64,000 bases of DNA, from positions 1,178,001 to 1,242,000 of the forward strand of contig NZ_LR027849.1 in assembly GCF_900607235.1 (NCBI RefSeq), read 5' to 3'. Source of the stretch: Olivibacter jilunii (GTDB taxonomy: Bacteria > Bacteroidota > Bacteroidia > Sphingobacteriales > Sphingobacteriaceae). Below, in pieces: positions 1 through 64,000 of this stretch (the first letter of the stretch is position 1; every line of letters starts with the position of its first letter). The position numbers and the translations under genes are program-made. The notes beneath the pieces are model-generated. The model was not told the origin of the DNA, searched no databases, and saw nothing but the letters and a program-made list of their open reading frames with translations.

Positions 1-3000
1 AAACAGGAAGGCCGTTTTTCCCTTAACCTCCTTTGTTATGTATGTATCCTTCGCATGCGTACCGGACAATACCAAATCTATCTTGAATTGCAGATCTGCT
101 ATGGAATCAGCGATTATAGATAATTGTACCGGAGCATTGCTATAGGTAGCAAGAGAGAACGCAATATCACGTAACTTTACCGAGTCGTTCAGATCAATTA
201 ATCGTTTTGTTTTCTTGAGTAGGAGACTGGCCTCTTCGTAATCATTTCCTCTGAAAACAAAGAGCTCCGCGGGCCATTGCTTCGTAACAGAGAACGGTAT
301 TTCCTTGTTATCTGCATGATTGGAAATAACGGCATGAAAGTTCGTGCCGCCGAAACCAAAAGCACTAACTCCGGCTACTCGTTGTGGATTGGACCATAAA
401 CCAGCTTTGTCGGTAAATACAAACGGACTTGTTTTTTCGTTGTAAAAACCATTAGGTTCTTTTAAGTTAATAGTCGGCGGTTTAATTCCGTAATATACAC
501 TCAACGCACTTTTAATCAGGCCTGCCATACCCGCCGCGCATTTTGTATGCCCAATTTGGGTTTTAACTGAACCAAGATGGCTTTGTTGCGGGATGGCTCC
601 GCTCTTAACCATTGCCTGCGTTAATGCACTCAATTCAGTGCGATCTCCAACCACCGTGCCGGTACCATGTGCCTCGAAGAGTTCAACAGATGATATGGAT
701 AAACCCGCCTGCGAATAGGCTCTTTCCAATGCCTTCGTTTGTCCGGCAAGTCGAGGTGCTGTTAACCCAAGACTCTTTCCATCGCTGGAGCCGCCTACAC
801 CTTTAATTACGGCAAAAATTTGATCACCGTCCTGTTGCGCATCTTCCAATCTTTTCAGCACAACCATTGCCACACCTTCGCCTAAAGCGATGCCATCAGC
901 CTCCGCATCAAAGGTTGCGCATCGACCTTTTTTCGAAAGAGCATGTGTACTGGCAAACATCAGATAATCATTGATACCATTATGTAAATCCGCCGCTCCG
1001 GCAATCACCATATCAGATTTGTTGAGGATGAGCTCTTGACATGCCAAGTCAATAGCCGCCAGCGAAGAAGCACATGCAGCATCCACTGTATAATTACGGC
1101 CACCAAGGTCTAATCGATTGGTAATTCGACCGGCAATTACATTTGCCAATACCCCCGGAAACGAGTCCTCAGTAAGTTTTGGTAAGGATTCATCAACTTC
1201 CTTCGGTATTTCGCCGAAAAATTGCGAGAAAAGTGCTCTGAAACTGTAATTATTGGCCAAGTCATTGCCACCTTCCGCACCTATGATAACCGATACATTC
1301 TCCTTATTAGCGTCCTTCGCGGCATAACCTGCATGTTCAAGTGCCCGCTTTGCAACAAGCAGACTCAACAGCTGTGTTGGATCAATAGCGGCCAACGACT
1401 GCGGGGGAATTCCAAATTCAAGCGGGTCAAATTCGATCTTCGGTATAAATCCACCCCATTTTGATGGAGATTTGCTGCCGTTGGTATCTAATGGATCATA
1501 ATAAATCTCTTTATTCCATCTTTCATCAGGCACCTCCGTAATACAATTTTTAGCATCTAGTATATTCCGCCAAAAAGCGTCAATATCCTGTGCTCCCGGA
1601 TAGATACATGCCATTCCAATAATAGCTATATCGATCGCATGATTGGTTGTTTCTGTTAAGGTAAAGGTCTCTGCATGTTCAATATGTTTATAATTGTTTT
1701 TGGCGACATCTTCGTGTAAATCAGCTATGGTTCTGATCTTATTGTTTAAAGCGGCTACCTGTCCGATCATGTACATACCCTTTTGATATTGCACATCCTC
1801 GTTCAGATATATCAGATTCTCAGATACCCGTTCGATTCCTTTGCTAGCGATGCGCAAACGCCCCACGTTTAACTGCTCCAATGATTCCCATATCTGCTTT
1901 TTATCGACACCATCCTTTTCAAGTCTCCGCTTTTCTTCTTCGAAGTAGGAGGTAAAAGGCGATTGCAAACATCTGGTTTCATGGCCGGGAGCAGTTTCTA
2001 ACAGAACGGTTTCCGCCTGCTTTATCGCTTGTTCCTGAAAACCAGGCAGAATAGCACCCGAATCAACCGCCTCCTTTGTGTAAATATAAGCTGACCCCAT
2101 GAGCACACCAATTTTTGCACCACCGATAGCTAATGGAGCACTCATGATGGATACAAAGGCACTTGAAAAACTATCATGTATTCCACCGGCAAAAAATAGT
2201 TCAAATGATGGTAGCTGTTCCTCTTTTAAAATACGCTCAATTTGAAGTTCCCAAAGTACCAGAGACGATAACGGACCAACGTGCCCCCCACACTCTCTTC
2301 CTTCGAATACGAACTTTCTTGCACCCTCTTTTATAAATAGGTCAAGAAGGGTAGGAGAAGGAACGTGCAAGAAGGTTTTAATTCCGGCTTTTTCAAAAGG
2401 AATCGCTTGGGACGGACGACCACCGGCTACGAGTAGGACAGGGGGCTTTGCCTCTAAAATGTAGCGAGACTGTTCCTCCCTTAATTCTTGCGGCGCAAAA
2501 CCGAGGATTCCGACACCCCAGGTTTGGTCTTGAAGCACTTCTTTCGTTTTTACGATCAATTCTTTTGCTTTTTCACCCGTCATTAACGAAAGTGCTACAA
2601 AAGGCAGTGCACCTCCCAAAGATACAGCTTCCGCAAAACTTGGAAGATCACTCACTCGAGTCATTGGTCCCTGCGCTATTGGATAGCGTATCTTAAGCTC
2701 CTTCGCTAAAGGATTATCTTCTCTTAACACATGCTCAGTTTTGGCTTGCTTAATATGACCATTGATAGCTTCAAGTAAACCAGATGCGAGGTGATTGATT
2801 GTTTTATAGTTGCTAACAAGTCCTTTTGACAAGATAACATCTTGCCCCATAGGCAAATAAGAATCTTCCAGTGTATAGTTTCCATTCAAGTATGGAAGTA
2901 AATCCGAGAAAGTAGCACCTTGGGGAAGTTCCGGTGCATTAGGGCGATTTAATACGCGGAAGTTACCGACTAATTTAGTTTCGGTACCGTTTAATTTTTC

Positions 3001-3579
3001 AATGACATTTTTTAGCGCTTGCGGTGCCTTACATTCCGGGAATAACGATAGTTGATTATCCATTACGATTCCGTCCGCTCCTAATCCAATAAGTGCTGCG
3101 GCAGAATGAATCCCTATACCACCTTGTACCCATACTGATAGACTTTGCAGATCAAAATCCTGGATCACATGCTGGAATAGAATATAAGTGGCTTCATAGG
3201 CAACATGACCTCCCGATTCATTTCCCTTAATAATAATTGTTTTTGCACCTCTGGCCTTGGCGAGTCTTGCCTCTTCCACAGAATAAACTTGAAAAATAAT
3301 TTCTACGTCAATAGCCTCCATTGAGATTTCGTTAGAAAATGGCATAATAATATAGGCTACAGACGATGGAAGTTCCTTTGATGGAATGTGGGAGTCAGGA
3401 AAACAAAGACCTATGGACTTTGGCTTATAGGATTTTATATTATCGTATATTTTTTCTATCTGATCGTGATTTCTACCGATATGGAGAACCGGTGCAAAAG
3501 GGGTTTTACTAAGTGCCTTCAATAAAGCCAAATCAGGAAGCTCGAAAGGGGTAATACCAATCAACTTTGCTGTTTTCAT
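1..3579 (-). CDS. Type I polyketide / PUFA-type synthase, N-terminal part (cut by window edge)
   Basis: I translated this frame from the ATG at 3579 to base 1: 1193 codons without a stop, and the gene continues outside the window. Two tandem nitronate-monooxygenase/PfaD-like domains come first. Residues 1-295 hold a degenerate copy (SGGH near 124, QGGIG near 150). Residues 297-600 hold a fuller copy (YPIAQGPM, GRECGGHVGP near 430, FAGGI near 461). A ketosynthase follows from about 647 to 1080 with the full triad: Cys836 in DAACASS, His971 in EAHGTGT, His1011 in IGHTKCAAG. The last residues, GKTAFLF, look like the start of an acyltransferase domain. Such enzymes elongate acyl chains on an acyl carrier; PfaD-type domains are FMN enoyl reductases in PUFA synthases. 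The product cannot be read from this part. Polyunsaturated fatty acid, glycolipid chain or another lipid are all possible. Confidence 0.88.
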   Translation of the reverse strand, partial: MKTAKLIGITPFELPDLALLKALSKTPFAPVLHIGRNHDQIEKIYDNIKSYKPKSIGLCFPDSHIPSKELPSSVAYIIMPFSNEISMEAIDVEIIFQVYSVEEARLAKARGAKTIIIKGNESGGHVAYEATYILFQHVIQDFDLQSLSVWVQGGIGIHSAAALIGLGADGIVMDNQLSLFPECKAPQALKNVIEKLNGTETKLVGNFRVLNRPNAPELPQGATFSDLLPYLNGNYTLEDSYLPMGQDVILSKGLVSNYKTINHLASGLLEAINGHIKQAKTEHVLREDNPLAKELKIRYPIAQGPMTRVSDLPSFAEAVSLGGALPFVALSLMTGEKAKELIVKTKEVLQDQTWGVGILGFAPQELREEQSRYILEAKPPVLLVAGGRPSQAIPFEKAGIKTFLHVPSPTLLDLFIKEGARKFVFEGRECGGHVGPLSSLVLWELQIERILKEEQLPSFELFFAGGIHDSFSSAFVSIMSAPLAIGGAKIGVLMGSAYIYTKEAVDSGAILPGFQEQAIKQAETVLLETAPGHETRCLQSPFTSYFEEEKRRLEKDGVDKKQIWESLEQLNVGRLRIASKGIERVSENLIYLNEDVQYQKGMYMIGQVAALNNKIRTIADLHEDVAKNNYKHIEHAETFTLTETTNHAIDIAIIGMACIYPGAQDIDAFWRNILDAKNCITEVPDERWNKEIYYDPLDTNGSKSPSKWGGFIPKIEFDPLEFGIPPQSLAAIDPTQLLSLLVAKRALEHAGYAAKDANKENVSVIIGAEGGNDLANNYSFRALFSQFFGEIPKEVDESLPKLTEDSFPGVLANVIAGRITNRLDLGGRNYTVDAACASSLAAIDLACQELILNKSDMVIAGAADLHNGINDYLMFASTHALSKKGRCATFDAEADGIALGEGVAMVVLKRLEDAQQDGDQIFAVIKGVGGSSDGKSLGLTAPRLAGQTKALERAYSQAGLSISSVELFEAHGTGTVVGDRTELSALTQAMVKSGAIPQQSHLGSVKTQIGHTKCAAGMAGLIKSALSVYYGIKPPTINLKEPNGFYNEKTSPFVFTDKAGLWSNPQRVAGVSAFGFGGTNFHAVISNHADNKEIPFSVTKQWPAELFVFRGNDYEEASLLLKKTKRLIDLNDSVKLRDIAFSLATYSNAPVQLSIIADSIADLQFKIDLVLSGTHAKDTYITKEVKGKTAFLF

Positions 3580-4240
3580 GATGCTAATAATTATAAGTGT
3601 AGTAAACGATAAAAAATAGTTGGTTGGATTTTTTTCGTTTAAGGAATCTGCTTATTGTTCTGTTTCATAAATTTGATGAACTATTATGTGAGGTTCTTAC
3701 GAAGGCCAAATCAGCATTCGTTTTATTAATTTGCTTTGTATGTGCATAAATTCAAAAGCGAACAAAGAAATAGAAGAGGTGTCTTTAAATTACAATATGC
3801 AATCATCATTCTTTTGTGTTTGCCTCGAATAGCGTGAGATTATAACAAAGCATTTCTATCTGTTATTTGTGATGCAAATTAGTAAATGATGGACTTTTTT
3901 CTTTTGTTCATTTTGTTCATTGGTTTTTTAAAGCAAATCGGCAACATTTCAACTGTTTTTCGATCGGTAATGATGGTTTTGTTGATTTTTTGTTAAGAAA
4001 ACATTAAAGAAGCTCGATTCCATGTTAAATACGCATAAAAAAAGTTCCAAATATTATGCGAGCGCCCTCCGCATTAGCATAAATCTAATGTGGTACCAAA
4101 AAACATGCTAAGCCTATTCTGCGTCATCATGTGCTAAAATGAAGTGTCTGACACTTTAGTAAAAAACATTCGATTATTCAGCTCCCTAATTCACACAAAA
4201 GCTTAGTAATATATGTTAACTATTCTAAATTCGGACAGTT
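3580..4240. promoter_or_regulatory. Long AT-rich divergent intergenic region
   Basis: This 661-base stretch separates the divergently transcribed PKS and topoisomerase IB genes, and I find no convincing ORF in it. It is strongly AT-rich with T-runs around 3895-3935. It contains two small dyads. AAGTGTC-T-GACACTT at 4142-4156 is a perfect 7-1-7 palindrome about 85 bases before the topoisomerase start. CATTAG-N7-CTAATG lies at 4072-4090. I see no clean TAnnTTTG promoter box for either gene. The length is consistent with a regulated promoter for the large synthase, but that is inference. Confidence 0.4.
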
Positions 4241-5299
4241 ATGTTAAAAGTAAGCAAGCAGCAGTTGCGCTATTGTAATGATAGTTCTGATGGTTATACT
4301 CGGGTAAAAAAGGGGAAGGGATATTGCTATTTAGACATCAATAAAAAGCCGATCGTTGATAAAGAATTAATAAAAAGAATAAAAAGTTTAGTGATTCCGC
4401 CAGCTTGGAAAAACGTTTGGATAAGTCCTTACGATAATGGCCACCTTCAGGCCACCGGATTGGACGATAAGGGGAGAAAGCAATACTTATATCACCCGCT
4501 ATGGAACGAAACAAGAGAAAAACACAAAATTAATCGTATCCTCGCCTTTGGAAAGGTACTACCATCATTGAGAGAGGCGATTACGGCTGATTGCAGACAA
4601 CGAAACCTTGGTAAAGACCGCGTTTCTGCCATTGCACTCAGCATCATGGAAAACACTCTTATGCGCGCCGGGAACGACCGCTATCGACGGGAGAATAACA
4701 GTTATGGATTGACGACCTTACGAAGTCGACATGTAAAAATAGAAGGACAAATTGTTACTTTTAACTTTACAGGAAAAAAGGGCAAAAAGCACAACATTAA
4801 ACTCAGTAATCGTAGTTTGACTAAGAGACTTCGTCAGGTTATGGAAATTCCAGGCCAAGAGGTTTTTCAATATTATAATGACGATCAGGAAATCTGCTCC
4901 TTAGATTCCGGCGATTTAAATGAATATATCCAAAGGCACACCGGACAGAACTTTACGTCAAAGGATTTTAGAACATGGTATGCAACCTTATGGGCTTTTA
5001 AGTACCTACTTGAGCTAAGCACTGAAGAGCAACAGGTGAAGTCTTATAAAAAGAACCTAAATGCCTGTCTCGATTTCGTTGCTAAAAAATTGGGAAACAC
5101 AAGAGCCGTATGTAGAGCTTCATATGTTTGTAATGACTTAATTGACGCCTATTTAGCGGGCAGCTTGCAAAGCTATCTTCGCAAAACTACTAGCGATGAA
5201 GTGAAATCGCTGCCTATTCATGAAGTCGAACCACTCTTGATAACATTTCTTCATAACTTAAAGAAAAGCCAGCAAATCCTATTGAGATTAACTTCTTGA
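4241..5299 (+). CDS. DNA topoisomerase IB
   Basis: This 352-residue protein matches the bacterial/poxvirus-like topoisomerase IB family in length and layout. These enzymes nick and reseal one DNA strand through a 3'-phosphotyrosine to relax supercoils. The N-terminal part (PPAWKNVWISP...GHLQATGLDDKGRKQYLYH) is the typical DNA-clamping region. The catalytic domain shows the RxGNDRYRRENNSYGLTTLR segment near residues 142-162 and the FRTWYATLWA segment with a catalytic Arg. The end of the core is NTRAVCRASYV, where Tyr295 is the expected nucleophile. In many relatives this motif reads NTPAVCRKSYVHP, so this copy is slightly divergent. It starts at an ATG after the long gap and converges on the Nudix gene. 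Confidence 0.92.
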   Translation: MLKVSKQQLRYCNDSSDGYTRVKKGKGYCYLDINKKPIVDKELIKRIKSLVIPPAWKNVWISPYDNGHLQATGLDDKGRKQYLYHPLWNETREKHKINRILAFGKVLPSLREAITADCRQRNLGKDRVSAIALSIMENTLMRAGNDRYRRENNSYGLTTLRSRHVKIEGQIVTFNFTGKKGKKHNIKLSNRSLTKRLRQVMEIPGQEVFQYYNDDQEICSLDSGDLNEYIQRHTGQNFTSKDFRTWYATLWAFKYLLELSTEEQQVKSYKKNLNACLDFVAKKLGNTRAVCRASYVCNDLIDAYLAGSLQSYLRKTTSDEVKSLPIHEVEPLLITFLHNLKKSQQILLRLTS

Positions 5300-5326
5300 T
5301 TGATCCAAATAGGACGAAGTGATTAT

Positions 5327-5797
5327 TCAACTATTCATCCGAGCATTAAGGAGAGAAAAAGCCTGATCAAGGAACGAAAATTGCTTTTCGTTTATCAATC
5401 GTTTTGCTTCGTCTATGGAAAACCATCCAGCCTTGTCTATTTCGGGAAACTGTTGTATTCTTCCCGATTTGGGAGGCCATATCATCTCAAAGGTATTACT
5501 TCGGATGTTATCCAAGTCCATATTCCCTTCCAACAACCAGCATAGGACTTTCTTTCCGCCCTTTTGAATCACAGGGTCCAGCTCAATAAATTCGCCTTCA
5601 ATGGAGCATCCCGTCTCTTCCTCAAATTCGCGTTTTGCTGCGGAAAGTGGAGGTTCGGCATTTTCAAACTCTCCTTTAGGGATCGTCCAAAAGCCCTGAT
5701 CTTTTTTCGCAAAAAATGGCCCACCGGGGTGAACGAGGAAAAACTCCACCTTTCCGTCTTTTAGTCGATAAAGCAAAATACCTGCGCTTCTTTTCAT
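5327..5797 (-). CDS. Nudix hydrolase
   Basis: A 156-residue single-domain Nudix protein. The complete Nudix box (G-x5-E-x7-RE-x2-EE-x-G) runs from Gly42 to Gly63, with REFEEETG at its end. Nudix enzymes hydrolyse nucleoside diphosphates linked to another group. The N-terminal SAGILLYR and LVHPGG segments resemble small ADP-ribose/Ap4A-type or general (d)NTP Nudix proteins, so the substrate is not assignable. The gene converges with topoisomerase IB and is divergent from the CDGSH gene. A TACATTTG -7 box on the minus strand (5821-5828) lies 24 bases before its ATG. Confidence 0.9.
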   Translation of the reverse strand: MKRSAGILLYRLKDGKVEFFLVHPGGPFFAKKDQGFWTIPKGEFENAEPPLSAAKREFEEETGCSIEGEFIELDPVIQKGGKKVLCWLLEGNMDLDNIRSNTFEMIWPPKSGRIQQFPEIDKAGWFSIDEAKRLINEKQFSFLDQAFSLLNARMNS

Positions 5798-5901
5798 AAG
5801 TATAAGGGCTCTTTAATTGACAAATGTATACCTTCTGTCAGAGAAAATCGAAGAATCAATCTGAATTGCGTTTATTTTTACAGGGAGCTGCCACATATTT
5901 A

Positions 5902-5909
5902 TACTTTTG
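5902..5909 (+). promoter_or_regulatory. -7 box for the CDGSH gene
   Basis: TACTTTTG matches the Bacteroidota -7 consensus TAnnTTTG and ends 15 bases before the CDGSH-protein ATG. No good -33 TTTG sits at the usual distance, so this rests on one element only. Confidence 0.4.
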
Positions 5910-5924
5910 CACAAATTATAACTC

Positions 5925-6146
5925 ATGACTAAAACTAAACTAACAATCAACGAAAACGGCTCCCTAAGGGTGGAAGGAGAATTTGAAATAGTTGACAAAA
6001 ACGGTACGCCATATGGTTTGGATGGACGCACGGTTGTATCGATCTGTCGTTGCGGCCTGTCATCAAAAAAACCGTTTTGCGACGGCTCTCATAAAGGACA
6101 TTTCGAACACGAAGCAATCGCGTTCGATCTCCCGCCGAAAAAATAG
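5925..6146 (+). CDS. CDGSH iron-sulfur domain protein
   Basis: A 73-residue protein carrying one CDGSH 2Fe-2S motif. The cluster ligands are Cys41, Cys43, Cys52 and His56 (CRCGLSSKKPFCDGSH). Proteins of this family hold a redox-active, often labile cluster and are related to mitoNEET; roles in bacteria are mostly unknown. There is no signal peptide or membrane segment, so it is cytosolic. A strong hairpin at 6198-6231 ends its transcription unit before the GlxA-type regulator. Confidence 0.93.
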   Translation: MTKTKLTINENGSLRVEGEFEIVDKNGTPYGLDGRTVVSICRCGLSSKKPFCDGSHKGHFEHEAIAFDLPPKK

Positions 6147-6197
6147 AACAACGATTCTCCAAATTTAAAAGCAGTTGTCATTCAAGGCAAATTGCGT

Positions 6198-6231
6198 CAT
6201 AAAAGGGTGTTGCTTGCGACACCCTTTTATG
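6198..6231 (+). terminator. Hairpin terminator after the CDGSH gene
   Basis: A perfect 13-bp inverted repeat (arms 6198-6210 and 6219-6231, loop of 8) lies 51 bases after the CDGSH stop. The 3' arm contains CCCTTTT but no separate U-tract follows. It argues against the longer upstream start of the next gene, because it would sit inside that coding region. Confidence 0.7.
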
Positions 6232-6291
6232 CTAAATTTGTTATCTGAATTAAAGCGTTTAAGGCGGTATTTTAACATTAAACCTCGTTCC

Positions 6292-7272
6292 ATGAAACAT
6301 ATCTCTTTACTTAATCCAATAGGCGAAACGAGCTTGAGTAGCATGGAAGCCACCTATAAAATGTTCTCTAAAATTAATGAAGCGCTACAAAGCACCGGAA
6401 AGGAAGCTCTTTTCGACATTCAGATAGTGGGCCTTTCAGACGAAGCAGTTTCATCGGGCAGAATCTTTAGCATACGTTCTGACACGACGATTCATCAGCT
6501 AAAAAAAACAGACCTCATTGTTATTCCTGCTATTCACGGAAATATGAAAGATATTGTAGCCGTAAATCGTGAATTTGTGCCTTGGATTCAAAAGCAATAT
6601 CAACTTGGGGCCGAAATTGCCTCATTATGTGTCGGTGCCTTTCTTTTGGCCTCTACTGGCTTGTTAAACGGTAGAAGCTGCACAACGCATTGGTTATCGG
6701 CTAATGAATTCAGTAGTATGTTCCCACACGTGAAACTGATGCCATACAAGGTTATTACGGACGAAAGGGGAATTTATACAAGTGGGGGTGCCTACTCGTC
6801 GCTAAATCTCATCCTGTATTTGGTGGAGAAATTTGCCGGGCGTGAAATGGCCATTCGATCATCGAAAATGTTTGAAATTGATATCGAAAGAAACAATCAA
6901 TCTCAGTTTATCATCTTTCAAAGACAGAAAGATCATGAAGATTTAACCGTTCGGCGTGCACAGGAGCTTATTGAGGAGAATTTCCGCGAACGCATTACCG
7001 TTGAAGATCTTGCGGATAAATTGGCCACCGGAAGAAGGAACTTTGAACGACGCTTTAAAAAGGCAACCGGCAACACGATCTTAGAATACATACAACGCGT
7101 CAGAATTGAAGCCGCCAAGTTAAGTTTTGAGACAAGCAATGAAAACGTAAATGAGGTAATGTATAACGTGGGCTATAGTGATTCCAAGTCCTTTCGGACA
7201 ACCTTCAAACGTATCACGGGCCTTTCACCAACACAATATAAAAGTAAGTATAATAGACAGATTGCCGTTTAA
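6292..7272 (+). CDS. GlxA-type regulator: DJ-1/PfpI domain plus AraC HTH
   Basis: I place the start at the ATG at 6292, giving 326 residues, the usual length for this family. An in-frame ATG at 6175 would add 39 atypical residues and run through the terminator hairpin. The N-terminal half is a DJ-1/PfpI glutamine-amidotransferase-like domain with a Cys at the nucleophile elbow (Cys113, IASLCVGAFLLAS). The C-terminal about 100 residues form an AraC/XylS double helix-turn-helix ending in NVGYSDSKSFRTTFKRITGLSPTQYK. Such proteins are transcription activators; the DJ-1 domain is usually a ligand sensor rather than an enzyme. Target genes cannot be deduced; the next gene downstream is the CBS/CorC protein 99 bases away. 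Confidence 0.9.
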   Translation: MKHISLLNPIGETSLSSMEATYKMFSKINEALQSTGKEALFDIQIVGLSDEAVSSGRIFSIRSDTTIHQLKKTDLIVIPAIHGNMKDIVAVNREFVPWIQKQYQLGAEIASLCVGAFLLASTGLLNGRSCTTHWLSANEFSSMFPHVKLMPYKVITDERGIYTSGGAYSSLNLILYLVEKFAGREMAIRSSKMFEIDIERNNQSQFIIFQRQKDHEDLTVRRAQELIEENFRERITVEDLADKLATGRRNFERRFKKATGNTILEYIQRVRIEAAKLSFETSNENVNEVMYNVGYSDSKSFRTTFKRITGLSPTQYKSKYNRQIAV

Positions 7273-7371
7273 ATAGAATAAGAACTTCAGAAGTACTAAA
7301 AACCAATAGATGCCCATTTTGTTAGATAAAGATAGAGATAAACCCGTCTTTTAGATTTATTTAATAGAATA

Positions 7372-8646
7372 ATGGAAATTGTAATCATCATTGCACTCAT
7401 TCTTATCAATGGCCTTTTTTCGATGAGTGAGCTCGCCTTGGTTTCAACCAGAAAGTTCAAGCTGGAAGCTTCAATAAAGAAAGGGGATACGGGGGCAGCT
7501 AAAGCGCTCGAATTAGCCAACAATCCAACGACCTTTTTATCAACGGTTCAAATAGGTATTACGCTTGTTGGTATTCTTACCGGACTTTTTAGCGGCAAAA
7601 GTTTAACGCTGACCGTGGCCAACTATTTAAGAAGCATCGAGTTAATCACCCCTTACGCGGAATCAGTTGCAGTCTTTTTAGTCGTTTTATTTATTACCTA
7701 TCTTACTATTGTATTCGGTGAACTCATTCCAAAACGGATAGGTTTGCATTATCCTGAGGCAATTGCGACAACTATCGCGGCGCCAATGACCATACTTTCC
7801 AGAATCTCTTTACCTATTATCTGGATTTTGACGAAAACCAGCAATCTTTTTTTTAACTTATTTGGAATAAAGGACTATCATGATGAGGCCGTCTCTGAAG
7901 AAGAAATAAATGCCATCATTAAAGATAGTACGGAGGGAGGGGAAATACAACCAATAGAACAAGATCTTGTCCGGCGTGTTTTTTCATTAGGAGATAGAAG
8001 GGCCGGCGAATTAATGACTCATCGCATGGATCTTGTTTGGATTGATATAAACGATAATTGGGAGACCATAAAATCAAAAATCCGAAGTCGACCTCATTCG
8101 GTTTATCCGGTATGTGAACGATCGTTGGATAATTTACTAGGACTGGTTTCGGTTAGGGAACTTTTTCTGCAAGAATCCTCCACTTCTTCACCGAACCTGA
8201 AGCGCCATGTCAGAAAAGCGCTGTTTGTTTCGGAATATACCGCGGCCTATCGAGTTTTGGAGCTATTAAGAAGCGCACAGCAGCATTATGGAATCGTTTT
8301 AGATGAATATGGTGATCTTCAGGGACTGATTTCTATCAATGATATATTAGATGAATTGATAAGTGATAAGACGGATACAGCAAACGATTATCAAATTATA
8401 CAGCGTTCTGAAAATACATGGTTAGCTGACGGTAAGTTGCCCCTCTTTGAATTTATTCAATATTTCAAGGTGTCTGATGTCCCTGAAACCAATAATTTCA
8501 CCACGCTGGGAGGTTTATTGTTAAAACTGTTAGACCATATCCCTACCTTGACTGAAAAAGTTAGATGGAATAATTTTGAGCTTGAGGTTGTTGACATGGA
8601 TGGAATGCGTATCGATAAGATACTTATTACCCGCATTCCCGAATAG
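7372..8646 (+). CDS. CNNM/HlyC-CorC family membrane protein with CBS pair
   Basis: This 424-residue protein has the standard order of the family. A DUF21/CNNM transmembrane domain comes first (about 1-190; FGELIPKRIGL is the diagnostic motif). Then come two CBS domains (about 200-330; the second includes GDLQGLISINDILDELI) and a C-terminal CorC/HlyC transporter-associated domain (about 345-420). Members are often annotated as hemolysins. Work on CNNM relatives supports a role in Mg2+ or other divalent-cation export, with the CBS pair sensing nucleotides. It sits in the inner membrane. The stop is only 4 bases from the stop of the convergent lysine aminotransferase gene. Confidence 0.92.
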   Translation: MEIVIIIALILINGLFSMSELALVSTRKFKLEASIKKGDTGAAKALELANNPTTFLSTVQIGITLVGILTGLFSGKSLTLTVANYLRSIELITPYAESVAVFLVVLFITYLTIVFGELIPKRIGLHYPEAIATTIAAPMTILSRISLPIIWILTKTSNLFFNLFGIKDYHDEAVSEEEINAIIKDSTEGGEIQPIEQDLVRRVFSLGDRRAGELMTHRMDLVWIDINDNWETIKSKIRSRPHSVYPVCERSLDNLLGLVSVRELFLQESSTSSPNLKRHVRKALFVSEYTAAYRVLELLRSAQQHYGIVLDEYGDLQGLISINDILDELISDKTDTANDYQIIQRSENTWLADGKLPLFEFIQYFKVSDVPETNNFTTLGGLLLKLLDHIPTLTEKVRWNNFELEVVDMDGMRIDKILITRIPE

Positions 8647-8650
8647 CCTA

Positions 8651-9982
8651 TTACAAGGACTGAAGAACTTCGCCCATTATGCTAACACCCTTGTCAATAT
8701 CGTCACGTTGTATTACCAAAGCTGGCCGAAAACGAATGCTTCGCTCTCCACATCCCAACAATAACACATTTTTATCAAGGCTTTTCTTTAAAAAATGGTT
8801 TCGACTTTCTTTGTTCGGAAAATCAAAAGCTGCTAGTAATCCTCGACCTCTAACATTATTAATTATCGTGTACTTGTCTGCTAAGGTCAAAAGCTTTTGC
8901 TGTAAATATTCACCGAGTTCGGCGGCTTGCGAAACGAGCTTGTCTTCTTCAATGATTTGCAAAATTTTAGTCGCTCTTACCATGTCAACCAAATTTCCGC
9001 CCCAAGTAGAATTAATCCGTGAGGGAACCTTAAAGACATTTGTTTTTATATCATCAATTTTTTCGCCTACTAAAATGCCACAGACCTGCATTTTCTTCCC
9101 GAATGCGATAATATCAGGCCTCGCCTTCGCCCCAAAATGCTCGTGGCACCAAAATTTACCTGTTAAACCTACGCCGGTCTGCACCTCATCGTAAATTAAA
9201 AGCGCATCATTTTCATTCGCTAAAATACGTAGCTGTTCCAAGAATTCTCTCCTTACGTGATTATCGCCACCCTCAGATTGTATAGGTTCAATAATAATAG
9301 CGCAAATATCATCTCTATTGTCGGCAAAAGCTTGCTTAATTTGAGCTAGCGACTGTTCTTCGCGTTTAAGAAGATCTTCATATCCTTGGTCAGTAAAAGG
9401 AAATTCGATATACGGAACGCTCACTCTGGGCCAGTCAAATTTGGCAAACCATTTCGTTTTCTCCGGTTGTGTATTGGTCAAACTAAGGGTATAACCTGTA
9501 CGACCATGAAAAGCTTTCTGAAAGTGTATAACTTTAAACCCTCTTTCTTTAATATATCCCTTTTGGAAATTTTTTTGTACTTTCCAATCCATTGCTGTTT
9601 TCAGCGCGTTCTCCACGGCCAAACCACCTCCCGCAATAAAAAAAGCGTGCGGTAAATAAGAGGGAATCCCCACACGATCAAATGTGTCTACAAATTTAGC
9701 GTACTGCATTGTATAAATGTCCGAATTAGATGGATTTGTTAATGCCGCTAGTAGTAAATCTTCTTTGAAATCGCCATCATTTAACATTTTAGGATGGTTA
9801 TAACCCAGTGGTACGGAAGCAAAGCAAGTGAAGAAGTCGAGAATTTCTCTGCCATGCTTTGAATCATACATCATAACGCCTTGGCTCTTCTTTAGATCCA
9901 ATGTTAAGTCATAACCATCAGTAAGTACGTGTTTACCAATAATGGCCTGTGCATTTTCGGGAGTAATGGAGATCCTGTTCAT
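8651..9982 (-). CDS. lat: L-lysine 6-aminotransferase
   Basis: A 443-residue class III PLP aminotransferase. The whole sequence resembles L-lysine epsilon-aminotransferase: KHVLTDGYDLTLDLKKSQG at the N-terminus, FFIAGGGLAVENALKTAMDWK for cofactor phosphate binding, IYDEVQTGVGLTGKFW with the PLP-ring Asp, and DIIAFGKKMQVCG carrying the Schiff-base Lys. The reaction moves the epsilon-amino group of lysine to 2-oxoglutarate and gives 2-aminoadipate semialdehyde, the first step of a lysine catabolic route. It starts at ATG 9982. The ACC-deaminase-like gene lies 136 bases upstream on the same strand, and the two may form a unit. Confidence 0.92.
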   Translation of the reverse strand: MNRISITPENAQAIIGKHVLTDGYDLTLDLKKSQGVMMYDSKHGREILDFFTCFASVPLGYNHPKMLNDGDFKEDLLLAALTNPSNSDIYTMQYAKFVDTFDRVGIPSYLPHAFFIAGGGLAVENALKTAMDWKVQKNFQKGYIKERGFKVIHFQKAFHGRTGYTLSLTNTQPEKTKWFAKFDWPRVSVPYIEFPFTDQGYEDLLKREEQSLAQIKQAFADNRDDICAIIIEPIQSEGGDNHVRREFLEQLRILANENDALLIYDEVQTGVGLTGKFWCHEHFGAKARPDIIAFGKKMQVCGILVGEKIDDIKTNVFKVPSRINSTWGGNLVDMVRATKILQIIEEDKLVSQAAELGEYLQQKLLTLADKYTIINNVRGRGLLAAFDFPNKESRNHFLKKSLDKNVLLLGCGERSIRFRPALVIQRDDIDKGVSIMGEVLQSL

Positions 9983-10118
9983 AAAATGCTATTGATTTGG
10001 TTTATTATCAAACATAAGATAAAATTTCAAAAAACGCAATTTATACCGAATAATTATTTCATATTTAAATTTCAACCTATTATTTATGACAAAAAAATAC
10101 CAATTCAACAAAATATCA

Positions 10119-11003
10119 CTAAAACTCGTCTATTTTACCTAAAATACCGATCAGTCCACCGGTATGCAGGACTAAAATTCTTGCACCTTCTTGGAAGTAA
10201 TTGTTTTCAATCAAATCCATCAATGCATAGAAGGTTTTAGCGGTATACACAGGTTCTATTAAGACACCGGTGCTGCTAACAAACGACTTAGTAAAATCCA
10301 TTAATGGGGGTTTTGTTTTTGCGTATCCACCAAAGTGATAGCTTGTATGTATTGTAATGTTGTCTGCTTCACCGTACAATTTTTTTATATCCTCTAAGAG
10401 AAAATCACCACCGGCGAGAACAGAAACACCATGTAATTTGGTTTGTTGGTTACGCTGTTTTAATCCCATACTTAAGCCAGCTAAAGTCGTACCCGTCCCA
10501 CAGGCGCAAAAGATATGATCATAATCTGTGCGAAGCTCATCAATTATTTCCGCACAACCGAGTAAAGCAAGAGAGGAAGCGCCTCCTTCGTTGATGAAAT
10601 AGGCATATTTGTCCTGTCCAAAGTAGTGATCAAACACATGTTGTTTATTTCTATAAGCCTCTCTTTCAACAAATATAAGCTGCATACCAAATAATTGACA
10701 AAGTTTCAGATTGGCGTTGTCTACCAGTTCGCCTCGCACAAAGCCGGTAGATTTAAATCCGAATGAAGCAGCGGCAGCGGCGGTTGCAAGGAGGTGATTG
10801 GACCAAGCTCCGCCAAATGTTACCAAATGATTCCTTCCGTTTTTATGAGCATCTTGCAACAGATACTTTAACTTTCTCCATTTGTTGCCTGAGATAAAGG
10901 GATGGATCAGATCATCTCGTTTGATATCTACTGTATAGTTCTTTTTATAAAAAGGCTCGTATCGTAGTCGCTCTATAGGACTAAAAAAATTAAAAGGAAA
11001 CAT
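10119..11003 (-). CDS. ACC deaminase / D-cysteine desulfhydrase family PLP enzyme
   Basis: I choose the ATG at 11003 (294 residues) because the upstream extension would need a TTG and adds 15 unrelated residues. The fold-type II PLP motif GNKWRKLKYLL carries the Schiff-base lysine; VTFGGAWSNHLLATAAAA and CGTGTTLAGLSMGL are the substrate- and phosphate-binding loops. Family members deaminate 1-aminocyclopropane-1-carboxylate or split D-cysteine; the exact substrate cannot be fixed from sequence, and most Bacteroidota copies are uncharacterised. It is about 40 residues shorter than Pseudomonas AcdS. It is divergent from the M16 peptidase pair and precedes lat on the same strand. Confidence 0.85.
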   Translation of the reverse strand: MFPFNFFSPIERLRYEPFYKKNYTVDIKRDDLIHPFISGNKWRKLKYLLQDAHKNGRNHLVTFGGAWSNHLLATAAAAASFGFKSTGFVRGELVDNANLKLCQLFGMQLIFVEREAYRNKQHVFDHYFGQDKYAYFINEGGASSLALLGCAEIIDELRTDYDHIFCACGTGTTLAGLSMGLKQRNQQTKLHGVSVLAGGDFLLEDIKKLYGEADNITIHTSYHFGGYAKTKPPLMDFTKSFVSSTGVLIEPVYTAKTFYALMDLIENNYFQEGARILVLHTGGLIGILGKIDEF

Positions 11004-11086
11004 GCTGTGTAATTTTTGCCATACAAAACTAAACGGAAAAGCCGGCAAATATTAGATTGTTAGGTTTTTTATTCTAAAAATTATAG

Positions 11087-11094
11087 TAGGTTTG
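11087..11094 (+). promoter_or_regulatory. -7 box for the M16 peptidase operon
   Basis: TAGGTTTG fits TAnnTTTG and lies 25 bases before the ATG of the first M16 gene. No -33 TTTG is found at the ideal spacing. Confidence 0.4.
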
Positions 11095-11119
11095 CTAACC
11101 CAAAATAAAACAACAATCT

Positions 11120-12355
11120 ATGGTAAAATATGAAAGGTTCACGTTAAACAATGGCTTAAGGGTATTGGTACACGAAGACAAGTCGACTCCAATGGCCGTA
11201 CTCAATATACTTTACGATGTAGGAGCAAGGGATGAGGAACCCGATAAGACGGGGTTTGCTCATCTTTTTGAACATTTGATGTTCGGTGGATCCGTTAATA
11301 TCCCTCAGTTTGATTTGCCGCTGCAACGAGTTGGTGGCGAAAGTAACGCCTTCACCAGCAATGATATCACAAATTATTACATAACGCTGCCTGCCATTAA
11401 TCTGGAAACTGCTTTCTGGTTGGAGAGCGACCGCATGTTAAGTTTGGCGTTTAGCGAAAAAAGCCTGGAAACGCAAAAACAAGTAGTATCGGAAGAATTC
11501 AAGCAACGTTACCTTAACCAACCTTACGGAGATGTATGGCTTAAGTTACGACCGTTGGCATACAAACAGCATCCCTACAAATGGGCCACCATCGGAAAGG
11601 AAATTTCCCACATAGAACTGGCATCAATACAAGATGTGAAGGATTTTTTTAAGAAACATTACACGCCGCAAAATGCCATATTAGTTATTGCAGGAGACGT
11701 GGACGTAAGTGTGGTAAAAGATTTAGCCGAAAAGTGGTTCGGCTCCATTTCTTCCGGTACCAAATATATTCGCAATCTTGAGGCGGAGCCAAAGCAATTG
11801 GAGGCGCGAAGAGAGGTAGTTACCGCCAATGTACCGGTTAATAGTCTCTATATGGCATTCCATATGAGCGATAGGCGTTCAAAAGACTATTATACCTGCG
11901 ATTTGATTTCAGACATATTATCAAGAGGTAATTCATCCCGATTGTACCGTCGATTAGTAAAAGAGCAATCGCTTTTCAGTGAAATAAATGCTTATTTATT
12001 GGGCAGTTTAGATAATGGTTTATTTATAGTAGAAGGTAAACCTTTGCCAAGTACCACAATGGAGCTTGCCGAAAACGCTGTATGGGAACAATTACGTGAT
12101 TTACAAAATACGCCCGTGTTGGGATATGAACTTGAAAAGGTAAAGAATAAAATAGAATCGACCATGGTATTTGCAGAGATGTCAATTCTTGACAAGGCGA
12201 TGAATCTGGCATATTTTGAATTGCTAGGCAACGCAGATATGCTTAACGACGAAGTTGTAAAATACCTAAATGTATCCCCTGAGGATATACAGAAGACAGC
12301 ACAACAAATATTTCAATTAGAAAATTCGTCCACTTTATTTTATTTAGCAAGTTAG
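11120..12355 (+). CDS. M16 family zinc metallopeptidase, catalytic subunit
   Basis: A 411-residue M16 (pitrilysin/processing-peptidase-like) protein with the intact zinc motif HLFEH at His48-Glu51-His52. The distal glutamate is expected in the following helix (LESDRMLSL...SEEFKQR region). It has two M16 repeats, the second beginning near 160 (PYKWATIGKE.. then a PQNAILVIAGDVD strand). These enzymes cleave short or unfolded peptides inside a clamshell chamber, usually as a pair with an inactive partner. There is no obvious signal peptide. The partner gene begins 1 base after this stop, so the two are surely co-translated. Confidence 0.92.
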   Translation: MVKYERFTLNNGLRVLVHEDKSTPMAVLNILYDVGARDEEPDKTGFAHLFEHLMFGGSVNIPQFDLPLQRVGGESNAFTSNDITNYYITLPAINLETAFWLESDRMLSLAFSEKSLETQKQVVSEEFKQRYLNQPYGDVWLKLRPLAYKQHPYKWATIGKEISHIELASIQDVKDFFKKHYTPQNAILVIAGDVDVSVVKDLAEKWFGSISSGTKYIRNLEAEPKQLEARREVVTANVPVNSLYMAFHMSDRRSKDYYTCDLISDILSRGNSSRLYRRLVKEQSLFSEINAYLLGSLDNGLFIVEGKPLPSTTMELAENAVWEQLRDLQNTPVLGYELEKVKNKIESTMVFAEMSILDKAMNLAYFELLGNADMLNDEVVKYLNVSPEDIQKTAQQIFQLENSSTLFYLAS

Positions 12356-12356
12356 C

Positions 12357-13646
12357 ATGATAGACAGAACCATTGCCCCCCAATTTAATGTTGTAGAAGA
12401 AGTAAGGCTTTTGCAACCCGAACACGAAGTGTTACAAAACGGAGTAGATCTCTTTGTTTTCAACTCCGGGGAGCAGGATTTGGTAAAAATAGAATGGGTA
12501 TTCCAAAACCTGAATACCGAAGATCTGCACCTTCCATTACTTAATATTGCCTTAGCCGGTATGTTTTTGGAGGGCACTAAACAATATGCGAGCGCGGAAA
12601 TAGCGGAAAAAGTAGATTTTTATGGCGCATTTTTGCAGCCGGAGTATTCTTTTGATCATACCTCTCTTACTTTATATGCCCTAAATAAGCACGTAGAGAA
12701 GTTATTGCCTATTGTAAAAAGCGTTCTAACAGAAAGTATTTTCCCCGAAAGTGAGCTAAATACTTATGTTCGTAACAACAAACAAAATCTTTCTGTATCA
12801 TTAAAGAAAAACGACTTTGTTGCAAGAAGAGTTTTTAACAAAACTATTTTCGACAGCAATCGATATGCATATTCCCCCGAAATAGAAGACTATGATCGAT
12901 TAGAGCGTTCGGATATTTTGAAGCTCTATCAGCACCAGATAAATGCAGGTAATTGCACGATATTTATATCGGGCAGAGTGACAAACCAAGTCCATCAAAC
13001 TGTTAGAAAGATTTTCGGAGATCAATGGGATGCCCGCCCGCTTGATCAAACGCAACAGCGCATGGTGGACAAGGGCTCGCAAAAGGGAAATTTCATACTT
13101 ATTGAACGACCGGATGCCTTACAATCAGCTATTCGAGTAGGCTACCAAACCATCAACCGAAAGCATCCTGACTTTTCTTCACTTCAGCTATTAAACACGA
13201 TTTTAGGAGGTTATTTCGGGTCACGATTGATGTCCAATATTCGCGAAGAAAAAGGTTTTACGTATGGCATCGGATCAGGCATCGCATCTTTAAAATATGG
13301 GGCTTTTTTTACCATAGCAACTGAAGTTGGCGTAGAGGTAACCAATGCAACACTGGTAGAAATCGAAAAAGAAATCGATCGTTTGCGAAATGAGCCAATA
13401 CCGATAGAAGAGCTAAACTTAGTAAAAAATTACGTGAATGGTGCTTTTCTTGGCTCACTGGAAAACGTTTTCTCTCATGTAGATAAATTTAAAAACGTAC
13501 ACTTCGTTGGATTGGATTTAACATACTATAATCGCCACTTACAGATTGTAAAAAGTAGTACACCCGAAACCATTATGAATACTGCTAACAAATATCTTGA
13601 TTATAATAATATGATCAAGGTAGTAGTTGGCAAAATGGTTGGTTAA
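12357..13646 (+). CDS. M16 family peptidase, non-catalytic partner subunit
   Basis: A 429-residue M16 homologue without the HxxEH motif. In its place the N-terminal helix reads NIALAGMFLEGT, so it should not bind zinc. The C-terminal half keeps the substrate-binding signature of the inactive beta subunit, ending in NIREEKGFTYGIGSG with the Arg/Tyr pair that holds the peptide C-terminal region. It overlaps the upstream catalytic subunit closely (TAG-C-ATG junction), which supports a heterodimer. A terminator hairpin follows at 13671-13720. Confidence 0.92.
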   Translation: MIDRTIAPQFNVVEEVRLLQPEHEVLQNGVDLFVFNSGEQDLVKIEWVFQNLNTEDLHLPLLNIALAGMFLEGTKQYASAEIAEKVDFYGAFLQPEYSFDHTSLTLYALNKHVEKLLPIVKSVLTESIFPESELNTYVRNNKQNLSVSLKKNDFVARRVFNKTIFDSNRYAYSPEIEDYDRLERSDILKLYQHQINAGNCTIFISGRVTNQVHQTVRKIFGDQWDARPLDQTQQRMVDKGSQKGNFILIERPDALQSAIRVGYQTINRKHPDFSSLQLLNTILGGYFGSRLMSNIREEKGFTYGIGSGIASLKYGAFFTIATEVGVEVTNATLVEIEKEIDRLRNEPIPIEELNLVKNYVNGAFLGSLENVFSHVDKFKNVHFVGLDLTYYNRHLQIVKSSTPETIMNTANKYLDYNNMIKVVVGKMVG

Positions 13647-13670
13647 TCCGAAATAAACACATTCATAAAG

Positions 13671-13720
13671 GCAGTCTCCGATAGGGGTCTTCGTCAAGAA
13701 CCGGAGACTGCTTCTTTTTT
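13671..13720 (+). terminator. Terminator after the M16 operon
   Basis: A 10-bp perfect stem (GCAGTCTCCG at 13671-13680 with CGGAGACTGC at 13702-13711), a 21-base loop and a run of six T at 13715-13720. The T-run overlaps the end of the convergent gapN gene. Confidence 0.8.
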
Positions 13721-15347
13721 AGAATATAAAATTAGTACTCAAGAAATTAGAATCTTGATGATTTACAATTTCATTGATGAGTTCTTTATTCTTGTCATTC
13801 ATTTTGGTGGCTACCAATGATCGAATAGAGAAGGAACGCAAAGCGTCTACAACAGACAAGGTGCCCTCTGCACTATCTTTCCTACCAGTGAAGGGGAATT
13901 TGTCAGGTCCCCTTTGGCACTGGCTATTGATGTTCACTCTGCTAACGAGATTTACGAATGGATCAATCAACGATGCAATCTCCTGCGCATGATTACTAAA
14001 AATACTTACCTGCATACCGTGGGGAGAATCAATCTGATATTTAATTGGCTCCTCAATCGAGTCATAGGGAATTACCGGAATAACGGGGCCAAATTGTTCT
14101 TCGCGATACAATTTCATTTTTTCATTTACAGGATAAACCACTGCGGGGTAAACAAAAGAAGCTAGACTAGCTCCGCCATTTTCGTTAACGACCTTTGCAC
14201 CGTGTAGGAGAGCATCATCGATGCACTCTTTTAAATATTCCGGTTTACCTGGCTCCGGTAAGGGGGTTAAGCTAACACCCGGAACCCAAGGCATACCGAA
14301 TTTCAATTTTGCAATGGCTTCCCCTAACTTAATAAGAAAATCATCCACAATGTCCTTATGAACAAAAACGATCTTAATAGCGGTGCACCGCTGTCCATTA
14401 AATGATAAAGCGCCCAATACAGTTTCATTAACAGCAAGCGAAATATCGGCATTTTTAGTAACGATTGCCGCATTTTTGGCATCTAAGCTAAGTACAGCCC
14501 GCAAGCGATTAATCTTTGGATGGCGTTTTTTAAGGTCATTTGCTACTTTACTTGAACCTATAAAAGCTAACACATTTATTTTGCCTGTTTGCATCAGGCC
14601 CGGTGTAATCGTTGCTCCTCGTCCATAGATCGTATTAACTACACCCTTTGGAAAAGACTCCTGAAAAGCCTTCAATAAAGGATAATGCAATAATGTACCG
14701 TGTTTCGGTGGTTTAAAAAGCAATGTATTTCCCATAATAATCGCCGGGATCAGCGTTGTGAATGTTTCATTTAATGGATAGTTAAATGGCCCCATGCATA
14801 AAACTACACCAATGGGCGACCGTCTTATCTGTGCTACGACGCCTTCTTCGATCTCAAATCGGGATGACTGACGGTCTATATCTTTTAGTGCATCAATCGT
14901 AGCGTTTATATAATCAACTGTCCGGTCAAATTCTTTCGCCGCGTCCGTATGAGATTTCCCAATCTCCCACATAATCAGCTTAACTACCAACGAGCGTTGC
15001 TCGTTCATTTTGAAAACAAATTTTTGTAGACATTTAATCCGATTGTCAATACTCATAGTAGGCCATTCGCCACGACCGTTGTCATAGGCGTTTACAGCGG
15101 CATCCAGTGCTTCCAAGGCTTCCTTGTCGGTACAAATAGGATAGGTGCCAATAAATTTACGCTGCAAAGTTCCTTGCGCGTCGGGTACACATATGGGCGA
15201 GTACACTTCGCTGACAGGACCTGTCCAGCTACGCATCTCCCCATCACAGAGATATTCTCGCTGATGGAGTTCTTCATGAATGGCAAACTCTTCCGGTATT
15301 TCGCTTTCCGGTACAAATAGAGATTTCAATTGATCGTTAAAGTTCAT
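13719..15347 (-). CDS. gapN: NADP-dependent glyceraldehyde-3-phosphate dehydrogenase-like ALDH
   Basis: The ATG at 15347 gives 542 residues; a TTG-started extension to 15395 adds a non-conserved stretch. It is an aldehyde dehydrogenase with the cofactor loop FIGSSKVANDLKK, the glutamate/asparagine region (LSLDAKNAAIV) and catalytic Cys321 in SFNGQRCTA. The whole-length resemblance is to non-phosphorylating GapN, which oxidises glyceraldehyde 3-phosphate directly to 3-phosphoglycerate with NADP+, bypassing ATP formation and producing NADPH. It carries an extra N-terminal segment of about 40 residues (FVPESEIPEEFAIHEELHQ) found in this subgroup. Transcribed alone; a 309-base gap separates it from the MtfA-like gene behind it. 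Confidence 0.85.
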   Translation of the reverse strand: MNFNDQLKSLFVPESEIPEEFAIHEELHQREYLCDGEMRSWTGPVSEVYSPICVPDAQGTLQRKFIGTYPICTDKEALEALDAAVNAYDNGRGEWPTMSIDNRIKCLQKFVFKMNEQRSLVVKLIMWEIGKSHTDAAKEFDRTVDYINATIDALKDIDRQSSRFEIEEGVVAQIRRSPIGVVLCMGPFNYPLNETFTTLIPAIIMGNTLLFKPPKHGTLLHYPLLKAFQESFPKGVVNTIYGRGATITPGLMQTGKINVLAFIGSSKVANDLKKRHPKINRLRAVLSLDAKNAAIVTKNADISLAVNETVLGALSFNGQRCTAIKIVFVHKDIVDDFLIKLGEAIAKLKFGMPWVPGVSLTPLPEPGKPEYLKECIDDALLHGAKVVNENGGASLASFVYPAVVYPVNEKMKLYREEQFGPVIPVIPYDSIEEPIKYQIDSPHGMQVSIFSNHAQEIASLIDPFVNLVSRVNINSQCQRGPDKFPFTGRKDSAEGTLSVVDALRSFSIRSLVATKMNDKNKELINEIVNHQDSNFLSTNFIF

Positions 15348-15656
15348 TTCTTTTGTTTGAATGATTGTAAAACAGTCGATATTAAGCTGTGGCAACTTAT
15401 CATCGCCTTCTGTTTGGATTTGGTGAAAATAGATAATTTATTAATATTTTCACAACAAAAACACATATTAATAAACAGTTAAATAATTTTTAAGGCTTTA
15501 TTTTAACAAACAAAAAAGGACTGAAAATCTAATACTAAATCCTTTTTCGTTTTAGCAGCTGCTTTAACCAACAAATAAGGAAACAGTTCACTACTTCTTT
15601 CTCACTAAGCAAACGAGTTAATCGTATGCAGGATAGAACGGAACGAAGTCCATTTT
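15348..15656. other. Gene-free AT-rich gap
   Basis: There is no ORF here. The gap lies upstream of gapN and downstream of the MtfA-like gene, both on the minus strand. A weak dyad AAAAAGGA / TCCTTTTT around 15515-15550 with a long loop could end transcription of the MtfA-like gene. No recognisable TAnnTTTG box for gapN stands out. Confidence 0.35.
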
Positions 15657-16439
15657 TCAAGGCTTTTTGCCAAACATCTTTGTCAGGAGATCGAAAAGTT
15701 CGGGATGGTGATCTCTGAATTTAGTTGGCTTTTCGAAGAAATATTCCGATACAACAGCCAAAAATTCTGCTTCATTTGTTAGCGCATAAGGATCAATATC
15801 GGAACGACCCGCTTTAATCCGATGCATTTCAGCATGCATCATTTTTATCCAGGGAATCACGTAGGGGCGTGCCAAAAGAAGCTCAGGGATTCCGTCGACA
15901 CTTCCATCTCGCTTATCGATCAGATGAACAAACTCGTGAATTGCTGTATTACTCCCATTGCTATTTTCCGAAAATCCGTGATGTAAGGCACTTTTCGATA
16001 ATATCATTTGGCCATTCATAAAACCTTCGCCTACCATACCCAACGTGTTTCGGCGTGCACCAACAAATTGAAAGTCACTGTTAAACGTATCAGGATATAA
16101 GACAATGTTACTAAGGTTTTTATAGCGCCAACCGCGAAAATTAAAAATTGGGATAACAGCGCTCGAGGCAATCAAGACCCGGTCCAACTCATTCACCTCT
16201 GTACCAACACCTTCAATGTGCACGTCTCTTAAAAAAATGGTAATCTCGTTAAGAAAGCGCTCTTGGTCCGCGTCATTAAGGTCCCTATAAAAGGATACGT
16301 ATTGTTCTAATATCCCGCTATAAGTTTCGGTCAAGCCTTCCTGCGCCCCCTTTCTCCAGGCTCGTTTCCTCTTTGACCAGATAAACAATAACACGATCGA
16401 AATCGTTATTCCAAAAAAGAGGTATGATAAGATTTCCAT
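15657..16439 (-). CDS. MtfA-like zinc peptidase (M90), membrane-anchored
   Basis: The ATG at 16439 (260 residues) puts a hydrophobic helix (residues 4-21) at the N-terminus followed by positive WSKRKRAWRK, so the protein is likely anchored with its peptidase domain in the cytosol. The longer TTG start is less likely. The zinc motif HEFVH is at His168-His172 followed by LIDKRDG, typical of the M90 MtfA family. E. coli MtfA is a soluble aminopeptidase that inactivates the Mlc repressor; a membrane helix is common in Bacteroidota homologues. Its role here is unknown, since Mlc/PTS glucose control is not expected in this phylum. Confidence 0.85.
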   Translation of the reverse strand: MEILSYLFFGITISIVLLFIWSKRKRAWRKGAQEGLTETYSGILEQYVSFYRDLNDADQERFLNEITIFLRDVHIEGVGTEVNELDRVLIASSAVIPIFNFRGWRYKNLSNIVLYPDTFNSDFQFVGARRNTLGMVGEGFMNGQMILSKSALHHGFSENSNGSNTAIHEFVHLIDKRDGSVDGIPELLLARPYVIPWIKMMHAEMHRIKAGRSDIDPYALTNEAEFLAVVSEYFFEKPTKFRDHHPELFDLLTKMFGKKP

Positions 16440-16558
16440 ATTATTTTTAAAGTAAACTAAAATACAATTTGCTAAACAAAAGACAATCAATCATCTAATA
16501 AAAAAAGACGAAATTTAAGCGTAGATACCCTAATTTAGCGGTTCCAAAAGCAATCTTA

Positions 16559-18400
16559 ATGAAGATCATTATAACAGAAAAGCCGTCTGTAGCACGTGAT
16601 CTGGCAAAGGTATTTGGAGCTACGACGAAAAGAGACGGATATATAGAAGGCAAAGGATACTCCTTCACCTGGGCCTTTGGTCATTTACTGCAATTAGCCC
16701 CACCGCAAGAATATGGATATATAGGATGGAAAGTAAAAAATCTGCCGATGCTTCCGCAAAAACTAAAGCTGAGTGTTCGAAAAATCAGAACGAACGAAGG
16801 TATGATTGAGGATCCATCTGTACGCAAGCAGCTCAATACCATAAAAGCTCTTTTTGATATAGCGACGGAGATTATTGTAGCAACGGATGCCGGTAGGGAA
16901 GGAGAGCTTATCTTTAGATACATTTATCATTATCTCCATTGTCAAAAGCCGTTTAGGCGACTTTGGATCTCCTCACAGACTGATGCAGCCATTAAAGATG
17001 GGTTTAGGAACCTTAAACCCGGCAAGGATTATGATACCTTGTTTTATTCAGCTCATTGCCGCTCTGAATCTGATTGGCTCGTAGGGATGAATGCGACCCA
17101 AGCCCTGAGTATATCAGCCGGATCTAAAACCGTGTTATCCTTGGGTCGGGTGCAGACTCCCACCTTGGCAATGATTTGCGCTCGATACCTGGAGAACAAG
17201 AACTTTATCCCTCAGACTTATTTTCAGGTCATCATTTCCTTGCAAAAGGACGGGCAGAACTTCAAAGCCGTTTCCAAAAAAAACTATTATAAAAGGGAAG
17301 AGGCAGAAGAAGTTCTTAATGCCGTCAAAAGTGTAGCAGATGGATTTGCTACAGGGGGGGATATCAGCAAAGTCGAAACAAAAACAAAAAAGGAGCAACC
17401 TCCATTGCTGCACGACCTCAGTAGCTTACAGCAAGAAGCGAACAAAAAGAAAGGATACACCGCTGATGAAACGCTGGCAATTCTACAACGCCTATATGAG
17501 GAAAAATTAATAACATACCCTCGTACAGGTAGTCAATATATAGGTGATGATGTTTTTGAAACCATTCCGCAACTCATCGAAAAGCAACAACAGCATCCTT
17601 TTTTTTCGAAACAAGCTATAGTTTTGGCCAATAACAAACTCAACAAAAGAAGTGTCAATGCCAAGAAAGTGACAGATCACCATGCTATTTTACCGACGGG
17701 AGAACCGGCACGAAACCTGTCACCTGATAAGCAGGTACTATATGACATGATTATCGGAAGGATGTTAGAGGCTTTTCATGAGGTCTGTGTGAAGGACCTC
17801 ACTAAGATTACCATTGAATCAGGTTCAAAATTCATCGCAAATGGTACCGTAATTCGATCTGCGGGCTGGCGCGCCGTATACAATGAACCGGAAGAGAATG
17901 ATCAAGATCAACCGGAGAACAACACCATACCGAAAGTAAGTGAAGGCGAAAGCTTGGCTATTATAGAAAAAAGCATCGCTGAAAAACAAACCAAGCCTAA
18001 ACCACTTTATACCGAGGCAAGCTTATTGAAAGCAATGGAAACGGCAGGTAAGGAAATTGAGGACGAAGAATTGCGATATGCAATGAAAGGAAGTGGGCTA
18101 GGGACTCCGGCAACGCGCGCATCAATCATCGAAACCTTGATAAAGCGTTCTTATATTACAAGAAAGAAAAAGAACTTACTGCCATCGGAAACCGGGCTTG
18201 CTGTATACGACATAGTGAAAGATAAACTAATTGCACAAGCGGAGCTAACAGGTCAATGGGAAAAGCGATTGGAAGAAATACGCTCCGGAGCGTCCGTCAA
18301 GGCATTTAAAGAAGAAATTAAGCAGTACACGAGAAAAATCACGGAAGAGCTATTAATAGCAGGAAAAGAACTTGAGCTTTTGTTGGAAGATCAGGGATAA
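16559..18400 (+). CDS. topB: DNA topoisomerase III (type IA)
   Basis: A 613-residue type IA topoisomerase. The N-terminal Toprim domain has ITEKPSVARDLAK (Glu7) and ATDAGREGELIFRYIY (acidic DxDxE-like cluster). The catalytic Tyr lies in LITYPRTGSQYI near residue 323. The C-terminal core ends with GLGTPATRASIIETLIKRSYI. It stops there, without zinc-finger modules, as in other short TopB proteins. It decatenates DNA and resolves recombination intermediates by single-strand passage. TopB genes also occur on conjugative elements, but no transfer genes are near, so I read it as chromosomal. A dyad at 18410-18441 follows the stop. Confidence 0.93.
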   Translation: MKIIITEKPSVARDLAKVFGATTKRDGYIEGKGYSFTWAFGHLLQLAPPQEYGYIGWKVKNLPMLPQKLKLSVRKIRTNEGMIEDPSVRKQLNTIKALFDIATEIIVATDAGREGELIFRYIYHYLHCQKPFRRLWISSQTDAAIKDGFRNLKPGKDYDTLFYSAHCRSESDWLVGMNATQALSISAGSKTVLSLGRVQTPTLAMICARYLENKNFIPQTYFQVIISLQKDGQNFKAVSKKNYYKREEAEEVLNAVKSVADGFATGGDISKVETKTKKEQPPLLHDLSSLQQEANKKKGYTADETLAILQRLYEEKLITYPRTGSQYIGDDVFETIPQLIEKQQQHPFFSKQAIVLANNKLNKRSVNAKKVTDHHAILPTGEPARNLSPDKQVLYDMIIGRMLEAFHEVCVKDLTKITIESGSKFIANGTVIRSAGWRAVYNEPEENDQDQPENNTIPKVSEGESLAIIEKSIAEKQTKPKPLYTEASLLKAMETAGKEIEDEELRYAMKGSGLGTPATRASIIETLIKRSYITRKKKNLLPSETGLAVYDIVKDKLIAQAELTGQWEKRLEEIRSGASVKAFKEEIKQYTRKITEELLIAGKELELLLEDQG

Positions 18401-18409
18401 AATGTATTA

Positions 18410-18441
18410 TCAGCGATTGTCAAAAATTGCGCAATCGCTGA
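18410..18441. terminator. Dyad between topB and the convergent AI-2E permease gene
   Basis: A perfect 10-bp inverted repeat TCAGCGATTG/CAATCGCTGA with a 12-base loop, only 10 bases after topB. It lies in the short convergent gap and could serve both genes. There is no long T-run on either side. Confidence 0.6.
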
Positions 18442-18462
18442 CAGTCGATCATGATGAACAAG

Positions 18463-19602
18463 TTATTTATCCTTATCTAATTTATCCTTTAACTTCCATC
18501 TTTTTAGTAATACCATTGTCGAATGCTTTTTCAAATGATATTTTTCGGGTTCTCCTATTAGAAAACCAAAAGCTTTCATGGAAGGAATAGCGTCAAATAA
18601 AACTTTAATAACCGCCGTTAACGGCAGTGCCAGTATTAACCCCGCTAGTCCGAACAACATTCCCCCAAGCAAAATAGCAATTACCGCCATTAGCGGATTA
18701 ATACTCACTTTACTACCGACAATATTCGGTGTAATAACGTTGCCTTCCAAGAATTGCACAACTTGAAACCAAGCGACAACGCCAATGGCATACCAATAAC
18801 TATCCTTCGTGGCAAGTGCAAACACTGCAGGTAGTATAGACCCAATGGCAATACCAATATAAGGCAGTAACATCAGTAGAGATGCTAAGGTGCCAAAGAA
18901 CCAAGCATATTCCACTCCCATCAACAGTAATCCAACCGTATTCAAAACGGCAACAATAGCCATTACCGTAATCAAACCAAGCAAATAGCTTTGAACAACA
19001 CTATAAATACGATTAAGGGTTTCGTGAACTTTATCTTGAGATGTACTGCGGAAGGCATGAAAGAAAAATTCGCGAAAAAAATCCCGGTAATAAAGAAGGA
19101 AAAAAGAAAAAAGTGGCACAATCACAAGACCTGCTAAAATACCGCCCACAGAGCCAAAAGCAGCTGAAAGATAGGTGCCTGCGTTCGATAAAGCCCGATT
19201 AGACAACTCCTTTACCTTTGCGGTCAGCTCCCCCGGCTCAACACCGAATTTAACAGTTATCCATTGTTGGATGGTATTAAATATGGTCAAGAATTTACTT
19301 TGAAGATCTGTTCCGTTATGGCCAATCACGATTACCTGATGTACAATAAACCAGATGAGTCCGGCTATAACTAATATCGCTAATATAACAGAAAGAATTG
19401 CTGAAAGTGCTCTATGAACATTGAACCTTTCGAGGAACCTGGTTACGGGATAAAGCGAAATAGCAATTAGAATAGAAAACATGAGAGGGACAAGCACGCT
19501 TTGTAAAAAGTAGAGAACTGCAATGATGAGTACTAATGACAATAAGCTTGAAGCCAACTCAAAAGAATAAGGTCTTTTTTCCGGAGAAGGGGAATTTAAC
19601 AT
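18463..19602 (-). CDS. AI-2E family (PerM-like) transporter
   Basis: The ATG at 19602 gives 379 residues; an alternative TTG at 19641 would add 13. The protein has about eight hydrophobic segments: two pairs at the N-terminus, a central soluble region around 130-180 (QSKFLTIFNTIQQWITVKF), and a C-terminal block with PLFSFFLLYYRDFF, LLPYIGIAIGSILPA and the conserved MAVIAILLGGMLFGLAGLILALPL. The family includes proteins proposed to export autoinducer-2 and Na+/H+ antiporters, so the transported substrate is not predictable. The C-terminal tail after the last helix is basic (HLKKHSTMVLLKRWKLKDK). Confidence 0.85.
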   Translation of the reverse strand: MLNSPSPEKRPYSFELASSLLSLVLIIAVLYFLQSVLVPLMFSILIAISLYPVTRFLERFNVHRALSAILSVILAILVIAGLIWFIVHQVIVIGHNGTDLQSKFLTIFNTIQQWITVKFGVEPGELTAKVKELSNRALSNAGTYLSAAFGSVGGILAGLVIVPLFSFFLLYYRDFFREFFFHAFRSTSQDKVHETLNRIYSVVQSYLLGLITVMAIVAVLNTVGLLLMGVEYAWFFGTLASLLMLLPYIGIAIGSILPAVFALATKDSYWYAIGVVAWFQVVQFLEGNVITPNIVGSKVSINPLMAVIAILLGGMLFGLAGLILALPLTAVIKVLFDAIPSMKAFGFLIGEPEKYHLKKHSTMVLLKRWKLKDKLDKDK

Positions 19603-19791
19603 GTGAATAAATGAATCTTTAATAAATCCATCACTTAACAATAGCTTAGCATAATTGTTTTCGTTGTGCTGTATTTGGTGAAAATTGAGATTATTTCCCG
19701 CTGCAGAAGAAACGATGAATATTTCAAATTTGGCACAAATTAAGCTTAACTTCGCAGCTCTGTAAAATTAATAGGCAAATAGCTCGTTAAA

Positions 19792-20409
19792 ATGCGTGAC
19801 ATGGCAGAATGGCTAACTATCTTTAAAGAACAGTTAATACAAACACCACTGATACAATGGTTTGGAGTCCTTTTCGGAATAGCGGAGGTGTTACTGGCAC
19901 GGTACAACAAAGTAGCTCTGTATCCCTGCGGCATTATCAGTATTCTCATTACGATGTTTGTTTTGTACGAAGCGGGCCTATATGCGGAAATTTTACTAAA
20001 TGCCTACTACCTCGTAATGAGCATATATGGATGGTATTACTGGCTTAGAAAAGGAAGTAGTGAAAAGGTGCCCATTACGACCTGCTCAACAAGTGATTGG
20101 CTGGTCGTTGCTGGTTTTCTTTTGCTGGGAACGCCTTTTCTATATAAGATTCTCATCCATTTCACGGATTCTACCGTCCCACTGTGGGATACTTGGGTAA
20201 GTGTAACGGCTTGGGCCGGGATGTGGTTATTGGCAAAAAGAAAAATTGAAAATTGGTTGCTACTGAATATAAGCAACGCTTTTGCGATCCCGCTTTATAT
20301 TCATAAAGATCTTTTGCTTTATGCGATATTAACGTTGATACTTTTCATTGTCGCCATTTTTGGTTATTTCGCATGGAAAAAGAAGATTTACCGACAGCTT
20401 AATGTATAA
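19792..20409 (+). CDS. pnuC: PnuC-type nicotinamide riboside transporter
   Basis: A 205-residue inner-membrane protein with about seven hydrophobic helices. It shows the PnuC signature: QWFGVLFGIAEVLLARYNKVALYPCGII near the N-terminus, then NAYYLVMSIYGWYYW, and a late NWLLLNISNAFAIPLY segment. PnuC proteins move nicotinamide riboside by facilitated diffusion, with trapping by a cytosolic kinase. No kinase or NadR is beside it here, so the exact vitamin substrate (nicotinamide riboside, or thiamine in PnuT-like forms) is inferred. The following flavoprotein gene starts 11 bases after its stop, suggesting one transcript. Confidence 0.85.
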   Translation: MRDMAEWLTIFKEQLIQTPLIQWFGVLFGIAEVLLARYNKVALYPCGIISILITMFVLYEAGLYAEILLNAYYLVMSIYGWYYWLRKGSSEKVPITTCSTSDWLVVAGFLLLGTPFLYKILIHFTDSTVPLWDTWVSVTAWAGMWLLAKRKIENWLLLNISNAFAIPLYIHKDLLLYAILTLILFIVAIFGYFAWKKKIYRQLNV

Positions 20410-20420
20410 ATGATAAATCA

Positions 20421-21530
20421 ATGAAACTTCTTCAAGAATTAAAAAAAATAGCTGCAGAATTGCGTCAAGAAAGCTTAGAAGCCGAATTACAAGGTAGTTT
20501 AACAACTAAACAATTAGCAGTTATATACGAAAATAAGCTTTTTAATCTCTTTGTACCCAAAGCTTACGGCGGGCTGGACCTCTCCCTAACAGAAGCCCTT
20601 CAAATAGAACGGTTGTTGGCCGAAATAGATGGAAGCCTAGGCTGGACGGTGACGCTCTGCAGCGGAGCCAACATGTTTGTCGGCTTTTTAAATCAGGACA
20701 TCGCACACCCCTTATTCAGCAACAAAAAAGTGTGTTTCGGTGGCAGCGGACGAGTAGGTGGCCATGCTGAAATAATGGAAGAGGGTTATTTAGTATCCGG
20801 TAAATGGCAATATGCCACCGGGGCTGCACATAATACTGTTTTCACGGCAAATTGTGAAATTTACCAAAATGGAGAACCGTTACTGGATGCGGCAAAGAAA
20901 CCGGTAATAAAATCCTTTTTCTTTTTACAGGATGAAGTCACCATTTTGCACGACTGGAATGCCATGGGCTTGAAAGCAACAGCGAGTCATAGTTTTGAGG
21001 TAAATAATCTAAAAGTAGAAAAGAGGAGGGCTTTCAAAATAGACCCCCAAGGTGCAATATTAAAGGCTCCGATTTATCGTTATCCGTTTCAACAGTTCGC
21101 AGAAGCTACATTATGCGTTAACACCCTCGGTATGACCTGTAGGTTTCTCGATTTATGCCACGAAATCTTTGATGAAAAGTACAGTGACGTACGGGATAAT
21201 TACCATGGGAAAATGAAGTTACCCGATCAATATTTGTCAAATGCCAAACTGGAAATGAATAACTTACAACGCGAACTTTATGAATTAGTTGAAAAATCCT
21301 GGATGCAATTGAATACAACGAATGCTATCGACTTAGCTCTACTCGAACAAATCAGTAAACATACTCGTTTGTTGGTAAAGACCGCGCAGCAATGGGTAGC
21401 CAAACTATATCCCTATTGTGGTATGAAAGCAGCTAGCCCCACCGAAGAGATTAATCGTATGTGGAGAGACTTGTTCACTGCCAGTCAACACAGTCTGTTT
21501 ACATCGCCTATCATCGATGAAATTGACTAG
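20421..21530 (+). CDS. Acyl-CoA-dehydrogenase-fold flavoprotein
   Basis: A 369-residue protein with the acyl-CoA dehydrogenase fold: helical N-terminal domain (LFNLFVPKAYGGLDLSL), beta domain (VSGKWQYATGAAHNTVF near 123-140) and C-terminal helical bundle. The usual catalytic glutamate of acyl-CoA dehydrogenases is not evident. The C-terminal WRDLFTASQHSLF segment resembles flavin-dependent group D monooxygenases (HsaA/DszC-like) that share this fold. It may therefore be an oxygenase or an acyl-CoA dehydrogenase relative of unknown substrate. It lies 11 bases after pnuC, which could be chance. Confidence 0.75.
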   Translation: MKLLQELKKIAAELRQESLEAELQGSLTTKQLAVIYENKLFNLFVPKAYGGLDLSLTEALQIERLLAEIDGSLGWTVTLCSGANMFVGFLNQDIAHPLFSNKKVCFGGSGRVGGHAEIMEEGYLVSGKWQYATGAAHNTVFTANCEIYQNGEPLLDAAKKPVIKSFFFLQDEVTILHDWNAMGLKATASHSFEVNNLKVEKRRAFKIDPQGAILKAPIYRYPFQQFAEATLCVNTLGMTCRFLDLCHEIFDEKYSDVRDNYHGKMKLPDQYLSNAKLEMNNLQRELYELVEKSWMQLNTTNAIDLALLEQISKHTRLLVKTAQQWVAKLYPYCGMKAASPTEEINRMWRDLFTASQHSLFTSPIIDEID

Positions 21531-21584
21531 TAATAAATTGGTCGACAGCAATATATAGCAAGGTTAAACATCGCATAAAATAAA

Positions 21585-21628
21585 AAAAGTTGTACATTTT
21601 CCGTAGAATCGGATCCTATACAACTTTT
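21585..21628. terminator. Possible terminator between the flavoprotein and yegP genes
   Basis: Arms AAAAGTTGTA (21585-21594) and TACAACTTTT (21619-21628) form a 10-bp stem with a 24-base loop in the convergent gap. The A/T ends of the stem provide a U-rich end for either direction. Confidence 0.5.
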
Positions 21629-21665
21629 GGTGCCGCCAACTTAAGTTAGCTACCATTCTATTTCT

Positions 21666-21992
21666 TTATTCTTCTATGGTTGTGGCGTCAGGTGCATTTT
21701 TCTTAACGGAACTGATACCATTATCACGACCGGAACTCGTTTCATACATCTCGCTGGTACCAATAATTTGTCCGTTTTTTGCCTTCAAGTTGAAAAAGAA
21801 TTTTCCATTGCTAGATTCTTTGCTATCGTACCGCTCATCTAACTTTGCGTTTTCTTTCACGGACGATATACCATTATTACAAGCTGATTTGGTTGTATAC
21901 TGTTCGCTTGATAAAATCACCTGACCATTATCTGCTTTTAAATTAAAATAAAATTGGCCGTTTTTAGCTGTTTTAATAACAAATTTTCCCAT
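21666..21992 (-). CDS. YegP family protein (tandem DUF1508)
   Basis: A 108-residue protein made of two near-identical DUF1508 repeats. Residues 3-47 contain FVIKTAKNGQFYFNLKADNG and NNGISSVKENA; residues 53-98 contain NGKFFFNLKAKNG and DNGISSVKKNA. Each repeat folds as a small alpha/beta unit in YegP structures. The biochemical role is unknown in all bacteria; members are often stress- or salt-induced. There is no signal peptide. It is a lone gene between a terminator-like dyad and a long AT-rich leader. Confidence 0.92.
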   Translation of the reverse strand: MGKFVIKTAKNGQFYFNLKADNGQVILSSEQYTTKSACNNGISSVKENAKLDERYDSKESSNGKFFFNLKAKNGQIIGTSEMYETSSGRDNGISSVKKNAPDATTIEE

Positions 21993-22116
21993 AACAATAA
22001 GTTTAATACCTAAACAAACATAATAATTAAGTTATTTAATAACAATGGTTTTATCCATTTTATTTCTTTTAAAGTAACAAATGATCGTATGGCATGTACG
22101 GATTGGTTTATCCGAT

Positions 22117-22989
22117 CTATTTTCTTTTTAACACAAGGGCTAGCCCCGCTATCACCAACATTACACCTAGGCCGGTATATGCATCAATTGGTTCGTTGGC
22201 AAGCAACCAGGCAATAAAAAAACCGGATATTGGGCACAAAAAGAGCCAAAAAGAGGCTTTAACGGCATCTTGCCTAATCAAGTAAAGCCAAATTTGAACA
22301 GCACCAATCGAAACAACAAATGCTAACCAGCTCACCGCGCTCCAAAATGTTATATTATAAGTATTTAGGGACCGATCGTAATAGAAGAGCATGAAGGGTA
22401 CAAGCAGTAAACCGCCTAATATCGTTTGCCAACCATTTATAGTAAGTATATTTAGTTTCTGCCAGTTCTTCTTAGCGAAGTAAATAGACCCCAACGAGTA
22501 AGATAACATGCTCAGTAGAAGCAAAAACAAACCGATAGGGGACGCATAGCTCTTCATTAATAAAGGATAGGCGGCAACAACAATACCGATGAGGCACAAG
22601 CTTAAGCTGAACAATATTTTGGCGGTGATTCGTTGTTTATAAACCAACGCGGAAATCACACTCACAAAAGCTGGACTTGTTGCGGGAAAAAGTGATCCAA
22701 GACCTGCGGACACGTGCTGCATAGCAAGGACATACAATCCCAAATAAACGCCAATATTGAGAATACCGTAGGCAAACAGCTGTTTCCATTCATTCCCATG
22801 AGGTAAACGATGTTTCAGCATAATATGAGAAATAAAAATCATAATGCCGCCGGCCAGACAAAATCGAGTAATCGCTAGAACAAAAGGTTGTGAAACCTGT
22901 AATCCCCATTTCGTAGCTATGGACGCAGACGACCATAAAACTGCGAATACTAGGCCCGCCAGTATATATTGTAATTGCTTTATATACAT
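22117..22989 (-). CDS. EamA/DMT family transporter
   Basis: A 290-residue inner-membrane protein with ten hydrophobic segments arranged as two EamA repeats of five helices (about 8-140 and 150-285). Typical motifs are WSSASIATKWGL at the first helix and GLGSLFPATSPAFVSVISAL in the first repeat. Members of the drug/metabolite transporter superfamily export amino acids, nucleosides or metabolites; the substrate here is unknown. It starts at ATG 22989 and is divergent from the His-rich gene of the metal island. Confidence 0.88.
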   Translation of the reverse strand: MYIKQLQYILAGLVFAVLWSSASIATKWGLQVSQPFVLAITRFCLAGGIMIFISHIMLKHRLPHGNEWKQLFAYGILNIGVYLGLYVLAMQHVSAGLGSLFPATSPAFVSVISALVYKQRITAKILFSLSLCLIGIVVAAYPLLMKSYASPIGLFLLLLSMLSYSLGSIYFAKKNWQKLNILTINGWQTILGGLLLVPFMLFYYDRSLNTYNITFWSAVSWLAFVVSIGAVQIWLYLIRQDAVKASFWLFLCPISGFFIAWLLANEPIDAYTGLGVMLVIAGLALVLKRK

Positions 22990-23066
22990 GTGTTTGTCAT
23001 CGCTTAGTTAGGTATCCCGCTCGAACAATACGGAAAAGGATCCTATTCATTTTCAATAATTTTTAA

Positions 23067-23074
23067 TAGCTTTG
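23067..23074 (+). promoter_or_regulatory. -7 box for the His-rich protein gene
   Basis: TAGCTTTG fits TAnnTTTG and ends 20 bases before the ATG at 23095. No -33 TTTG is visible at a suitable distance. Confidence 0.4.
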
Positions 23075-23094
23075 TTCGTAGTTGATCAATAGCG

Positions 23095-23514
23095 ATGGCA
23101 ATATTAAAGAAAATAAGTGTTATCTATTTCTTTATTTGGATGATAATTCCACAAGATGCTTTGCTATTTGTGACCTCGTTTCCTGCACACTACGCTCATC
23201 ATTTAGAAGATCATGGAAAAATATCACTTTTAGAATTTCTGAAAGAGCACAGTCAGGGAGTTGAAAAGCATGATGCTTCAGATGATGAAGAAGACACAAA
23301 TTTCCCCTGTGATCATCACCATAATGAAAGTTGTGGTTATTCCCTACATAACTTTAAAATTCTTCCGGCAACGAATGATTGGTTACCGTATATACCCTTA
23401 CAAACTTGTCCGGCAATCCCTTTAACAGTTTACTTCTCAAATGAACAGGTATCAAGTATCTGGCAGCCTCCAAAAAGCACATTAGTCTTTAACAGGATGT
23501 TGTGTAATACTTAG
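23095..23514 (+). CDS. Small exported His/Asp-rich protein at the head of the metal island
   Basis: A 139-residue protein I do not recognise as a named family. The first 25 residues are hydrophobic (ISVIYFFIWMIIPQDALLF), suggesting a signal peptide or anchor. The middle has many potential metal ligands: HYAHHLEDHGK around 33-43, HDASDDEEDTNFPCDHHHNESC around 59-80. Small proteins of this kind are often found just upstream of CusA/CzcA operons in Bacteroidota, which suggests metal binding in the periplasm; that is inference from context. A terminator-like hairpin follows it at 23534-23560, so the pump genes may have their own promoter or be read through. Confidence 0.75.
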   Translation: MAILKKISVIYFFIWMIIPQDALLFVTSFPAHYAHHLEDHGKISLLEFLKEHSQGVEKHDASDDEEDTNFPCDHHHNESCGYSLHNFKILPATNDWLPYIPLQTCPAIPLTVYFSNEQVSSIWQPPKSTLVFNRMLCNT

Positions 23515-23533
23515 AAACTATGTGTTTAGTGAT

Positions 23534-23560
23534 GGTAATTCTTCAATAATTACCTTTTTT
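23534..23560 (+). terminator. Terminator between the His-rich gene and czcA
   Basis: GGTAATT-N7-AATTACC (23534-23554) is followed directly by six T (23555-23560). The stem is AT-rich and short at 7 bp, so termination may be partial. Confidence 0.65.
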
Positions 23561-23602
23561 GCTATTGACGCATAACAGATTACACCTTCCATAAAAATGT
23601 CA

Positions 23603-23634
23603 TTCACGGGAAAGTCTTATAATCCGCCCGTGAA
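23603..23634. promoter_or_regulatory. Inverted repeat upstream of czcA
   Basis: TTCACGGG (23603-23610) and CCCGTGAA (23627-23634) are perfect 8-base arms around 16 bases, about 70 bases before the czcA start. It could be an operator or a 5' untranslated hairpin. A similar CACGGG...CCCGTGA element occurs at 37035-37067. Confidence 0.45.
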
Positions 23635-23703
23635 CAATCGTTAGTCATATTGGAATAATTTGTATAGATACCGTTACGGTATGCTATACATTACGTGTAA
23701 CTT

Positions 23704-26700
23704 ATGTTGAATAAAATCATTTTTTTTTGTATAAAAAACAAGCTGATTGTAGGTATATTTACCTTTGCACTCATTGTTTGGGGGGTATGGTCTGCAACTA
23801 AACTTCCTATTGATGCGTTACCTGACATTACCAATAATCAGGTGCAAATAATTACCAGTGCTCCCAGTCTGGCAGCTCAGGAAATCGAACGATTAGTTAC
23901 TTTTCCAATTGAGCTATCCGTTGCCACCATTCCGCAGATGATCGAAATAAGAAGTATTAGTCGTTTCGGTCTTTCAGTGATTACGGTAGTATTCAAAGAG
24001 AAAGTAGATATTTATTGGGCAAGGCAACAGATTGCCGAGCGTATAAAAGAAGCTCAAAGCCAAATTCCACCAGGTATCGGCGAACCGAAATTGGGACCTA
24101 TCACTACTGGTTTAGGGGAAATTTACCAATATATCATCCATCCCCGACCAGGTGCTGAAAAACGATATTCACCTACTGATCTTCGAACAATGCAAGATTG
24201 GATAGTAGCGCGGCAACTGTATGGAACTCCCGGTGTAGCCGAGGTTAATAGCTTCGGCGGAATATTAAAGCAGTACGAAGTTGCAGTTCGTCCGGATAGA
24301 TTGCAGGCTCATAACATTACAATTGCCGAAGTATTCACCGCCTTACAAAACAATAATGAGAATACAGGCGGTGCATATATCGATAAAAAGCCCAATGCTT
24401 ATTATATCCGTTCACTCGGCTTGGCGCGGAGTTTAACCGATATTGGAAACATTGTGATCAAAAAAGATAGTAAGGGTGTTCCAATTTTAATTAAAGATGT
24501 CTCCAGTCCACAATTTGGCGGAGCCATACGATATGGCGCTTTAACTTATAATGGAGAAAGGGAGGCAGTGGGAGGTGTGGTTATGATGTTAAAGGGCTCT
24601 AATAGTGCAGAGGTCGTAAAGCTGGTTAAGGAAAAGATGCGGACGATACAAAAGTCGCTTCCCAAAGATATTGTAATCGAACCTTATCTAGACCGAACAA
24701 ATCTAGTGAATCGCGCCATTGATACCGTCAAAAGTAACCTAATAGAAGGTGCCTTGATCGTTATTTTGGTTCTTGTCCTGTTTCTGGGTAACCTTCGTGC
24801 CGGCCTTATCGTCGCATCTGCTATTCCACTTTCCATGCTTTTTGCATTCTCAATGATGAACATCTTCGGTGTCAGTGCCAATCTGATGAGTTTAGGTGCG
24901 ATCGATTTTGGCTTGATCGTAGACGGAGCAGTTATTATCGTAGAAGCGACAATGCATCACTTTGGCCTACGAAAATCTGCCTTCAGATTAAACCAAGAAG
25001 AAATGGACGATCATGTATTTGATTCAGCTGTAAAAATCCGATCGAGTGCTGCTTTTGGCGAAATCATTATTTTAATGGTATACATCCCTATTCTAGCATT
25101 AACGGGTATTGAGGGGAAAATGTTCAAACCAATGGCGCAGACTGTTAGTTTTGCGATCATTGGTGCTCTCATACTTTCCATGACCTATGTCCCGATGATG
25201 TGCGCGCTTTTTCTTTCTAAAAAACCGATACAAAAAAAGACTTTTTCCGATCGTTTAATGTATAAATTACAACGGTTTTATACTCCTTTATTAAAAAAAG
25301 CATTAAGAGCACCCTATTGGATTCTATCATTTACCTTGTTGCTTTTTGGAGGAAGTGCATACCTATTCTCAAGAATGGGAGCAGAATTCATTCCGCAACT
25401 AAAAGAAGGTGACTTTGCTTTTCAGTGTGTACTTCCACAAGGTGCGTCACTTTCACAGAGTATCGAAACGTCGATGAAGGCCGCTAAAATTCTCAAAACT
25501 TTCGATGAAGTAAAAATGGTGGTTGGAAAAACGGGTTCTGCTGAAGTCCCAACCGATCCAATGCCACCTGAAGCAACCGATCTCATGGTTATTCTAAAGA
25601 ATCAATCAGAATGGAAAAGCGACCGCAGTTATGAGCAGCTTGCTACCGATATGGAGAAGGCGTTAAATTTACTACCAGGCGTGTATATCGAAGCCAATCA
25701 GCCCATACAAATGCGCTTTAACGAGTTAATGACGGGTATTCGGCAAGATGTGGCAATCAAAATTTTTGGCGAGAACTTAGATTCGCTTGCGACTTATGCT
25801 GATAAGGTGACAACTTCAATCGCCACCGTTCGCGGAGCTTCCGGTGTATTACCCGAGCCCATCAGTGGATTACCGCAAATTACAGTAACCTATAATTATG
25901 ACCAACTTGCAAACTACGGTACAACCATCAAAGCACTAAACACAGCACTAAATACGGCTTTCGCCGGTGCAATTGCCGGTGTAATTTATGAAAATGAAAG
26001 GCGGTTTGATTTAGTTTTACGCTTAGATAGTACTGTTAAAAACAATATTGACGATGTTCGTAATTTGCTCGTGCCGATTTCAAATGGTGAACAAGTTGCA
26101 CTTTCTCAACTGGCAAATATCGAGTTTAAAGATGGCCCCGCGCAAATTAGTCGCGACGATGCAAAAAGACGTATAGTAGTCGGTTTCAATATTGTAGGTC
26201 GTGACGTCCAAAGTGTTGTTGACGACATCAAAAATAAAATTGATGAAGAAGTAAAATTACCGGATGGTTACTTTTATACCTTTGGAGGTCAGTTTGAGAA
26301 TCTGCAAGAAGCAAAATCGAGACTACTCATCGCAGTACCCCTAGCTTTGTTGCTAATTTTCGTTTTACTGTTCTTTACATTCCGCTCGACGAAAGAATCC
26401 GTATTAATATTTACCGCCATCCCGATGTCGGCTATCGGTGGAATAATCGCTCTAAAGCTTCGTGATATGCCATTTAGCATTTCAGCCGGCGTCGGCTTTA
26501 TTGCTTTGTTCGGCGTAGCCGTATTGAATGGTATCGTATTGATTAGTACATTCAATCAGTTGAAAAAAGCAGGACAGGGAAACATCCTACGCCGTATTCT
26601 TGAAGGATCACTCACCAGGCTGAGACCTGTTTTGATGACAGCAACAGCGGCGTCCCTCGGGTTTCTACCTATGGCTATATCCTCCGGTTCCGGAGCTGAA

Positions 26701-28083
26701 GTTCAGAAGCCATTGGCCACCGTTGTCATAGGAGGTTTAGTAACCGCGACACTCCTTACCTTATTTGTTTTGCCGATACTTTATTTTCTTTTCTACTCTT
26801 TCAAACTTAGGAGTCCTAAACGCTTGATCCGAATGATTTCCTTAGCGCTAGTACTGCTTACCGAACCTTCCCTTATCGTTTCCGCTCAAAATCAACAAGA
26901 CATGATCCAAGGCAGAATTAGCTTAGACGAAGCCATAAACATGGCCTTGAAAAACAATCCTGGACTTAAAGAAGCTGATGTAAATCGGCTTAGACAGAAA
27001 GCTTTGGAAAAAAGCGCTTTTGATCCGGCCAACATAGATATTTCGGCAGCGCAATCTCCTTTAGAAGGCGCCAGTCCGGACAACAACATAGGTATTGGTC
27101 AAACATTCAGCTTCCCAACGGTATACGGTGCTAAAAGACAACTGTTAGAAGAACAAACCACATTAGCGGCAACAAGTCTAACAGTAAGTAAGAACGACCT
27201 TATACGTGACGTGCGTATCGCTTTTGCTAATCTCGTTTATGCCAATCAATCACTCAAGCTCCGGACAAAACAGGATAGCATCTTGAATGAATTTCTCAAA
27301 ATCGCCGAACTGCGTTATAATACAGGAGAAACTTCGAAGACCGAGTTACTGATTGCATCCAATCGTTATCGACAGCTTCAATTACAACAGCAACAGGCAG
27401 GCGCTGCTAAAATAGCTGCTTTGCAGGAGTTGATGCGTTTGCTTAATGTATCCGAACCATACGATATAAAAGAGCAAGAAGATTATAAATTAAGTATTTT
27501 ATCAACAACAGATAGTGTCGCACTTAAAAATAACCCGCTGCTATCTTTTGCTAATCAACAAATCCGCGTAGCGGAAGAATCGGTCAAGGTACAGAAATCG
27601 GCTTTTTTACCGGATATCACTGTTGGCTATCAACAGCAACTCATTCTTCAGGGATGGAATCCGGAAGGAATAAACAAATCATACGGACAAAGAACTAAAA
27701 TAGCTGGTGTTTCTCTAGGGGTCGCAGTACCTCTATTTAATTTAGCCGCACAAAAAGCGAAAGTAAAAGCTTCTCTACTGGCAACCAAAGCTGCTGAATA
27801 CGCATATGAGCAGACCTTCAATAATTTAAAAACGACTTTTATGCAACAATTAAGTTATTACCGACCGTTACAGGCTGCCCTTATATTTTATGAAGATAGT
27901 GGACTGCAAGAAGCGGACGAATTGATCGCCTCTTCGAGATTAGGATATAGAAAAGGTGAGATTGACTACGTAGCTTATACACAAAGTATAGAACAAGCTT
28001 TTAATACCCACCTCCAATACCTTGAAACACTTAATCGGTATAATCAGGTGGTAGCCACTATAAATTATCTAACCGGGAAATAA
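23704..28083 (+). CDS. CzcA-type heavy-metal RND pump fused to a TolC/CzcC-like outer-membrane factor
   Basis: A 1459-residue fusion. Residues 1-1040 are a complete HME-RND permease with 12 membrane helices and two large periplasmic loops. The proton-relay motif in helix 4 is D401-FGLIV-D407-GA..E414, the DFGx3DGA form linked to divalent ions (Co, Zn, Cd) rather than Cu/Ag. After the last helix and a basic stretch (KLRSPKRLIR) comes a signal-peptide-like segment, residues 1044-1061, ending VSA before Gln1062. Residues 1075-1459 are a TolC-like outer-membrane efflux protein (SLDEAINMALKNNPGL, then two coiled-coil regions). It probably forms a trans-envelope pump with the CzcB lipoprotein that follows. 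Fusions of this type are common in Sphingobacteriaceae; how the two parts reach different membranes is unclear. Confidence 0.92.
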   Translation: MLNKIIFFCIKNKLIVGIFTFALIVWGVWSATKLPIDALPDITNNQVQIITSAPSLAAQEIERLVTFPIELSVATIPQMIEIRSISRFGLSVITVVFKEKVDIYWARQQIAERIKEAQSQIPPGIGEPKLGPITTGLGEIYQYIIHPRPGAEKRYSPTDLRTMQDWIVARQLYGTPGVAEVNSFGGILKQYEVAVRPDRLQAHNITIAEVFTALQNNNENTGGAYIDKKPNAYYIRSLGLARSLTDIGNIVIKKDSKGVPILIKDVSSPQFGGAIRYGALTYNGEREAVGGVVMMLKGSNSAEVVKLVKEKMRTIQKSLPKDIVIEPYLDRTNLVNRAIDTVKSNLIEGALIVILVLVLFLGNLRAGLIVASAIPLSMLFAFSMMNIFGVSANLMSLGAIDFGLIVDGAVIIVEATMHHFGLRKSAFRLNQEEMDDHVFDSAVKIRSSAAFGEIIILMVYIPILALTGIEGKMFKPMAQTVSFAIIGALILSMTYVPMMCALFLSKKPIQKKTFSDRLMYKLQRFYTPLLKKALRAPYWILSFTLLLFGGSAYLFSRMGAEFIPQLKEGDFAFQCVLPQGASLSQSIETSMKAAKILKTFDEVKMVVGKTGSAEVPTDPMPPEATDLMVILKNQSEWKSDRSYEQLATDMEKALNLLPGVYIEANQPIQMRFNELMTGIRQDVAIKIFGENLDSLATYADKVTTSIATVRGASGVLPEPISGLPQITVTYNYDQLANYGTTIKALNTALNTAFAGAIAGVIYENERRFDLVLRLDSTVKNNIDDVRNLLVPISNGEQVALSQLANIEFKDGPAQISRDDAKRRIVVGFNIVGRDVQSVVDDIKNKIDEEVKLPDGYFYTFGGQFENLQEAKSRLLIAVPLALLLIFVLLFFTFRSTKESVLIFTAIPMSAIGGIIALKLRDMPFSISAGVGFIALFGVAVLNGIVLISTFNQLKKAGQGNILRRILEGSLTRLRPVLMTATAASLGFLPMAISSGSGAEVQKPLATVVIGGLVTATLLTLFVLPILYFLFYSFKLRSPKRLIRMISLALVLLTEPSLIVSAQNQQDMIQGRISLDEAINMALKNNPGLKEADVNRLRQKALEKSAFDPANIDISAAQSPLEGASPDNNIGIGQTFSFPTVYGAKRQLLEEQTTLAATSLTVSKNDLIRDVRIAFANLVYANQSLKLRTKQDSILNEFLKIAELRYNTGETSKTELLIASNRYRQLQLQQQQAGAAKIAALQELMRLLNVSEPYDIKEQEDYKLSILSTTDSVALKNNPLLSFANQQIRVAEESVKVQKSAFLPDITVGYQQQLILQGWNPEGINKSYGQRTKIAGVSLGVAVPLFNLAAQKAKVKASLLATKAAEYAYEQTFNNLKTTFMQQLSYYRPLQAALIFYEDSGLQEADELIASSRLGYRKGEIDYVAYTQSIEQAFNTHLQYLETLNRYNQVVATINYLTGK

Positions 28084-28113
28084 CCATACCAGCATAGCTC
28101 AAAAAAACAAAAA

Positions 28114-29325
28114 ATGAAAAGAATAAAATTATGGGGATGCGTTTGTGCCATCCTGTTGAATTTATCCTGTCAGTCAAATCGCTCAAATAAAGCATCAACC
28201 AATTCTTTCCGCACCGAAACGGCAGAAAACACCGCAAAAGAGGCTAAAACGTTCGACTTGCTCAGTATTCGCGAAGATCAACTCAAGGCCATCGATGCTA
28301 CCTTAGGTTATATTGAAAAAAAGGATCTAAAAAACGGCTTGCAAGCTGTGGGTTTTGTTCGGGTACACAATCAAGATAAAGCCTCCATATCGTCGTTATA
28401 TGGAGGTAAAATACAATCCTTATATATTTCTCCCGGCTCTGTTGTAAAGAAAGGACAACTAATCGCTACGCTGCTTAATCCGGAAATTATCGTATTGCAA
28501 GAGGAGTATCTGACATTAAAAAACAGCATCGAGCTTACAAAGATCGAATTAAATAGACAAGAGGAACTCATGAGAGGAAATGCCGGTGCATTAAAGAATT
28601 ACCAAAACATAAAAGCGCAGCTTGCCCAACAACAAATCCGACTCGCATCTATCCGGAAACAGCTAAGTTTGGCCGGCATAGATGCCCCGAAACTAAGCGT
28701 AGAAAACATAAGAGAAAGCCTATCGGTAACAGCTCCAATGGCCGGCACTGTTGCCAGTGTTGAAATGGGGCTTGGTGCCAGTGCTGATGCAGGGATGATT
28801 ATTGCACGCATTGTGAATAATGAGGAAGTAGATCTCGATCTGTATGTTTATGAGAAAGATTTGGAGAAAGTAAAAATAGGGCAGGAAATCACATTCAGCC
28901 TTTCAAATAATCCCAACAAAGAGGGCAAAGCAATTGTCGATAAAGTAGGAAGTTCTTTCGAAGGAGAAAATAAAGCGGTTGCCGTGCATGCACGAATAGT
29001 AGGCAATCGGAATGGGTTCATAGACGGAATGGGTGTAAATGCGATACTGAGCATCGGAAATACCACGGTTAACGCGATTGCTAATGACGGAATTGCTCAG
29101 AAAGAGGGTAACAGTTATATATTTTACGTTAACGAAGAAAAGATCAACACAGACAAAGAAAAAGAATATCTCTTCAAACGTATTCGAATAAAAAAGGGTG
29201 CAAGCTCGCTCGGCTACACCGAAATTATCCCAATCGATGTATTACCTGACAGTGTTAAAGTCGCCACATCCTGCGCGGTATTCATTCAAGCCAAAATGGA
29301 CGGCGGCAATCAGCATGGTCATTAA
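28114..29325 (+). CDS. CzcB/CusB-type periplasmic adaptor lipoprotein
   Basis: A 403-residue adaptor, 30 bases after czcA. The N-terminus has a lipobox (LLNLSC, Cys19), so it is a lipoprotein. The order is typical of membrane fusion proteins: a barrel-sandwich/lipoyl half (IQSLYISPGSVVKKGQLIATL), an alpha-helical hairpin (about 125-200), the second lipoyl half (VTAPMAGTVASVEMGLGA), and beta-barrel and membrane-proximal domains. It bridges the RND pump to the outer-membrane channel and may hand over metal. The N-terminal His-rich extension of some CzcB proteins is absent. Confidence 0.9.
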   Translation: MKRIKLWGCVCAILLNLSCQSNRSNKASTNSFRTETAENTAKEAKTFDLLSIREDQLKAIDATLGYIEKKDLKNGLQAVGFVRVHNQDKASISSLYGGKIQSLYISPGSVVKKGQLIATLLNPEIIVLQEEYLTLKNSIELTKIELNRQEELMRGNAGALKNYQNIKAQLAQQQIRLASIRKQLSLAGIDAPKLSVENIRESLSVTAPMAGTVASVEMGLGASADAGMIIARIVNNEEVDLDLYVYEKDLEKVKIGQEITFSLSNNPNKEGKAIVDKVGSSFEGENKAVAVHARIVGNRNGFIDGMGVNAILSIGNTTVNAIANDGIAQKEGNSYIFYVNEEKINTDKEKEYLFKRIRIKKGASSLGYTEIIPIDVLPDSVKVATSCAVFIQAKMDGGNQHGH

Positions 29326-29377
29326 CAATGATTATGAACAAGGGCATCTAATTTTTTTATTTATTAATTTTATTATT

Positions 29378-31333
29378 ATGAAAGAACAGCATAAAGAGCA
29401 GCACAATACCGGTTTTTTTTCCAATATGGAGCTCGTATTTGCGCTGCTTTCGGGGCTCGCTTTGGGCATCGGCTATTTACTATCAATAAACAACGAAACA
29501 TTCATGGCATTGGCAGCCTCTATTTTGGCCTATTTTTTTGGCGGGTTTTTCACATTAAAAGAAGCAATCAAAACCATAGCGAAAGGAGCTTTCGAGATTG
29601 ATTTTCTCATGTTTGCCGCAGCAGTTGGAGCAGCTATATTAGGAAAATGGTCAGAAGGCGGCCTGTTACTTTTTCTATTCAGTCTTGGTCATGCTTTAGA
29701 ACACTATGCACTCGGTAAAGCACGTAAATCGATACAAGCATTGACGGATTTAGCCCCGCCGACCGCCCTGTTACTGCAAGCAGGCAAGGAAGTGGAGATC
29801 AAAATAGAAGAATTGCAATTAGGGGATACTATACGTATAAAACCGAATAGCAAAGTTCCGGCAGACGGGGTTGTCGTAAGAGGTGAGGGGACTGTTAACC
29901 AGGCACCAATTACAGGTGAAAGTATTCCGGTAGATAAAATGGCCATTGATGACCCTACGAGAGATTATTCCAAAGTTAAGAAGATAGATCAAAAAAACCG
30001 GGTGTTTGCGGGCACTATCAACGGAAACCGAGTGCTAGAGGTCCAGGTAACAAAAGAGGCGAAAGATTCGACCATTGCACGATTAATACATATGGTTAAT
30101 GAAGTAGAAGAACAAAAGTCGCCTACCCAATTATTGACCGATAAATTTCAGCGATATTTTGTTCCGGCCGTTCTTTTATTAGTGATCCTACTATGTTTCG
30201 CGTTTTTAATTGTTGATGAAACATTCAACGAAAGTTTTTATCGGGCCATATCAGTTCTGGTAGCGGCGAGCCCATGCGCCTCAGCTATTTCTACACCGAG
30301 TGCTGTATTAAGTGGTGTAGCCCGTGCAGCTAAAGGAGGAGTTTTGATCAAAGGAGGTAGGCCACTTGAAGATTTGGGTATATTAGATGCCGTAGCTTTC
30401 GATAAAACAGGGACTTTGACAGAAGGCAAGCCAAAGTTAGCTGAACTAATCATATTCGACGGAGTTGATAAGCAAGAATTTTATTCCACAGTTCTAGCTG
30501 TCGAACAGCAAAGCGATCACCCTTTAGCTCAGGCAATCGTTAACGGCATTAATGAAATCGTTGAACCTAATAGGATAAGTGAGGCTATCGATATAGAAAG
30601 TGTTACGGGTAAAGGCGTGAAAGGTACGATCGACAACAGTTTAGTTTTGATAGGGAATAAGGCTCTTTTCTCAAGTGACGACGGGAATCTTCCACAGGAT
30701 TATAAAGAACAAGTGGAGACATTAGAAGCAGAAGGAAAAACGGTGATGTTAGTTAAAAAAGGGAAAGATTTTCTCGGAATTATTTCTGTAATGGACAAAC
30801 CCCGAGTAGGCGCAAAAGAAACACTCGCAGCGCTCCGAAAGCTTGGCATTCGACGAATGATCATGTTAACGGGCGATAATCAACAGGTTGCAAATTCTAT
30901 TGCAAAGGAGATCGGATTAACAGACGCGTTCGGTGATTTAATGCCTGAAGATAAGGTAAGAGCCGTTAAACAACTCACAGACAAAGAAGGCAAGGTAGCC
31001 ATGGTGGGCGACGGGGTGAACGATGCCCCCGCCATGGTAAAAAGTACGGTTGGAATCGCAATGGGAGCGGCGGGTTCGGACGTTGCACTGGAGACAGCAG
31101 ATATAGCCTTGATGGCGGACAAGTTAGAAAACCTGCCTTTTGCGATCGGCCTAAGCCGTAAGTCGAAAGCAATTATTCGTCAGAATTTGTGGATAAGCTT
31201 AGGAGTAGTCGTGCTTCTCATTCCGCTAACTATGTTCGAGCTTGCCTCCATTGGCCCGGCTATTTTCGCTCATGAAGGCTCTACCTTGGTGGTCGTTCTT
31301 AATGCGTTGAGATTATTGGCTTATAAAAATTAA
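29378..31333 (+). CDS. P1B-4-type metal-exporting ATPase
   Basis: I choose the ATG at 29378 (651 residues); an earlier in-frame ATG lies inside czcB and would add an unrelated segment. The phosphorylation motif is DKTGTLTEG (Asp342), the ATP-binding HP is in SDHPLAQAI, and the hinge is MVGDGVNDAPA. The membrane metal site reads SPC at Ser298-Cys300, not CPC, and helix 6 carries HEGST from His632. SPC plus HEGGT-like is the signature of the P1B-4 group, which exports Co2+, Fe2+, Zn2+ or related ions. There is no N-terminal metal-binding domain, as usual for this group. It sits 52 bases after czcB and is likely in the same transcript, moving ions from cytosol to periplasm for the RND pump. Confidence 0.92.
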   Translation: MKEQHKEQHNTGFFSNMELVFALLSGLALGIGYLLSINNETFMALAASILAYFFGGFFTLKEAIKTIAKGAFEIDFLMFAAAVGAAILGKWSEGGLLLFLFSLGHALEHYALGKARKSIQALTDLAPPTALLLQAGKEVEIKIEELQLGDTIRIKPNSKVPADGVVVRGEGTVNQAPITGESIPVDKMAIDDPTRDYSKVKKIDQKNRVFAGTINGNRVLEVQVTKEAKDSTIARLIHMVNEVEEQKSPTQLLTDKFQRYFVPAVLLLVILLCFAFLIVDETFNESFYRAISVLVAASPCASAISTPSAVLSGVARAAKGGVLIKGGRPLEDLGILDAVAFDKTGTLTEGKPKLAELIIFDGVDKQEFYSTVLAVEQQSDHPLAQAIVNGINEIVEPNRISEAIDIESVTGKGVKGTIDNSLVLIGNKALFSSDDGNLPQDYKEQVETLEAEGKTVMLVKKGKDFLGIISVMDKPRVGAKETLAALRKLGIRRMIMLTGDNQQVANSIAKEIGLTDAFGDLMPEDKVRAVKQLTDKEGKVAMVGDGVNDAPAMVKSTVGIAMGAAGSDVALETADIALMADKLENLPFAIGLSRKSKAIIRQNLWISLGVVVLLIPLTMFELASIGPAIFAHEGSTLVVVLNALRLLAYKN

Positions 31334-31337
31334 AACA

Positions 31338-31438
31338 GGGGGAACGTCTATAAGTTGCATTTTCGTCGCGCATTGAATGGAATGATTTGAAACGCTAGAA
31401 TCGGGATGATAATGAAGCAATACGCCTAGACGTTCCTC
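31338..31438. repeat. Long-range inverted repeat filling the convergent gap
   Basis: GGGGGAACGTCTA (31338-31350) and TAGACGTTCCTC (31427-31438) are nearly perfect inverted arms, 76 bases apart. Together they span almost the whole space between the P-type ATPase stop and the DUF3307 stop. It could be a shared terminator stem with a large loop or a small mobile-element-like remnant. No target-site duplication is evident. Confidence 0.45.
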
Positions 31439-32149
31439 TTATCCAAACCAACCGTAATAAAACAAGCCAATCACGACAGCAATACCAAAGCTTAGTAATG
31501 TACCTATTAACACATATTCAGTCAGTCTTCTGTCATCACCTTGCTTCAAGTCGCCGAATCTGAAAATTGATTTAGCGGCCAATAAAAAACCAACCGCGTC
31601 GAACTTTCCTACGATAATGAAGACAAAAATCAATAATCGCTCCAAATAACCAATCCACTTCCCCGCATTCTGCAATGAACTGTCAACCCTTCCGTCCTCT
31701 TGAGGTGTCCATTTAGAAATAGCCGTTTTAATAAGTATTGAACATGGTTTTGTGAGAAATAGCAGGCAAAAGTATAGGACCAGTTTTTCCGCATCGAACA
31801 GCTTGTCCAAAGAGGGTATCTCCACACTTTCAGCCATTATAACGGCCGCAGCAATAATTGAAACATGAAAGATCTGGTCAACAATTAGCGCCTCCACCTG
31901 CCATTTCTTTTGTTGAAAATATAGTTTCGCCAAATCGATTAAATAATGTGTCAATCCAATGAAAACAGCATAAGGCCAAAATTGGATATCCCAAGCCATC
32001 AACCATGCCAAACCGATATGAAGCAAACAATGGTAGTAGAGGTAAGGGGATTTTACTTTCTTATGTTCTTTTGACTTTACGCCTTTATCACTTTGTATAA
32101 AGAAGTCGCCTATCAAGTGGGCCAATAACAACCTTAAAAACAGCTCCAT
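31439..32149 (-). CDS. DUF3307 membrane protein
   Basis: A 236-residue integral membrane protein with about seven helices. Its conserved charged and polar residues sit in or next to helices: AHLIGDFFIQSDK at 10-22, YYHCLLHIG near 38-46, THYLIDLAK near 66-75 and VDQIFHV near 90-96. This repeated H-x3-D-like pattern resembles intramembrane metal-dependent hydrolases such as the YdjM/DUF457 group, so an enzyme acting on a lipid or lipid-linked molecule is possible. That function is inference. The gene follows satD with a 9-base gap, and the two families are often neighbours in Bacteroidota. Confidence 0.85.
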   Translation of the reverse strand: MELFLRLLLAHLIGDFFIQSDKGVKSKEHKKVKSPYLYYHCLLHIGLAWLMAWDIQFWPYAVFIGLTHYLIDLAKLYFQQKKWQVEALIVDQIFHVSIIAAAVIMAESVEIPSLDKLFDAEKLVLYFCLLFLTKPCSILIKTAISKWTPQEDGRVDSSLQNAGKWIGYLERLLIFVFIIVGKFDAVGFLLAAKSIFRFGDLKQGDDRRLTEYVLIGTLLSFGIAVVIGLFYYGWFG

Positions 32150-32158
32150 TTTAAGTTA

Positions 32159-32770
32159 TTAAATTGATTTCAGTCTTTTTTCAAACAATTCAATGAGATC
32201 CCTAATTTCCGCAAGATAGGCACGATTAAACCGTTCACTTACCGACGACTGGCTTATTCCCAAAATTTCACCCAATTCCTTTTGTGATAAGCTCGGATGA
32301 TCAAAAACCGTTTGTACCAACATAGCCGAATTTGGTGTCCAATTATCGATGAAGGTAAGGGCAAGCCTGAAAAACAAATTGAAATCTTCATTAAAAGTAT
32401 TGTTCCCGGTTCGAATGGCCAAAGTTTGTTTATTTTTTTTAAGTAATTCAAATTGTTCGCCCGAGAAAAGATAGGCATCACCATATGATTCGGTGACACG
32501 CTCTCCTGTAAAGCTTTTCGCTCCAACACCTATTGATATTCGAGCGTCTAAGTCCTTTACGGTCTTTAAGCTCGCTTTTAAGTACAAAGCGCTATGCAAG
32601 GCATTTACTGGATTTGATAGTTCCAGCTGAAAACTATCGCCTCTAAAGATTTCCCAGTCTGTATCACTTTCAGTCACCTTGGAAAGACTTTCCTTTAACA
32701 GATCATTCCATTCTCTCGCAGATTTCGCCTTTCTTGAATTGATTATATCTCCTGTTAGTACCGCTATCAT
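32159..32770 (-). CDS. SatD family protein with C-terminal HTH
   Basis: The ATG at 32770 gives 203 residues (MIAVLTGDIINS); a TTG three codons earlier would lie next to the operator. The first 130 residues contain TGDIINSRK, FRGDSFQL, RISIGVGAKSF and ESYGDAYLFSGEQFE. This spacing resembles a nucleotide-cyclase/GGDEF-type palm, with Asp residues at the first and second motifs. The end (LSQKELGEILGISQSSVSERFNRA) is a clear helix-turn-helix. I infer a DNA-binding protein with a nucleotide-binding or cyclase-like sensor domain. The function of SatD is not established; the name comes from an acid-tolerance operon in streptococci. It is the first gene of a two-gene unit with DUF3307 and probably regulates itself. 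Confidence 0.8.
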   Translation of the reverse strand: MIAVLTGDIINSRKAKSAREWNDLLKESLSKVTESDTDWEIFRGDSFQLELSNPVNALHSALYLKASLKTVKDLDARISIGVGAKSFTGERVTESYGDAYLFSGEQFELLKKNKQTLAIRTGNNTFNEDFNLFFRLALTFIDNWTPNSAMLVQTVFDHPSLSQKELGEILGISQSSVSERFNRAYLAEIRDLIELFEKRLKSI

Positions 32771-32777
32771 AAGCAGC

Positions 32778-32813
32778 AATATCGGACAAAAATCCGATAT
32801 TAAAAAATATCGG
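32778..32813. promoter_or_regulatory. Operator with three AATATCGG half-sites before satD
   Basis: AATATCGGA-N6-TCCGATATT (32778-32801) is a perfect 9-bp dyad, and a third direct copy, AATATCGG, follows at 32806-32813. It lies 8 bases before the satD ATG and about 60 bases before the divergent lipoprotein start. A homodimeric or multimeric HTH protein, most simply SatD, could bind here. Confidence 0.65.
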
Positions 32814-32871
32814 CTAAATAATCTATAAAAATCGTTAAAACCTATATTTTTACATGATAAAACTATATAAA

Positions 32872-33393
32872 ATGAAGACTTTCAAAATCTTATTTTTATT
32901 TTCTGCAGCACTTATAGTATGCGCCTGTAATAAAATATCGTTAACAAAGGAAGAGGCGTACAAGCTCATTGAGCAGCATAGAAAATATCCGCAGATTCAG
33001 AGCTATCAAATTTATACGAAAGATGCCGAAGACGGACGTCGAGTGTTAGATGCCGGTTTGGAAAAAGATGGATTGGTACAGGTAGAACGCAATCATAAAA
33101 CAGGAGAGAATCAAAAGGCTATTATTCGTTTTACTGACAAAGCAAGTGAGCTCTTATTGCCTCCCGATAAAGGGCAGTTAAGCTCTGTCCAGAAGGTAAA
33201 AATCGCAGAGGAGGTACTTGATTCGGTTGTGTCGGTACAAGTCAGCGAACAACAAAAAACCGCCCTTGTTACCTTTACAACCAAGTATATAAATGTTAAT
33301 CCCTTTTCAAAGTTAGATAAAAAAGACTATAGCCAAATAAAAAAGCATGAAGCTAAACTGAGCCTAACCAAGGATGGTTGGACTGTGCAATGA
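32872..33393 (+). CDS. Small lipoprotein of unknown function
   Basis: The ATG at 32872 gives 173 residues with a typical lipoprotein signal (KILFLFSAALIVCAC, lipobox Cys19). The upstream ATG at 32854 would add six residues. The mature part is charged and helical at first (SLTKEEAYKLIEQHRKYP), followed by beta-rich segments. I do not recognise the family. The N-terminal YKLIEQHRKYPQIQSY and a central GLVQVERN... pattern suggest a small winged-helix-like or membrane-associated domain, without confidence. It is divergent from satD and shares the operator region with it. Confidence 0.75.
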   Translation: MKTFKILFLFSAALIVCACNKISLTKEEAYKLIEQHRKYPQIQSYQIYTKDAEDGRRVLDAGLEKDGLVQVERNHKTGENQKAIIRFTDKASELLLPPDKGQLSSVQKVKIAEEVLDSVVSVQVSEQQKTALVTFTTKYINVNPFSKLDKKDYSQIKKHEAKLSLTKDGWTVQ

Positions 33394-33549
33394 TTACCGG
33401 ATTAGCTACAATTATTAACTATTAAGATATTGTTAAACAAAAGATCAATAGAATTAAAAAAGAATGGCGACAAAGGGCATATCAGAAGACAATATTTTAT
33501 AAATATGAAAAAAACAATAGAATTATGAAACACTTCTAGACTTTCTCAG

Positions 33550-33594
33550 TATATTTGCAATCCTATGTCTAGGCCATCCGGCCGCTTTTTTTAA
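33550..33594 (+). other. Possible promoter box and 9-codon leader-like ORF
   Basis: TATATTTG at 33550-33557 matches the -7 consensus and is identical, with the next two bases, to the box of the tRNA operon. Eight bases later is ATG-TCT-AGG-CCA-TCC-GGC-CGC-TTT-TTT-TAA (33565-33594), coding MSRPSGRFF. A terminator follows at 33602. No -33 TTTG is at the right distance, and no gene follows on this strand, so it would be a tiny transcript of about 65 bases. Confidence 0.3.
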
Positions 33595-33601
33595 TAATAA
33601 C

Positions 33602-33632
33602 AAAGGCCTCCAATCTCCCTGGAGGCCTTTTT
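33602..33632. terminator. Bidirectional-type terminator hairpin
   Basis: AAAGGCCTCCA (33602-33612) pairs perfectly with TGGAGGCCTTT (33620-33630), 11 bp with a 7-base loop, followed by TT. It sits 25 bases from the tcdA stop on the opposite strand and can serve both directions. Confidence 0.8.
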
Positions 33633-33656
33633 ACTTATAAAGAAATAAGAAAAAAA

Positions 33657-34376
33657 CTATTTTATTAAATCTCTTATAACAGCTGAGGCAGCCGCCGCTC
33701 CAAATGTTGCCGGTATGTAAGACATCGTGCCGTAAGCAGATTTTTTATAGTTACTTCCATCTGTATAGATCAGTGAGTTCTTATCAGGAAGCTCAGAAGA
33801 AAAAACGACTTTAACCCCTTTGTAAATTTTGTGTTTCTTAAGTTTTTTACGAATATGTTGCGCCAATGGACAATTGTAAGTCTGTGAAATATCAACCACT
33901 TCCAATTTGGTGGGATCTACTTTACCACCGGCTCCCATTGAACTGACAAAACGGATTCGTTTTGCATAGGCTTGCCTAATAAAAGAAAGTTTGGGTGTTA
34001 TACTATCTATAGCATCTACCGCATAATCCGGATTCATATTAATTAGGGATTCGATGCGTTCAGGGCTCATAAAATCGTTGATGACATGCAATTTCAATTC
34101 GGGGTTAATGGCGTACAAGCGTTCAGCCATTAATGTCGCTTTTGATTGCCCATGCGTTGTTGCTAATGCGGGCAGTTGTCTATTTCTATTGCTCGGATCC
34201 ACCACATCGCCGTCGATTATGGTCATTTCTCCTACACCTCCTCTACATAAAAATTCGGCGGCAAACGAACCGACACCACCTAAGCCCAGTACCATTACAT
34301 GGCTATTAATTAATTTATTCAAATTTTCCTTACCTATCAGAACTTCCGTTCTCGACAACCAAGCTGTTTCTTGCAT
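33657..34376 (-). CDS. tcdA: tRNA threonylcarbamoyladenosine dehydratase
   Basis: A 239-residue ThiF/E1-like adenylyltransferase. It has the Rossmann ATP-binding loop GLGGVGSFAAEFL, the IIDGDVVDPSNRNRQ segment that contacts ATP, and AVDAIDSITPKLSFIRQAY. TcdA converts t6A at position 37 of ANN-decoding tRNAs to its cyclic form in an ATP-dependent reaction. The similarity is good throughout and the length is a little short of the E. coli protein (268). The TatD gene ends 5 bases before this start, so the two are likely co-transcribed. No cysteine-desulfurase partner is nearby. Confidence 0.88.
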   Translation of the reverse strand: MQETAWLSRTEVLIGKENLNKLINSHVMVLGLGGVGSFAAEFLCRGGVGEMTIIDGDVVDPSNRNRQLPALATTHGQSKATLMAERLYAINPELKLHVINDFMSPERIESLINMNPDYAVDAIDSITPKLSFIRQAYAKRIRFVSSMGAGGKVDPTKLEVVDISQTYNCPLAQHIRKKLKKHKIYKGVKVVFSSELPDKNSLIYTDGSNYKKSAYGTMSYIPATFGAAAASAVIRDLIK

Positions 34377-34381
34377 GTATT

Positions 34382-35041
34382 TTATATATTAAATTTTGTC
34401 TTTTTAACACGGGCATAGTTCTCGTGAAGTTGTACGGCCAATGCCTCTACCGGCATACCTAGCACTACCGATGCTTTGTTGTAAACCGTTTCTATTTCTA
34501 ATTCGGCATCATCTGTTTCCAGAAAGAGTTGAGTGAGCGGACATGCTTTTAGCGATTCAAGATGTTGATCTCTAATTAGAGAACGGCCAAATGACAAATA
34601 ATATCCTTTCTCTATCAAAGTACGAGCAACAGTTATGCCCCTGTTAAAACCATGAAAAATGACAGGCACTTTGCTGTTAACTTTTTGCAGGCACTGAACA
34701 ACTTCGCCAAAAGCCTTTACGCAATGAATTAGTAGGGGTTTATCAATCCGATTCGCAAGCTTTATTTGTTCAAAGAAAGCCTTTTCCTGAAGAAGCCATT
34801 CAGTCTCGCACCGTTTATCCAAACCACATTCACCGATTGCGAAAACCGTTTCATGTGCAGCATAGTTTGCTAGCTCATCCAGTTGACCTTTAAAAGAGGT
34901 ATCGGTCACAAACCAAGGATGGATACCAATCGAACACGGATTGAAATCAAGACATCGGTTGTAGTTATCTCCAAGATTAATAACACTTACAACCCCTTCT
35001 GTTTGTTTATTATGGGTATGAATGTTTATAAACTTTCGCAA
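34382..35041 (-). CDS. TatD family metal-dependent hydrolase
   Basis: A 219-residue TatD-like protein. The metal ligands of the amidohydrolase-type barrel are present: HTH at residues 8-10, IGECGLDKR, LLIHCVKAFGE, VIFHGFNRG and LETDDAE. The family includes 3'-5' DNA/RNA exonucleases involved in repair. It is about 40 residues shorter than E. coli TatD. The start must be the TTG at 35041. An in-frame stop lies four codons upstream, and any later ATG would lose the HxH motif. It precedes tcdA by 5 bases. Confidence 0.85.
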   Translation of the reverse strand: MRKFINIHTHNKQTEGVVSVINLGDNYNRCLDFNPCSIGIHPWFVTDTSFKGQLDELANYAAHETVFAIGECGLDKRCETEWLLQEKAFFEQIKLANRIDKPLLIHCVKAFGEVVQCLQKVNSKVPVIFHGFNRGITVARTLIEKGYYLSFGRSLIRDQHLESLKACPLTQLFLETDDAELEIETVYNKASVVLGMPVEALAVQLHENYARVKKTKFNI

Positions 35042-35072
35042 AAGATTTACCTAAACAAAATGATTTTTATTT

Positions 35073-36395
35073 TTACAGCGCTTTTTCCTCACGATCAGTT
35101 AGCTCAGTGGAAGACGCTAATGCATCTCCTGCAACTACGTTGAGCGAAGCGAGAACCTCTTGCTCTCTTGCTACGACAGCCTTGAAAGCCGATAGAAATT
35201 TAGAGGGAAGGGGCGTGGTTTCTCTAAAGTTTTGCTTTAGTGCATCCACTTGTTTTCCATTCTTCCAAAAACGGTAGCAGACATGTGGACCGGTAGCCAA
35301 TCCCGTGCTTCCCACGTAGCCGATAACTTGACCTTGTTGAACACGTTGACCGGAACGAACCGCCCGTTTGCTCATGTGTAAATACTGCGTAGTGTAAGTT
35401 CCATTATGTTTTATTTTCACATAATTACCATTGAATTTAGAGAAGGCCGACTCGGTAACCACGCCATTACCGGTAGCAATGATGGGTGTGCCTCTCGGAG
35501 CAGCATAATCGGTTCCCAAATGCGCCTTCCAAATTTTCTGTACAGGGTGCAACCGTCGCTTTGTATACCGCGAGGTTATCCGGCTAAATTTCAGGGGTGC
35601 TTTCAAAAAAGCCCTTCTTACGCTATTACCTTCTTCATCATAATACTCTCCTTTAGTTGTACTGTCTGTCTGAAAATAAAATGCCGACAATTCTTTCCCT
35701 TTATGTGAAAACACCGCAGACACAATATGACCTGCATCTACAGGCCGATCATCTACATATCGCCTTTCATATTGGATTTTAAACCAATCATTCTCACCAA
35801 TCGCATAAAAATCGATCGCCCATCCATAAATTTCCGCTAACTTGATAGCTAGTTGTGGATCTGCACCGTTCCGCTGCAGCGCTTCATAAAGCGAATGATT
35901 GATATCACTCGCCACGGTTTCCAACCTGACAGCAACATCCTTCTTACCAGCATACACATTTAACGTATCCCGGAGATCATATACAATATAATCTATCGGA
36001 TTCGGTTGATAAATAAAGTAGGCTGCTTTTTGTGGGTTATTTTTATACGTAAAGATCGTATATGGATTTCCGGCTGAAATTTTACGTACATTGAATATAG
36101 CTCTTGATTTATCAGCAAGTTTGCTGATCGTAACAGGGTCAACCTGATAAGCCGATAGAATATTGGACAGGAATTGATTTCTCTCAACCTTATTATTATG
36201 AACATCGAAGGAATCGACGGCTAGATTGAATTGCTTTGGAAGTGGAACCGGAATCTTCTCTTGGGCATTTACTGCTTTGGTGGGTGATTCTTCTGATGTT
36301 CTATTTATTTCGAATCCAGAAAAGAATACAATACCTGATCCTAAAACAAGTATTAAAACTACCAGGATCTTAATGGTATACTTATTGAATTTCAT
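35073..36395 (-). CDS. M23 family peptidase, membrane-anchored, variant zinc motif
   Basis: The ATG at 36395 gives 440 residues; the TTG start upstream is less likely. An N-terminal helix (ILVVLILVLGSGIVFF, about 8-25) anchors it in the inner membrane. A helical and beta linker of about 240 residues follows with an LysM/OapA-like DPVTISKLADKSR stretch. The LytM/M23 domain lies at about 290-400: HLGTDYAAPRGTP (His and Asp ligands), QYLHMSKRAV, then GPHVCYRFWKNG. The usual HLH is HVC, so the third zinc ligand would be cysteine. Members cut peptidoglycan cross-links or activate amidases; this one probably works in cell-wall turnover. Confidence 0.88.
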   Translation of the reverse strand: MKFNKYTIKILVVLILVLGSGIVFFSGFEINRTSEESPTKAVNAQEKIPVPLPKQFNLAVDSFDVHNNKVERNQFLSNILSAYQVDPVTISKLADKSRAIFNVRKISAGNPYTIFTYKNNPQKAAYFIYQPNPIDYIVYDLRDTLNVYAGKKDVAVRLETVASDINHSLYEALQRNGADPQLAIKLAEIYGWAIDFYAIGENDWFKIQYERRYVDDRPVDAGHIVSAVFSHKGKELSAFYFQTDSTTKGEYYDEEGNSVRRAFLKAPLKFSRITSRYTKRRLHPVQKIWKAHLGTDYAAPRGTPIIATGNGVVTESAFSKFNGNYVKIKHNGTYTTQYLHMSKRAVRSGQRVQQGQVIGYVGSTGLATGPHVCYRFWKNGKQVDALKQNFRETTPLPSKFLSAFKAVVAREQEVLASLNVVAGDALASSTELTDREEKAL

Positions 36396-36639
36396 ATAGT
36401 CGGGTTTGGGCGATTTACTGTTATGTATCAAAATTTGTGTACTAAAATCTAAATAATGTATTAGAATAACAAAAAAAGAACAATTTTATTGTGTAATACG
36501 CCGAAATATTATGGATGGACTGATCTACTCTTCTTCAGATACGGAAAAGTGGTATACATATTGGTAACTATTACGTGATTAAAACCATCTGGGGAAAATT
36601 TAAAATGCACTATTTCATTAACCATTAACCCATATCACC

Positions 36640-36993
36640 ATGGAGATTACAACTACTACCATACATCAGCTTAAATGGGATTTTCCGGATACCAACGAAT
36701 TCCATGCCGTTATTAGCAATGGAAAAATTACGACACTTCACTTTCAAGACATTGGAGATCTCACCGATAGTGATCTCTGTTCTACGAATGAAAAATATTT
36801 AAGAAACATTTGCAAAGCACTGAAAGAGCTTTTTCAACATTTAGATTCCGTACGAGCCGTAGGAAATGTAGAAACCAAAGAAGAGGAGAAACAAGAAGGT
36901 ACTCATTTGAACCCCATTAAACCTCAAATAAAATCATTTGCATTAGAAAAAGACCAGGCAGACGATCGTGGTTATGAAGGAAAATACGTTTAG
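36640..36993 (+). CDS. Small protein of unknown function
   Basis: A 117-residue cytosolic protein that I do not recognise. It begins with a Thr-rich MEITTTTIHQLKWDF, has an alpha/beta-looking first half (AVISNGKITTLHFQDIGDL...) and a charged, disordered-looking C-terminus (VETKEEEKQEG). Codon use looks like that of its neighbours and the ATG is preceded by a 200-base AT-rich leader. A hairpin at 37035-37067 follows. Confidence 0.55.
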   Translation: MEITTTTIHQLKWDFPDTNEFHAVISNGKITTLHFQDIGDLTDSDLCSTNEKYLRNICKALKELFQHLDSVRAVGNVETKEEEKQEGTHLNPIKPQIKSFALEKDQADDRGYEGKYV

Positions 36994-37034
36994 TTAAACA
37001 ATAATATATTTAGCAATTCGTTTTTACTATTTAA

Positions 37035-37067
37035 CACGGGAGAAGTAAGAGACTTTTCGCCCGTGAG
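37035..37067. terminator. Hairpin after the small unknown gene
   Basis: CACGGG and CCCGTG arms surround 19 bases that can themselves form an inner AAGT/ACTT stem. It lies about 40 bases after the stop at 36993. It has no T-run, and it resembles the repeat at 23603-23634. Confidence 0.45.
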
Positions 37068-37084
37068 CGAGCCATCTCGAGGAT

Positions 37085-37126
37085 AAAGAAAAACGTGAGT
37101 TTTGCAAGGGTTTTGTAAAACTCACG
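37085..37126 (-). terminator. Strong terminator on the minus strand
   Basis: CGTGAGTTTT (37094-37103) pairs with AAAACTCACG (37117-37126), and four more inner pairs give about 14 bp with a 5-base loop. On the minus strand it is followed by TTTTTCTTT. It ends transcription from the tetR gene or from the promoter at 37173-37202. Confidence 0.8.
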
Positions 37127-37172
37127 GATGCTCTATGTAAAAATTCTTAGTTTTATAATTGATTAGTTGAAC

Positions 37173-37202
37173 AAATGTAACGTTTAAAACGTAAAACCAA
37201 AA
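37173..37202 (-). promoter_or_regulatory. Promoter downstream of tetR, pointing to the 37085 terminator
   Basis: On the minus strand TTTG (37199-37202), an 18-base spacer and TACATTTG (37173-37180) match the Bacteroidota -33/-7 pattern. The spacer contains the dyad ACGTTT-A-AAACGT (37181-37193). The TetR-like dyad GTAAGT-N4-ACTCAC (37220-37235) lies just upstream. The predicted transcript, from about 37166 to 37088, is near 80 bases and has no ORF of size, so it would be a small RNA. Confidence 0.4.
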
Positions 37203-37255
37203 AAATATTTAAAAATTAAGTAAGTAAACACTCACCTTTTGGTAAAACAATTGTT

Positions 37256-37798
37256 TCACTCCAAGCCATACTTCATCTTTATCAGTCTCGCAATTTCATC
37301 TATGTTCTCCATATCCCCGGTAGCTTCTTTTTTCCACAGTGTATCAATCAACAATAAAAGAAATTGCGTTTCAAGTGCGGGATTCTCCATTCCCAACTCG
37401 GTAAACGCTTTATTAACAACCGTATCAACAGGTTTCATAAATAATATATGCTGTTGCTTCGAAAATTCATGATGAGAAAGCCTTTCTTGCAATTTCCAGA
37501 AAAGTGGCTCTTCACTTACTAATTTTTTGGGAAGGTCAATCATATAACGCAAAAAAGATTTGGGATCATGATAGGTTAACATTCCCTTATTCTGGACTAG
37601 TACCCTGCGATAACCCGATTTAATAAGGTGGAATAACAATTTATCTTTATTCTCAAAATGTTTAAATATAAGCGCCTCTGAAACATTGGCTTCTTTGGCA
37701 ATCAATTTAGTCGATGTGTCTGCATAGCCTTTAACTGAAAACAGCAGAAGTGCAGCTTCCATTATTTTTTCTCTTCTATTGGCTCCCTGTTTCTTCAT
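37256..37798 (-). CDS. TetR/AcrR family regulator
   Basis: A 180-residue TetR-type repressor. The first 50 residues form the DNA-binding helix-turn-helix (RREKIMEAALLLFSVKGYADTSTKLIAKEANVSEALIFKHF). The C-terminal helical domain, rich in hydrophobic residues, binds an unknown ligand. An operator-like 12-bp dyad lies at 37829-37858, immediately before its start, so autorepression is likely. The divergent universal stress protein gene begins 186 bases away and may also be controlled. There is no efflux operon beside it, which is unusual for this subgroup. Confidence 0.9.
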   Translation of the reverse strand: MKKQGANRREKIMEAALLLFSVKGYADTSTKLIAKEANVSEALIFKHFENKDKLLFHLIKSGYRRVLVQNKGMLTYHDPKSFLRYMIDLPKKLVSEEPLFWKLQERLSHHEFSKQQHILFMKPVDTVVNKAFTELGMENPALETQFLLLLIDTLWKKEATGDMENIDEIARLIKMKYGLE

Positions 37799-37828
37799 AG
37801 AGCAATTCTAATGCTTGCATGTTCAGAT

Positions 37829-37858
37829 TATTTGCAAAGATATTATTCTTTGCAAATA
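37829..37858. promoter_or_regulatory. Operator-like dyad before tetR
   Basis: TATTTGCAAAGA-N6-TCTTTGCAAATA is a perfect 12-bp inverted repeat. It overlaps a TATCTTTG -7 box on the minus strand (37835-37842), so a bound repressor would block tetR transcription. Position and symmetry fit a TetR-family site. Confidence 0.7.
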
Positions 37859-37939
37859 TTTATCCGATCGCATCGATTTCAACAAGTGTTTAAAAAGGGA
37901 AGGTGATCTAAGTCATTAAAATATTGAAAAATTAGCGGT

Positions 37940-37956
37940 AACTTTAACGTAAAGTT
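37940..37956. promoter_or_regulatory. Palindrome upstream of the universal stress protein gene
   Basis: AACTTTA-ACG-TAAAGTT, a perfect 7-3-7 dyad, ends 28 bases before the ATG at 37985. It may be a binding site for an unknown regulator; it is not the tetR dyad sequence. Confidence 0.4.
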
Positions 37957-37984
37957 GCTTTAGTTAACTTAAAAAATAAAGATT

Positions 37985-38830
37985 ATGAAAATTTTAGTGC
38001 CAACTGATTTTTCCATTAATTCCCTTGCCGGTATTCATTTTGCCATACATTTGGCAAATCAAACGGACGCTGAAATTCATTTACAGTTTATATATGTGAA
38101 TCATTTAGCCAAAGTATTCGCTGTCAAGGAAGATCCTGTTGTTCAAACTTCTCTCACTGAGGATAAGGAACAGTCAGCATATCAGGTAAAACTGGAGGAG
38201 TTCGTTTTAGGTATATATAACGAAATGGGAATCCAGCCAAAGCGCTTTTCTGTAGAAGTAATCAGAGGCGTTAGAGCAGACAGTGCCTTGTTAAATTACT
38301 GCGCAAAAACTTCGGGTATCGATTATATATGCATGAGCACGAAGGGAGCGGACAAGATAGACCGGCTTTTCGGAACAAATACCGGCAATTTGGTAACAAA
38401 ATCTGATGTCCCCGTAATTGTTGTACCGCTAGACTATGCAATTCAACCTTTTACCAAGATCGTATATGCATCAGATCTGCAAGATTTTGATGCGGAGATT
38501 GAAAGGGTTGTTAATTTTTCTTCCGCACTTAAAACCCCTATTGAAGTACTACATTTTGTTCCGGATCTGGCTCTTATACCGGACAAGTATAATCAACAGG
38601 AAGTTGAAAAAAAATACAACTATGGCATTACGTTCCATTTTGAGAAAACGAATCCGGTTCATACGCTGTTAAAAAACCTAAGAGATCAGCTGGTGCGCAT
38701 GAAACCTTCCATTTTAGTCTTATTTACAAAAAGACACAGGTCCTTCTTTCACAAGTTGTTTCTGTCCGACTTAGCAGAAGATTTAGCCTTTCATGCGGTT
38801 GTACCGATGCTTGTTATAAATAAAACGTAG
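37985..38830 (+). CDS. Tandem universal stress protein
   Basis: A 281-residue protein with two UspA-like halves. The first half (MKILVPTDFSINSLAGIHFAIHLA and IDYICMSTKGADKIDRLFGTNTGNLV with VPVIVVP) is canonical, including an STKG-like stretch with part of the ATP-binding G-2x-G-9x-G(S/T) pattern. The second half (about 150-280) keeps the fold but a weaker nucleotide site (LVLFTKRHRSFFHKLFLSDLAEDLAF). It is cytosolic and expected to respond to stress or energy shortage. Upstream is a short palindrome and the tetR operator. Confidence 0.88.
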   Translation: MKILVPTDFSINSLAGIHFAIHLANQTDAEIHLQFIYVNHLAKVFAVKEDPVVQTSLTEDKEQSAYQVKLEEFVLGIYNEMGIQPKRFSVEVIRGVRADSALLNYCAKTSGIDYICMSTKGADKIDRLFGTNTGNLVTKSDVPVIVVPLDYAIQPFTKIVYASDLQDFDAEIERVVNFSSALKTPIEVLHFVPDLALIPDKYNQQEVEKKYNYGITFHFEKTNPVHTLLKNLRDQLVRMKPSILVLFTKRHRSFFHKLFLSDLAEDLAFHAVVPMLVINKT

Positions 38831-38915
38831 CCTTGTATAGAGCTGGCAAATATTAAGGCAGTGTAATTCAAATAATAACAAAGGATAAGCCTTCTGAATA
38901 TTTTATTGTCATTTT

Positions 38916-38947
38916 TTTGCCTATTGCGATAAAAAGATGTTAATTTG
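38916..38947 (+). promoter_or_regulatory. Promoter of proBA
   Basis: TTTG (38916-38919), a 20-base spacer and TTAATTTG (38940-38947, one mismatch from TAnnTTTG). The ProB ATG is about 50 bases downstream. The promoter end runs into the hairpin at 38945-38978. Confidence 0.5.
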
Positions 38948-38978
38948 GAAACCACTAAGCGCCGCTTATTGGTTCCAA
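38945..38978 (+). promoter_or_regulatory. Leader hairpin/operator before proB
   Basis: TTGGAAACCACTAAGCG (38945-38961) pairs with CGCTTATTGGTTCCAA (38963-38978), with one bulge and one mismatch. The centre, TAAGCG-C-CGCTTA, is a perfect palindrome. It starts at the -7 box, so it may be an operator as much as an RNA structure. It ends 19 bases before the proB ATG. Confidence 0.5.
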
Positions 38979-38997
38979 TAAAATTCAGCTTAAAAAA

Positions 38998-40080
38998 ATG
39001 GCATTTAGCTACAAGAGGATTATTGTCAAGATAGGGTCGAATGTGCTAACAAAAGAAAATGGGTTACCGGATTATTCCCGTATTCAGCATCTCGTCGAAC
39101 AATTAGTCTATTTAAAGAAAAAGGGTATTGAATTGATCGTCGTGTCGTCCGGTGCTGTTGCATCAGGCAGAAGCTTACTTCCCTCGGTAAAAGAAGCTAA
39201 ACATGCCGTTGCTATAAGACAGGTATTATCTTCCATCGGACAGGTAAAACTTATCAACACCTACTCGCAACTGTTTAACGAACACGAGATGCTATGCGCG
39301 CAAGTTTTGGTTACAAAGGAAGATTTTCGTGATCGGGTACATTACTTAAACATGAAAAACTGTTTCCATTCTCTATTACAGAATGATGTAATTCCCATCG
39401 TTAATGAAAACGATGTGATTTCGGTAACGGAGCTGATGTTTACGGATAATGATGAATTAGCAGGCCTAATCGCATCTATGTTAAACGCAAATGCGCTGAT
39501 TATACTATCTAATATAGATGGAATATATAATGGTGACCCCAAACTTCCCGATACGCATATTATAGAAAAGGTTAAACAAAATGAATATAATTTTTCCGCT
39601 ATTATCAAAGCCGAGAAGTCTACTTTTGGGAGAGGTGGCATGATTACAAAAGCCTCTATTGCGGGTAAAGTTGCAAAACTGGGAATTGCGGTACATATTG
39701 CAAACGGCAAACGCGACAATGTGTTAAAAGATCTATTATTTGAAGATTTGGTGCATACACATTTTTTACCGGAAAAACACAAATCCGAACGGAAGAAATG
39801 GATTGCACATGCGGAAGGCGCCGCATCGGGTACGGTTCAACTGAACACCGGCGCCAAAGAGGTACTGACTTCCGGTAAAGTTAGCAGCCTTTTGCCTATT
39901 GGCATAACTGCTGTATCCGGTGAATTCAAGAAAGGTGATGTTATCAAGATACTCGACGAACACCAGCAAACTATTGGCTGGGGAATTGCTCAATATGGTG
40001 CCGACAAAGCGCGCGAACGGATGGGTGTAAAAAATCAAAAACCACTTGTTCATTACGATTACCTGTACTCTGTTTATTAG
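38998..40080 (+). CDS. proB: Glutamate 5-kinase
   Basis: A 360-residue glutamate 5-kinase with the amino-acid-kinase domain (about 1-250) and a C-terminal PUA domain (about 270-350). Motifs are IIVKIGSNVLT at the start, VVSSGAVASG, PIVNENDVISV, LMFTDNDELAGLIASM and KSTFGRGGMITKASIA. It phosphorylates glutamate with ATP to gamma-glutamyl phosphate, the committed step of proline synthesis, usually inhibited by proline. The next gene is proA, 55 bases downstream, so the two enzymes of the pathway are co-transcribed. Confidence 0.97.
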   Translation: MAFSYKRIIVKIGSNVLTKENGLPDYSRIQHLVEQLVYLKKKGIELIVVSSGAVASGRSLLPSVKEAKHAVAIRQVLSSIGQVKLINTYSQLFNEHEMLCAQVLVTKEDFRDRVHYLNMKNCFHSLLQNDVIPIVNENDVISVTELMFTDNDELAGLIASMLNANALIILSNIDGIYNGDPKLPDTHIIEKVKQNEYNFSAIIKAEKSTFGRGGMITKASIAGKVAKLGIAVHIANGKRDNVLKDLLFEDLVHTHFLPEKHKSERKKWIAHAEGAASGTVQLNTGAKEVLTSGKVSSLLPIGITAVSGEFKKGDVIKILDEHQQTIGWGIAQYGADKARERMGVKNQKPLVHYDYLYSVY

Positions 40081-40135
40081 TTTAATTTTTATCAGGTACC
40101 CATTTTAGCGGTAACCCATAAAGGCAAGACAAAAA

Positions 40136-41383
40136 ATGAATTACTTGCAATACTTTCAGCATGCGAAAAACGCACAACAAGAAATGCTGCGTCTATCAAA
40201 TGAAACGATCGACCTAATACTGACTGATCTTGCGAATGAGATTAGAAATAAGACTTCTTTTTTATTGGAAGAAAACCAGAAGGACCTTAATAGGATGCCG
40301 ACTGATGATCCGAAATATGACCGATTGCTGTTAAGTGAACACCGAATATCAGCAATCGCATCCGATATAGAGCATGTTGCTCATCTTAAAAATCCAATTG
40401 GGGGCATCCTTGAAAGTCGCACGCTTCCTAATAAGCTTCATATTGAAAAAGTAAGGGTTCCACTGGGTGTTATAAGCGTCATTTACGAAGCTCGTCCAAA
40501 TGTAACGCTTGATGTATTCGCTCTCTGCTTTAAAACAGGCAATGTGACGCTATTAAAAGGGGGCAGCGACGCAGCATTTTCTAATACGGCTATTGTTAAA
40601 ATCATACAAACTGTGCTTGAGAGGCACAATGTATCGCCAAAGGTCGTAACTTTATTGCCTGCCGAACGCGAAGCAACAGAGGCTTTACTACAAGCTGTGG
40701 GTTATGTAGACGTACTTATTCCTCGTGGTAGCCAGCAGTTAATAAACTATGTGCGTACCGCGAGTAAGATCCCCGTTATTGAGACAGGCGCAGGCATTGT
40801 CCACACTTATTTTGATGTATCTGCGGACGTGGAAAAAGGAAAAGCTATTATTCATAATGCCAAAACTCGCCGTGTCAGTGTTTGTAATTCGCTTGACTGC
40901 CTGCTTGTACATAAAGAACGATTAGCTGATTTAGCTTTACTAACGGAGCCTTTATCACATAAAGAAGTTGAGCTCTTCGCCGACGAAGAAAGTTACAGAC
41001 AGCTTGAAAGTCATTACCCTCAACATTTACTTCGTCAAGCGGAAGAAAGCCATTTCGGAACCGAATTCCTTTCGCTTAAACTGGCCATAAAAGTGGTAAA
41101 AGACATTGACGATGCACTTACACATATAGCGCAATACAGCTCTAAACATAGCGAAGCCATTATCGCTGAAAACCCTGAAACAATCGCTCGATTTTTACAT
41201 ACCGTGGATGCTGCCGCGGTATATGCAAATGTTTCTACCGCATTTACAGACGGTGCTCAGTTCGGTCTAGGTGCTGAAATAGGTATCAGCACCCAAAAGT
41301 TGCACGCGAGAGGCCCCATGGGCTTGGAGGAACTGACCTCTTACAAGTGGATAGTTAGGGGCGATGGGCAAATAAGAGAATAG
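40136..41383 (+). CDS. proA: Glutamate-5-semialdehyde dehydrogenase
   Basis: A 415-residue gamma-glutamyl phosphate reductase of the aldehyde-dehydrogenase fold. The segment [19 protein letters not shown] and the nucleophile region [16 protein letters not shown] carry the catalytic Cys. [13 protein letters not shown] and [16 protein letters not shown] near the end are standard. It reduces gamma-glutamyl phosphate with NADPH to glutamate semialdehyde, which cyclises to the precursor of proline. It completes the proBA operon. A cobalamin riboswitch unit begins about 66 bases after its stop. Confidence 0.97.
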
Positions 41384-41448
41384 CTTAAGATTAGCTATCA
41401 AAATACTGATTAGTCATCGTAGCTATTCGCAATGTCGTGCATTTTATC

Positions 41449-41456
41449 TAAGTTTG
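41449..41456 (+). promoter_or_regulatory. -7 box before the cobalamin riboswitch
   Basis: TAAGTTTG matches TAnnTTTG and lies about 12 bases before the riboswitch. The -33 region shows only TTCG at 41425-41428. Confidence 0.45.
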
Positions 41457-41467
41457 TCCTGTTATTT

Positions 41468-41630
41468 GGTTTTCAATCTAGATTAGATTGAAATGAAAAA
41501 GGGAATTTGGTGCAAATCCAAAACTGTCCCGCAGCTGTAAGTTCATTAAACTATGTTTCATTGGCCACTGTACAGGATGTATGGGAAGGCGAAACAATTG
41601 AGAACAAGTCAGAATACCTGCCGAATAATA
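41468..41630 (+). ncRNA. Cobalamin riboswitch
   Basis: The aptamer carries the conserved core elements in order: GGGAA-ttTGGTGcAAATCCA at 41502-41520, CTGTCCCGCAGCTGTAA after it, GCCACTG near 41565, GGGAAGGCG near 41583 and the B12 box AAGTCAGAATACCTGCC at 41606-41622. It binds coenzyme B12 or a related cobalamin and turns down expression of the operon that follows. About 110 bases separate it from the first ATG; I could not assign the expression platform with certainty. Confidence 0.95.
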
Positions 41631-41741
41631 AAAAATCTAGGCTTTCGTGGATTGAAGCATCAGATTAAACTTTACCCTGTATTATACTTATAAACAAGGA
41701 GTTATTCTGCCGCTTCTTTTACTGCCTTAACGGATCAAGCT

Positions 41742-42602
41742 ATGTTAAAACGAATCGTTATACGTAAAAGAACTCTTTTTTTCGGCCTTTGTACCGCATG
41801 CTTAACACAGGCCTGCTCAAAGAGCGATACCGAACCAACTGATACTGGGCCGATCAAATATGTAACAGAACTCTTTGACTACCAACCGGCACCCGGACAA
41901 TTTATCAGTCAATCATTAGATAATGAAAACGGCGCGCGAAGCATTCTGAGAGGCAATCAAGGAATCGTTTCTTTGGGCGCTTTTGGGGGATACATTGTTC
42001 TGGGGTTCGACCACCCGGTGATTAACGTACCTGATAAAGCAGATATCGCCGTTTATGGTAATTCCATGGACAACTTTGCAGAACCGGGAGTTGTCTGGCT
42101 CATGAGAGACGAAAACGGTAATGGGATTCCGGATGATACTTGGTATGAAATCCAAGGAAGTGAATTTGGGAAACCTGGATACGTGCGTGATTATATGGTT
42201 ACTTATTTTAAGCCTGCTACAGATACTTCCGATATTCTGTGGAAAGATAGCTCAGGAAATGAAGGAAAAATAAAAAGGAATAATACACATCGCCAACTCT
42301 ATTTCCCGAGTTGGATTGATCAGGACTCCTATTCATTGCAGGGCTCTTTACTCCCTAGCACTAATATTGATCAAACAAACCCCGACTTTATTACGAGCGC
42401 GCCATTTGTTTATGGCTATGCAGACAATAGGTATAATGGAGATGAGATAGACATCGCCGATGCAATAGACGAAAAAGGGGTAAAGGTAAATCTTCCTTCT
42501 ATTAATTTTATCAAGATACAAACCGGTATTTTGGCAGATCTTGGAAGGCTAGGGGAGCTATCCACTGAAATAACGGCTGTAGAAGATCTTAATATTCCTT
42601 GA
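41742..42602 (+). CDS. Surface lipoprotein of the B12-regulated operon
   Basis: A 286-residue lipoprotein with lipobox LTQAC (Cys25). It contains a beta-rich domain with GAFGGYIVLGFDHPVINVPDKADIAVYGNS and DENGNGIPDDTWYEIQGSEF. The DENGNGIPDD stretch looks like an EF-hand-like Ca2+ site. The family is common next to TonB-dependent receptors in Bacteroidota B12 loci and is usually called a cell-surface protein. It may bind corrinoids at the outer surface, by analogy to the accessory lipoproteins of Bacteroides B12 transporters. The next gene starts 6 bases after its stop. Confidence 0.75.
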   Translation: MLKRIVIRKRTLFFGLCTACLTQACSKSDTEPTDTGPIKYVTELFDYQPAPGQFISQSLDNENGARSILRGNQGIVSLGAFGGYIVLGFDHPVINVPDKADIAVYGNSMDNFAEPGVVWLMRDENGNGIPDDTWYEIQGSEFGKPGYVRDYMVTYFKPATDTSDILWKDSSGNEGKIKRNNTHRQLYFPSWIDQDSYSLQGSLLPSTNIDQTNPDFITSAPFVYGYADNRYNGDEIDIADAIDEKGVKVNLPSINFIKIQTGILADLGRLGELSTEITAVEDLNIP

Positions 42603-42608
42603 TAACAC

Positions 42609-44630
42609 TTGAATAATTATTCACTATACCCTTCTTTTTGGCTTGTCCTTTTTACGCTTTTTCTTACGCGAAATGTAAGTGCGCAAACAAACAAAATGGA
42701 CACCGTTTCCATTTATGGCACAAAAAACAACCTCACCATTCAATCGGCGGTTCCTGTCCAGATTTTAACTTCTAACGAACTGAAAGGATTAAATAGTTTA
42801 TCGGTAGCAGATGCCACACGCTTCCTTTCCGGAGTCCAGCTAAAGGACTATGGAGGAGTGGGGGGACTAAAAACTATCAATGTCAGAAGCATGGGGTCCA
42901 GTCATACACAAGTACTCTTAGATGGTATTGCTGTAGGCAATATGCAAAACGGACAAGTTGACCTCGGAAAATATTCGCTTGAAAACATAGAACAAATTAG
43001 CCTTTACAATGGCGACCGCCAAGCTTTACTACAACCGGCCAAAAGTTTTGCCTCGGCTTCTTATATGTATTTACAAAGTAAAACACCTCAATTTAAAGAA
43101 GGCAAAGATTATAATCTAACCGCAGGTTTAAAGCATGGCTCTTTTGACCTAATCAATCCTTCTTTATTAGTTGAAAGAAAAATCAACGAAAATTTAAATG
43201 CTACTATCAGCACCGAATATACTCAGGCGAGCGGAAAATATAAATTCCGATTGCAAGACCCAAACTATGATACCGTGGCTTACCGAGAAAACGCCGATAT
43301 CAAAGCTTTTAGAGCAGAATCAATCATCAATGGAAAATGGTTATCCGGTGATTGGCGTAGTCATGTATACATCTATTCATCTGATAGGGGACTTCCCGAC
43401 GCAATTATTGCCAATCGATTAAAACCCACAAGTCCGGAGAAAGGACAGCGTCAAAAAGATCGCAATATTTTTTTTCAAAGTTCCTATCGAAAAGAACTCA
43501 ACCGGTATTCGTTTTTGGTAAATGCTAAATACGCAAATGATTATACGTATTATTTAAACCCCAATATCATTAAGATCGAAGGACCGCTGGAGAATAATTT
43601 CAGGCAACAGGAAATCTTTTTATCGTTCGCTAATCAATATAAAGTGACCCGACAATGGGGCCTGTCATTAAGTGCGGACTGGCAATGGAATAAATTAAAC
43701 GCGAACTTAGACGATTTTGCCTATCCTACGCGATATACTACGCTCTTAGCATTAGCGTCGCAATATAAAGTAGATCGGGTTACCTTTCAATCGAGTTTGT
43801 TGGCAACCTTGGTACAAGATCATGCAAAACATGATGCGGGCGCAGGAGTTAAACGCAGGCTGAGCCCCACTTTTTCTATATCCTGGCAGCCCTTTACTTA
43901 TCAGGATTTCCGAATAAGGGCGTTTTATAAGAACATTTTCCGAATGCCTACCTTCAATGACCTATATTATACTGATATTGGAAACACTTCATTGAGGCCC
44001 GAAAATGCCAACCAATTCAATGTAGGTGCAACTTATGGGAAGTCTTTGGCAAAGGCACTGAAATATTTCAGTATACAGGCAGATGTATACTATAACACGA
44101 TTAACGACAAAATAATTGCCTCCCCGGCCAATAATCAATTCCGTTGGATAATGTATAACTTAGATCGCGTAGAAACAAAGGGTGTCGATGTCCTGGCAAA
44201 AGTGGTTTATCAGCCCTTTAAAAAGGCCAATATTACCATGGGATTGAATTATACGTTCGAAGAGGCATTGGATATGACAGAAAATCAGGAAAATCACCAA
44301 GCCTTTAATCGCGGACAGCAGATTCCGTATATCCCGAAGCATAGCGGTTCATTAATAGTACAAATGGACTATCGAAGCTTTCGTTTAAATTATAGCTTTC
44401 TTTATACCGGTGAGCGGTACAGTCAGGCAGCTAATCGTGCAGACAATTACTTGCAACCTTGGTACACACATGACATTTCAATCGGAAAAGAGGATCTTAC
44501 CTTTACAGGAAAGGTAAAGCTGAATTTGATGCTGGAAATGAATAACTTTCTCAATCAACCCTACGAGGTTGTTAAAAATTTCCCTATGCCGGGAAGAAAT
44601 TTCCGTATAAGAATATCATTTAAATATTAA
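42609..44630 (+). CDS. TonB-dependent receptor, BtuB-like
   Basis: A 673-residue outer-membrane receptor. The start must be the TTG at 42609: an in-frame TAA lies two codons upstream, and a later ATG would remove the signal peptide (WLVLFTLFLTRNVSA). A plug domain (about 35-150; PVQILTSNELKGLNSLSVADATRFLSG, GLKTINVRSMG) precedes a 22-strand barrel that ends in an aromatic residue pattern (RNFRIRISFKY). The riboswitch in front indicates cobalamin transport, using energy from TonB. The size is similar to BtuB (about 600) and has no N-terminal carboxypeptidase-like extension as in SusC proteins. Confidence 0.88.
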   Translation: MNNYSLYPSFWLVLFTLFLTRNVSAQTNKMDTVSIYGTKNNLTIQSAVPVQILTSNELKGLNSLSVADATRFLSGVQLKDYGGVGGLKTINVRSMGSSHTQVLLDGIAVGNMQNGQVDLGKYSLENIEQISLYNGDRQALLQPAKSFASASYMYLQSKTPQFKEGKDYNLTAGLKHGSFDLINPSLLVERKINENLNATISTEYTQASGKYKFRLQDPNYDTVAYRENADIKAFRAESIINGKWLSGDWRSHVYIYSSDRGLPDAIIANRLKPTSPEKGQRQKDRNIFFQSSYRKELNRYSFLVNAKYANDYTYYLNPNIIKIEGPLENNFRQQEIFLSFANQYKVTRQWGLSLSADWQWNKLNANLDDFAYPTRYTTLLALASQYKVDRVTFQSSLLATLVQDHAKHDAGAGVKRRLSPTFSISWQPFTYQDFRIRAFYKNIFRMPTFNDLYYTDIGNTSLRPENANQFNVGATYGKSLAKALKYFSIQADVYYNTINDKIIASPANNQFRWIMYNLDRVETKGVDVLAKVVYQPFKKANITMGLNYTFEEALDMTENQENHQAFNRGQQIPYIPKHSGSLIVQMDYRSFRLNYSFLYTGERYSQAANRADNYLQPWYTHDISIGKEDLTFTGKVKLNLMLEMNNFLNQPYEVVKNFPMPGRNFRIRISFKY

Positions 44631-44632
44631 GC

Positions 44633-45754
44633 ATGCGCAATACAGTTACAATATTTTATATTTTCATTGCGATACTCGGTTTTGGGCTTTTGAGTACTTG
44701 CAGAAAGGATACAATCCCTTCAGCAGAGGAAACCTTTCGTTTTAGTAGGGGCCTATATTTACTGAACGAGGGTAATATGTCGATGAACAAAGCGTCTCTC
44801 GACTTTTATGATTTCACTACCGGAACCTATGAGAGAAATGTATATCAGCGAGCTAATCCATCCGTTGTCTTGGGTTTGGGCGATGTCGGTAATGATATAC
44901 AACTGTACGGAGGCAAACTATACATAGCTGTAAACGCATCCAATAAAATAGAAGTGCTAGATGCGTTTACTGCCAAACGTATTAAGTCGATTGATCTTAT
45001 TAACTGCCGCTATATAACAGCCGCACAGGGGAAAGTCTATGTCAGCTCTTATAACGCATCCATATCCTTAAGCCCTAATTCTCCGAACGGAACGGTAGTT
45101 GAAATCGATACCATGTCGCTAAACATTTTGAGAGAAGTTTCAGTAGGTCGGCAACCGGAAGGGCTTGCTGTTTCTAACAACAAGCTTTATGTCGCCAATT
45201 CAGGCGGATACAATCCGAATACCTATGAGCGAACGTTGTCCGTTATTGATCTGCCAACCTTCAAAGAGCTAAAGAGAATTGATGTTGCCATAAACCTACA
45301 ACAAGTAAAAGTAGATCAACACGGCAAAATCTACGTAACGTCCAGGGGAGATTATAAAGGCAAGCATTCTAATCTTTTTTTCATCGATCCCTACACGGAT
45401 CGTATAATAGAACAATTGGATAAACCCGTAAGTAATTTTTGGATTGACGACGAAAAAATATATACCTATGCTACCGAATGGGATAGCGACGCACAAAAGA
45501 ACACGATTCTTTTTAATTCATTTTTGATTAACGACTTGAATAACGGTTTTCCTTATATAGATACTGACATAGCCGGCCGCATCACCATCCCGTATGGCAT
45601 CGCCGTTGATGCTAATACTAAAAACGTTTATCTAACGGATGCAAAAAACTATGTTAGTCCAGGAACATTGTATGAGTTCAACGCAACAGGTAGATTATTA
45701 AGGTCTTTTGAAACAGGTGATATCCCCGCCCATATGGCTTTTTTGGGGAATTAA
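44633..45754 (+). CDS. YncE/DUF5074-type beta-propeller lipoprotein, BtuG-like
   Basis: A 373-residue protein with lipobox LLSTC (Cys23). It contains repeated propeller motifs: KLYIAVNASNKIEVLD, QPEGLAVSNNKLYVANSGG, VKVDQHGKIYVTSRG and IAVDANTKNVYLTDA. The size and repeats suggest a seven-bladed propeller. In Bacteroides, BtuG is such a surface propeller that binds cobalamin with very high affinity and passes it to BtuB. Position in a riboswitch-controlled operon directly after the receptor supports the same role. The assignment to BtuG is by context and fold, not by a residue signature I can confirm. Confidence 0.78.
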   Translation: MRNTVTIFYIFIAILGFGLLSTCRKDTIPSAEETFRFSRGLYLLNEGNMSMNKASLDFYDFTTGTYERNVYQRANPSVVLGLGDVGNDIQLYGGKLYIAVNASNKIEVLDAFTAKRIKSIDLINCRYITAAQGKVYVSSYNASISLSPNSPNGTVVEIDTMSLNILREVSVGRQPEGLAVSNNKLYVANSGGYNPNTYERTLSVIDLPTFKELKRIDVAINLQQVKVDQHGKIYVTSRGDYKGKHSNLFFIDPYTDRIIEQLDKPVSNFWIDDEKIYTYATEWDSDAQKNTILFNSFLINDLNNGFPYIDTDIAGRITIPYGIAVDANTKNVYLTDAKNYVSPGTLYEFNATGRLLRSFETGDIPAHMAFLGN

Positions 45755-45903
45755 TCGATCGTATCACTGCGATAGCAAGTACTTTGGGGTGAAAAATCAG
45801 AGGTGGATTAATCCTTTGTGTTTAAATATTGTCAAAATTAGCAGAAACACAAAATTATTGCTCGTAAGTAAAAGTTTATTAATAAACATCTATCTTAATT
45901 TAA

Positions 45904-45911
45904 TAGCTTTG
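45904..45911 (+). promoter_or_regulatory. -7 box for the lpoB-like cluster
   Basis: TAGCTTTG fits TAnnTTTG and lies 22 bases before the ATG at 45934. The region before it is AT-rich with no clear -33. Confidence 0.4.
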
Positions 45912-45933
45912 CTTACATTAAATTTTCTTTGTT

Positions 45934-46311
45934 ATGAACAAGAAGGGTATATTTCAGCTACTTTGCATGACATTCTTGTCATTTGCAGTAGCAAACGCTC
46001 AGGAAATAGAATCGGCAGATCAAAACCCAAACTTCAATAGAAGTCTTCAACGCTATGCGAGGCTAAGTGATTCGTTACTTCGTTACCAGGGAGCGACCAT
46101 TCAACAAACTTACAAGGCGTATGATTGGTACCAGGCAAGAGAAGAGCGAAGAGCCTTACGACGAGAAAGAAGGCATTTAGAGCGAATGGCCAATCCCTAC
46201 TATAATGATTGGTATTATCCTTCCATTGGATTTGGTTATTACGGCTATAACAATTGGGGTTGGTCGCCATATGTGGGTTTAGGATTCAACACCAGAGGCT
46301 TTTGGTATTAA
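45934..46311 (+). CDS. Small exported protein
   Basis: A 125-residue protein with a signal peptide (cleavage near ANAQ, residue 23). A strongly basic, coiled helical middle (REERRALRRERRHLERM, about 68-85) leads to a Tyr/Gly/Trp-rich tail (IGFGYYGYNNWGWSPYVGLGF). I do not recognise the family. It is the first gene of a unit with an LpoB-like and a COG3014-like lipoprotein, 30 bases before the former, so a cell-envelope role is likely. Confidence 0.65.
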   Translation: MNKKGIFQLLCMTFLSFAVANAQEIESADQNPNFNRSLQRYARLSDSLLRYQGATIQQTYKAYDWYQAREERRALRRERRHLERMANPYYNDWYYPSIGFGYYGYNNWGWSPYVGLGFNTRGFWY

Positions 46312-46341
46312 CACTTTTAACTTAAAAAATAAAAAATTAAA

Positions 46342-46935
46342 ATGAAACTTAAGCACTTTTTATTTTCCGCCGCTATAACGGCTGCTTCTTTCACTATATT
46401 TTCCTGTGCACGCCAAGTCACTCGTGTAAGTCCCGAAGAAACCATAGATATCAGCGGAAATTGGAATAATACGGATTCGAGGATGGTAGCTGACGAAATG
46501 ACAAAAACGATTCTTGGAGCGGATTGGTTAGCTGATCATCTAGAAAAGCATGCCGGGAAAAAACCAGTAGTAATTGTAGGTATGATGCAAAATAAAAGCC
46601 ATGAGCATATTGATGCTGAAACCTTTGTAAAAGATGTAGAAAGAGCTTTTATACAAACACAACGGGTACGCTTAGTTCAGGGAGGGAAGAAGCGCGAAGA
46701 GCTAAGAGCAGAAAAGGCCGATCAGCAGGAAAACGCTTCGCTTTCTACCATGAAGAAGTTTGGATTGGAAAATGGTGCTGACTATATACTTCAAGGCTCG
46801 ATCAACTCTATAGTCGATTCACATAAAAGGCAAAAAGTTGTTTATTATCAGGTAGATTTGGAATTGACCGACATCCAAACAAATGAAGTTGTCTGGATTG
46901 GAGATAAAAAAATTGCTAAATACGTTAAAAACTAG
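46342..46935 (+). CDS. LpoB-like penicillin-binding protein activator lipoprotein
   Basis: A 197-residue lipoprotein (lipobox TIFSC, Cys22). The C-terminal domain (about 45-190) is LpoB-like: GNWNNTDSRMVADEMTKTIL, VVIVGMMQNKSHEHIDAETFVKDVERAF, ENGADYILQGSINSI and a final ELTDIQTNEVVWIGDKKIAK. LpoB in E. coli crosses the periplasm to activate PBP1B. In Bacteroidota this family travels with the COG3014 lipoprotein seen next, and its target is not known. There is no long disordered linker as in E. coli LpoB. Confidence 0.82.
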   Translation: MKLKHFLFSAAITAASFTIFSCARQVTRVSPEETIDISGNWNNTDSRMVADEMTKTILGADWLADHLEKHAGKKPVVIVGMMQNKSHEHIDAETFVKDVERAFIQTQRVRLVQGGKKREELRAEKADQQENASLSTMKKFGLENGADYILQGSINSIVDSHKRQKVVYYQVDLELTDIQTNEVVWIGDKKIAKYVKN

Positions 46936-46956
46936 TAGTTGAATCATCGTTGCAGT

Positions 46957-48393
46957 ATGAAGAAATATTCTAAACAAATACCAATATCATTAATGGGTTT
47001 ATTTTTGATGGTATTTGTTTATGGCTGTGCAAGTTATAACGAGCGAGTCGCATCATACTACAAAAAAATCGCAGAAGGTGATTACCTGGCAGCAGAAAAA
47101 GATCTCGAAAGGAACTCTTTATTAAAGAAACCCCGTAACAAATTGCTGTACTTAATGGAACTTGGCCGTGTTAGTCAATTAAATGGCAATTATGAGGCTA
47201 GTAACCGTTATTTTAACGAAGCAGACAGGTTGCTGGAAATCGGTTTAGGGAACACCCGAGATGCGATAGTTGGAACACTGGTAAATCCAATGACGCAAAA
47301 CTATAAGGGCGAAGACTTTGAAAAGTTTATGATTCATTATTACAAGGCACTCAATTATATATACCTGAATAATACTGAGGAAGCCATTGTAGAGGCCAGA
47401 CGCATTAGTTTACAAACGCAGGCGCAAGCAGATAAATACAACGATAAGGCCAATAGATATTCTCAGGACGCTTTCTCCCTTATGTTACAGGGGCTTATTT
47501 ATGAACGTGACCGGGATGTTAATAATGCCTTTATCGCTTATCGAAATGCGGTAGAAGTGTATCTTAAACAAAAGGACACGATCTATTACGATACCCCCAT
47601 CCCAACCGGTTTAAAATATGATGTAATGCGAATGGCCTACCTTAATGGTTTCGAATCGGAGCTTCAACGTTTTGAGAAAATTTTCAATATGCCTTACAAA
47701 CATTACCAAGCAGGTGCGGGAGGAGAACTCGTCTTATTCTGGGAAAACGGCTTGGCACCCATTAAGCAACAAGAGGATTTAGTGTTTTCTTTGGTTAAAG
47801 GAAGTAATGGTGATTTTGTATTTACCAATGCAGCGGGAACGATTCTTATTCCAATTGATCATGATGTGTACCGTAATAACAGTACCAGTTTGAACGATGT
47901 ACATAGTGTGCGGGTGGCCTTTCCTAAATATGTCTCAAAACCAGCTTATTTTACGGACGCTTCGATTAACGTTGACAGTAACCATTTTTATTTTGAAAAA
48001 GCGGAAGATATCAACGCATTAGCTGTAGAAACATTAAAACAACGTTTTGGCAAAGAAATGGGAAAAACACTTACCCGTTTAGCCATAAAAAAAGGTGCCG
48101 AGTACGCATTAAAGGAAAGCGCAAAAGGTTCCGGAAAAAACGGAAAAGACAATGCATTACTGGAAGGATTAGGTTTCGGCGTTCAATTATACAGTCTACT
48201 TTCTGAAAAAGCTGACACACGAAATTGGCAATCCCTCCCGAACCAAATACTTTACACCAGGGTTCCACTAAAATTAGGAGAAAACAAAATCGCCCTCCAA
48301 CTGAAGAGCAAAGACGGCAATTCCCATACCGATACCCTTACTGTAAAGGGCAACGGCAACTTGCAGTTTTTAAGCTATCCAACGCTACGTTAA
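46957..48393 (+). CDS. COG3014-like lipoprotein
   Basis: The ATG at 46957 gives 478 residues; the TTG at 46939 adds six. The lipobox is FVYGC (Cys24). Helical repeats follow (YLMELGRVSQLNGNYEASNRYFNEADRLL, FEKFMIHYYKALNYIYLNNTEEAIVEARR), like TPR units. A C-terminal beta region ends in a putative extended domain. COG3014 lipoproteins lie beside LpoB and YcfL-like genes in many bacteria; the function is unknown. It ends 20 bases from the convergent prfC. Confidence 0.8.
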   Translation: MKKYSKQIPISLMGLFLMVFVYGCASYNERVASYYKKIAEGDYLAAEKDLERNSLLKKPRNKLLYLMELGRVSQLNGNYEASNRYFNEADRLLEIGLGNTRDAIVGTLVNPMTQNYKGEDFEKFMIHYYKALNYIYLNNTEEAIVEARRISLQTQAQADKYNDKANRYSQDAFSLMLQGLIYERDRDVNNAFIAYRNAVEVYLKQKDTIYYDTPIPTGLKYDVMRMAYLNGFESELQRFEKIFNMPYKHYQAGAGGELVLFWENGLAPIKQQEDLVFSLVKGSNGDFVFTNAAGTILIPIDHDVYRNNSTSLNDVHSVRVAFPKYVSKPAYFTDASINVDSNHFYFEKAEDINALAVETLKQRFGKEMGKTLTRLAIKKGAEYALKESAKGSGKNGKDNALLEGLGFGVQLYSLLSEKADTRNWQSLPNQILYTRVPLKLGENKIALQLKSKDGNSHTDTLTVKGNGNLQFLSYPTLR

Positions 48394-48413
48394 TTAGCTG
48401 AATCAAGCTTAAC

Positions 48414-50000
48414 TTACCACTCACTGGTTTCATGAAACACAACATCGGGATACTCACGCATTGTTGAATCAATATCCCACTTGGAGTTTGAAAGGTACAC
48501 GGGTCTATTTTCCTTATCAAAAGCAATACGATTGGCCTGAGACCGCATGAGCTTTTCCATCTGATTTTGATCATTGGATGTTATCCAACTTGCTTTTGTG
48601 AAACTGATTGCCCTAAAATTACATGACGCACCATACTCATGAAGTAAGCGAAATTTAATCACTTCAAACTGAAGCTCACCCACCGTACCAACAAACTTTC
48701 TGCTTCCCAGATTTTGCGTAAAAAGCTGCGCCACACCCTCATCCACAAGCTGCGTAATTCCTTTTTCCAATTGCTTCGTTTTCATCGGGTCCATGTTTTC
48801 CAGCTCTTTAAAAATTTCCGGAGAAAAGCTTGGAATACCCAAATACTTTAACGTTTCGCCCTCAGTCAATGTATCGCCAATTTTAAAGTTACCAGCATCA
48901 TATAATCCGATTACGTCACCGGGCCAAGCTTCTTCAACCAAACTCTTGGCATCGGCCATAAAGCTTGTAGGGGACGCAAATTTTAATTTTTTATTGGATC
49001 GGATATGTTGATAAAATTTATTACGTTCGAATTTTCCGGAGCATACGCGACAAAAAGCAATACGATCCCGATGGTTTGGGTCTAAATTGGCATGTATTTT
49101 AAACACAAAGCCTGTAAATTTTTCTTCGTTGGGCTGCACGGTCCTTTTATCTGTCTCTCGCGCTTGCGGCTCCGGTGCTATTTCTACAAACGTGTCCAAT
49201 AACTCTTCAATACCGAAGTTATTGATTGCACTTCCGAAAAAGACAGGAGCCAAATAACCTGATCGATAAAGCGTCAAATCAAAAGGTTCATACACGCCTT
49301 CTACTAACTCAACCTCATCGCGTAATTTTCTCGCGGCTTTATCCCCCAGTTGTCGCTCAAGTTCAATACTCGACAGATCTTCAACTTCGATAAAGTCGTC
49401 AGCGATATTCATTTTATTTTCAGCGCTGAACAATTTTAGCTGTTTTTTGTAAAGATGATAAACACCCGCAAAGGTACTACCAATTCCAATGGGCCAACTA
49501 AGTGGGCGGGTAGAAATGTTTAGCTCCTTTTCGATTTCTTCCAATAGGTCGAAAGGGTCCTTGCCTTCACGATCCATTTTATTGATAAAAACCATTACAG
49601 GGATATGCCGCATTCTACAAACACTCATTAGCTTCCGTGTTTGTTCTTCAACTCCTTTAACACAATCAATCACCAAAATGACCGAATCAACCGCAGTGAG
49701 CGTTCGGTAGGTATCTTCTGCAAAGTCTTTATGACCGGGCGTGTCCAGTATATTTATTTTTCGGTCTTTGTAATTAAACCCCATCACTGAGGTGGCAACC
49801 GAGATACCCCGTTGTTTTTCAATTTCCATAAAGTCAGAGGTTGCTGTTTTCTCCGCTTTATTTCTTTTGACCGTGCCAGCTTTCTGTATAGCTCCTCCAA
49901 ACAACAATAGTTTTTCAGTCAACGTCGTTTTACCAGCATCCGGGTGACTAATGATCCCAAAGATTCTTCGTTTATTTATCTCTATTTGCAAGTTGCTCAT
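48414..50000 (-). CDS. prfC: Peptide chain release factor 3
   Basis: A 528-residue translational GTPase. The G motifs are complete: G1 [14 protein letters not shown]2 [13 protein letters not shown]3 DTPGHKDF, G4 FINKMDREG, and the G5 region. The C-terminal domains II and III follow. RF3 removes RF1 and RF2 from the ribosome after peptide release. It is a single gene divergent from guaB. The protein is full length against E. coli RF3 (529). Confidence 0.96.
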
Positions 50001-50153
50001 CGTTAACAGCGAAATTTAAAGGGGGCAAAGGTAAGGAATATATCGGTAAATATAGCGTTGGATTTTAGCAATACGCAATAGTAATGGATCTCCGAAACTT
50101 CCAGTTCAGCACAAAATTACTTTGTATTTACAAAAAGACCGACATTATACGTA

Positions 50154-50180
50154 TAGATTTGAAAAAAAATCGTACTTTTG
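50154..50180 (+). promoter_or_regulatory. Tandem -7 boxes before guaB
   Basis: TAGATTTG (50154-50161) and TACTTTTG (50173-50180) both match TAnnTTTG, ending 52 and 33 bases before the guaB ATG. The palindrome TATACGTATA (50146-50155) overlaps the first. Which box is used is unknown. Confidence 0.4.
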
Positions 50181-50195
50181 CCTGGCAAATAGTAA

Positions 50196-51689
<1,494 letters not shown>

Positions 51690-51717
51690 TAAAAAACGAT
51701 TTAGCAATAAATAATGA

Positions 51718-51747
51718 CCTGAGGCGTCTACCTGCCTCAGGTTTTTT
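51718..51747 (+). terminator. Terminator after guaB
   Basis: CCTGAGGC (51718-51725) and GCCTCAGG (51734-51741), a perfect 8-bp GC-rich stem with an 8-base loop, followed by six T (51742-51747). Confidence 0.9.
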
Positions 51748-52108
51748 ATTGCCAGCCACTTTATATAACCAAATTGTTAATAAAAAATCCGCAGTGTAGA
51801 AACACCCCCTTAGTGTATTTTGTACAAGCTGATTATCAACAAGTTCTGCTAAAACCTTCATTATTAACAATAAATCCAACGCTTTTGTCGTTTCAATAAA
51901 GTTCAAATAAATTTTACAAGCATTTTGGTTTTTTTAAAAATTCGACTACATTTAGTAAATTTTAGCTGAAACATTTCTACCATAAAGTAGGGAAGGTGTT
52001 AAATAAAATAACCAGTAAAGCTAACAGAGACTGTTTAAAACCAACAATTTAAATGATAAGAATTAAATATTTTATTAACGCAACCAGAATCTTATACTAA
52101 CCCACCTT
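51748..52108. other. AT-rich leader region upstream of the sugar-oxidation operon
   Basis: No ORF is supported in this stretch. It contains the promoter at 51924-51954, after which about 150 bases of AT-rich untranslated leader run to the permease ATG. I see no riboswitch core or obvious operator in the leader. Confidence 0.45.
51924..51954 (+). promoter_or_regulatory. Promoter of the permease-GMC operon
   Basis: TTTG (51924-51927), exactly 19 bases, and TACATTTA (51947-51954; one mismatch to TAnnTTTG). Spacing is ideal for the Bacteroidota primary sigma factor. Confidence 0.55.
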
Positions 52109-53347
52109 ATGAACACTATTACTCGTGCAAAATTGTCATTCATGATGTTTCTGGAATTTTTTATCTGGGGAGCATGGTTCGTGACCTTAGGAACATTTCT
52201 AAATATTAACTTAAATGCATCTGGACTGGAAAGCGCCAATGTCTTTTCCACACAATCTTTTGGTGCCATCATTGCACCTTTTATTATTGGTTTAATTGCC
52301 GACCGCTACTTTAATGCTGAACGGATTCTCGGTGTACTTCATTTAATCGGTGCCTTTTTGATGTACCAAATGTATAGTGCCCCTGATGTCAGTGTATTTT
52401 ATCCCTACGTACTGGCGTATATGATCGGCTATATGCCTACCTTGGCGTTGGTAAACTCCGTTTCGTTCCGCCAAATGCAAAATCCTGAAAAAGAATTCTC
52501 TTCTATTCGTGTTTGGGGTACAATTGGTTGGATCATTGCAGGCCTAGTTATCAGCTATGTATTCCATTGGGACTCGGGTGATAATTTGAAAGCAGGCGCC
52601 TTGAAAAACACCTTTTTAATGGCCGGAATAGCGTCTTTAGTTTTGGGGCTATATAGTTTTATCCTTCCTAAAACTCCTCCGGTTGCACGCGAAGCAGGTG
52701 AAAAAAGCAGTATCTCGGAGATTTTAGGTTTAGACGCACTAAAACTCCTCAACAAAAAAGACTTTCTGATATTTTTTATTTCGGCTATTCTTATTTGTAT
52801 TCCCCTGGCCTTCTATTACCAGAATGCGAATCCATTCCTATCAGATATTGGTTTACCAAATCCAACCGGTAAAATGGCTATTGGCCAGATATCGGAAGCA
52901 TTCTTCCTACTGCTTCTTCCAGTTTTTTTTAGCCGTTTTGGATTTAAAAAAACCATTTTGTTCGGAATGCTGGCGTGGGCGATAAGGTATGCTTTATTTG
53001 CATATGGCAACGCTAATGAACTTTCGTTCATGCTTATTATCGGTATTGCACTTCATGGAATATGTTACGACTTTTTCTTTGTTTCCGGTCAAATTTATAC
53101 CGATGCTCGCGCAGGCGAAAAGTATAAATCATCCGCTCAAGGACTGGTTACATTAGCAACCTATGGAGTGGGAATGCTTATCGGTTTTTGGGTGGCAGGC
53201 TTTGTCACAGAACATTATAAAGCAGCAGCGGTGGATAATTTATGGCAACATGTCTGGATCGTACCGGCATCGATAGCCGCTATAATATTTGTATTATTTG
53301 CACTTTTCTTTAAAGAAAAGAAAGAGATCCATGCAATCAGTGAATAA
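52109..53347 (+). CDS. Nucleoside:H+ symporter-type MFS permease
   Basis: A 412-residue major-facilitator protein with about 12 helices. The N-terminal RAKLSFMMFLEFFIWGAWFVTLGTF and IGLIADRYFNAERILGVLHLIGA identify the NHS family (NupG/XapB type). In Bacteroidota such permeases are often linked with GMC and Gfo/Idh oxidoreductases, so the true substrate may be a sugar, sugar acid or glycoside rather than a nucleoside. It is the first gene of the unit, 85 bases before the GMC gene. Confidence 0.85.
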   Translation: MNTITRAKLSFMMFLEFFIWGAWFVTLGTFLNINLNASGLESANVFSTQSFGAIIAPFIIGLIADRYFNAERILGVLHLIGAFLMYQMYSAPDVSVFYPYVLAYMIGYMPTLALVNSVSFRQMQNPEKEFSSIRVWGTIGWIIAGLVISYVFHWDSGDNLKAGALKNTFLMAGIASLVLGLYSFILPKTPPVAREAGEKSSISEILGLDALKLLNKKDFLIFFISAILICIPLAFYYQNANPFLSDIGLPNPTGKMAIGQISEAFFLLLLPVFFSRFGFKKTILFGMLAWAIRYALFAYGNANELSFMLIIGIALHGICYDFFFVSGQIYTDARAGEKYKSSAQGLVTLATYGVGMLIGFWVAGFVTEHYKAAAVDNLWQHVWIVPASIAAIIFVLFALFFKEKKEIHAISE

Positions 53348-53432
53348 CTTATTAAAATAAACATGGACTTACCAGGCAAAGAAATAGCACATTACTAACG
53401 AATACTAAAACGACAAATAAACTAAATCAATT

Positions 53433-55112
53433 ATGGCAGATAATGTATATGATGCGATAGTAATCGGATCAGGTATCAGCGGAGGCTGGGCAGCCAAAGA
53501 ATTAACAGAGAAAGGGCTCAAAACAATTATGTTGGAGCGCGGCAGGAACATCGAACACATAAAGGATTACGAAAGCCCCAATAAGAACCCTTGGGATTTC
53601 CCTCACCGCGGTGGCAGAACGCAAAAAATGATTGAAGATTATCCGGTATTGAAGAGGGATTATCCCCTCAACGAAACGAATTTAAATTATTGGGTAAACG
53701 AAAAAGAAAGCCCGTACGTTGAGATAAAACGATTCGACTGGTATAGGGGTTATCACGTAGGTGGACGCTCATTAATGTGGGGCCGCCAAAGCTATCGTTG
53801 GAGCGATCTTGATTTCGAAGCGAATTTGAAAGATGGAATAGCGGTCGACTGGCCAATAAGATATAAGGATATTGCGCCGTGGTATAGCTATGCCGAAAAA
53901 TTTGCGGGTATCAGTGGAAATCGGGATGGATTGGCCGTGTTGCCTGATGGTGACTTTATGCCGCCGATGGAAATGAACGTGGTAGAAAAGGATGTTGCCG
54001 CACGGATTAAACAGCATTTTGGTGGAAAAAGACATTTTATTATTGGTCGTACAGCGAATATCACGGTTCCGCACAATGGACGCGTAAATTGCCAATACCA
54101 GAATAAATGTTGGTTAGGATGTAATTTTGGCGCTTATTTCAGCACGCAGTCCGCAACGTTACCAGCCGCTGTAAAAACAGGTAATTTAACGGTTAGACCT
54201 TGGTCAATTGTAACTAAAATCATCTATGATAAAGATACTAAAAAGGCCAAAGGTGTAGAGGTGCTGGATGCGCAGAACAATCAGACATACGAATATTTTG
54301 CTAAGATCATCTTTGTAAATGCGTCCGCACTAAATTCTGCTTGGGTATTAATGAACTCAGCAACAGATGTTTGGGAAGGCGGGCTTGGAAGCAGCAGCGG
54401 TGAATTGGGACATAATGTGATGGACCACCATTTAGGTGTTGGAGCTAGTGGAAGAGTCGAAGGCTTCGAAGATAAATATTATTTTGGGCGCAGAGCAAAT
54501 GGTTTATACATCCCTCGCTTCCAAAACGTCGATGGTGATAAGAGAGATTACTTACGAGGATTTGGCTATCAAGGTGGTGCCAGTAGACAAGGGTGGAGTA
54601 GGAATGTCGCTGAAATGAATATTGGTGCTGACTTCAAAGATGAATTATGTGAACCTGGATCATGGACAATTGGTTTCGGTGGATTCGGTGAAATATTACC
54701 TTATCATGAAAACAAAATCACGTTGGATAAGGAGAAAAAAGATAAGTGGGGTCTTCCTGTACTGGCGTTCGACGTAGAAATTAAAGAGAATGAACTAAAA
54801 ATGCGTAAGGACATGGCCGAAGAGGCAAAAGCAATGCTGGAAGCCGTTGGTGTAAAGGATGTCTTTACCTACGATCGCGAGTATGGTTTCGGTCAGGGAA
54901 TCCATGAAATGGGAACAGCACGCATGGGTAGAGATCCTAAAACTTCCGTATTGAACGGAAATAATCAAGTATGGGATGCTCCTAACGTTTTTGTAACAGA
55001 TGGTGCTTGTATGACCTCTGCGGCTTGCGTGAATCCTTCGCTTACGTATATGGCTTTAACTGCACGTGCCGCTGACTTTGCTGTGAAGGAGTTGAAAAAG
55101 GGAAATATTTAA
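53433..55112 (+). CDS. GMC family oxidoreductase
   Basis: A 559-residue FAD-dependent enzyme. The FAD loop is DAIVIGSGISGGWAAKEL with a second FAD signature in GYHVGGRSLMWGRQS; HEMGTARMG and the final NPSLTYMALTARAADF carry the conserved His and Asn of the active site. There is a Cys cluster (C-x5-C-x3-C in VNCQYQNKCWLGC) seen in gluconate/sugar dehydrogenase large subunits. The subunit-3-like protein is three genes along. A role in oxidising a sugar or glycoside at C3 or C1 is suggested by context. There is no signal peptide, so export would be with a Tat partner. Confidence 0.87.
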   Translation: MADNVYDAIVIGSGISGGWAAKELTEKGLKTIMLERGRNIEHIKDYESPNKNPWDFPHRGGRTQKMIEDYPVLKRDYPLNETNLNYWVNEKESPYVEIKRFDWYRGYHVGGRSLMWGRQSYRWSDLDFEANLKDGIAVDWPIRYKDIAPWYSYAEKFAGISGNRDGLAVLPDGDFMPPMEMNVVEKDVAARIKQHFGGKRHFIIGRTANITVPHNGRVNCQYQNKCWLGCNFGAYFSTQSATLPAAVKTGNLTVRPWSIVTKIIYDKDTKKAKGVEVLDAQNNQTYEYFAKIIFVNASALNSAWVLMNSATDVWEGGLGSSSGELGHNVMDHHLGVGASGRVEGFEDKYYFGRRANGLYIPRFQNVDGDKRDYLRGFGYQGGASRQGWSRNVAEMNIGADFKDELCEPGSWTIGFGGFGEILPYHENKITLDKEKKDKWGLPVLAFDVEIKENELKMRKDMAEEAKAMLEAVGVKDVFTYDREYGFGQGIHEMGTARMGRDPKTSVLNGNNQVWDAPNVFVTDGACMTSAACVNPSLTYMALTARAADFAVKELKKGNI

Positions 55113-55130
55113 CAACCAATTTATTTAATC

Positions 55131-56588
55131 ATGTCTGATACTAATAAAAATAACAAATCACAAACAAATGAATCCAGAAGGAGCTTTATAAAAGCCGGTG
55201 CTTTAGCAGCGGCTGGATTTATGATTGTTCCTAGACACGTTTTAGGAGGATCCGGTTTTATTGCGCCAAGCGATAAACTACAGGTTGCAGGTATTGGTGT
55301 AGGTGGTAAAGGATCAAGTGATATCAATGCTTTTTTTGAGAGCGGAAAAGCGGATATCGCCTTTTTATGTGACGTAGATGATAGAAGAGCTGCAGGGTCT
55401 GTAAAAAAATTCCCGAAGGCAAAATACTACAAAGATTATAGGGAAATGCTTGACAAAGAGCATAAGCATATAGACGCTGTTTCTGTATCAACTCCCGATC
55501 ATAATCATGCTATTCAGGCACTCGCAGCCATGCAGTTGGGAAAACACGTATATGTTCAAAAACCGTTAACTCATGATGTTTGGGAAGCGCGCGTATTAAC
55601 CGATGCTGCAAAGAAATATAAGGTAGTAACTCAAATGGGTAATCAAGGAGCCTCAAATGACGGCCCAAGGCAAGCCCGCGAATGGTATGAGGCCGGAATT
55701 ATCGGTGATGTGCATACGGTATACTGCTGGACAGACAGACCGGTATGGCCTTCTGGAATTCAGTGGCCTACACAAAAGGCTGAAATTCCTAAAGAATTAA
55801 ATTGGGATCTTTGGTTAGGCACCGCACCTCAAAAGGATTATGTGGATAAATTGGTTCCATTTAACTGGCGTGGATGGTGGGATTACGGAACCGGTGCATT
55901 GGGAGACATGGGCTGTCACTTACTAGAGCTACCATTCAGCGTATTGGGTCTTAGTTATGTACAAGATGTTCAGGCAAGTGTAGGTACCGTATATGTAGAT
56001 GAATTTAAACGAGGGTATTTCCCTGAGAGTTGTCCTCCTTCAAGTCATGCTACGCTTACCTTCCCGAAAGGCACTAGAACCAACGGGCCCGTAACATTAC
56101 ATTGGATGGACGGGGGTATTCAACCGGAAAGACCCGAGGAGCTGGAACCTAATGAGATTTATGGCGATGGTGGAAACGGAATTCTATTGATCGGTACCAA
56201 AGGAAAAATTCTAGCCGACACTTACGGAAAAAATGCACGTCTTCTTCCAACGTCAAAAACAGCAACTGTCAATGTACCAAAGAAGTACGATCGCGTTGTC
56301 GGTCAAGAGGGAGGACATTATGCGCAATGGGTGGAGTCTTGTATCGCCGGGTACGGAAAGAAACCGGTGAGCTCACCCTTTGAAATTGCCGGACCACTTA
56401 CCGAGGCTTTGCTAATGGCTAATTTAGCAATTAGAGGTGCCGACTTGCGCATCAATAATCAATATCCGGGCCGCAACATTAAATTGGTTTGGGATAACAA
56501 TGCGATGAAGGTGACGAACTTTGACGAAGTGAATCAATTCGTTAAACGAAACTACCGTTCAGGCTGGGATGTAAAATACACAATATAA
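55131..56588 (+). CDS. Tat-exported Gfo/Idh/MocA oxidoreductase
   Basis: A 485-residue protein starting with a Tat signal (RRSFIKAGALAAAGFMIVPRHVLGG, residues 16-40). The Rossmann domain begins LQVAGIGVGGKGSSDI. The usual EKP motif is QKP here (VYVQKPLTHDVWEAR), which occurs in this subgroup. The C-terminal beta sheet contains WWDYGTGALGDMGCHLLELP with the expected catalytic His. It is periplasmic and carries NAD(P) from the cytosol, so a tightly bound cofactor is likely. Its place between the GMC enzyme and subunit 3 supports sugar or glycoside oxidation and cleavage through 3-keto intermediates. Confidence 0.87.
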   Translation: MSDTNKNNKSQTNESRRSFIKAGALAAAGFMIVPRHVLGGSGFIAPSDKLQVAGIGVGGKGSSDINAFFESGKADIAFLCDVDDRRAAGSVKKFPKAKYYKDYREMLDKEHKHIDAVSVSTPDHNHAIQALAAMQLGKHVYVQKPLTHDVWEARVLTDAAKKYKVVTQMGNQGASNDGPRQAREWYEAGIIGDVHTVYCWTDRPVWPSGIQWPTQKAEIPKELNWDLWLGTAPQKDYVDKLVPFNWRGWWDYGTGALGDMGCHLLELPFSVLGLSYVQDVQASVGTVYVDEFKRGYFPESCPPSSHATLTFPKGTRTNGPVTLHWMDGGIQPERPEELEPNEIYGDGGNGILLIGTKGKILADTYGKNARLLPTSKTATVNVPKKYDRVVGQEGGHYAQWVESCIAGYGKKPVSSPFEIAGPLTEALLMANLAIRGADLRINNQYPGRNIKLVWDNNAMKVTNFDEVNQFVKRNYRSGWDVKYTI

Positions 56589-56611
56589 AAACCGTTAAAT
56601 AAACTAAAGAT

Positions 56612-57181
56612 ATGAATAGAAGAGAAGCCTTGACCCGAGTAGCTTGGATAATGGGAGGCACTGTAATCGGTGCTAATCTCTTTCTTGAGGGCTGTACTCG
56701 CCCTGCATCGAAAGATGTAGAAAGCTTATTCAAAGAGGATCAAATAGACTATTTAGGTGATATTGCCGAAACCATTTTACCTAAAACATCCAGCCCGGGT
56801 GCAAAAGAGGCGGGCGTGGGTGCATTTATACCAGTAATGGTGCGCGACTGCTACACCAAAGAAGATCAAAAAGTATTTCTAGAAGGATTGGGAAAACTGG
56901 AAGATGCTTCAAAAGCTAAATACAGTAAGAAATTCCAGGAATTATCTAAAGAAGAACGCACCAGCTTGCTGACCGAAATTGATAAGGAAGCAAAAGAATA
57001 CGGGAAGAACAAAAAAGAGGGGGATGCTAACCACTACTTTAGCATGATTAAGCAACTTACCTTACTGGGTTTCTTTACCTCTGAATTAGGAGCTACCAAA
57101 GCCCTAAGATATGTTAAAATACCAGGTCGTTACGATGGTAATTTACCTTATAAAAAGGGAGATAAGGCCTGGGCAACCTAG
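56612..57181 (+). CDS. Gluconate 2-dehydrogenase subunit 3 family protein
   Basis: A 189-residue protein with a Tat-type lipoprotein signal (NRREALTRVAWIMGG, Cys28 in LEGC). The mature domain (about 35-185) is the subunit 3 family: YLGDIAETILPKTSSPGAKEAGVGAFIPVMVRDCY and KALRYVKIPGRYDGNLPY. In known enzymes it is the small partner that helps export or electron transfer of the GMC subunit. That fits the GMC gene two positions upstream. A terminator follows. Confidence 0.88.
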   Translation: MNRREALTRVAWIMGGTVIGANLFLEGCTRPASKDVESLFKEDQIDYLGDIAETILPKTSSPGAKEAGVGAFIPVMVRDCYTKEDQKVFLEGLGKLEDASKAKYSKKFQELSKEERTSLLTEIDKEAKEYGKNKKEGDANHYFSMIKQLTLLGFFTSELGATKALRYVKIPGRYDGNLPYKKGDKAWAT

Positions 57182-57202
57182 AATTAGTAAGCGCGAAAAT
57201 AG

Positions 57203-57232
57203 AGAGCAACCCTCAACAGGTTGCTCTTTTTT
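57203..57232 (+). terminator. Terminator after the sugar-oxidation operon
   Basis: AGAGCAACC (57203-57211) and GGTTGCTCT (57219-57227), 9-bp perfect stem, 7-base loop, then TTTTT. Confidence 0.9.
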
Positions 57233-57282
57233 ATGTCGTACCGTTGGAGAATACTTTTTACTGGAGTAAATAATAATGCCTT

Positions 57283-58008
57283 ATGGATACCAAATCACCC
57301 GTCCTATTTAGATTCAAGCAATTTCATGTAGAACAAACCAATGCTACCATGAAAATAAATACGGATGGCGTATTGTTAGGAGCCTTGGCTGACCATCCGT
57401 CACCCAACCGGATATTGGATATCGGATCAGGTACGGGAGTGATAGCAATGATGATGGCACAGCGGTTTCCACATGCTATAATTGACGCCGTTGAAAAAGA
57501 TGAATTAGCAGCACAGTTATCGGATAAAAACTTTAAGAATTCTATTTTTTTCAATCGAATTCGAGCGCATTGTACGCTTTTTCAAGAGTTTGCCCCACCA
57601 GCGTTATACGACTTGATTGTTAGTAATCCACCCTTTTTTTTGAACGCACTTCAAAATCCTGATAAGCGAAAGTCCATTGCTAGACACACAGATGCATCCT
57701 TTTATCGCGAATTGATACAAAAAGCTTGGAGTTGGCTCAATGATGGCGGACAGTTACAACTTGTCCTCCCACCAGTCATCAGCACTAGTGTCCGGGAATA
57801 TGCGGATAAGTTAACAGATTTTCATCCTGCTAAAGCAATCCATATAAAGTCATTTGAAAGCGAAGACGCCTTCAGACAAATTATATGTCTAAGAAAGGGG
57901 GAGCGAATGCAACCCAATGAAGATACGATCTTTACAATATATAAAGAAAGGGGTATATACTCCAACGCTTATAAAGAACTTTTGAAACCTTTTTTTGTTA
58001 ATTTTTAA
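57283..58008 (+). CDS. trmN6: tRNA1(Val) (adenine(37)-N6)-methyltransferase
   Basis: A 241-residue SAM-dependent methyltransferase. Motif I is ILDIGSGTGVIAMMMAQRFP; the catalytic NPPF motif is LIVSNPPFFLNAL, typical of N6-adenine methylation. The N-terminus (RFKQFHVEQTNATMKINTDGVLLGALA) is the conserved YfiC/TrmN6 signature. It modifies A37 in tRNA-Val. The idi gene begins 25 bases after its stop and may share the transcript. Confidence 0.88.
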   Translation: MDTKSPVLFRFKQFHVEQTNATMKINTDGVLLGALADHPSPNRILDIGSGTGVIAMMMAQRFPHAIIDAVEKDELAAQLSDKNFKNSIFFNRIRAHCTLFQEFAPPALYDLIVSNPPFFLNALQNPDKRKSIARHTDASFYRELIQKAWSWLNDGGQLQLVLPPVISTSVREYADKLTDFHPAKAIHIKSFESEDAFRQIICLRKGERMQPNEDTIFTIYKERGIYSNAYKELLKPFFVNF

Positions 58009-58033
58009 TGCGTTAAACTTAGATACAGGGCCA

Positions 58034-58552
58034 ATGAAAGAAGTTATATTAGTTAATGAGCAGGATGAAGCAGTCGGTAAAATGGAAAAGCTGGAAGCGC
58101 ATCAAAAGGGTTTATTACATCGAGCCTTTAGCATTTTTGTTTTTAATACCGCAGGCGAACTGCTTTTACAAAGAAGGGCTTTGAATAAATATCATAGCGG
58201 GGGCTTATGGACAAATACTTGCTGTAGCCATCCTTTACCAAATGAAGATACACTTATCGCCGCTCAAAACAGATTACAAGAGGAGATGGGATTTCAAACG
58301 ACACTGAGACCCCTCTTTTCCTTTTTATATAAAACGTCTTTTCACAATGGCTTAGTTGAACACGAATTCGATCATGTTTATGTAGGTGAGTTTAGTGGAG
58401 AAATTATACCAAATAGGGAAGAAGTTATGGATTACCAATGGATCGCTTATCAAAATCTTGAACAAATGATTAAGTCAAGCCCGGACGCTTTCACTTTTTG
58501 GTTTTTGGAAGTATACGAACGTGTTTTTAAGGAGTATAACAAAAAAAGCTAA
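58034..58552 (+). CDS. idi: Isopentenyl-diphosphate delta-isomerase, type I
   Basis: The ATG at 58034 gives 172 residues (MKEVILVNEQDEAVGKMEKL); a longer start at 57995 overlaps trmN6. It has the Nudix fold of type I IDI with WTNTCCSHPLPNE carrying the active Cys and metal His, and LVEHEFDHVYVGEF with the other catalytic Glu. It converts isopentenyl diphosphate to dimethylallyl diphosphate, for menaquinone, undecaprenol and carotenoid synthesis. Confidence 0.95.
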   Translation: MKEVILVNEQDEAVGKMEKLEAHQKGLLHRAFSIFVFNTAGELLLQRRALNKYHSGGLWTNTCCSHPLPNEDTLIAAQNRLQEEMGFQTTLRPLFSFLYKTSFHNGLVEHEFDHVYVGEFSGEIIPNREEVMDYQWIAYQNLEQMIKSSPDAFTFWFLEVYERVFKEYNKKS

Positions 58553-58603
58553 CTTCTCAACCAGCCCCATGTAGCATAGCACGCGGTGCCTAAGTCTTTA
58601 CGT

Positions 58604-58638
58604 TAAAAAGGCACGCTCAAGTTAACTCGGCGCGCCTT
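58604..58638. terminator. Terminator of the tRNA operon (and probably idi)
   Basis: On the minus strand AAGGCGCGC (58638-58630) and GCGTGCCTT (58616-58608) form a 9-bp stem with one G-U pair, followed by TTTTT. A wider dyad CTTTACGTTAAAAAGGC / GCCTTCTTAATGTAAAG (58596-58612, 58634-58650) encloses it. The plus strand can form the mirror structure after idi. Confidence 0.75.
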
Positions 58639-58682
58639 CTTAATGTAAAGCCCTTGCGAAAGCAAGCGTACTATAAGAGCTG

Positions 58683-58765
58683 TGCGGAAGAGCAGATTCG
58701 AACTGCCACGCCCTTAGGGCGCCACCCCCTCAAGATGGTGCGTCTACCAATTTCGCCACTTCCGC
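58683..58765 (-). tRNA. tRNA-Leu(GAG)
   Basis: 83 bases on the minus strand with the long variable arm of a leucine tRNA. The acceptor stem is GCGGAAG/CTTCCGC; the anticodon stem is CCATC/GGTGG with loop TTGAGGG, so the anticodon is GAG. The T-arm has GTTCGAATC. The CCA end is not encoded. It is preceded by tRNA-Leu(CAG) in one unit. Confidence 0.95.
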
Positions 58766-58787
58766 ATAATCAAACTACGATCATTTG

Positions 58788-58870
58788 TGCCCAGGGAGGG
58801 ACTCGAACCCTCAAGAGCCGAGCTCAACGGCTTCTGAGACCGCAACGTTTACCAATTTCGCCACCTGGGC
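58788..58870 (-). tRNA. tRNA-Leu(CAG)
   Basis: 83 bases on the minus strand. Acceptor stem GCCCAGG/CCTGGGC; anticodon stem GCGGT/GCCGT with loop CTCAGAA, so the anticodon is CAG. The long variable arm is present; the T-loop is TTCGAGTC. CCA is not encoded. It is the first gene of the tRNA operon, with the promoter directly before it. Confidence 0.95.
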
Positions 58871-58877
58871 GTGGCTG

Positions 58878-58905
58878 CAAATATAGTACTTGTATTTGGT
58901 TCAAA
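58878..58905 (-). promoter_or_regulatory. Promoter of the tRNA-Leu operon
   Basis: On the minus strand TTTG (58902-58905), 16 bases, TATATTTG (58878-58885). The first tRNA begins 8 bases after the -7 box, so the transcript starts at or next to its 5' end. Confidence 0.65.
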
Positions 58906-59085
58906 AAATTTTTCTTATCATCAAATTCACTAAATTTCGTAAGAAACTCTTTCACAAAGTATTATTTTTTTAAGGATGGAAAACAAATAGGAGACTATAC
59001 AGTTAATCCGTAAAGAGATGATTACTATGCATGCATAATTTATGTAGAATATTACTATATTTATCCTAGACTAAAATGCTAAATC

Positions 59086-59517
59086 ATGAAAAATCTAACA
59101 TTATTTGCGGTATTCATGCTACTGGTAAGTAGTGTCTTTGCCCAAAATCACAATGGAATATTAGGAAAGTGGCAAAACCCAAGCGGTGAAGGAAGGATCG
59201 AGATAACAAAAAAGGGAGAAAAATACTACGGAACCCTATATTGGCTAAAGCAACCCAATGATGAAAACGGCCAGCCTAAAAAAGATAAAAAGAATCCGGA
59301 CGAGACAAAAAGATCGAGAACCATACAAGGAAGCCAAATATTGGAAGGCTTTACCGCTAAAGAGAACGGTTTATACGATGGGGGGACGATATATGATCCA
59401 AAATCGGGCAAAACATATAGTTGTAAAATGACCTTAAAAGGTGACAAGCTCGATATTCGCGGTTTTGTTGGTTTAAGCCTATTAGGTCGAACAGAAACAT
59501 GGACGCGCGTAAAGTAG
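59086..59517 (+). CDS. DUF2147 exported protein
   Basis: A 143-residue protein with a signal peptide (LFAVFMLLVSSVFAQ, residues 5-19). The mature part is a single DUF2147 domain: ILGKWQNPSGEGRIEITKKG, then DPKSGKTYSCKMTLKGDKLDIRGFVG and a final LLGRTETWTRVK. DUF2147 proteins have a lipocalin-like beta barrel and no assigned function. The palindrome TATGCATGCATA (59026-59037) lies upstream. A terminator follows shared with the RND gene. Confidence 0.88.
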   Translation: MKNLTLFAVFMLLVSSVFAQNHNGILGKWQNPSGEGRIEITKKGEKYYGTLYWLKQPNDENGQPKKDKKNPDETKRSRTIQGSQILEGFTAKENGLYDGGTIYDPKSGKTYSCKMTLKGDKLDIRGFVGLSLLGRTETWTRVK

Positions 59518-59531
59518 ATGCAACTATTAAA

Positions 59532-59571
59532 AAAGAAAAGGGCCTCATGTAAAAATGAGGCCCTTTTCTTT
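59532..59571. terminator. Bidirectional terminator between the DUF2147 and RND genes
   Basis: AAAGAAAAGGGCCTCAT (59532-59548) and its perfect 17-bp complement (59555-59571) with a 6-base loop. The A- and T-rich ends give a U-tract in both directions, fitting the convergent genes. Confidence 0.9.
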
Positions 59572-59584
59572 AGGAGACCGATTT

Positions 59585-62500
59585 TTAATCTTCGGAGTGA
59601 AGCATGTCTTTGTGATCGTCTGGGTTATAGTTAGCTTGTAATTCGGCCAACTTCTTTTTTCCGTAAGCCAAACGCGTAATCAAAACAAACAATACCGGCA
59701 CAAAGAAGATGGCTAATAGCGTGGCTGCCAACATTCCGCCAAATACGGTCCAACCGATAGTTTGGCGTGATACGGCACCTGCGCCGCTCGATAACATCAA
59801 TGGTATAATACCTAATATAAAAGCCATAGACGTCATCACAATCGGGCGTAACCTTAACTTGACAGCATCAATGGTTGCGGCAATTAGTTCCATTCCCATA
59901 TCGACCCTTTCTTTGGCAAATTCCACAATTAAGATAGCGTTCTTCGCCGCTAAACCAATCAAGGTGACCAAACCAATTTGAGCATAGATATTATTATCCA
60001 GCTTGGGGAGGAAGGTAAGCGCAAGAATCGCTCCGAACACTCCAACAGGCACCGACATCAAGATAGAAAACGGAACCGACCAGCTTTCATAAAGTGCCGC
60101 CAGTAACAGGAAAACGAAAATAATACAAAGCGCAAATATCATGACTGTCTTATTTCCCGACTCAAGTTCCTGCAAACTTAAACCTGCAAAGCTGTAGGTG
60201 TAACCCGTAGGGAGCGTTTGAGCAGCAACTTCTTTTAATGCATTCAAAGCGTCACCACTACTGTAGCCAGGTGCTGCATTACCACTGACCTCTATAGCAC
60301 GAAAGATGTTAAAGTGATTGATAATTGACGGATTCTCAACAACTTTATAATCTACCAAGGTCCCGAGCGGAACCGACGTCCCTTTCGTGTTTTTCACATA
60401 CAGATTATTGATATCTTCGATATGTTTTCTGAAGTTCGTATCGGCTTGGGTTACAACACGGAACGTACGTCCATACAATACAAAGTCGTTAATATAGCTA
60501 CTACCGAAATAAGCCGATATAGTTCCGTAAACTGAATTAATCGGAACCCCCATCTTCTTTGCTTGCTCTCTATTTACTTCTACACGATAGTTGGGTGTTT
60601 TGGTATTAAATAGCGAATAGGCCATGGCTATTTCGGGACGTTGGTTAGCCGCCATCAAGAATTTACCGACAACACCCTCAAAGGCTTTGATATCGCCTGC
60701 TTGCTGTTCTTCAATCTCCATAGTAAAACCGCCCGTAGTACCCAAACCTGGGATAGGAGGGGGAGCAACGGCTATTAAGCTACCTTTGGTATTGGCCATA
60801 TATTTTCCCATCAACTGTCCTGTTATTTCGGTAACAGAACGATGGCGTTCCTCCCATGGCTTCAACTGTACAAAACAAGTCGCCGCACTCGATTTAAAAG
60901 CCCGGTTCAGGATATTGATACCGGAGATCGCAGTGATATTTTGTACCTCAGGAACCTCCTTTTGTATATACTTGGTAATTTCGTCCAAGTATTCGTTTGT
61001 TCGAGCTGCAGAAGCGCCTTCGGGTAGGGAAATCCCCATAAAGAAAACACCGGCATCCTCTTGCGGTATAAAACCGCTCGGCTTGGCTGTAAATAAGCCG
61101 TAGGTCCCCACAAAGATACAAATAAGTAAAATCATCACTAACGGCGTCTTCTTGATGCACCATTGCACGCCCCTTGAGTACTTTTGTGTAACACGATGGA
61201 ACCAAGAGTTGAACAAATAGAATATGCGATCCAATCCTTTCGAATCCTTATCCAATTTCATTGGCTTTAACATTAATGAGCATAAGGCAGGTGTAAGGGA
61301 AAGGGCGATAAAAGCAGACAATAAAACCGAAACGGCAATAGTGATCGCAAACTGTTGATACAATTTACCCACCATGCCCGGTATAAAGCCCACCGGCACA
61401 AACACCGCTGCCAATATCAAAGCGATCGCAATAACAGGTGCAGTAATATCCTTCATCGCTTTCTGGGTAGCCTCTTTAGCCGAAAGGTGTTCATTGTCGA
61501 TATAATGTTGCACAGCCTCCACCACCACAATCGCGTCATCCACCACAATACCGATCGCCAATACAAACGCCAACATTGTTAACGTGTTCACCGAAAAACC
61601 TAAAAGAATGAAGAAAATAAATGTACCAACAATAGATACCGGAATTGCTAACACCGGAATCAGAGTAGCTCGCCAGCTTTGAAGGAAAACAAATACCACG
61701 ATGGTTACGAGCACCAATGCTTCTACCAGTGTATGAATCACGGAGCTAATGGATGCTTTTACCATTGAGATCGTTTCATAAGAAATCACATAATCCACGT
61801 CATCGGGGAATGATTTCTTAAGAGTTTCCAATGCCTGTTGAATACCCTCTGCAGTTTCTACTGCATTACCACCAGGCATTTGATTAATCATCATCATGGA
61901 TGCAACCTGCCCATTCACCTTCGAGGATGTACTATAAGCAAACTCGCCCAATTCAATACGGGCCACGTCTCGTAGATAAACTAAAGACCCATCCGCATTG
62001 GTTTTAACGATGATATTTTCGAACTGCTCCGGTGTAATCAAATCGCCGTCAAGAATCACGTTAAATTCGAAAGCTTGAGAAGACGATTGCGGTTTCGCTC
62101 CGACACTACCACCCGGTATCCGTAGATTCTGCTCTTGGATAGCGGCGCTGACGTCTGCGGGTGTTAAGCTTAATCGCGACAATTTATCGGCGTCCAACCA
62201 AACGCGCATACTGAACGGTTGACCAAACGCTTGCACATCACCAACACCAGCTACACGTAAAAGTGCGTCTTTTACATAGATTTGAATGTAGTTTGACAGG
62301 AATTTTTCATCATGTGTTCCTTTTGGAGACACCAAACCTGCAACCATCAATATATCGTTATTAGCTTTCCGGGTAATAATTCCCAGACGCCTAACAGCTT
62401 CGGGGAGAGCCGGCTCGGCAATACCAACCCGGTTTTGGACATCCAGTGTCGCTATATCTATATCGGTACCTACGTCAAATGTTACAGTGATAGATGAACG

Positions 62501-62761
62501 ACCGTCTGACGTACTATTTGATTGCAAATAGGTCATGCCCGGCGTACCGTTAATTTGACTCTCAATTGGTGTCGTTACAGTTTGCTCTACCGTGGCCGCA
62601 TCAGCCCCTGTATAAGTACCTGTAACGGTAACGGTAGGAGGCGCCACATCCGGATACTGGCTAATAGGAAGCGTAGTAATCGCAATTGCTCCTATAAGAA
62701 CTATTAATACAGAGATGACAATTGCGGTTACCGGCCTTTTTATAAATACTTCAGATATCAT
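59585..62761 (-). CDS. HAE1-type RND multidrug efflux permease (AcrB-like)
   Basis: A 1058-residue inner-membrane pump. The proton-relay aspartates are in AIGIVVDDAIVVVEAVQHY (helix 4). The other family motifs are GFIPQEDAGVFF, GAASVEQ-type TVTTPIESQINGTPGM near the start, and KNAILIVEFAKE late in the protein. Unlike the CzcA protein at 23704, this has the DD motif of the hydrophobe/amphiphile (HAE1) class, so it exports drugs, detergents or dyes. The adaptor gene lies 17 bases upstream. The outer-membrane channel is expected outside the window. Confidence 0.94.
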   Translation of the reverse strand: MISEVFIKRPVTAIVISVLIVLIGAIAITTLPISQYPDVAPPTVTVTGTYTGADAATVEQTVTTPIESQINGTPGMTYLQSNSTSDGRSSITVTFDVGTDIDIATLDVQNRVGIAEPALPEAVRRLGIITRKANNDILMVAGLVSPKGTHDEKFLSNYIQIYVKDALLRVAGVGDVQAFGQPFSMRVWLDADKLSRLSLTPADVSAAIQEQNLRIPGGSVGAKPQSSSQAFEFNVILDGDLITPEQFENIIVKTNADGSLVYLRDVARIELGEFAYSTSSKVNGQVASMMMINQMPGGNAVETAEGIQQALETLKKSFPDDVDYVISYETISMVKASISSVIHTLVEALVLVTIVVFVFLQSWRATLIPVLAIPVSIVGTFIFFILLGFSVNTLTMLAFVLAIGIVVDDAIVVVEAVQHYIDNEHLSAKEATQKAMKDITAPVIAIALILAAVFVPVGFIPGMVGKLYQQFAITIAVSVLLSAFIALSLTPALCSLMLKPMKLDKDSKGLDRIFYLFNSWFHRVTQKYSRGVQWCIKKTPLVMILLICIFVGTYGLFTAKPSGFIPQEDAGVFFMGISLPEGASAARTNEYLDEITKYIQKEVPEVQNITAISGINILNRAFKSSAATCFVQLKPWEERHRSVTEITGQLMGKYMANTKGSLIAVAPPPIPGLGTTGGFTMEIEEQQAGDIKAFEGVVGKFLMAANQRPEIAMAYSLFNTKTPNYRVEVNREQAKKMGVPINSVYGTISAYFGSSYINDFVLYGRTFRVVTQADTNFRKHIEDINNLYVKNTKGTSVPLGTLVDYKVVENPSIINHFNIFRAIEVSGNAAPGYSSGDALNALKEVAAQTLPTGYTYSFAGLSLQELESGNKTVMIFALCIIFVFLLLAALYESWSVPFSILMSVPVGVFGAILALTFLPKLDNNIYAQIGLVTLIGLAAKNAILIVEFAKERVDMGMELIAATIDAVKLRLRPIVMTSMAFILGIIPLMLSSGAGAVSRQTIGWTVFGGMLAATLLAIFFVPVLFVLITRLAYGKKKLAELQANYNPDDHKDMLHSED

Positions 62762-62778
62762 GTTTCGCTTATTATAAA

Positions 62779-63951
62779 CTATTTCTTACTTGAACCTTGT
62801 CCCTGACCTTGCGGAGCTTGTGCTTCCATTTTGCTTTGATCTACTACTTTCGCTCCAGGTTGAAGATTTTGTGTTCCTTCCACAACGATTTGCTGACCCG
62901 CCTGCAGCCCCTCATTGATCACTACCTTGTCAGCGATTTTTTGTCCCAATTTCACAGGTTGTTGTATAACGGTACTGCTATCCGTTACTACATAAACTTT
63001 AAACTCGCCGAGTTGCTCAATCACAGCCTGATACGGAATAATTGGCATCTTTGTAGTTGAATTTGCTGCTACCAACACATTAGCATTCATTCCTGCTCTC
63101 AAAACATTACTTGGATTGTCAAAAGTTGCCCTTACTGTAATAGTTCCTGTCGACGGATCAACAGCCCGATCAATAGCGGTCACTCTGCCCGGTTTTTCAT
63201 AAGTGTTATTTCCTGATAACTGGAGCGTAATAACCGAATCTTTCAGGGATGCAGCGCTATTGCTCTGTAAGTCCACAAACTGTTTGATATCCCTTTCATT
63301 AACAGCGAAATCTACAGCAATTGGGTTGGTGGACGAAATGGTGTTAATAAGTGTTGTACCTGCGGATACCAAGGCTCCAGTACGTACCTGAGAAATACCA
63401 ATCGTTCCATTGAAAGGGGCCCGAATAACGGAACGCTCTAAATCTGTGCTTGCTGAAGTTAATGCTGCTCTAGCAGACATAACCTGTGCTTGTGCATTAT
63501 TTAAATCGGTCATTGCATAATCCAATGTCTGCTTGGCAATCGCATCTTGTTCAGCCAATCGCTTATAACGCTCCACGTCTCTATTTACCTTATTTAAATT
63601 AGCTTCTGCAATCGCTAAGTTTGCTTTTGCTTGTTCCTGGGCCGCTTGATAACGTGTACGATCAATCTCATATAATTTTTGTCCCTTCGTTACAGTTGCA
63701 CCATCCGGTACCAATATCGCTGTAATATAACCATTCACTTCCGCTCGCAATTCGGTTTGGTTAAGTGCTACTACAGTTCCCGGGAAATTATTGATTCCTT
63801 TCACAATTTCCTCAGGAACGGAGGCTATAGCCACTGGAACAGGTCCACCGGCACCAGGTCGTTGTTGGCCTTGCTGATTCTTATTGCCACAGGAAGATAA
63901 TACCAAACTTCCAGATAAAACGGCTAAAAAATGTATTAAATTTCTATTCAT
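62779..63951 (-). CDS. RND periplasmic adaptor lipoprotein (AcrA-like)
   Basis: A 390-residue membrane fusion protein with a lipobox (LSSC, Cys21). A Gly/Pro-rich linker leads to the lipoyl half (VNGYITAILVPDGATVTKGQKLYEID), a long helical hairpin (about 95-165, AKANLAIAEANLNKVNRD), the second lipoyl half (IRAPFNGTIGISQVRTGALV) and the beta barrel. It connects the HAE1 pump to the outer-membrane channel. The C-terminal tail is Gln/Gly rich. It is the first gene of the pump operon seen here; its promoter lies at or beyond 63952-64000, where I see no clear box. Confidence 0.92.
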   Translation of the reverse strand: MNRNLIHFLAVLSGSLVLSSCGNKNQQGQQRPGAGGPVPVAIASVPEEIVKGINNFPGTVVALNQTELRAEVNGYITAILVPDGATVTKGQKLYEIDRTRYQAAQEQAKANLAIAEANLNKVNRDVERYKRLAEQDAIAKQTLDYAMTDLNNAQAQVMSARAALTSASTDLERSVIRAPFNGTIGISQVRTGALVSAGTTLINTISSTNPIAVDFAVNERDIKQFVDLQSNSAASLKDSVITLQLSGNNTYEKPGRVTAIDRAVDPSTGTITVRATFDNPSNVLRAGMNANVLVAANSTTKMPIIPYQAVIEQLGEFKVYVVTDSSTVIQQPVKLGQKIADKVVINEGLQAGQQIVVEGTQNLQPGAKVVDQSKMEAQAPQGQGQGSSKK

Positions 63952-64000
63952 GTTATTTCGATTTATTGCTATTTATAAGAGATATTACCAAGGGCCTGTT

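Follow-up and report, generated by a model that had tools for sequence, protein, structure and literature searches.

A putative autoregulated palm–HTH switch with an evolving operator code and a constant membrane partner in Olivibacter jilunii and its relatives

Organization of the satD locus

The window analysed here is a 64,000-nucleotide stretch of the Olivibacter jilunii genome (6.7 Mb, 21 contigs), which holds a satD-like gene paired with a DUF3307 gene. Both genes are encoded on the minus strand, their open reading frames 9 bases apart, and a short array of inverted half-sites precedes satD (Table 1). The ATG at 32770, which gives a protein of 203 residues, is a likelier satD start than the TTG at 32779. 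An ATG aligns exactly with residue 1 in 34 of 57 homologous loci (the window included), and the nearest ATG lies 3–18 bases upstream in the other 23, eight of which place it at −9, the position of the TTG; this survey counts the nearest ATG only and so leans rather than decides. The opposite strand immediately ahead of the pair (23704–31333) has a long RND-type efflux ORF, one ORF of adaptor type and one of heavy-metal P-type ATPase type, read as metal-export genes from their translations alone. A divergent lipoprotein-like gene at 32854–33393 (weak LPAM_1 and DUF4853 matches) shares its 83-base intergenic stretch with the half-site array, and the array might also affect this gene.

Table 1. 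Features of the satD locus, in window coordinates
Feature	Position	Strand	Description and basis
satD	32159–32770	−	203-aa palm and HTH protein, ATG 32770, stop included; ORF and PF16264 match of 24.2 bits
SatD palm domain (predicted)	32381–32770	−	Residues 1–130, invariant D8 and G44-D45; AF2, VIA-align, palm profile
SatD HTH domain	32216–32335	−	Residues 146–185; HTH_24 above cut-off, Sigma70_r4 slightly below
SatD recognition helix region	32219–32254	−	Residues 173–184; S175, S176 and E179 co-vary with the operator; mutual information, independent pairs, modelled helix 174–183
DUF3307-LER membrane protein	31439–32149	−	236 aa; PF11750 E 2.1e-26; directly 3' of satD at homologous loci
DUF3307 domain	31832–32143	−	Residues 3–106; H/D-rich helices
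LER domain	31454–31687	−	Residues 155–232; three predicted helices; profile matches 36 of 36 partner proteins
Half-site TATCGG, closest to satD start	32780–32785	+	
Half-site TATCGG, 14 bp further, opposite orientation	32794–32799	−	
Half-site TATCGG, 28 bp from the first	32808–32813	+	
Degenerate fourth half-site, TATAGA	32822–32827	−	Same 14-bp step

SatD is a diverged family member with a predicted palm fold

The first reading of this DNA, made from the sequence only, described four SatD motifs in the order of a cyclase- or GGDEF-type palm, followed by a helix-turn-helix (HTH). Those motifs are confirmed in that order, TGDIINSR at residues 6–13, FRGDSF at 42–47, RISIGVG at 77–83 and GDAYLFSGEQFE at 97–108, and the HTH is supported by an HTH_24 match of 22.1 bits (cut-off 21.9), with Sigma70_r4 reaching 22.2 bits (cut-off 24.1). 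Against PF16264, the SatD family of the Streptococcus mutans sat operon, the protein scores 24.2 bits, under the 29-bit Pfam gathering cut-off; residues 5–182 of 203 align to model positions 4–193 of 211, a full-length match across the GD-motif domain and the C-terminal HTH. Because this score falls below the cut-off while two members of its close group (L014 and L028, from genomes G125 and G017) exceed it with 30.1 and 31.1 bits, the window protein is labelled here, by profile comparison, a diverged SatD-like protein. A single-sequence search returned no relatives of SatD, but a profile search did recover them, and 45 of 57 match PF16264 at E ≤ 0.01. D8, G44, D45, G81, G83, G104 and Q163 are invariant across the alignment of these 57. 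In a more diverse set of 104 SatD proteins, D8, G44 and D45 are present in all, F47 in 102 and Q48 in 99, and position 46 is S in 71 and E in 29.

The AlphaFold2 model of SatD (76 sequences; pLDDT 96.4, pTM 0.92) runs beta-alpha-beta-beta-alpha-beta up to about residue 120, with helices after. Foldseek places Ma1120 first for this model (E 7e-4), and 2 of 848 matches reach E ≤ 0.001. VIA-align retrieves the GGDEF domain of DosC (Z 9.9, rmsd 2.8 over 118 residues), GTP cyclohydrolase III (Z 9.8, rmsd 3.2, 112 residues), Cmr2 (Z 9.0, rmsd 2.8, 112 residues) and Y-family polymerases (Z ~8.6); all of these matches cover residues 1 to ~130, and the best rows, within 1 Z of each other, are tied. A profile of the palm part alone, searched against PDB sequences, also finds Ma1120 (E 7e-4) and aligns D8 and the GD motif with the Asp and GD of the cyclase, and one of the 57 SatD members matches Pfam Guanylate_cyc (E 0.0035). 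The N-terminal part of SatD is predicted from these models to be a palm, in agreement with the motif-based assignment.

The palm fold and two metal-binding aspartates that mark class III nucleotidyl cyclases are both found in SatD, the fold by prediction and the aspartates as D8 and D45 in 104 of 104 proteins. Class III cyclases also have a transition-state Asn and Arg. Neither was recognised by eye at the expected places in the GDAYLFSGEQFE segment of the window SatD, and catalysis may therefore be lost in window-type SatD; distant SatD proteins read GPAFHxARxxIE. The GG[DE]EF signature of GGDEF enzymes is likewise absent from the window SatD, which has RGDSF. Given that D8, G44 and D45 are kept in every one of the 104 proteins, the natural inference is that a metal and nucleotide site is under selection.

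The constant partner is a C-terminal membrane domain

The DUF3307 domain is a clear member of PF11750 (92.8 bits, cut-off 23, residues 3–106). The H-x3-D-like motifs first seen in its helices are present, and eight of the H/D positions (H11, D15, H40, H44, H68, D72, D91 and H95) are identical in all 54 sequences compared, the window included. At other loci the gene following satD is short (~105–120 aa) and matches the C-terminal part of the window protein, roughly residues 155–232, with the pattern G..IG.LER ... A.K...RF ... EY.LIGT..S. This C-terminal membrane domain is here named LER. Its profile matches the downstream gene at all 26 distant SatD loci that have a usable ORF there (E 1e-24 to 8e-4 when these 26 sequences are searched; four of 30 loci were dropped for want of such an ORF), hhalign gives a probability of 95 for the same comparison, and the 36 partner proteins that it matches include plasmid and archaeal ones. 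In Agrobacterium the annotated partner is the second half only. Loci L178–L188 have a third type of partner, in which an unrelated N-terminal membrane part (MNYTIFLGILNLILLSRLRL...) lies ahead of LER. By these profile comparisons, LER is the constant partner of SatD, and DUF3307 is an N-terminal addition in some lineages.

The partner model is all-helical, with LER helices at 157–179, 183–203 and 207–235. Among the proteins scanned, LER has no Pfam or NCBIfam match over cut-off; sequence-profile searches of the PDB give nothing up to E 1 for the whole partner and one chance match at 0.92 for LER alone. Foldseek also finds no PDB fold match for DUF3307-LER (best E 1.8), and an enzyme or transporter is therefore not indicated.

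satD and its partner are strongly paired

A DUF3307 gene lies directly 3' of satD, on the same strand, at 57 of 57 relatives' loci (59 minus L083 and L089, which have no tblastn SatD match) and at 80 of 80 further loci, with gaps of −17 to +109 bases between the two genes at homologous loci. In a sample of 300 genomes from the order, searched with a single-sequence query for DUF3307 and a profile for SatD and with the two lists compared by eye, 166 genomes have both genes, nine SatD alone, one DUF3307 alone and 124 neither. The single DUF3307-only genome has a remnant with a stop. Five of the nine SatD-only genomes have a short membrane gene adjoining; of the others, G341 is truncated where its contig ends, G262 keeps a remnant of satD, and in G339 the match is 57 aa long. 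In G369 (locus L220) satD is intact, the partner is gone and a single clear dyad is left of the upstream array, as though partner and array degenerate in parallel.

The reverse search, with LER in 296 genomes from the phylum, yields 118 rows in 105 genomes. Of the 110 rows examined, 104 follow a satD gene of the same strand, three are cut by a contig edge and three (G474, the second copy in G423, and G613) have no satD in the fetched stretch; some of these loci had gone into the SatD profile itself, a bias towards finding satD rather than missing it. The eight rows left out comprise five that adjoin SatD matches (G024, G019, G644:C5, G574 and G122), along with a second fragment in G501 and G536:C2:17113. 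The DUF3307-LER proteins without satD in G474 and G423 (L344, L347) follow a ThiF-like ORF, a different gene neighbourhood. The survey of co-occurrence proposed with the first reading thus bears out a pairing that is very strong, though not absolute, and revises the partner from DUF3307 to LER.

A 14-bp operator lattice precedes satD

Upstream of satD, the first reading described three copies of AATATCGG, two of them as a perfect dyad, and took them for an operator. The copies are at 32778–32785 (+), 32794–32801 (−) and 32806–32813 (+), and form two perfect dyads, copies 1–2 with 9-nt arms and copies 2–3 with 8-nt arms; a 28-bp direct repeat (32778–32799 and 32806–32827, 73%) spans them. Copy number by itself is weak, since the whole window has seven copies against 2.9 expected and 5 of 100 shuffles reach seven; the telling point is that three fall inside 36 bases. 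Comparison with homologous loci keeps the copies and the dyad and replaces the picture of one dyad plus a spare copy with a lattice, in which half-sites of the form TATnnn alternate in orientation every 14 bp. The window array has three exact TATCGG half-sites, at 32780, 32794 and 32808, and a degenerate fourth.

The lattice is conserved. Allowing one mismatch per half-site, 111 of 131 non-redundant loci have a chain of at least three half-sites before satD, compared with 5 of 131 controls made by dinucleotide shuffling; the form TATnnn was picked post hoc, with equal freedom given to the control. Six half-sites is the commonest number (exactly six in 56 of 131). A test with no imposed motif, scoring exact-match arrays of any 6-mer, finds them at 67 of 137 loci against 0 of 2,740 mononucleotide shuffles (six duplicate proteins separate the 137 loci from the 131). 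The arrays are made of whole dyads: 92 of 111 begin with a half-site in the > orientation and 100 of 111 finish with one in the < orientation. The array at locus L022 is unusually long: 200 bases hold 14 half-sites that keep the 14-bp step. Beyond the close group the arrays become weaker, common but not universal: among the 104 phylum-wide pairs, a 6-mer and its complement occur at least five times in 28 upstream regions (2 of 2,080 shuffles), at least four times in 49 (55 of 2,080) and three times or fewer in 55. Dyads are present too at the plasmid copies of Vibrio, Enterobacter and Haloplanus, seen there without a shuffled control.

TAnnTTTG, the Bacteroidota −7 element, is also enriched, with 96 occurrences against 18.8 in shuffles, and 61 of these occurrences share one phase of the 28-bp repeat. 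This enrichment suggests that promoter and operator of satD interlock or overlap. By eye, no exact TAnnTTTG is seen in the window's own array, and a sigma-70 promoter scan finds six sites against 4.9 expected.

By exact dyad patterns, no second array was found elsewhere in the O. jilunii genome, and the idea of a regulon beyond the operon was set aside. The exact pattern TATCGG-8-CCGATA occurs at three places (one for the reversed-pattern control), and the two besides satD (L090, L092) are both inside ORFs. The pattern CCGATA-8-TATCGG occurs exactly at three places (satD, one within an ORF and one intergenic, L095) and at 30 when one mismatch is tolerated, where the control gives 18. Satd is the only place at which the exact inner and outer dyads coincide.

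Half-site letters co-vary with the recognition helix

The variable half-site letters differ from lineage to lineage. Among the 111 loci with chains, the half-site is TATTCC in 33, TATCGG in 26, TATCAC in 20, TATCGT in 12 and TATCTG in 5, with the rest rarer. The variants go with particular HTH residues: TATCGG mostly with QSSxSE, TATCGT with QNTxSE, TATCAC with QNAxS[ST]R, TATTCC and TATGCC with QDAxSKR, and TATCTG with QG[RN]xSE, each group having exceptions. By mutual information, columns 175, 176 and 179 are the three most informative of the 203 for each of the three variable half-site positions; this test and the pair test that follows leave out the 20 of 131 loci with chains under three. 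In 55 disjoint closest pairs, residue 175 gives the strongest signal of any column (Fisher p 1.2e-4): it differs in 9 of the 15 pairs that differ in half-site and in 3 of the 40 that share one. Residue 176 is second (7 of 15 against 2 of 40); third comes G167, in the HTH, and fourth L68, which lies in the palm and outside the HTH. Residue 179 is outside the best 12 columns. Since half-site-changed pairs are more distant than unchanged ones (0.35 against 0.22), relatedness is incompletely removed from this test. Because the columns that best predict the half-site letters lie in the recognition helix, SatD is predicted to read its own array, and very probably binds it. The self-regulation proposed in the sequence-only reading gains support from both operator conservation, which held up across satD homologues, and this co-variation.

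Plasmid carriage

In tblastn searches of plasmid records, two SatD queries match 15 and 9 records. The smallest context is pEC34A of E. coli (3,770 bp), whose five annotated genes are a hypothetical gene, Rop, MobA, a SatD-like protein and DUF3307; the matches include six Klebsiella records, five of them likewise of 3,770 bp. On Enterobacter pDW108 the order is GajA, GajB (E 3.7e-235 and 1.5e-232), an IS3 transposase, the pair, DUF4365 and an integrase. Other plasmid carriers are Pseudomonas fragi, Segatella copri, the archaeon Haloplanus, Agrobacterium, Vibrio lentus and Arthrobacter, and the Bacteroidota pairs examined are mostly chromosomal. A megablast search of 5,426 complete E. coli genomes for the pair gives plasmid backbone matches only, covering at most 12% of the query. 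SatD has no match among 50,697 phage records, and a phage origin of the pair was set aside on that ground; four IMG/VR contigs have a satD with a DUF3307-like ORF behind it, and these contigs may derive from prophages or plasmids. None of the PADLOC models (2023) fits SatD or its partner, the only match being Csa3 at E 0.02. A role in phage defence, which the first reading had allowed, is possible on circumstantial grounds.

Proposed function of the switch

Comparison across loci, in the operator lattice, the recognition-helix co-variation, the gene pairing and the predicted fold, gives good support to an autoregulated palm–HTH switch whose operator code evolves and whose membrane partner is constant and unmodelled. 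It is fairly probable that SatD is more specifically a ligand-responsive autorepressor of its own two-gene operon, with a nucleotide-binding palm and a membrane-protein output. The C-terminal HTH would bind TATCGG half-sites as dimers or as a short chain of dimers, one dyad taking 20 bp and one repeat 28 bp. The array would sit just upstream of the satD promoter and probably over it. The palm, built like that of a class III nucleotidyl cyclase or GGDEF enzyme and keeping both metal-binding aspartates, would bind and perhaps convert a nucleotide, and this binding would set the occupancy of the array. The output would be the co-translated membrane protein, with LER constant and, here, an H/D-rich DUF3307 domain. 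Repression rather than activation, nucleotide binding and an effect on or by the membrane protein are the parts that we infer, repression from the promoter–operator overlap; the array could equally serve activation.

A different output is conceivable, though somewhat unlikely, in which the membrane protein is a housekeeping enzyme or transporter without toxicity, and SatD regulates it in response to envelope stress or to a nucleotide-like metabolite. The invariant H/D positions of DUF3307, the frequency of the pair within one order (166 of 300 genomes), the ThiF-like ORF ahead of two LER proteins without satD and the link between satD of the streptococcal sat operon and acid tolerance in S. 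mutans, as given in PMC10326533 and PMC11323703, all fit such a role. However, a core metabolic regulator would not be expected to be patchily distributed, to be carried on plasmids or to use operators that differ by lineage, and the partner has no PDB fold match.

Slightly less probable is that the pair forms a guard or toxin–antitoxin-like module. A harmful LER protein would then be restrained by SatD, through autorepression together with the palm (by contact, or by a nucleotide product as mCpol restrains 2TMbeta), and loss of SatD or of the nucleotide, for example on phage attack, would free the effector. The order of regulator then effector, with overlapping or nearly overlapping ORFs, the small E. 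coli plasmid and its Klebsiella counterparts, and the neighbouring Gabija genes and integrase of pDW108 are consistent with this. In Streptococcus pyogenes, moreover, satD is accessory (178 of 249 genomes) yet scored essential, according to PMC11323703. A toxin–antitoxin effector should never be found intact without its antitoxin gene; in the order sample the only DUF3307 gene lacking satD is the remnant, and G369 keeps satD without its partner, but in the phylum the three LER loci without satD (beside the three cut ones) hold the estimate for a guard down, and the incomplete pairing weakens a strict toxin–antitoxin reading. The mostly chromosomal location in Bacteroidota, the lack of a fitting PADLOC model and the absence of SatD from the phage records also speak against it. 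It is highly improbable that the dyads work at the RNA level, attenuating or terminating transcription in the satD leader, rather than as DNA binding sites: 32813–32794 (−) is called terminator-like and the dyads form hairpins, but strict 14-bp steps and half-site/HTH co-variation are expected of a DNA-bound protein, not of hairpins, and the region has two terminator-like sites against 1.5 expected.

A bolder form of the guard idea, unlikely on present evidence, makes SatD-LER a guard system that is widespread among bacteria and archaea and moves horizontally, and in which a nucleotide pool kept by the palm holds the LER effector inactive and SatD counts itself on the 14-bp lattice. If it were true, the operator code would be re-written in each lineage, insulating each copy from the others.

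Under the autorepressor reading, a cyclase-type palm fused to an array-reading HTH would be an unusual coupling of nucleotide chemistry to transcription. Both SatD and DUF3307 have so far been named as uncharacterised families and no more, although satD was scored essential in S. pyogenes, as cited above. The locus offers three handles: the recognition code (residues 175, 176 and 179 against three half-site letters), the unmodelled membrane domain and a minimal 3.8-kb plasmid system in E. coli.

Comparison with known systems

PMC10326533, PMC10210942, PMC5786311 and PMC12005413 mention SatD in connection with acid tolerance or as a protein that binds DNA and give no mechanism. A literature search, mostly outside subscription journals, returned nothing on SatD structure, its operator or the LER domain, and for DUF3307 a mention in a phage gene table without mechanism. 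Compared with the SatD family PF16264, the window protein has the same palm-like N-terminal part with GD motif and C-terminal HTH along one full-length model, but it scores under the Pfam cut-off, and the literature found gives no fold, operator or partner domain for the family.

Among palm enzymes, Ma1120 (4wp8, 4wp9) shares the fold, the aligned metal aspartates and an RxxxG strand; the SatD palm is, however, shorter and attached to an HTH, and in the window type the transition-state residues are not recognisable. The palm is common as well to GGDEF cyclases (DosC, 4zvg) and GTP cyclohydrolase III (2qv6), and many distant SatD proteins have a GDEF-like motif, whereas the window SatD departs from the GGDEF signature.

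Panoptes (mCpol and 2TMbeta) likewise pairs a palm protein with a membrane protein, and PMC12657230 describes how the c-di-AMP made by the palm enzyme restrains a toxic membrane protein; PMC12657218 does not mention SatD or DUF3307. Unlike Panoptes, SatD has an HTH and an operator array, and its LER partner is all-helical in the model, whereas 2TMbeta combines two helices with a beta barrel. Autoregulated toxin–antitoxin operons differ in that 3 of 110 LER loci have no satD upstream, but they share with the SatD pair an upstream DNA-binding protein, an operator ahead of its own gene and plasmid carriage, and the constant adjacency of the two genes and the operator co-variation point to an operon whose upstream gene probably regulates itself.
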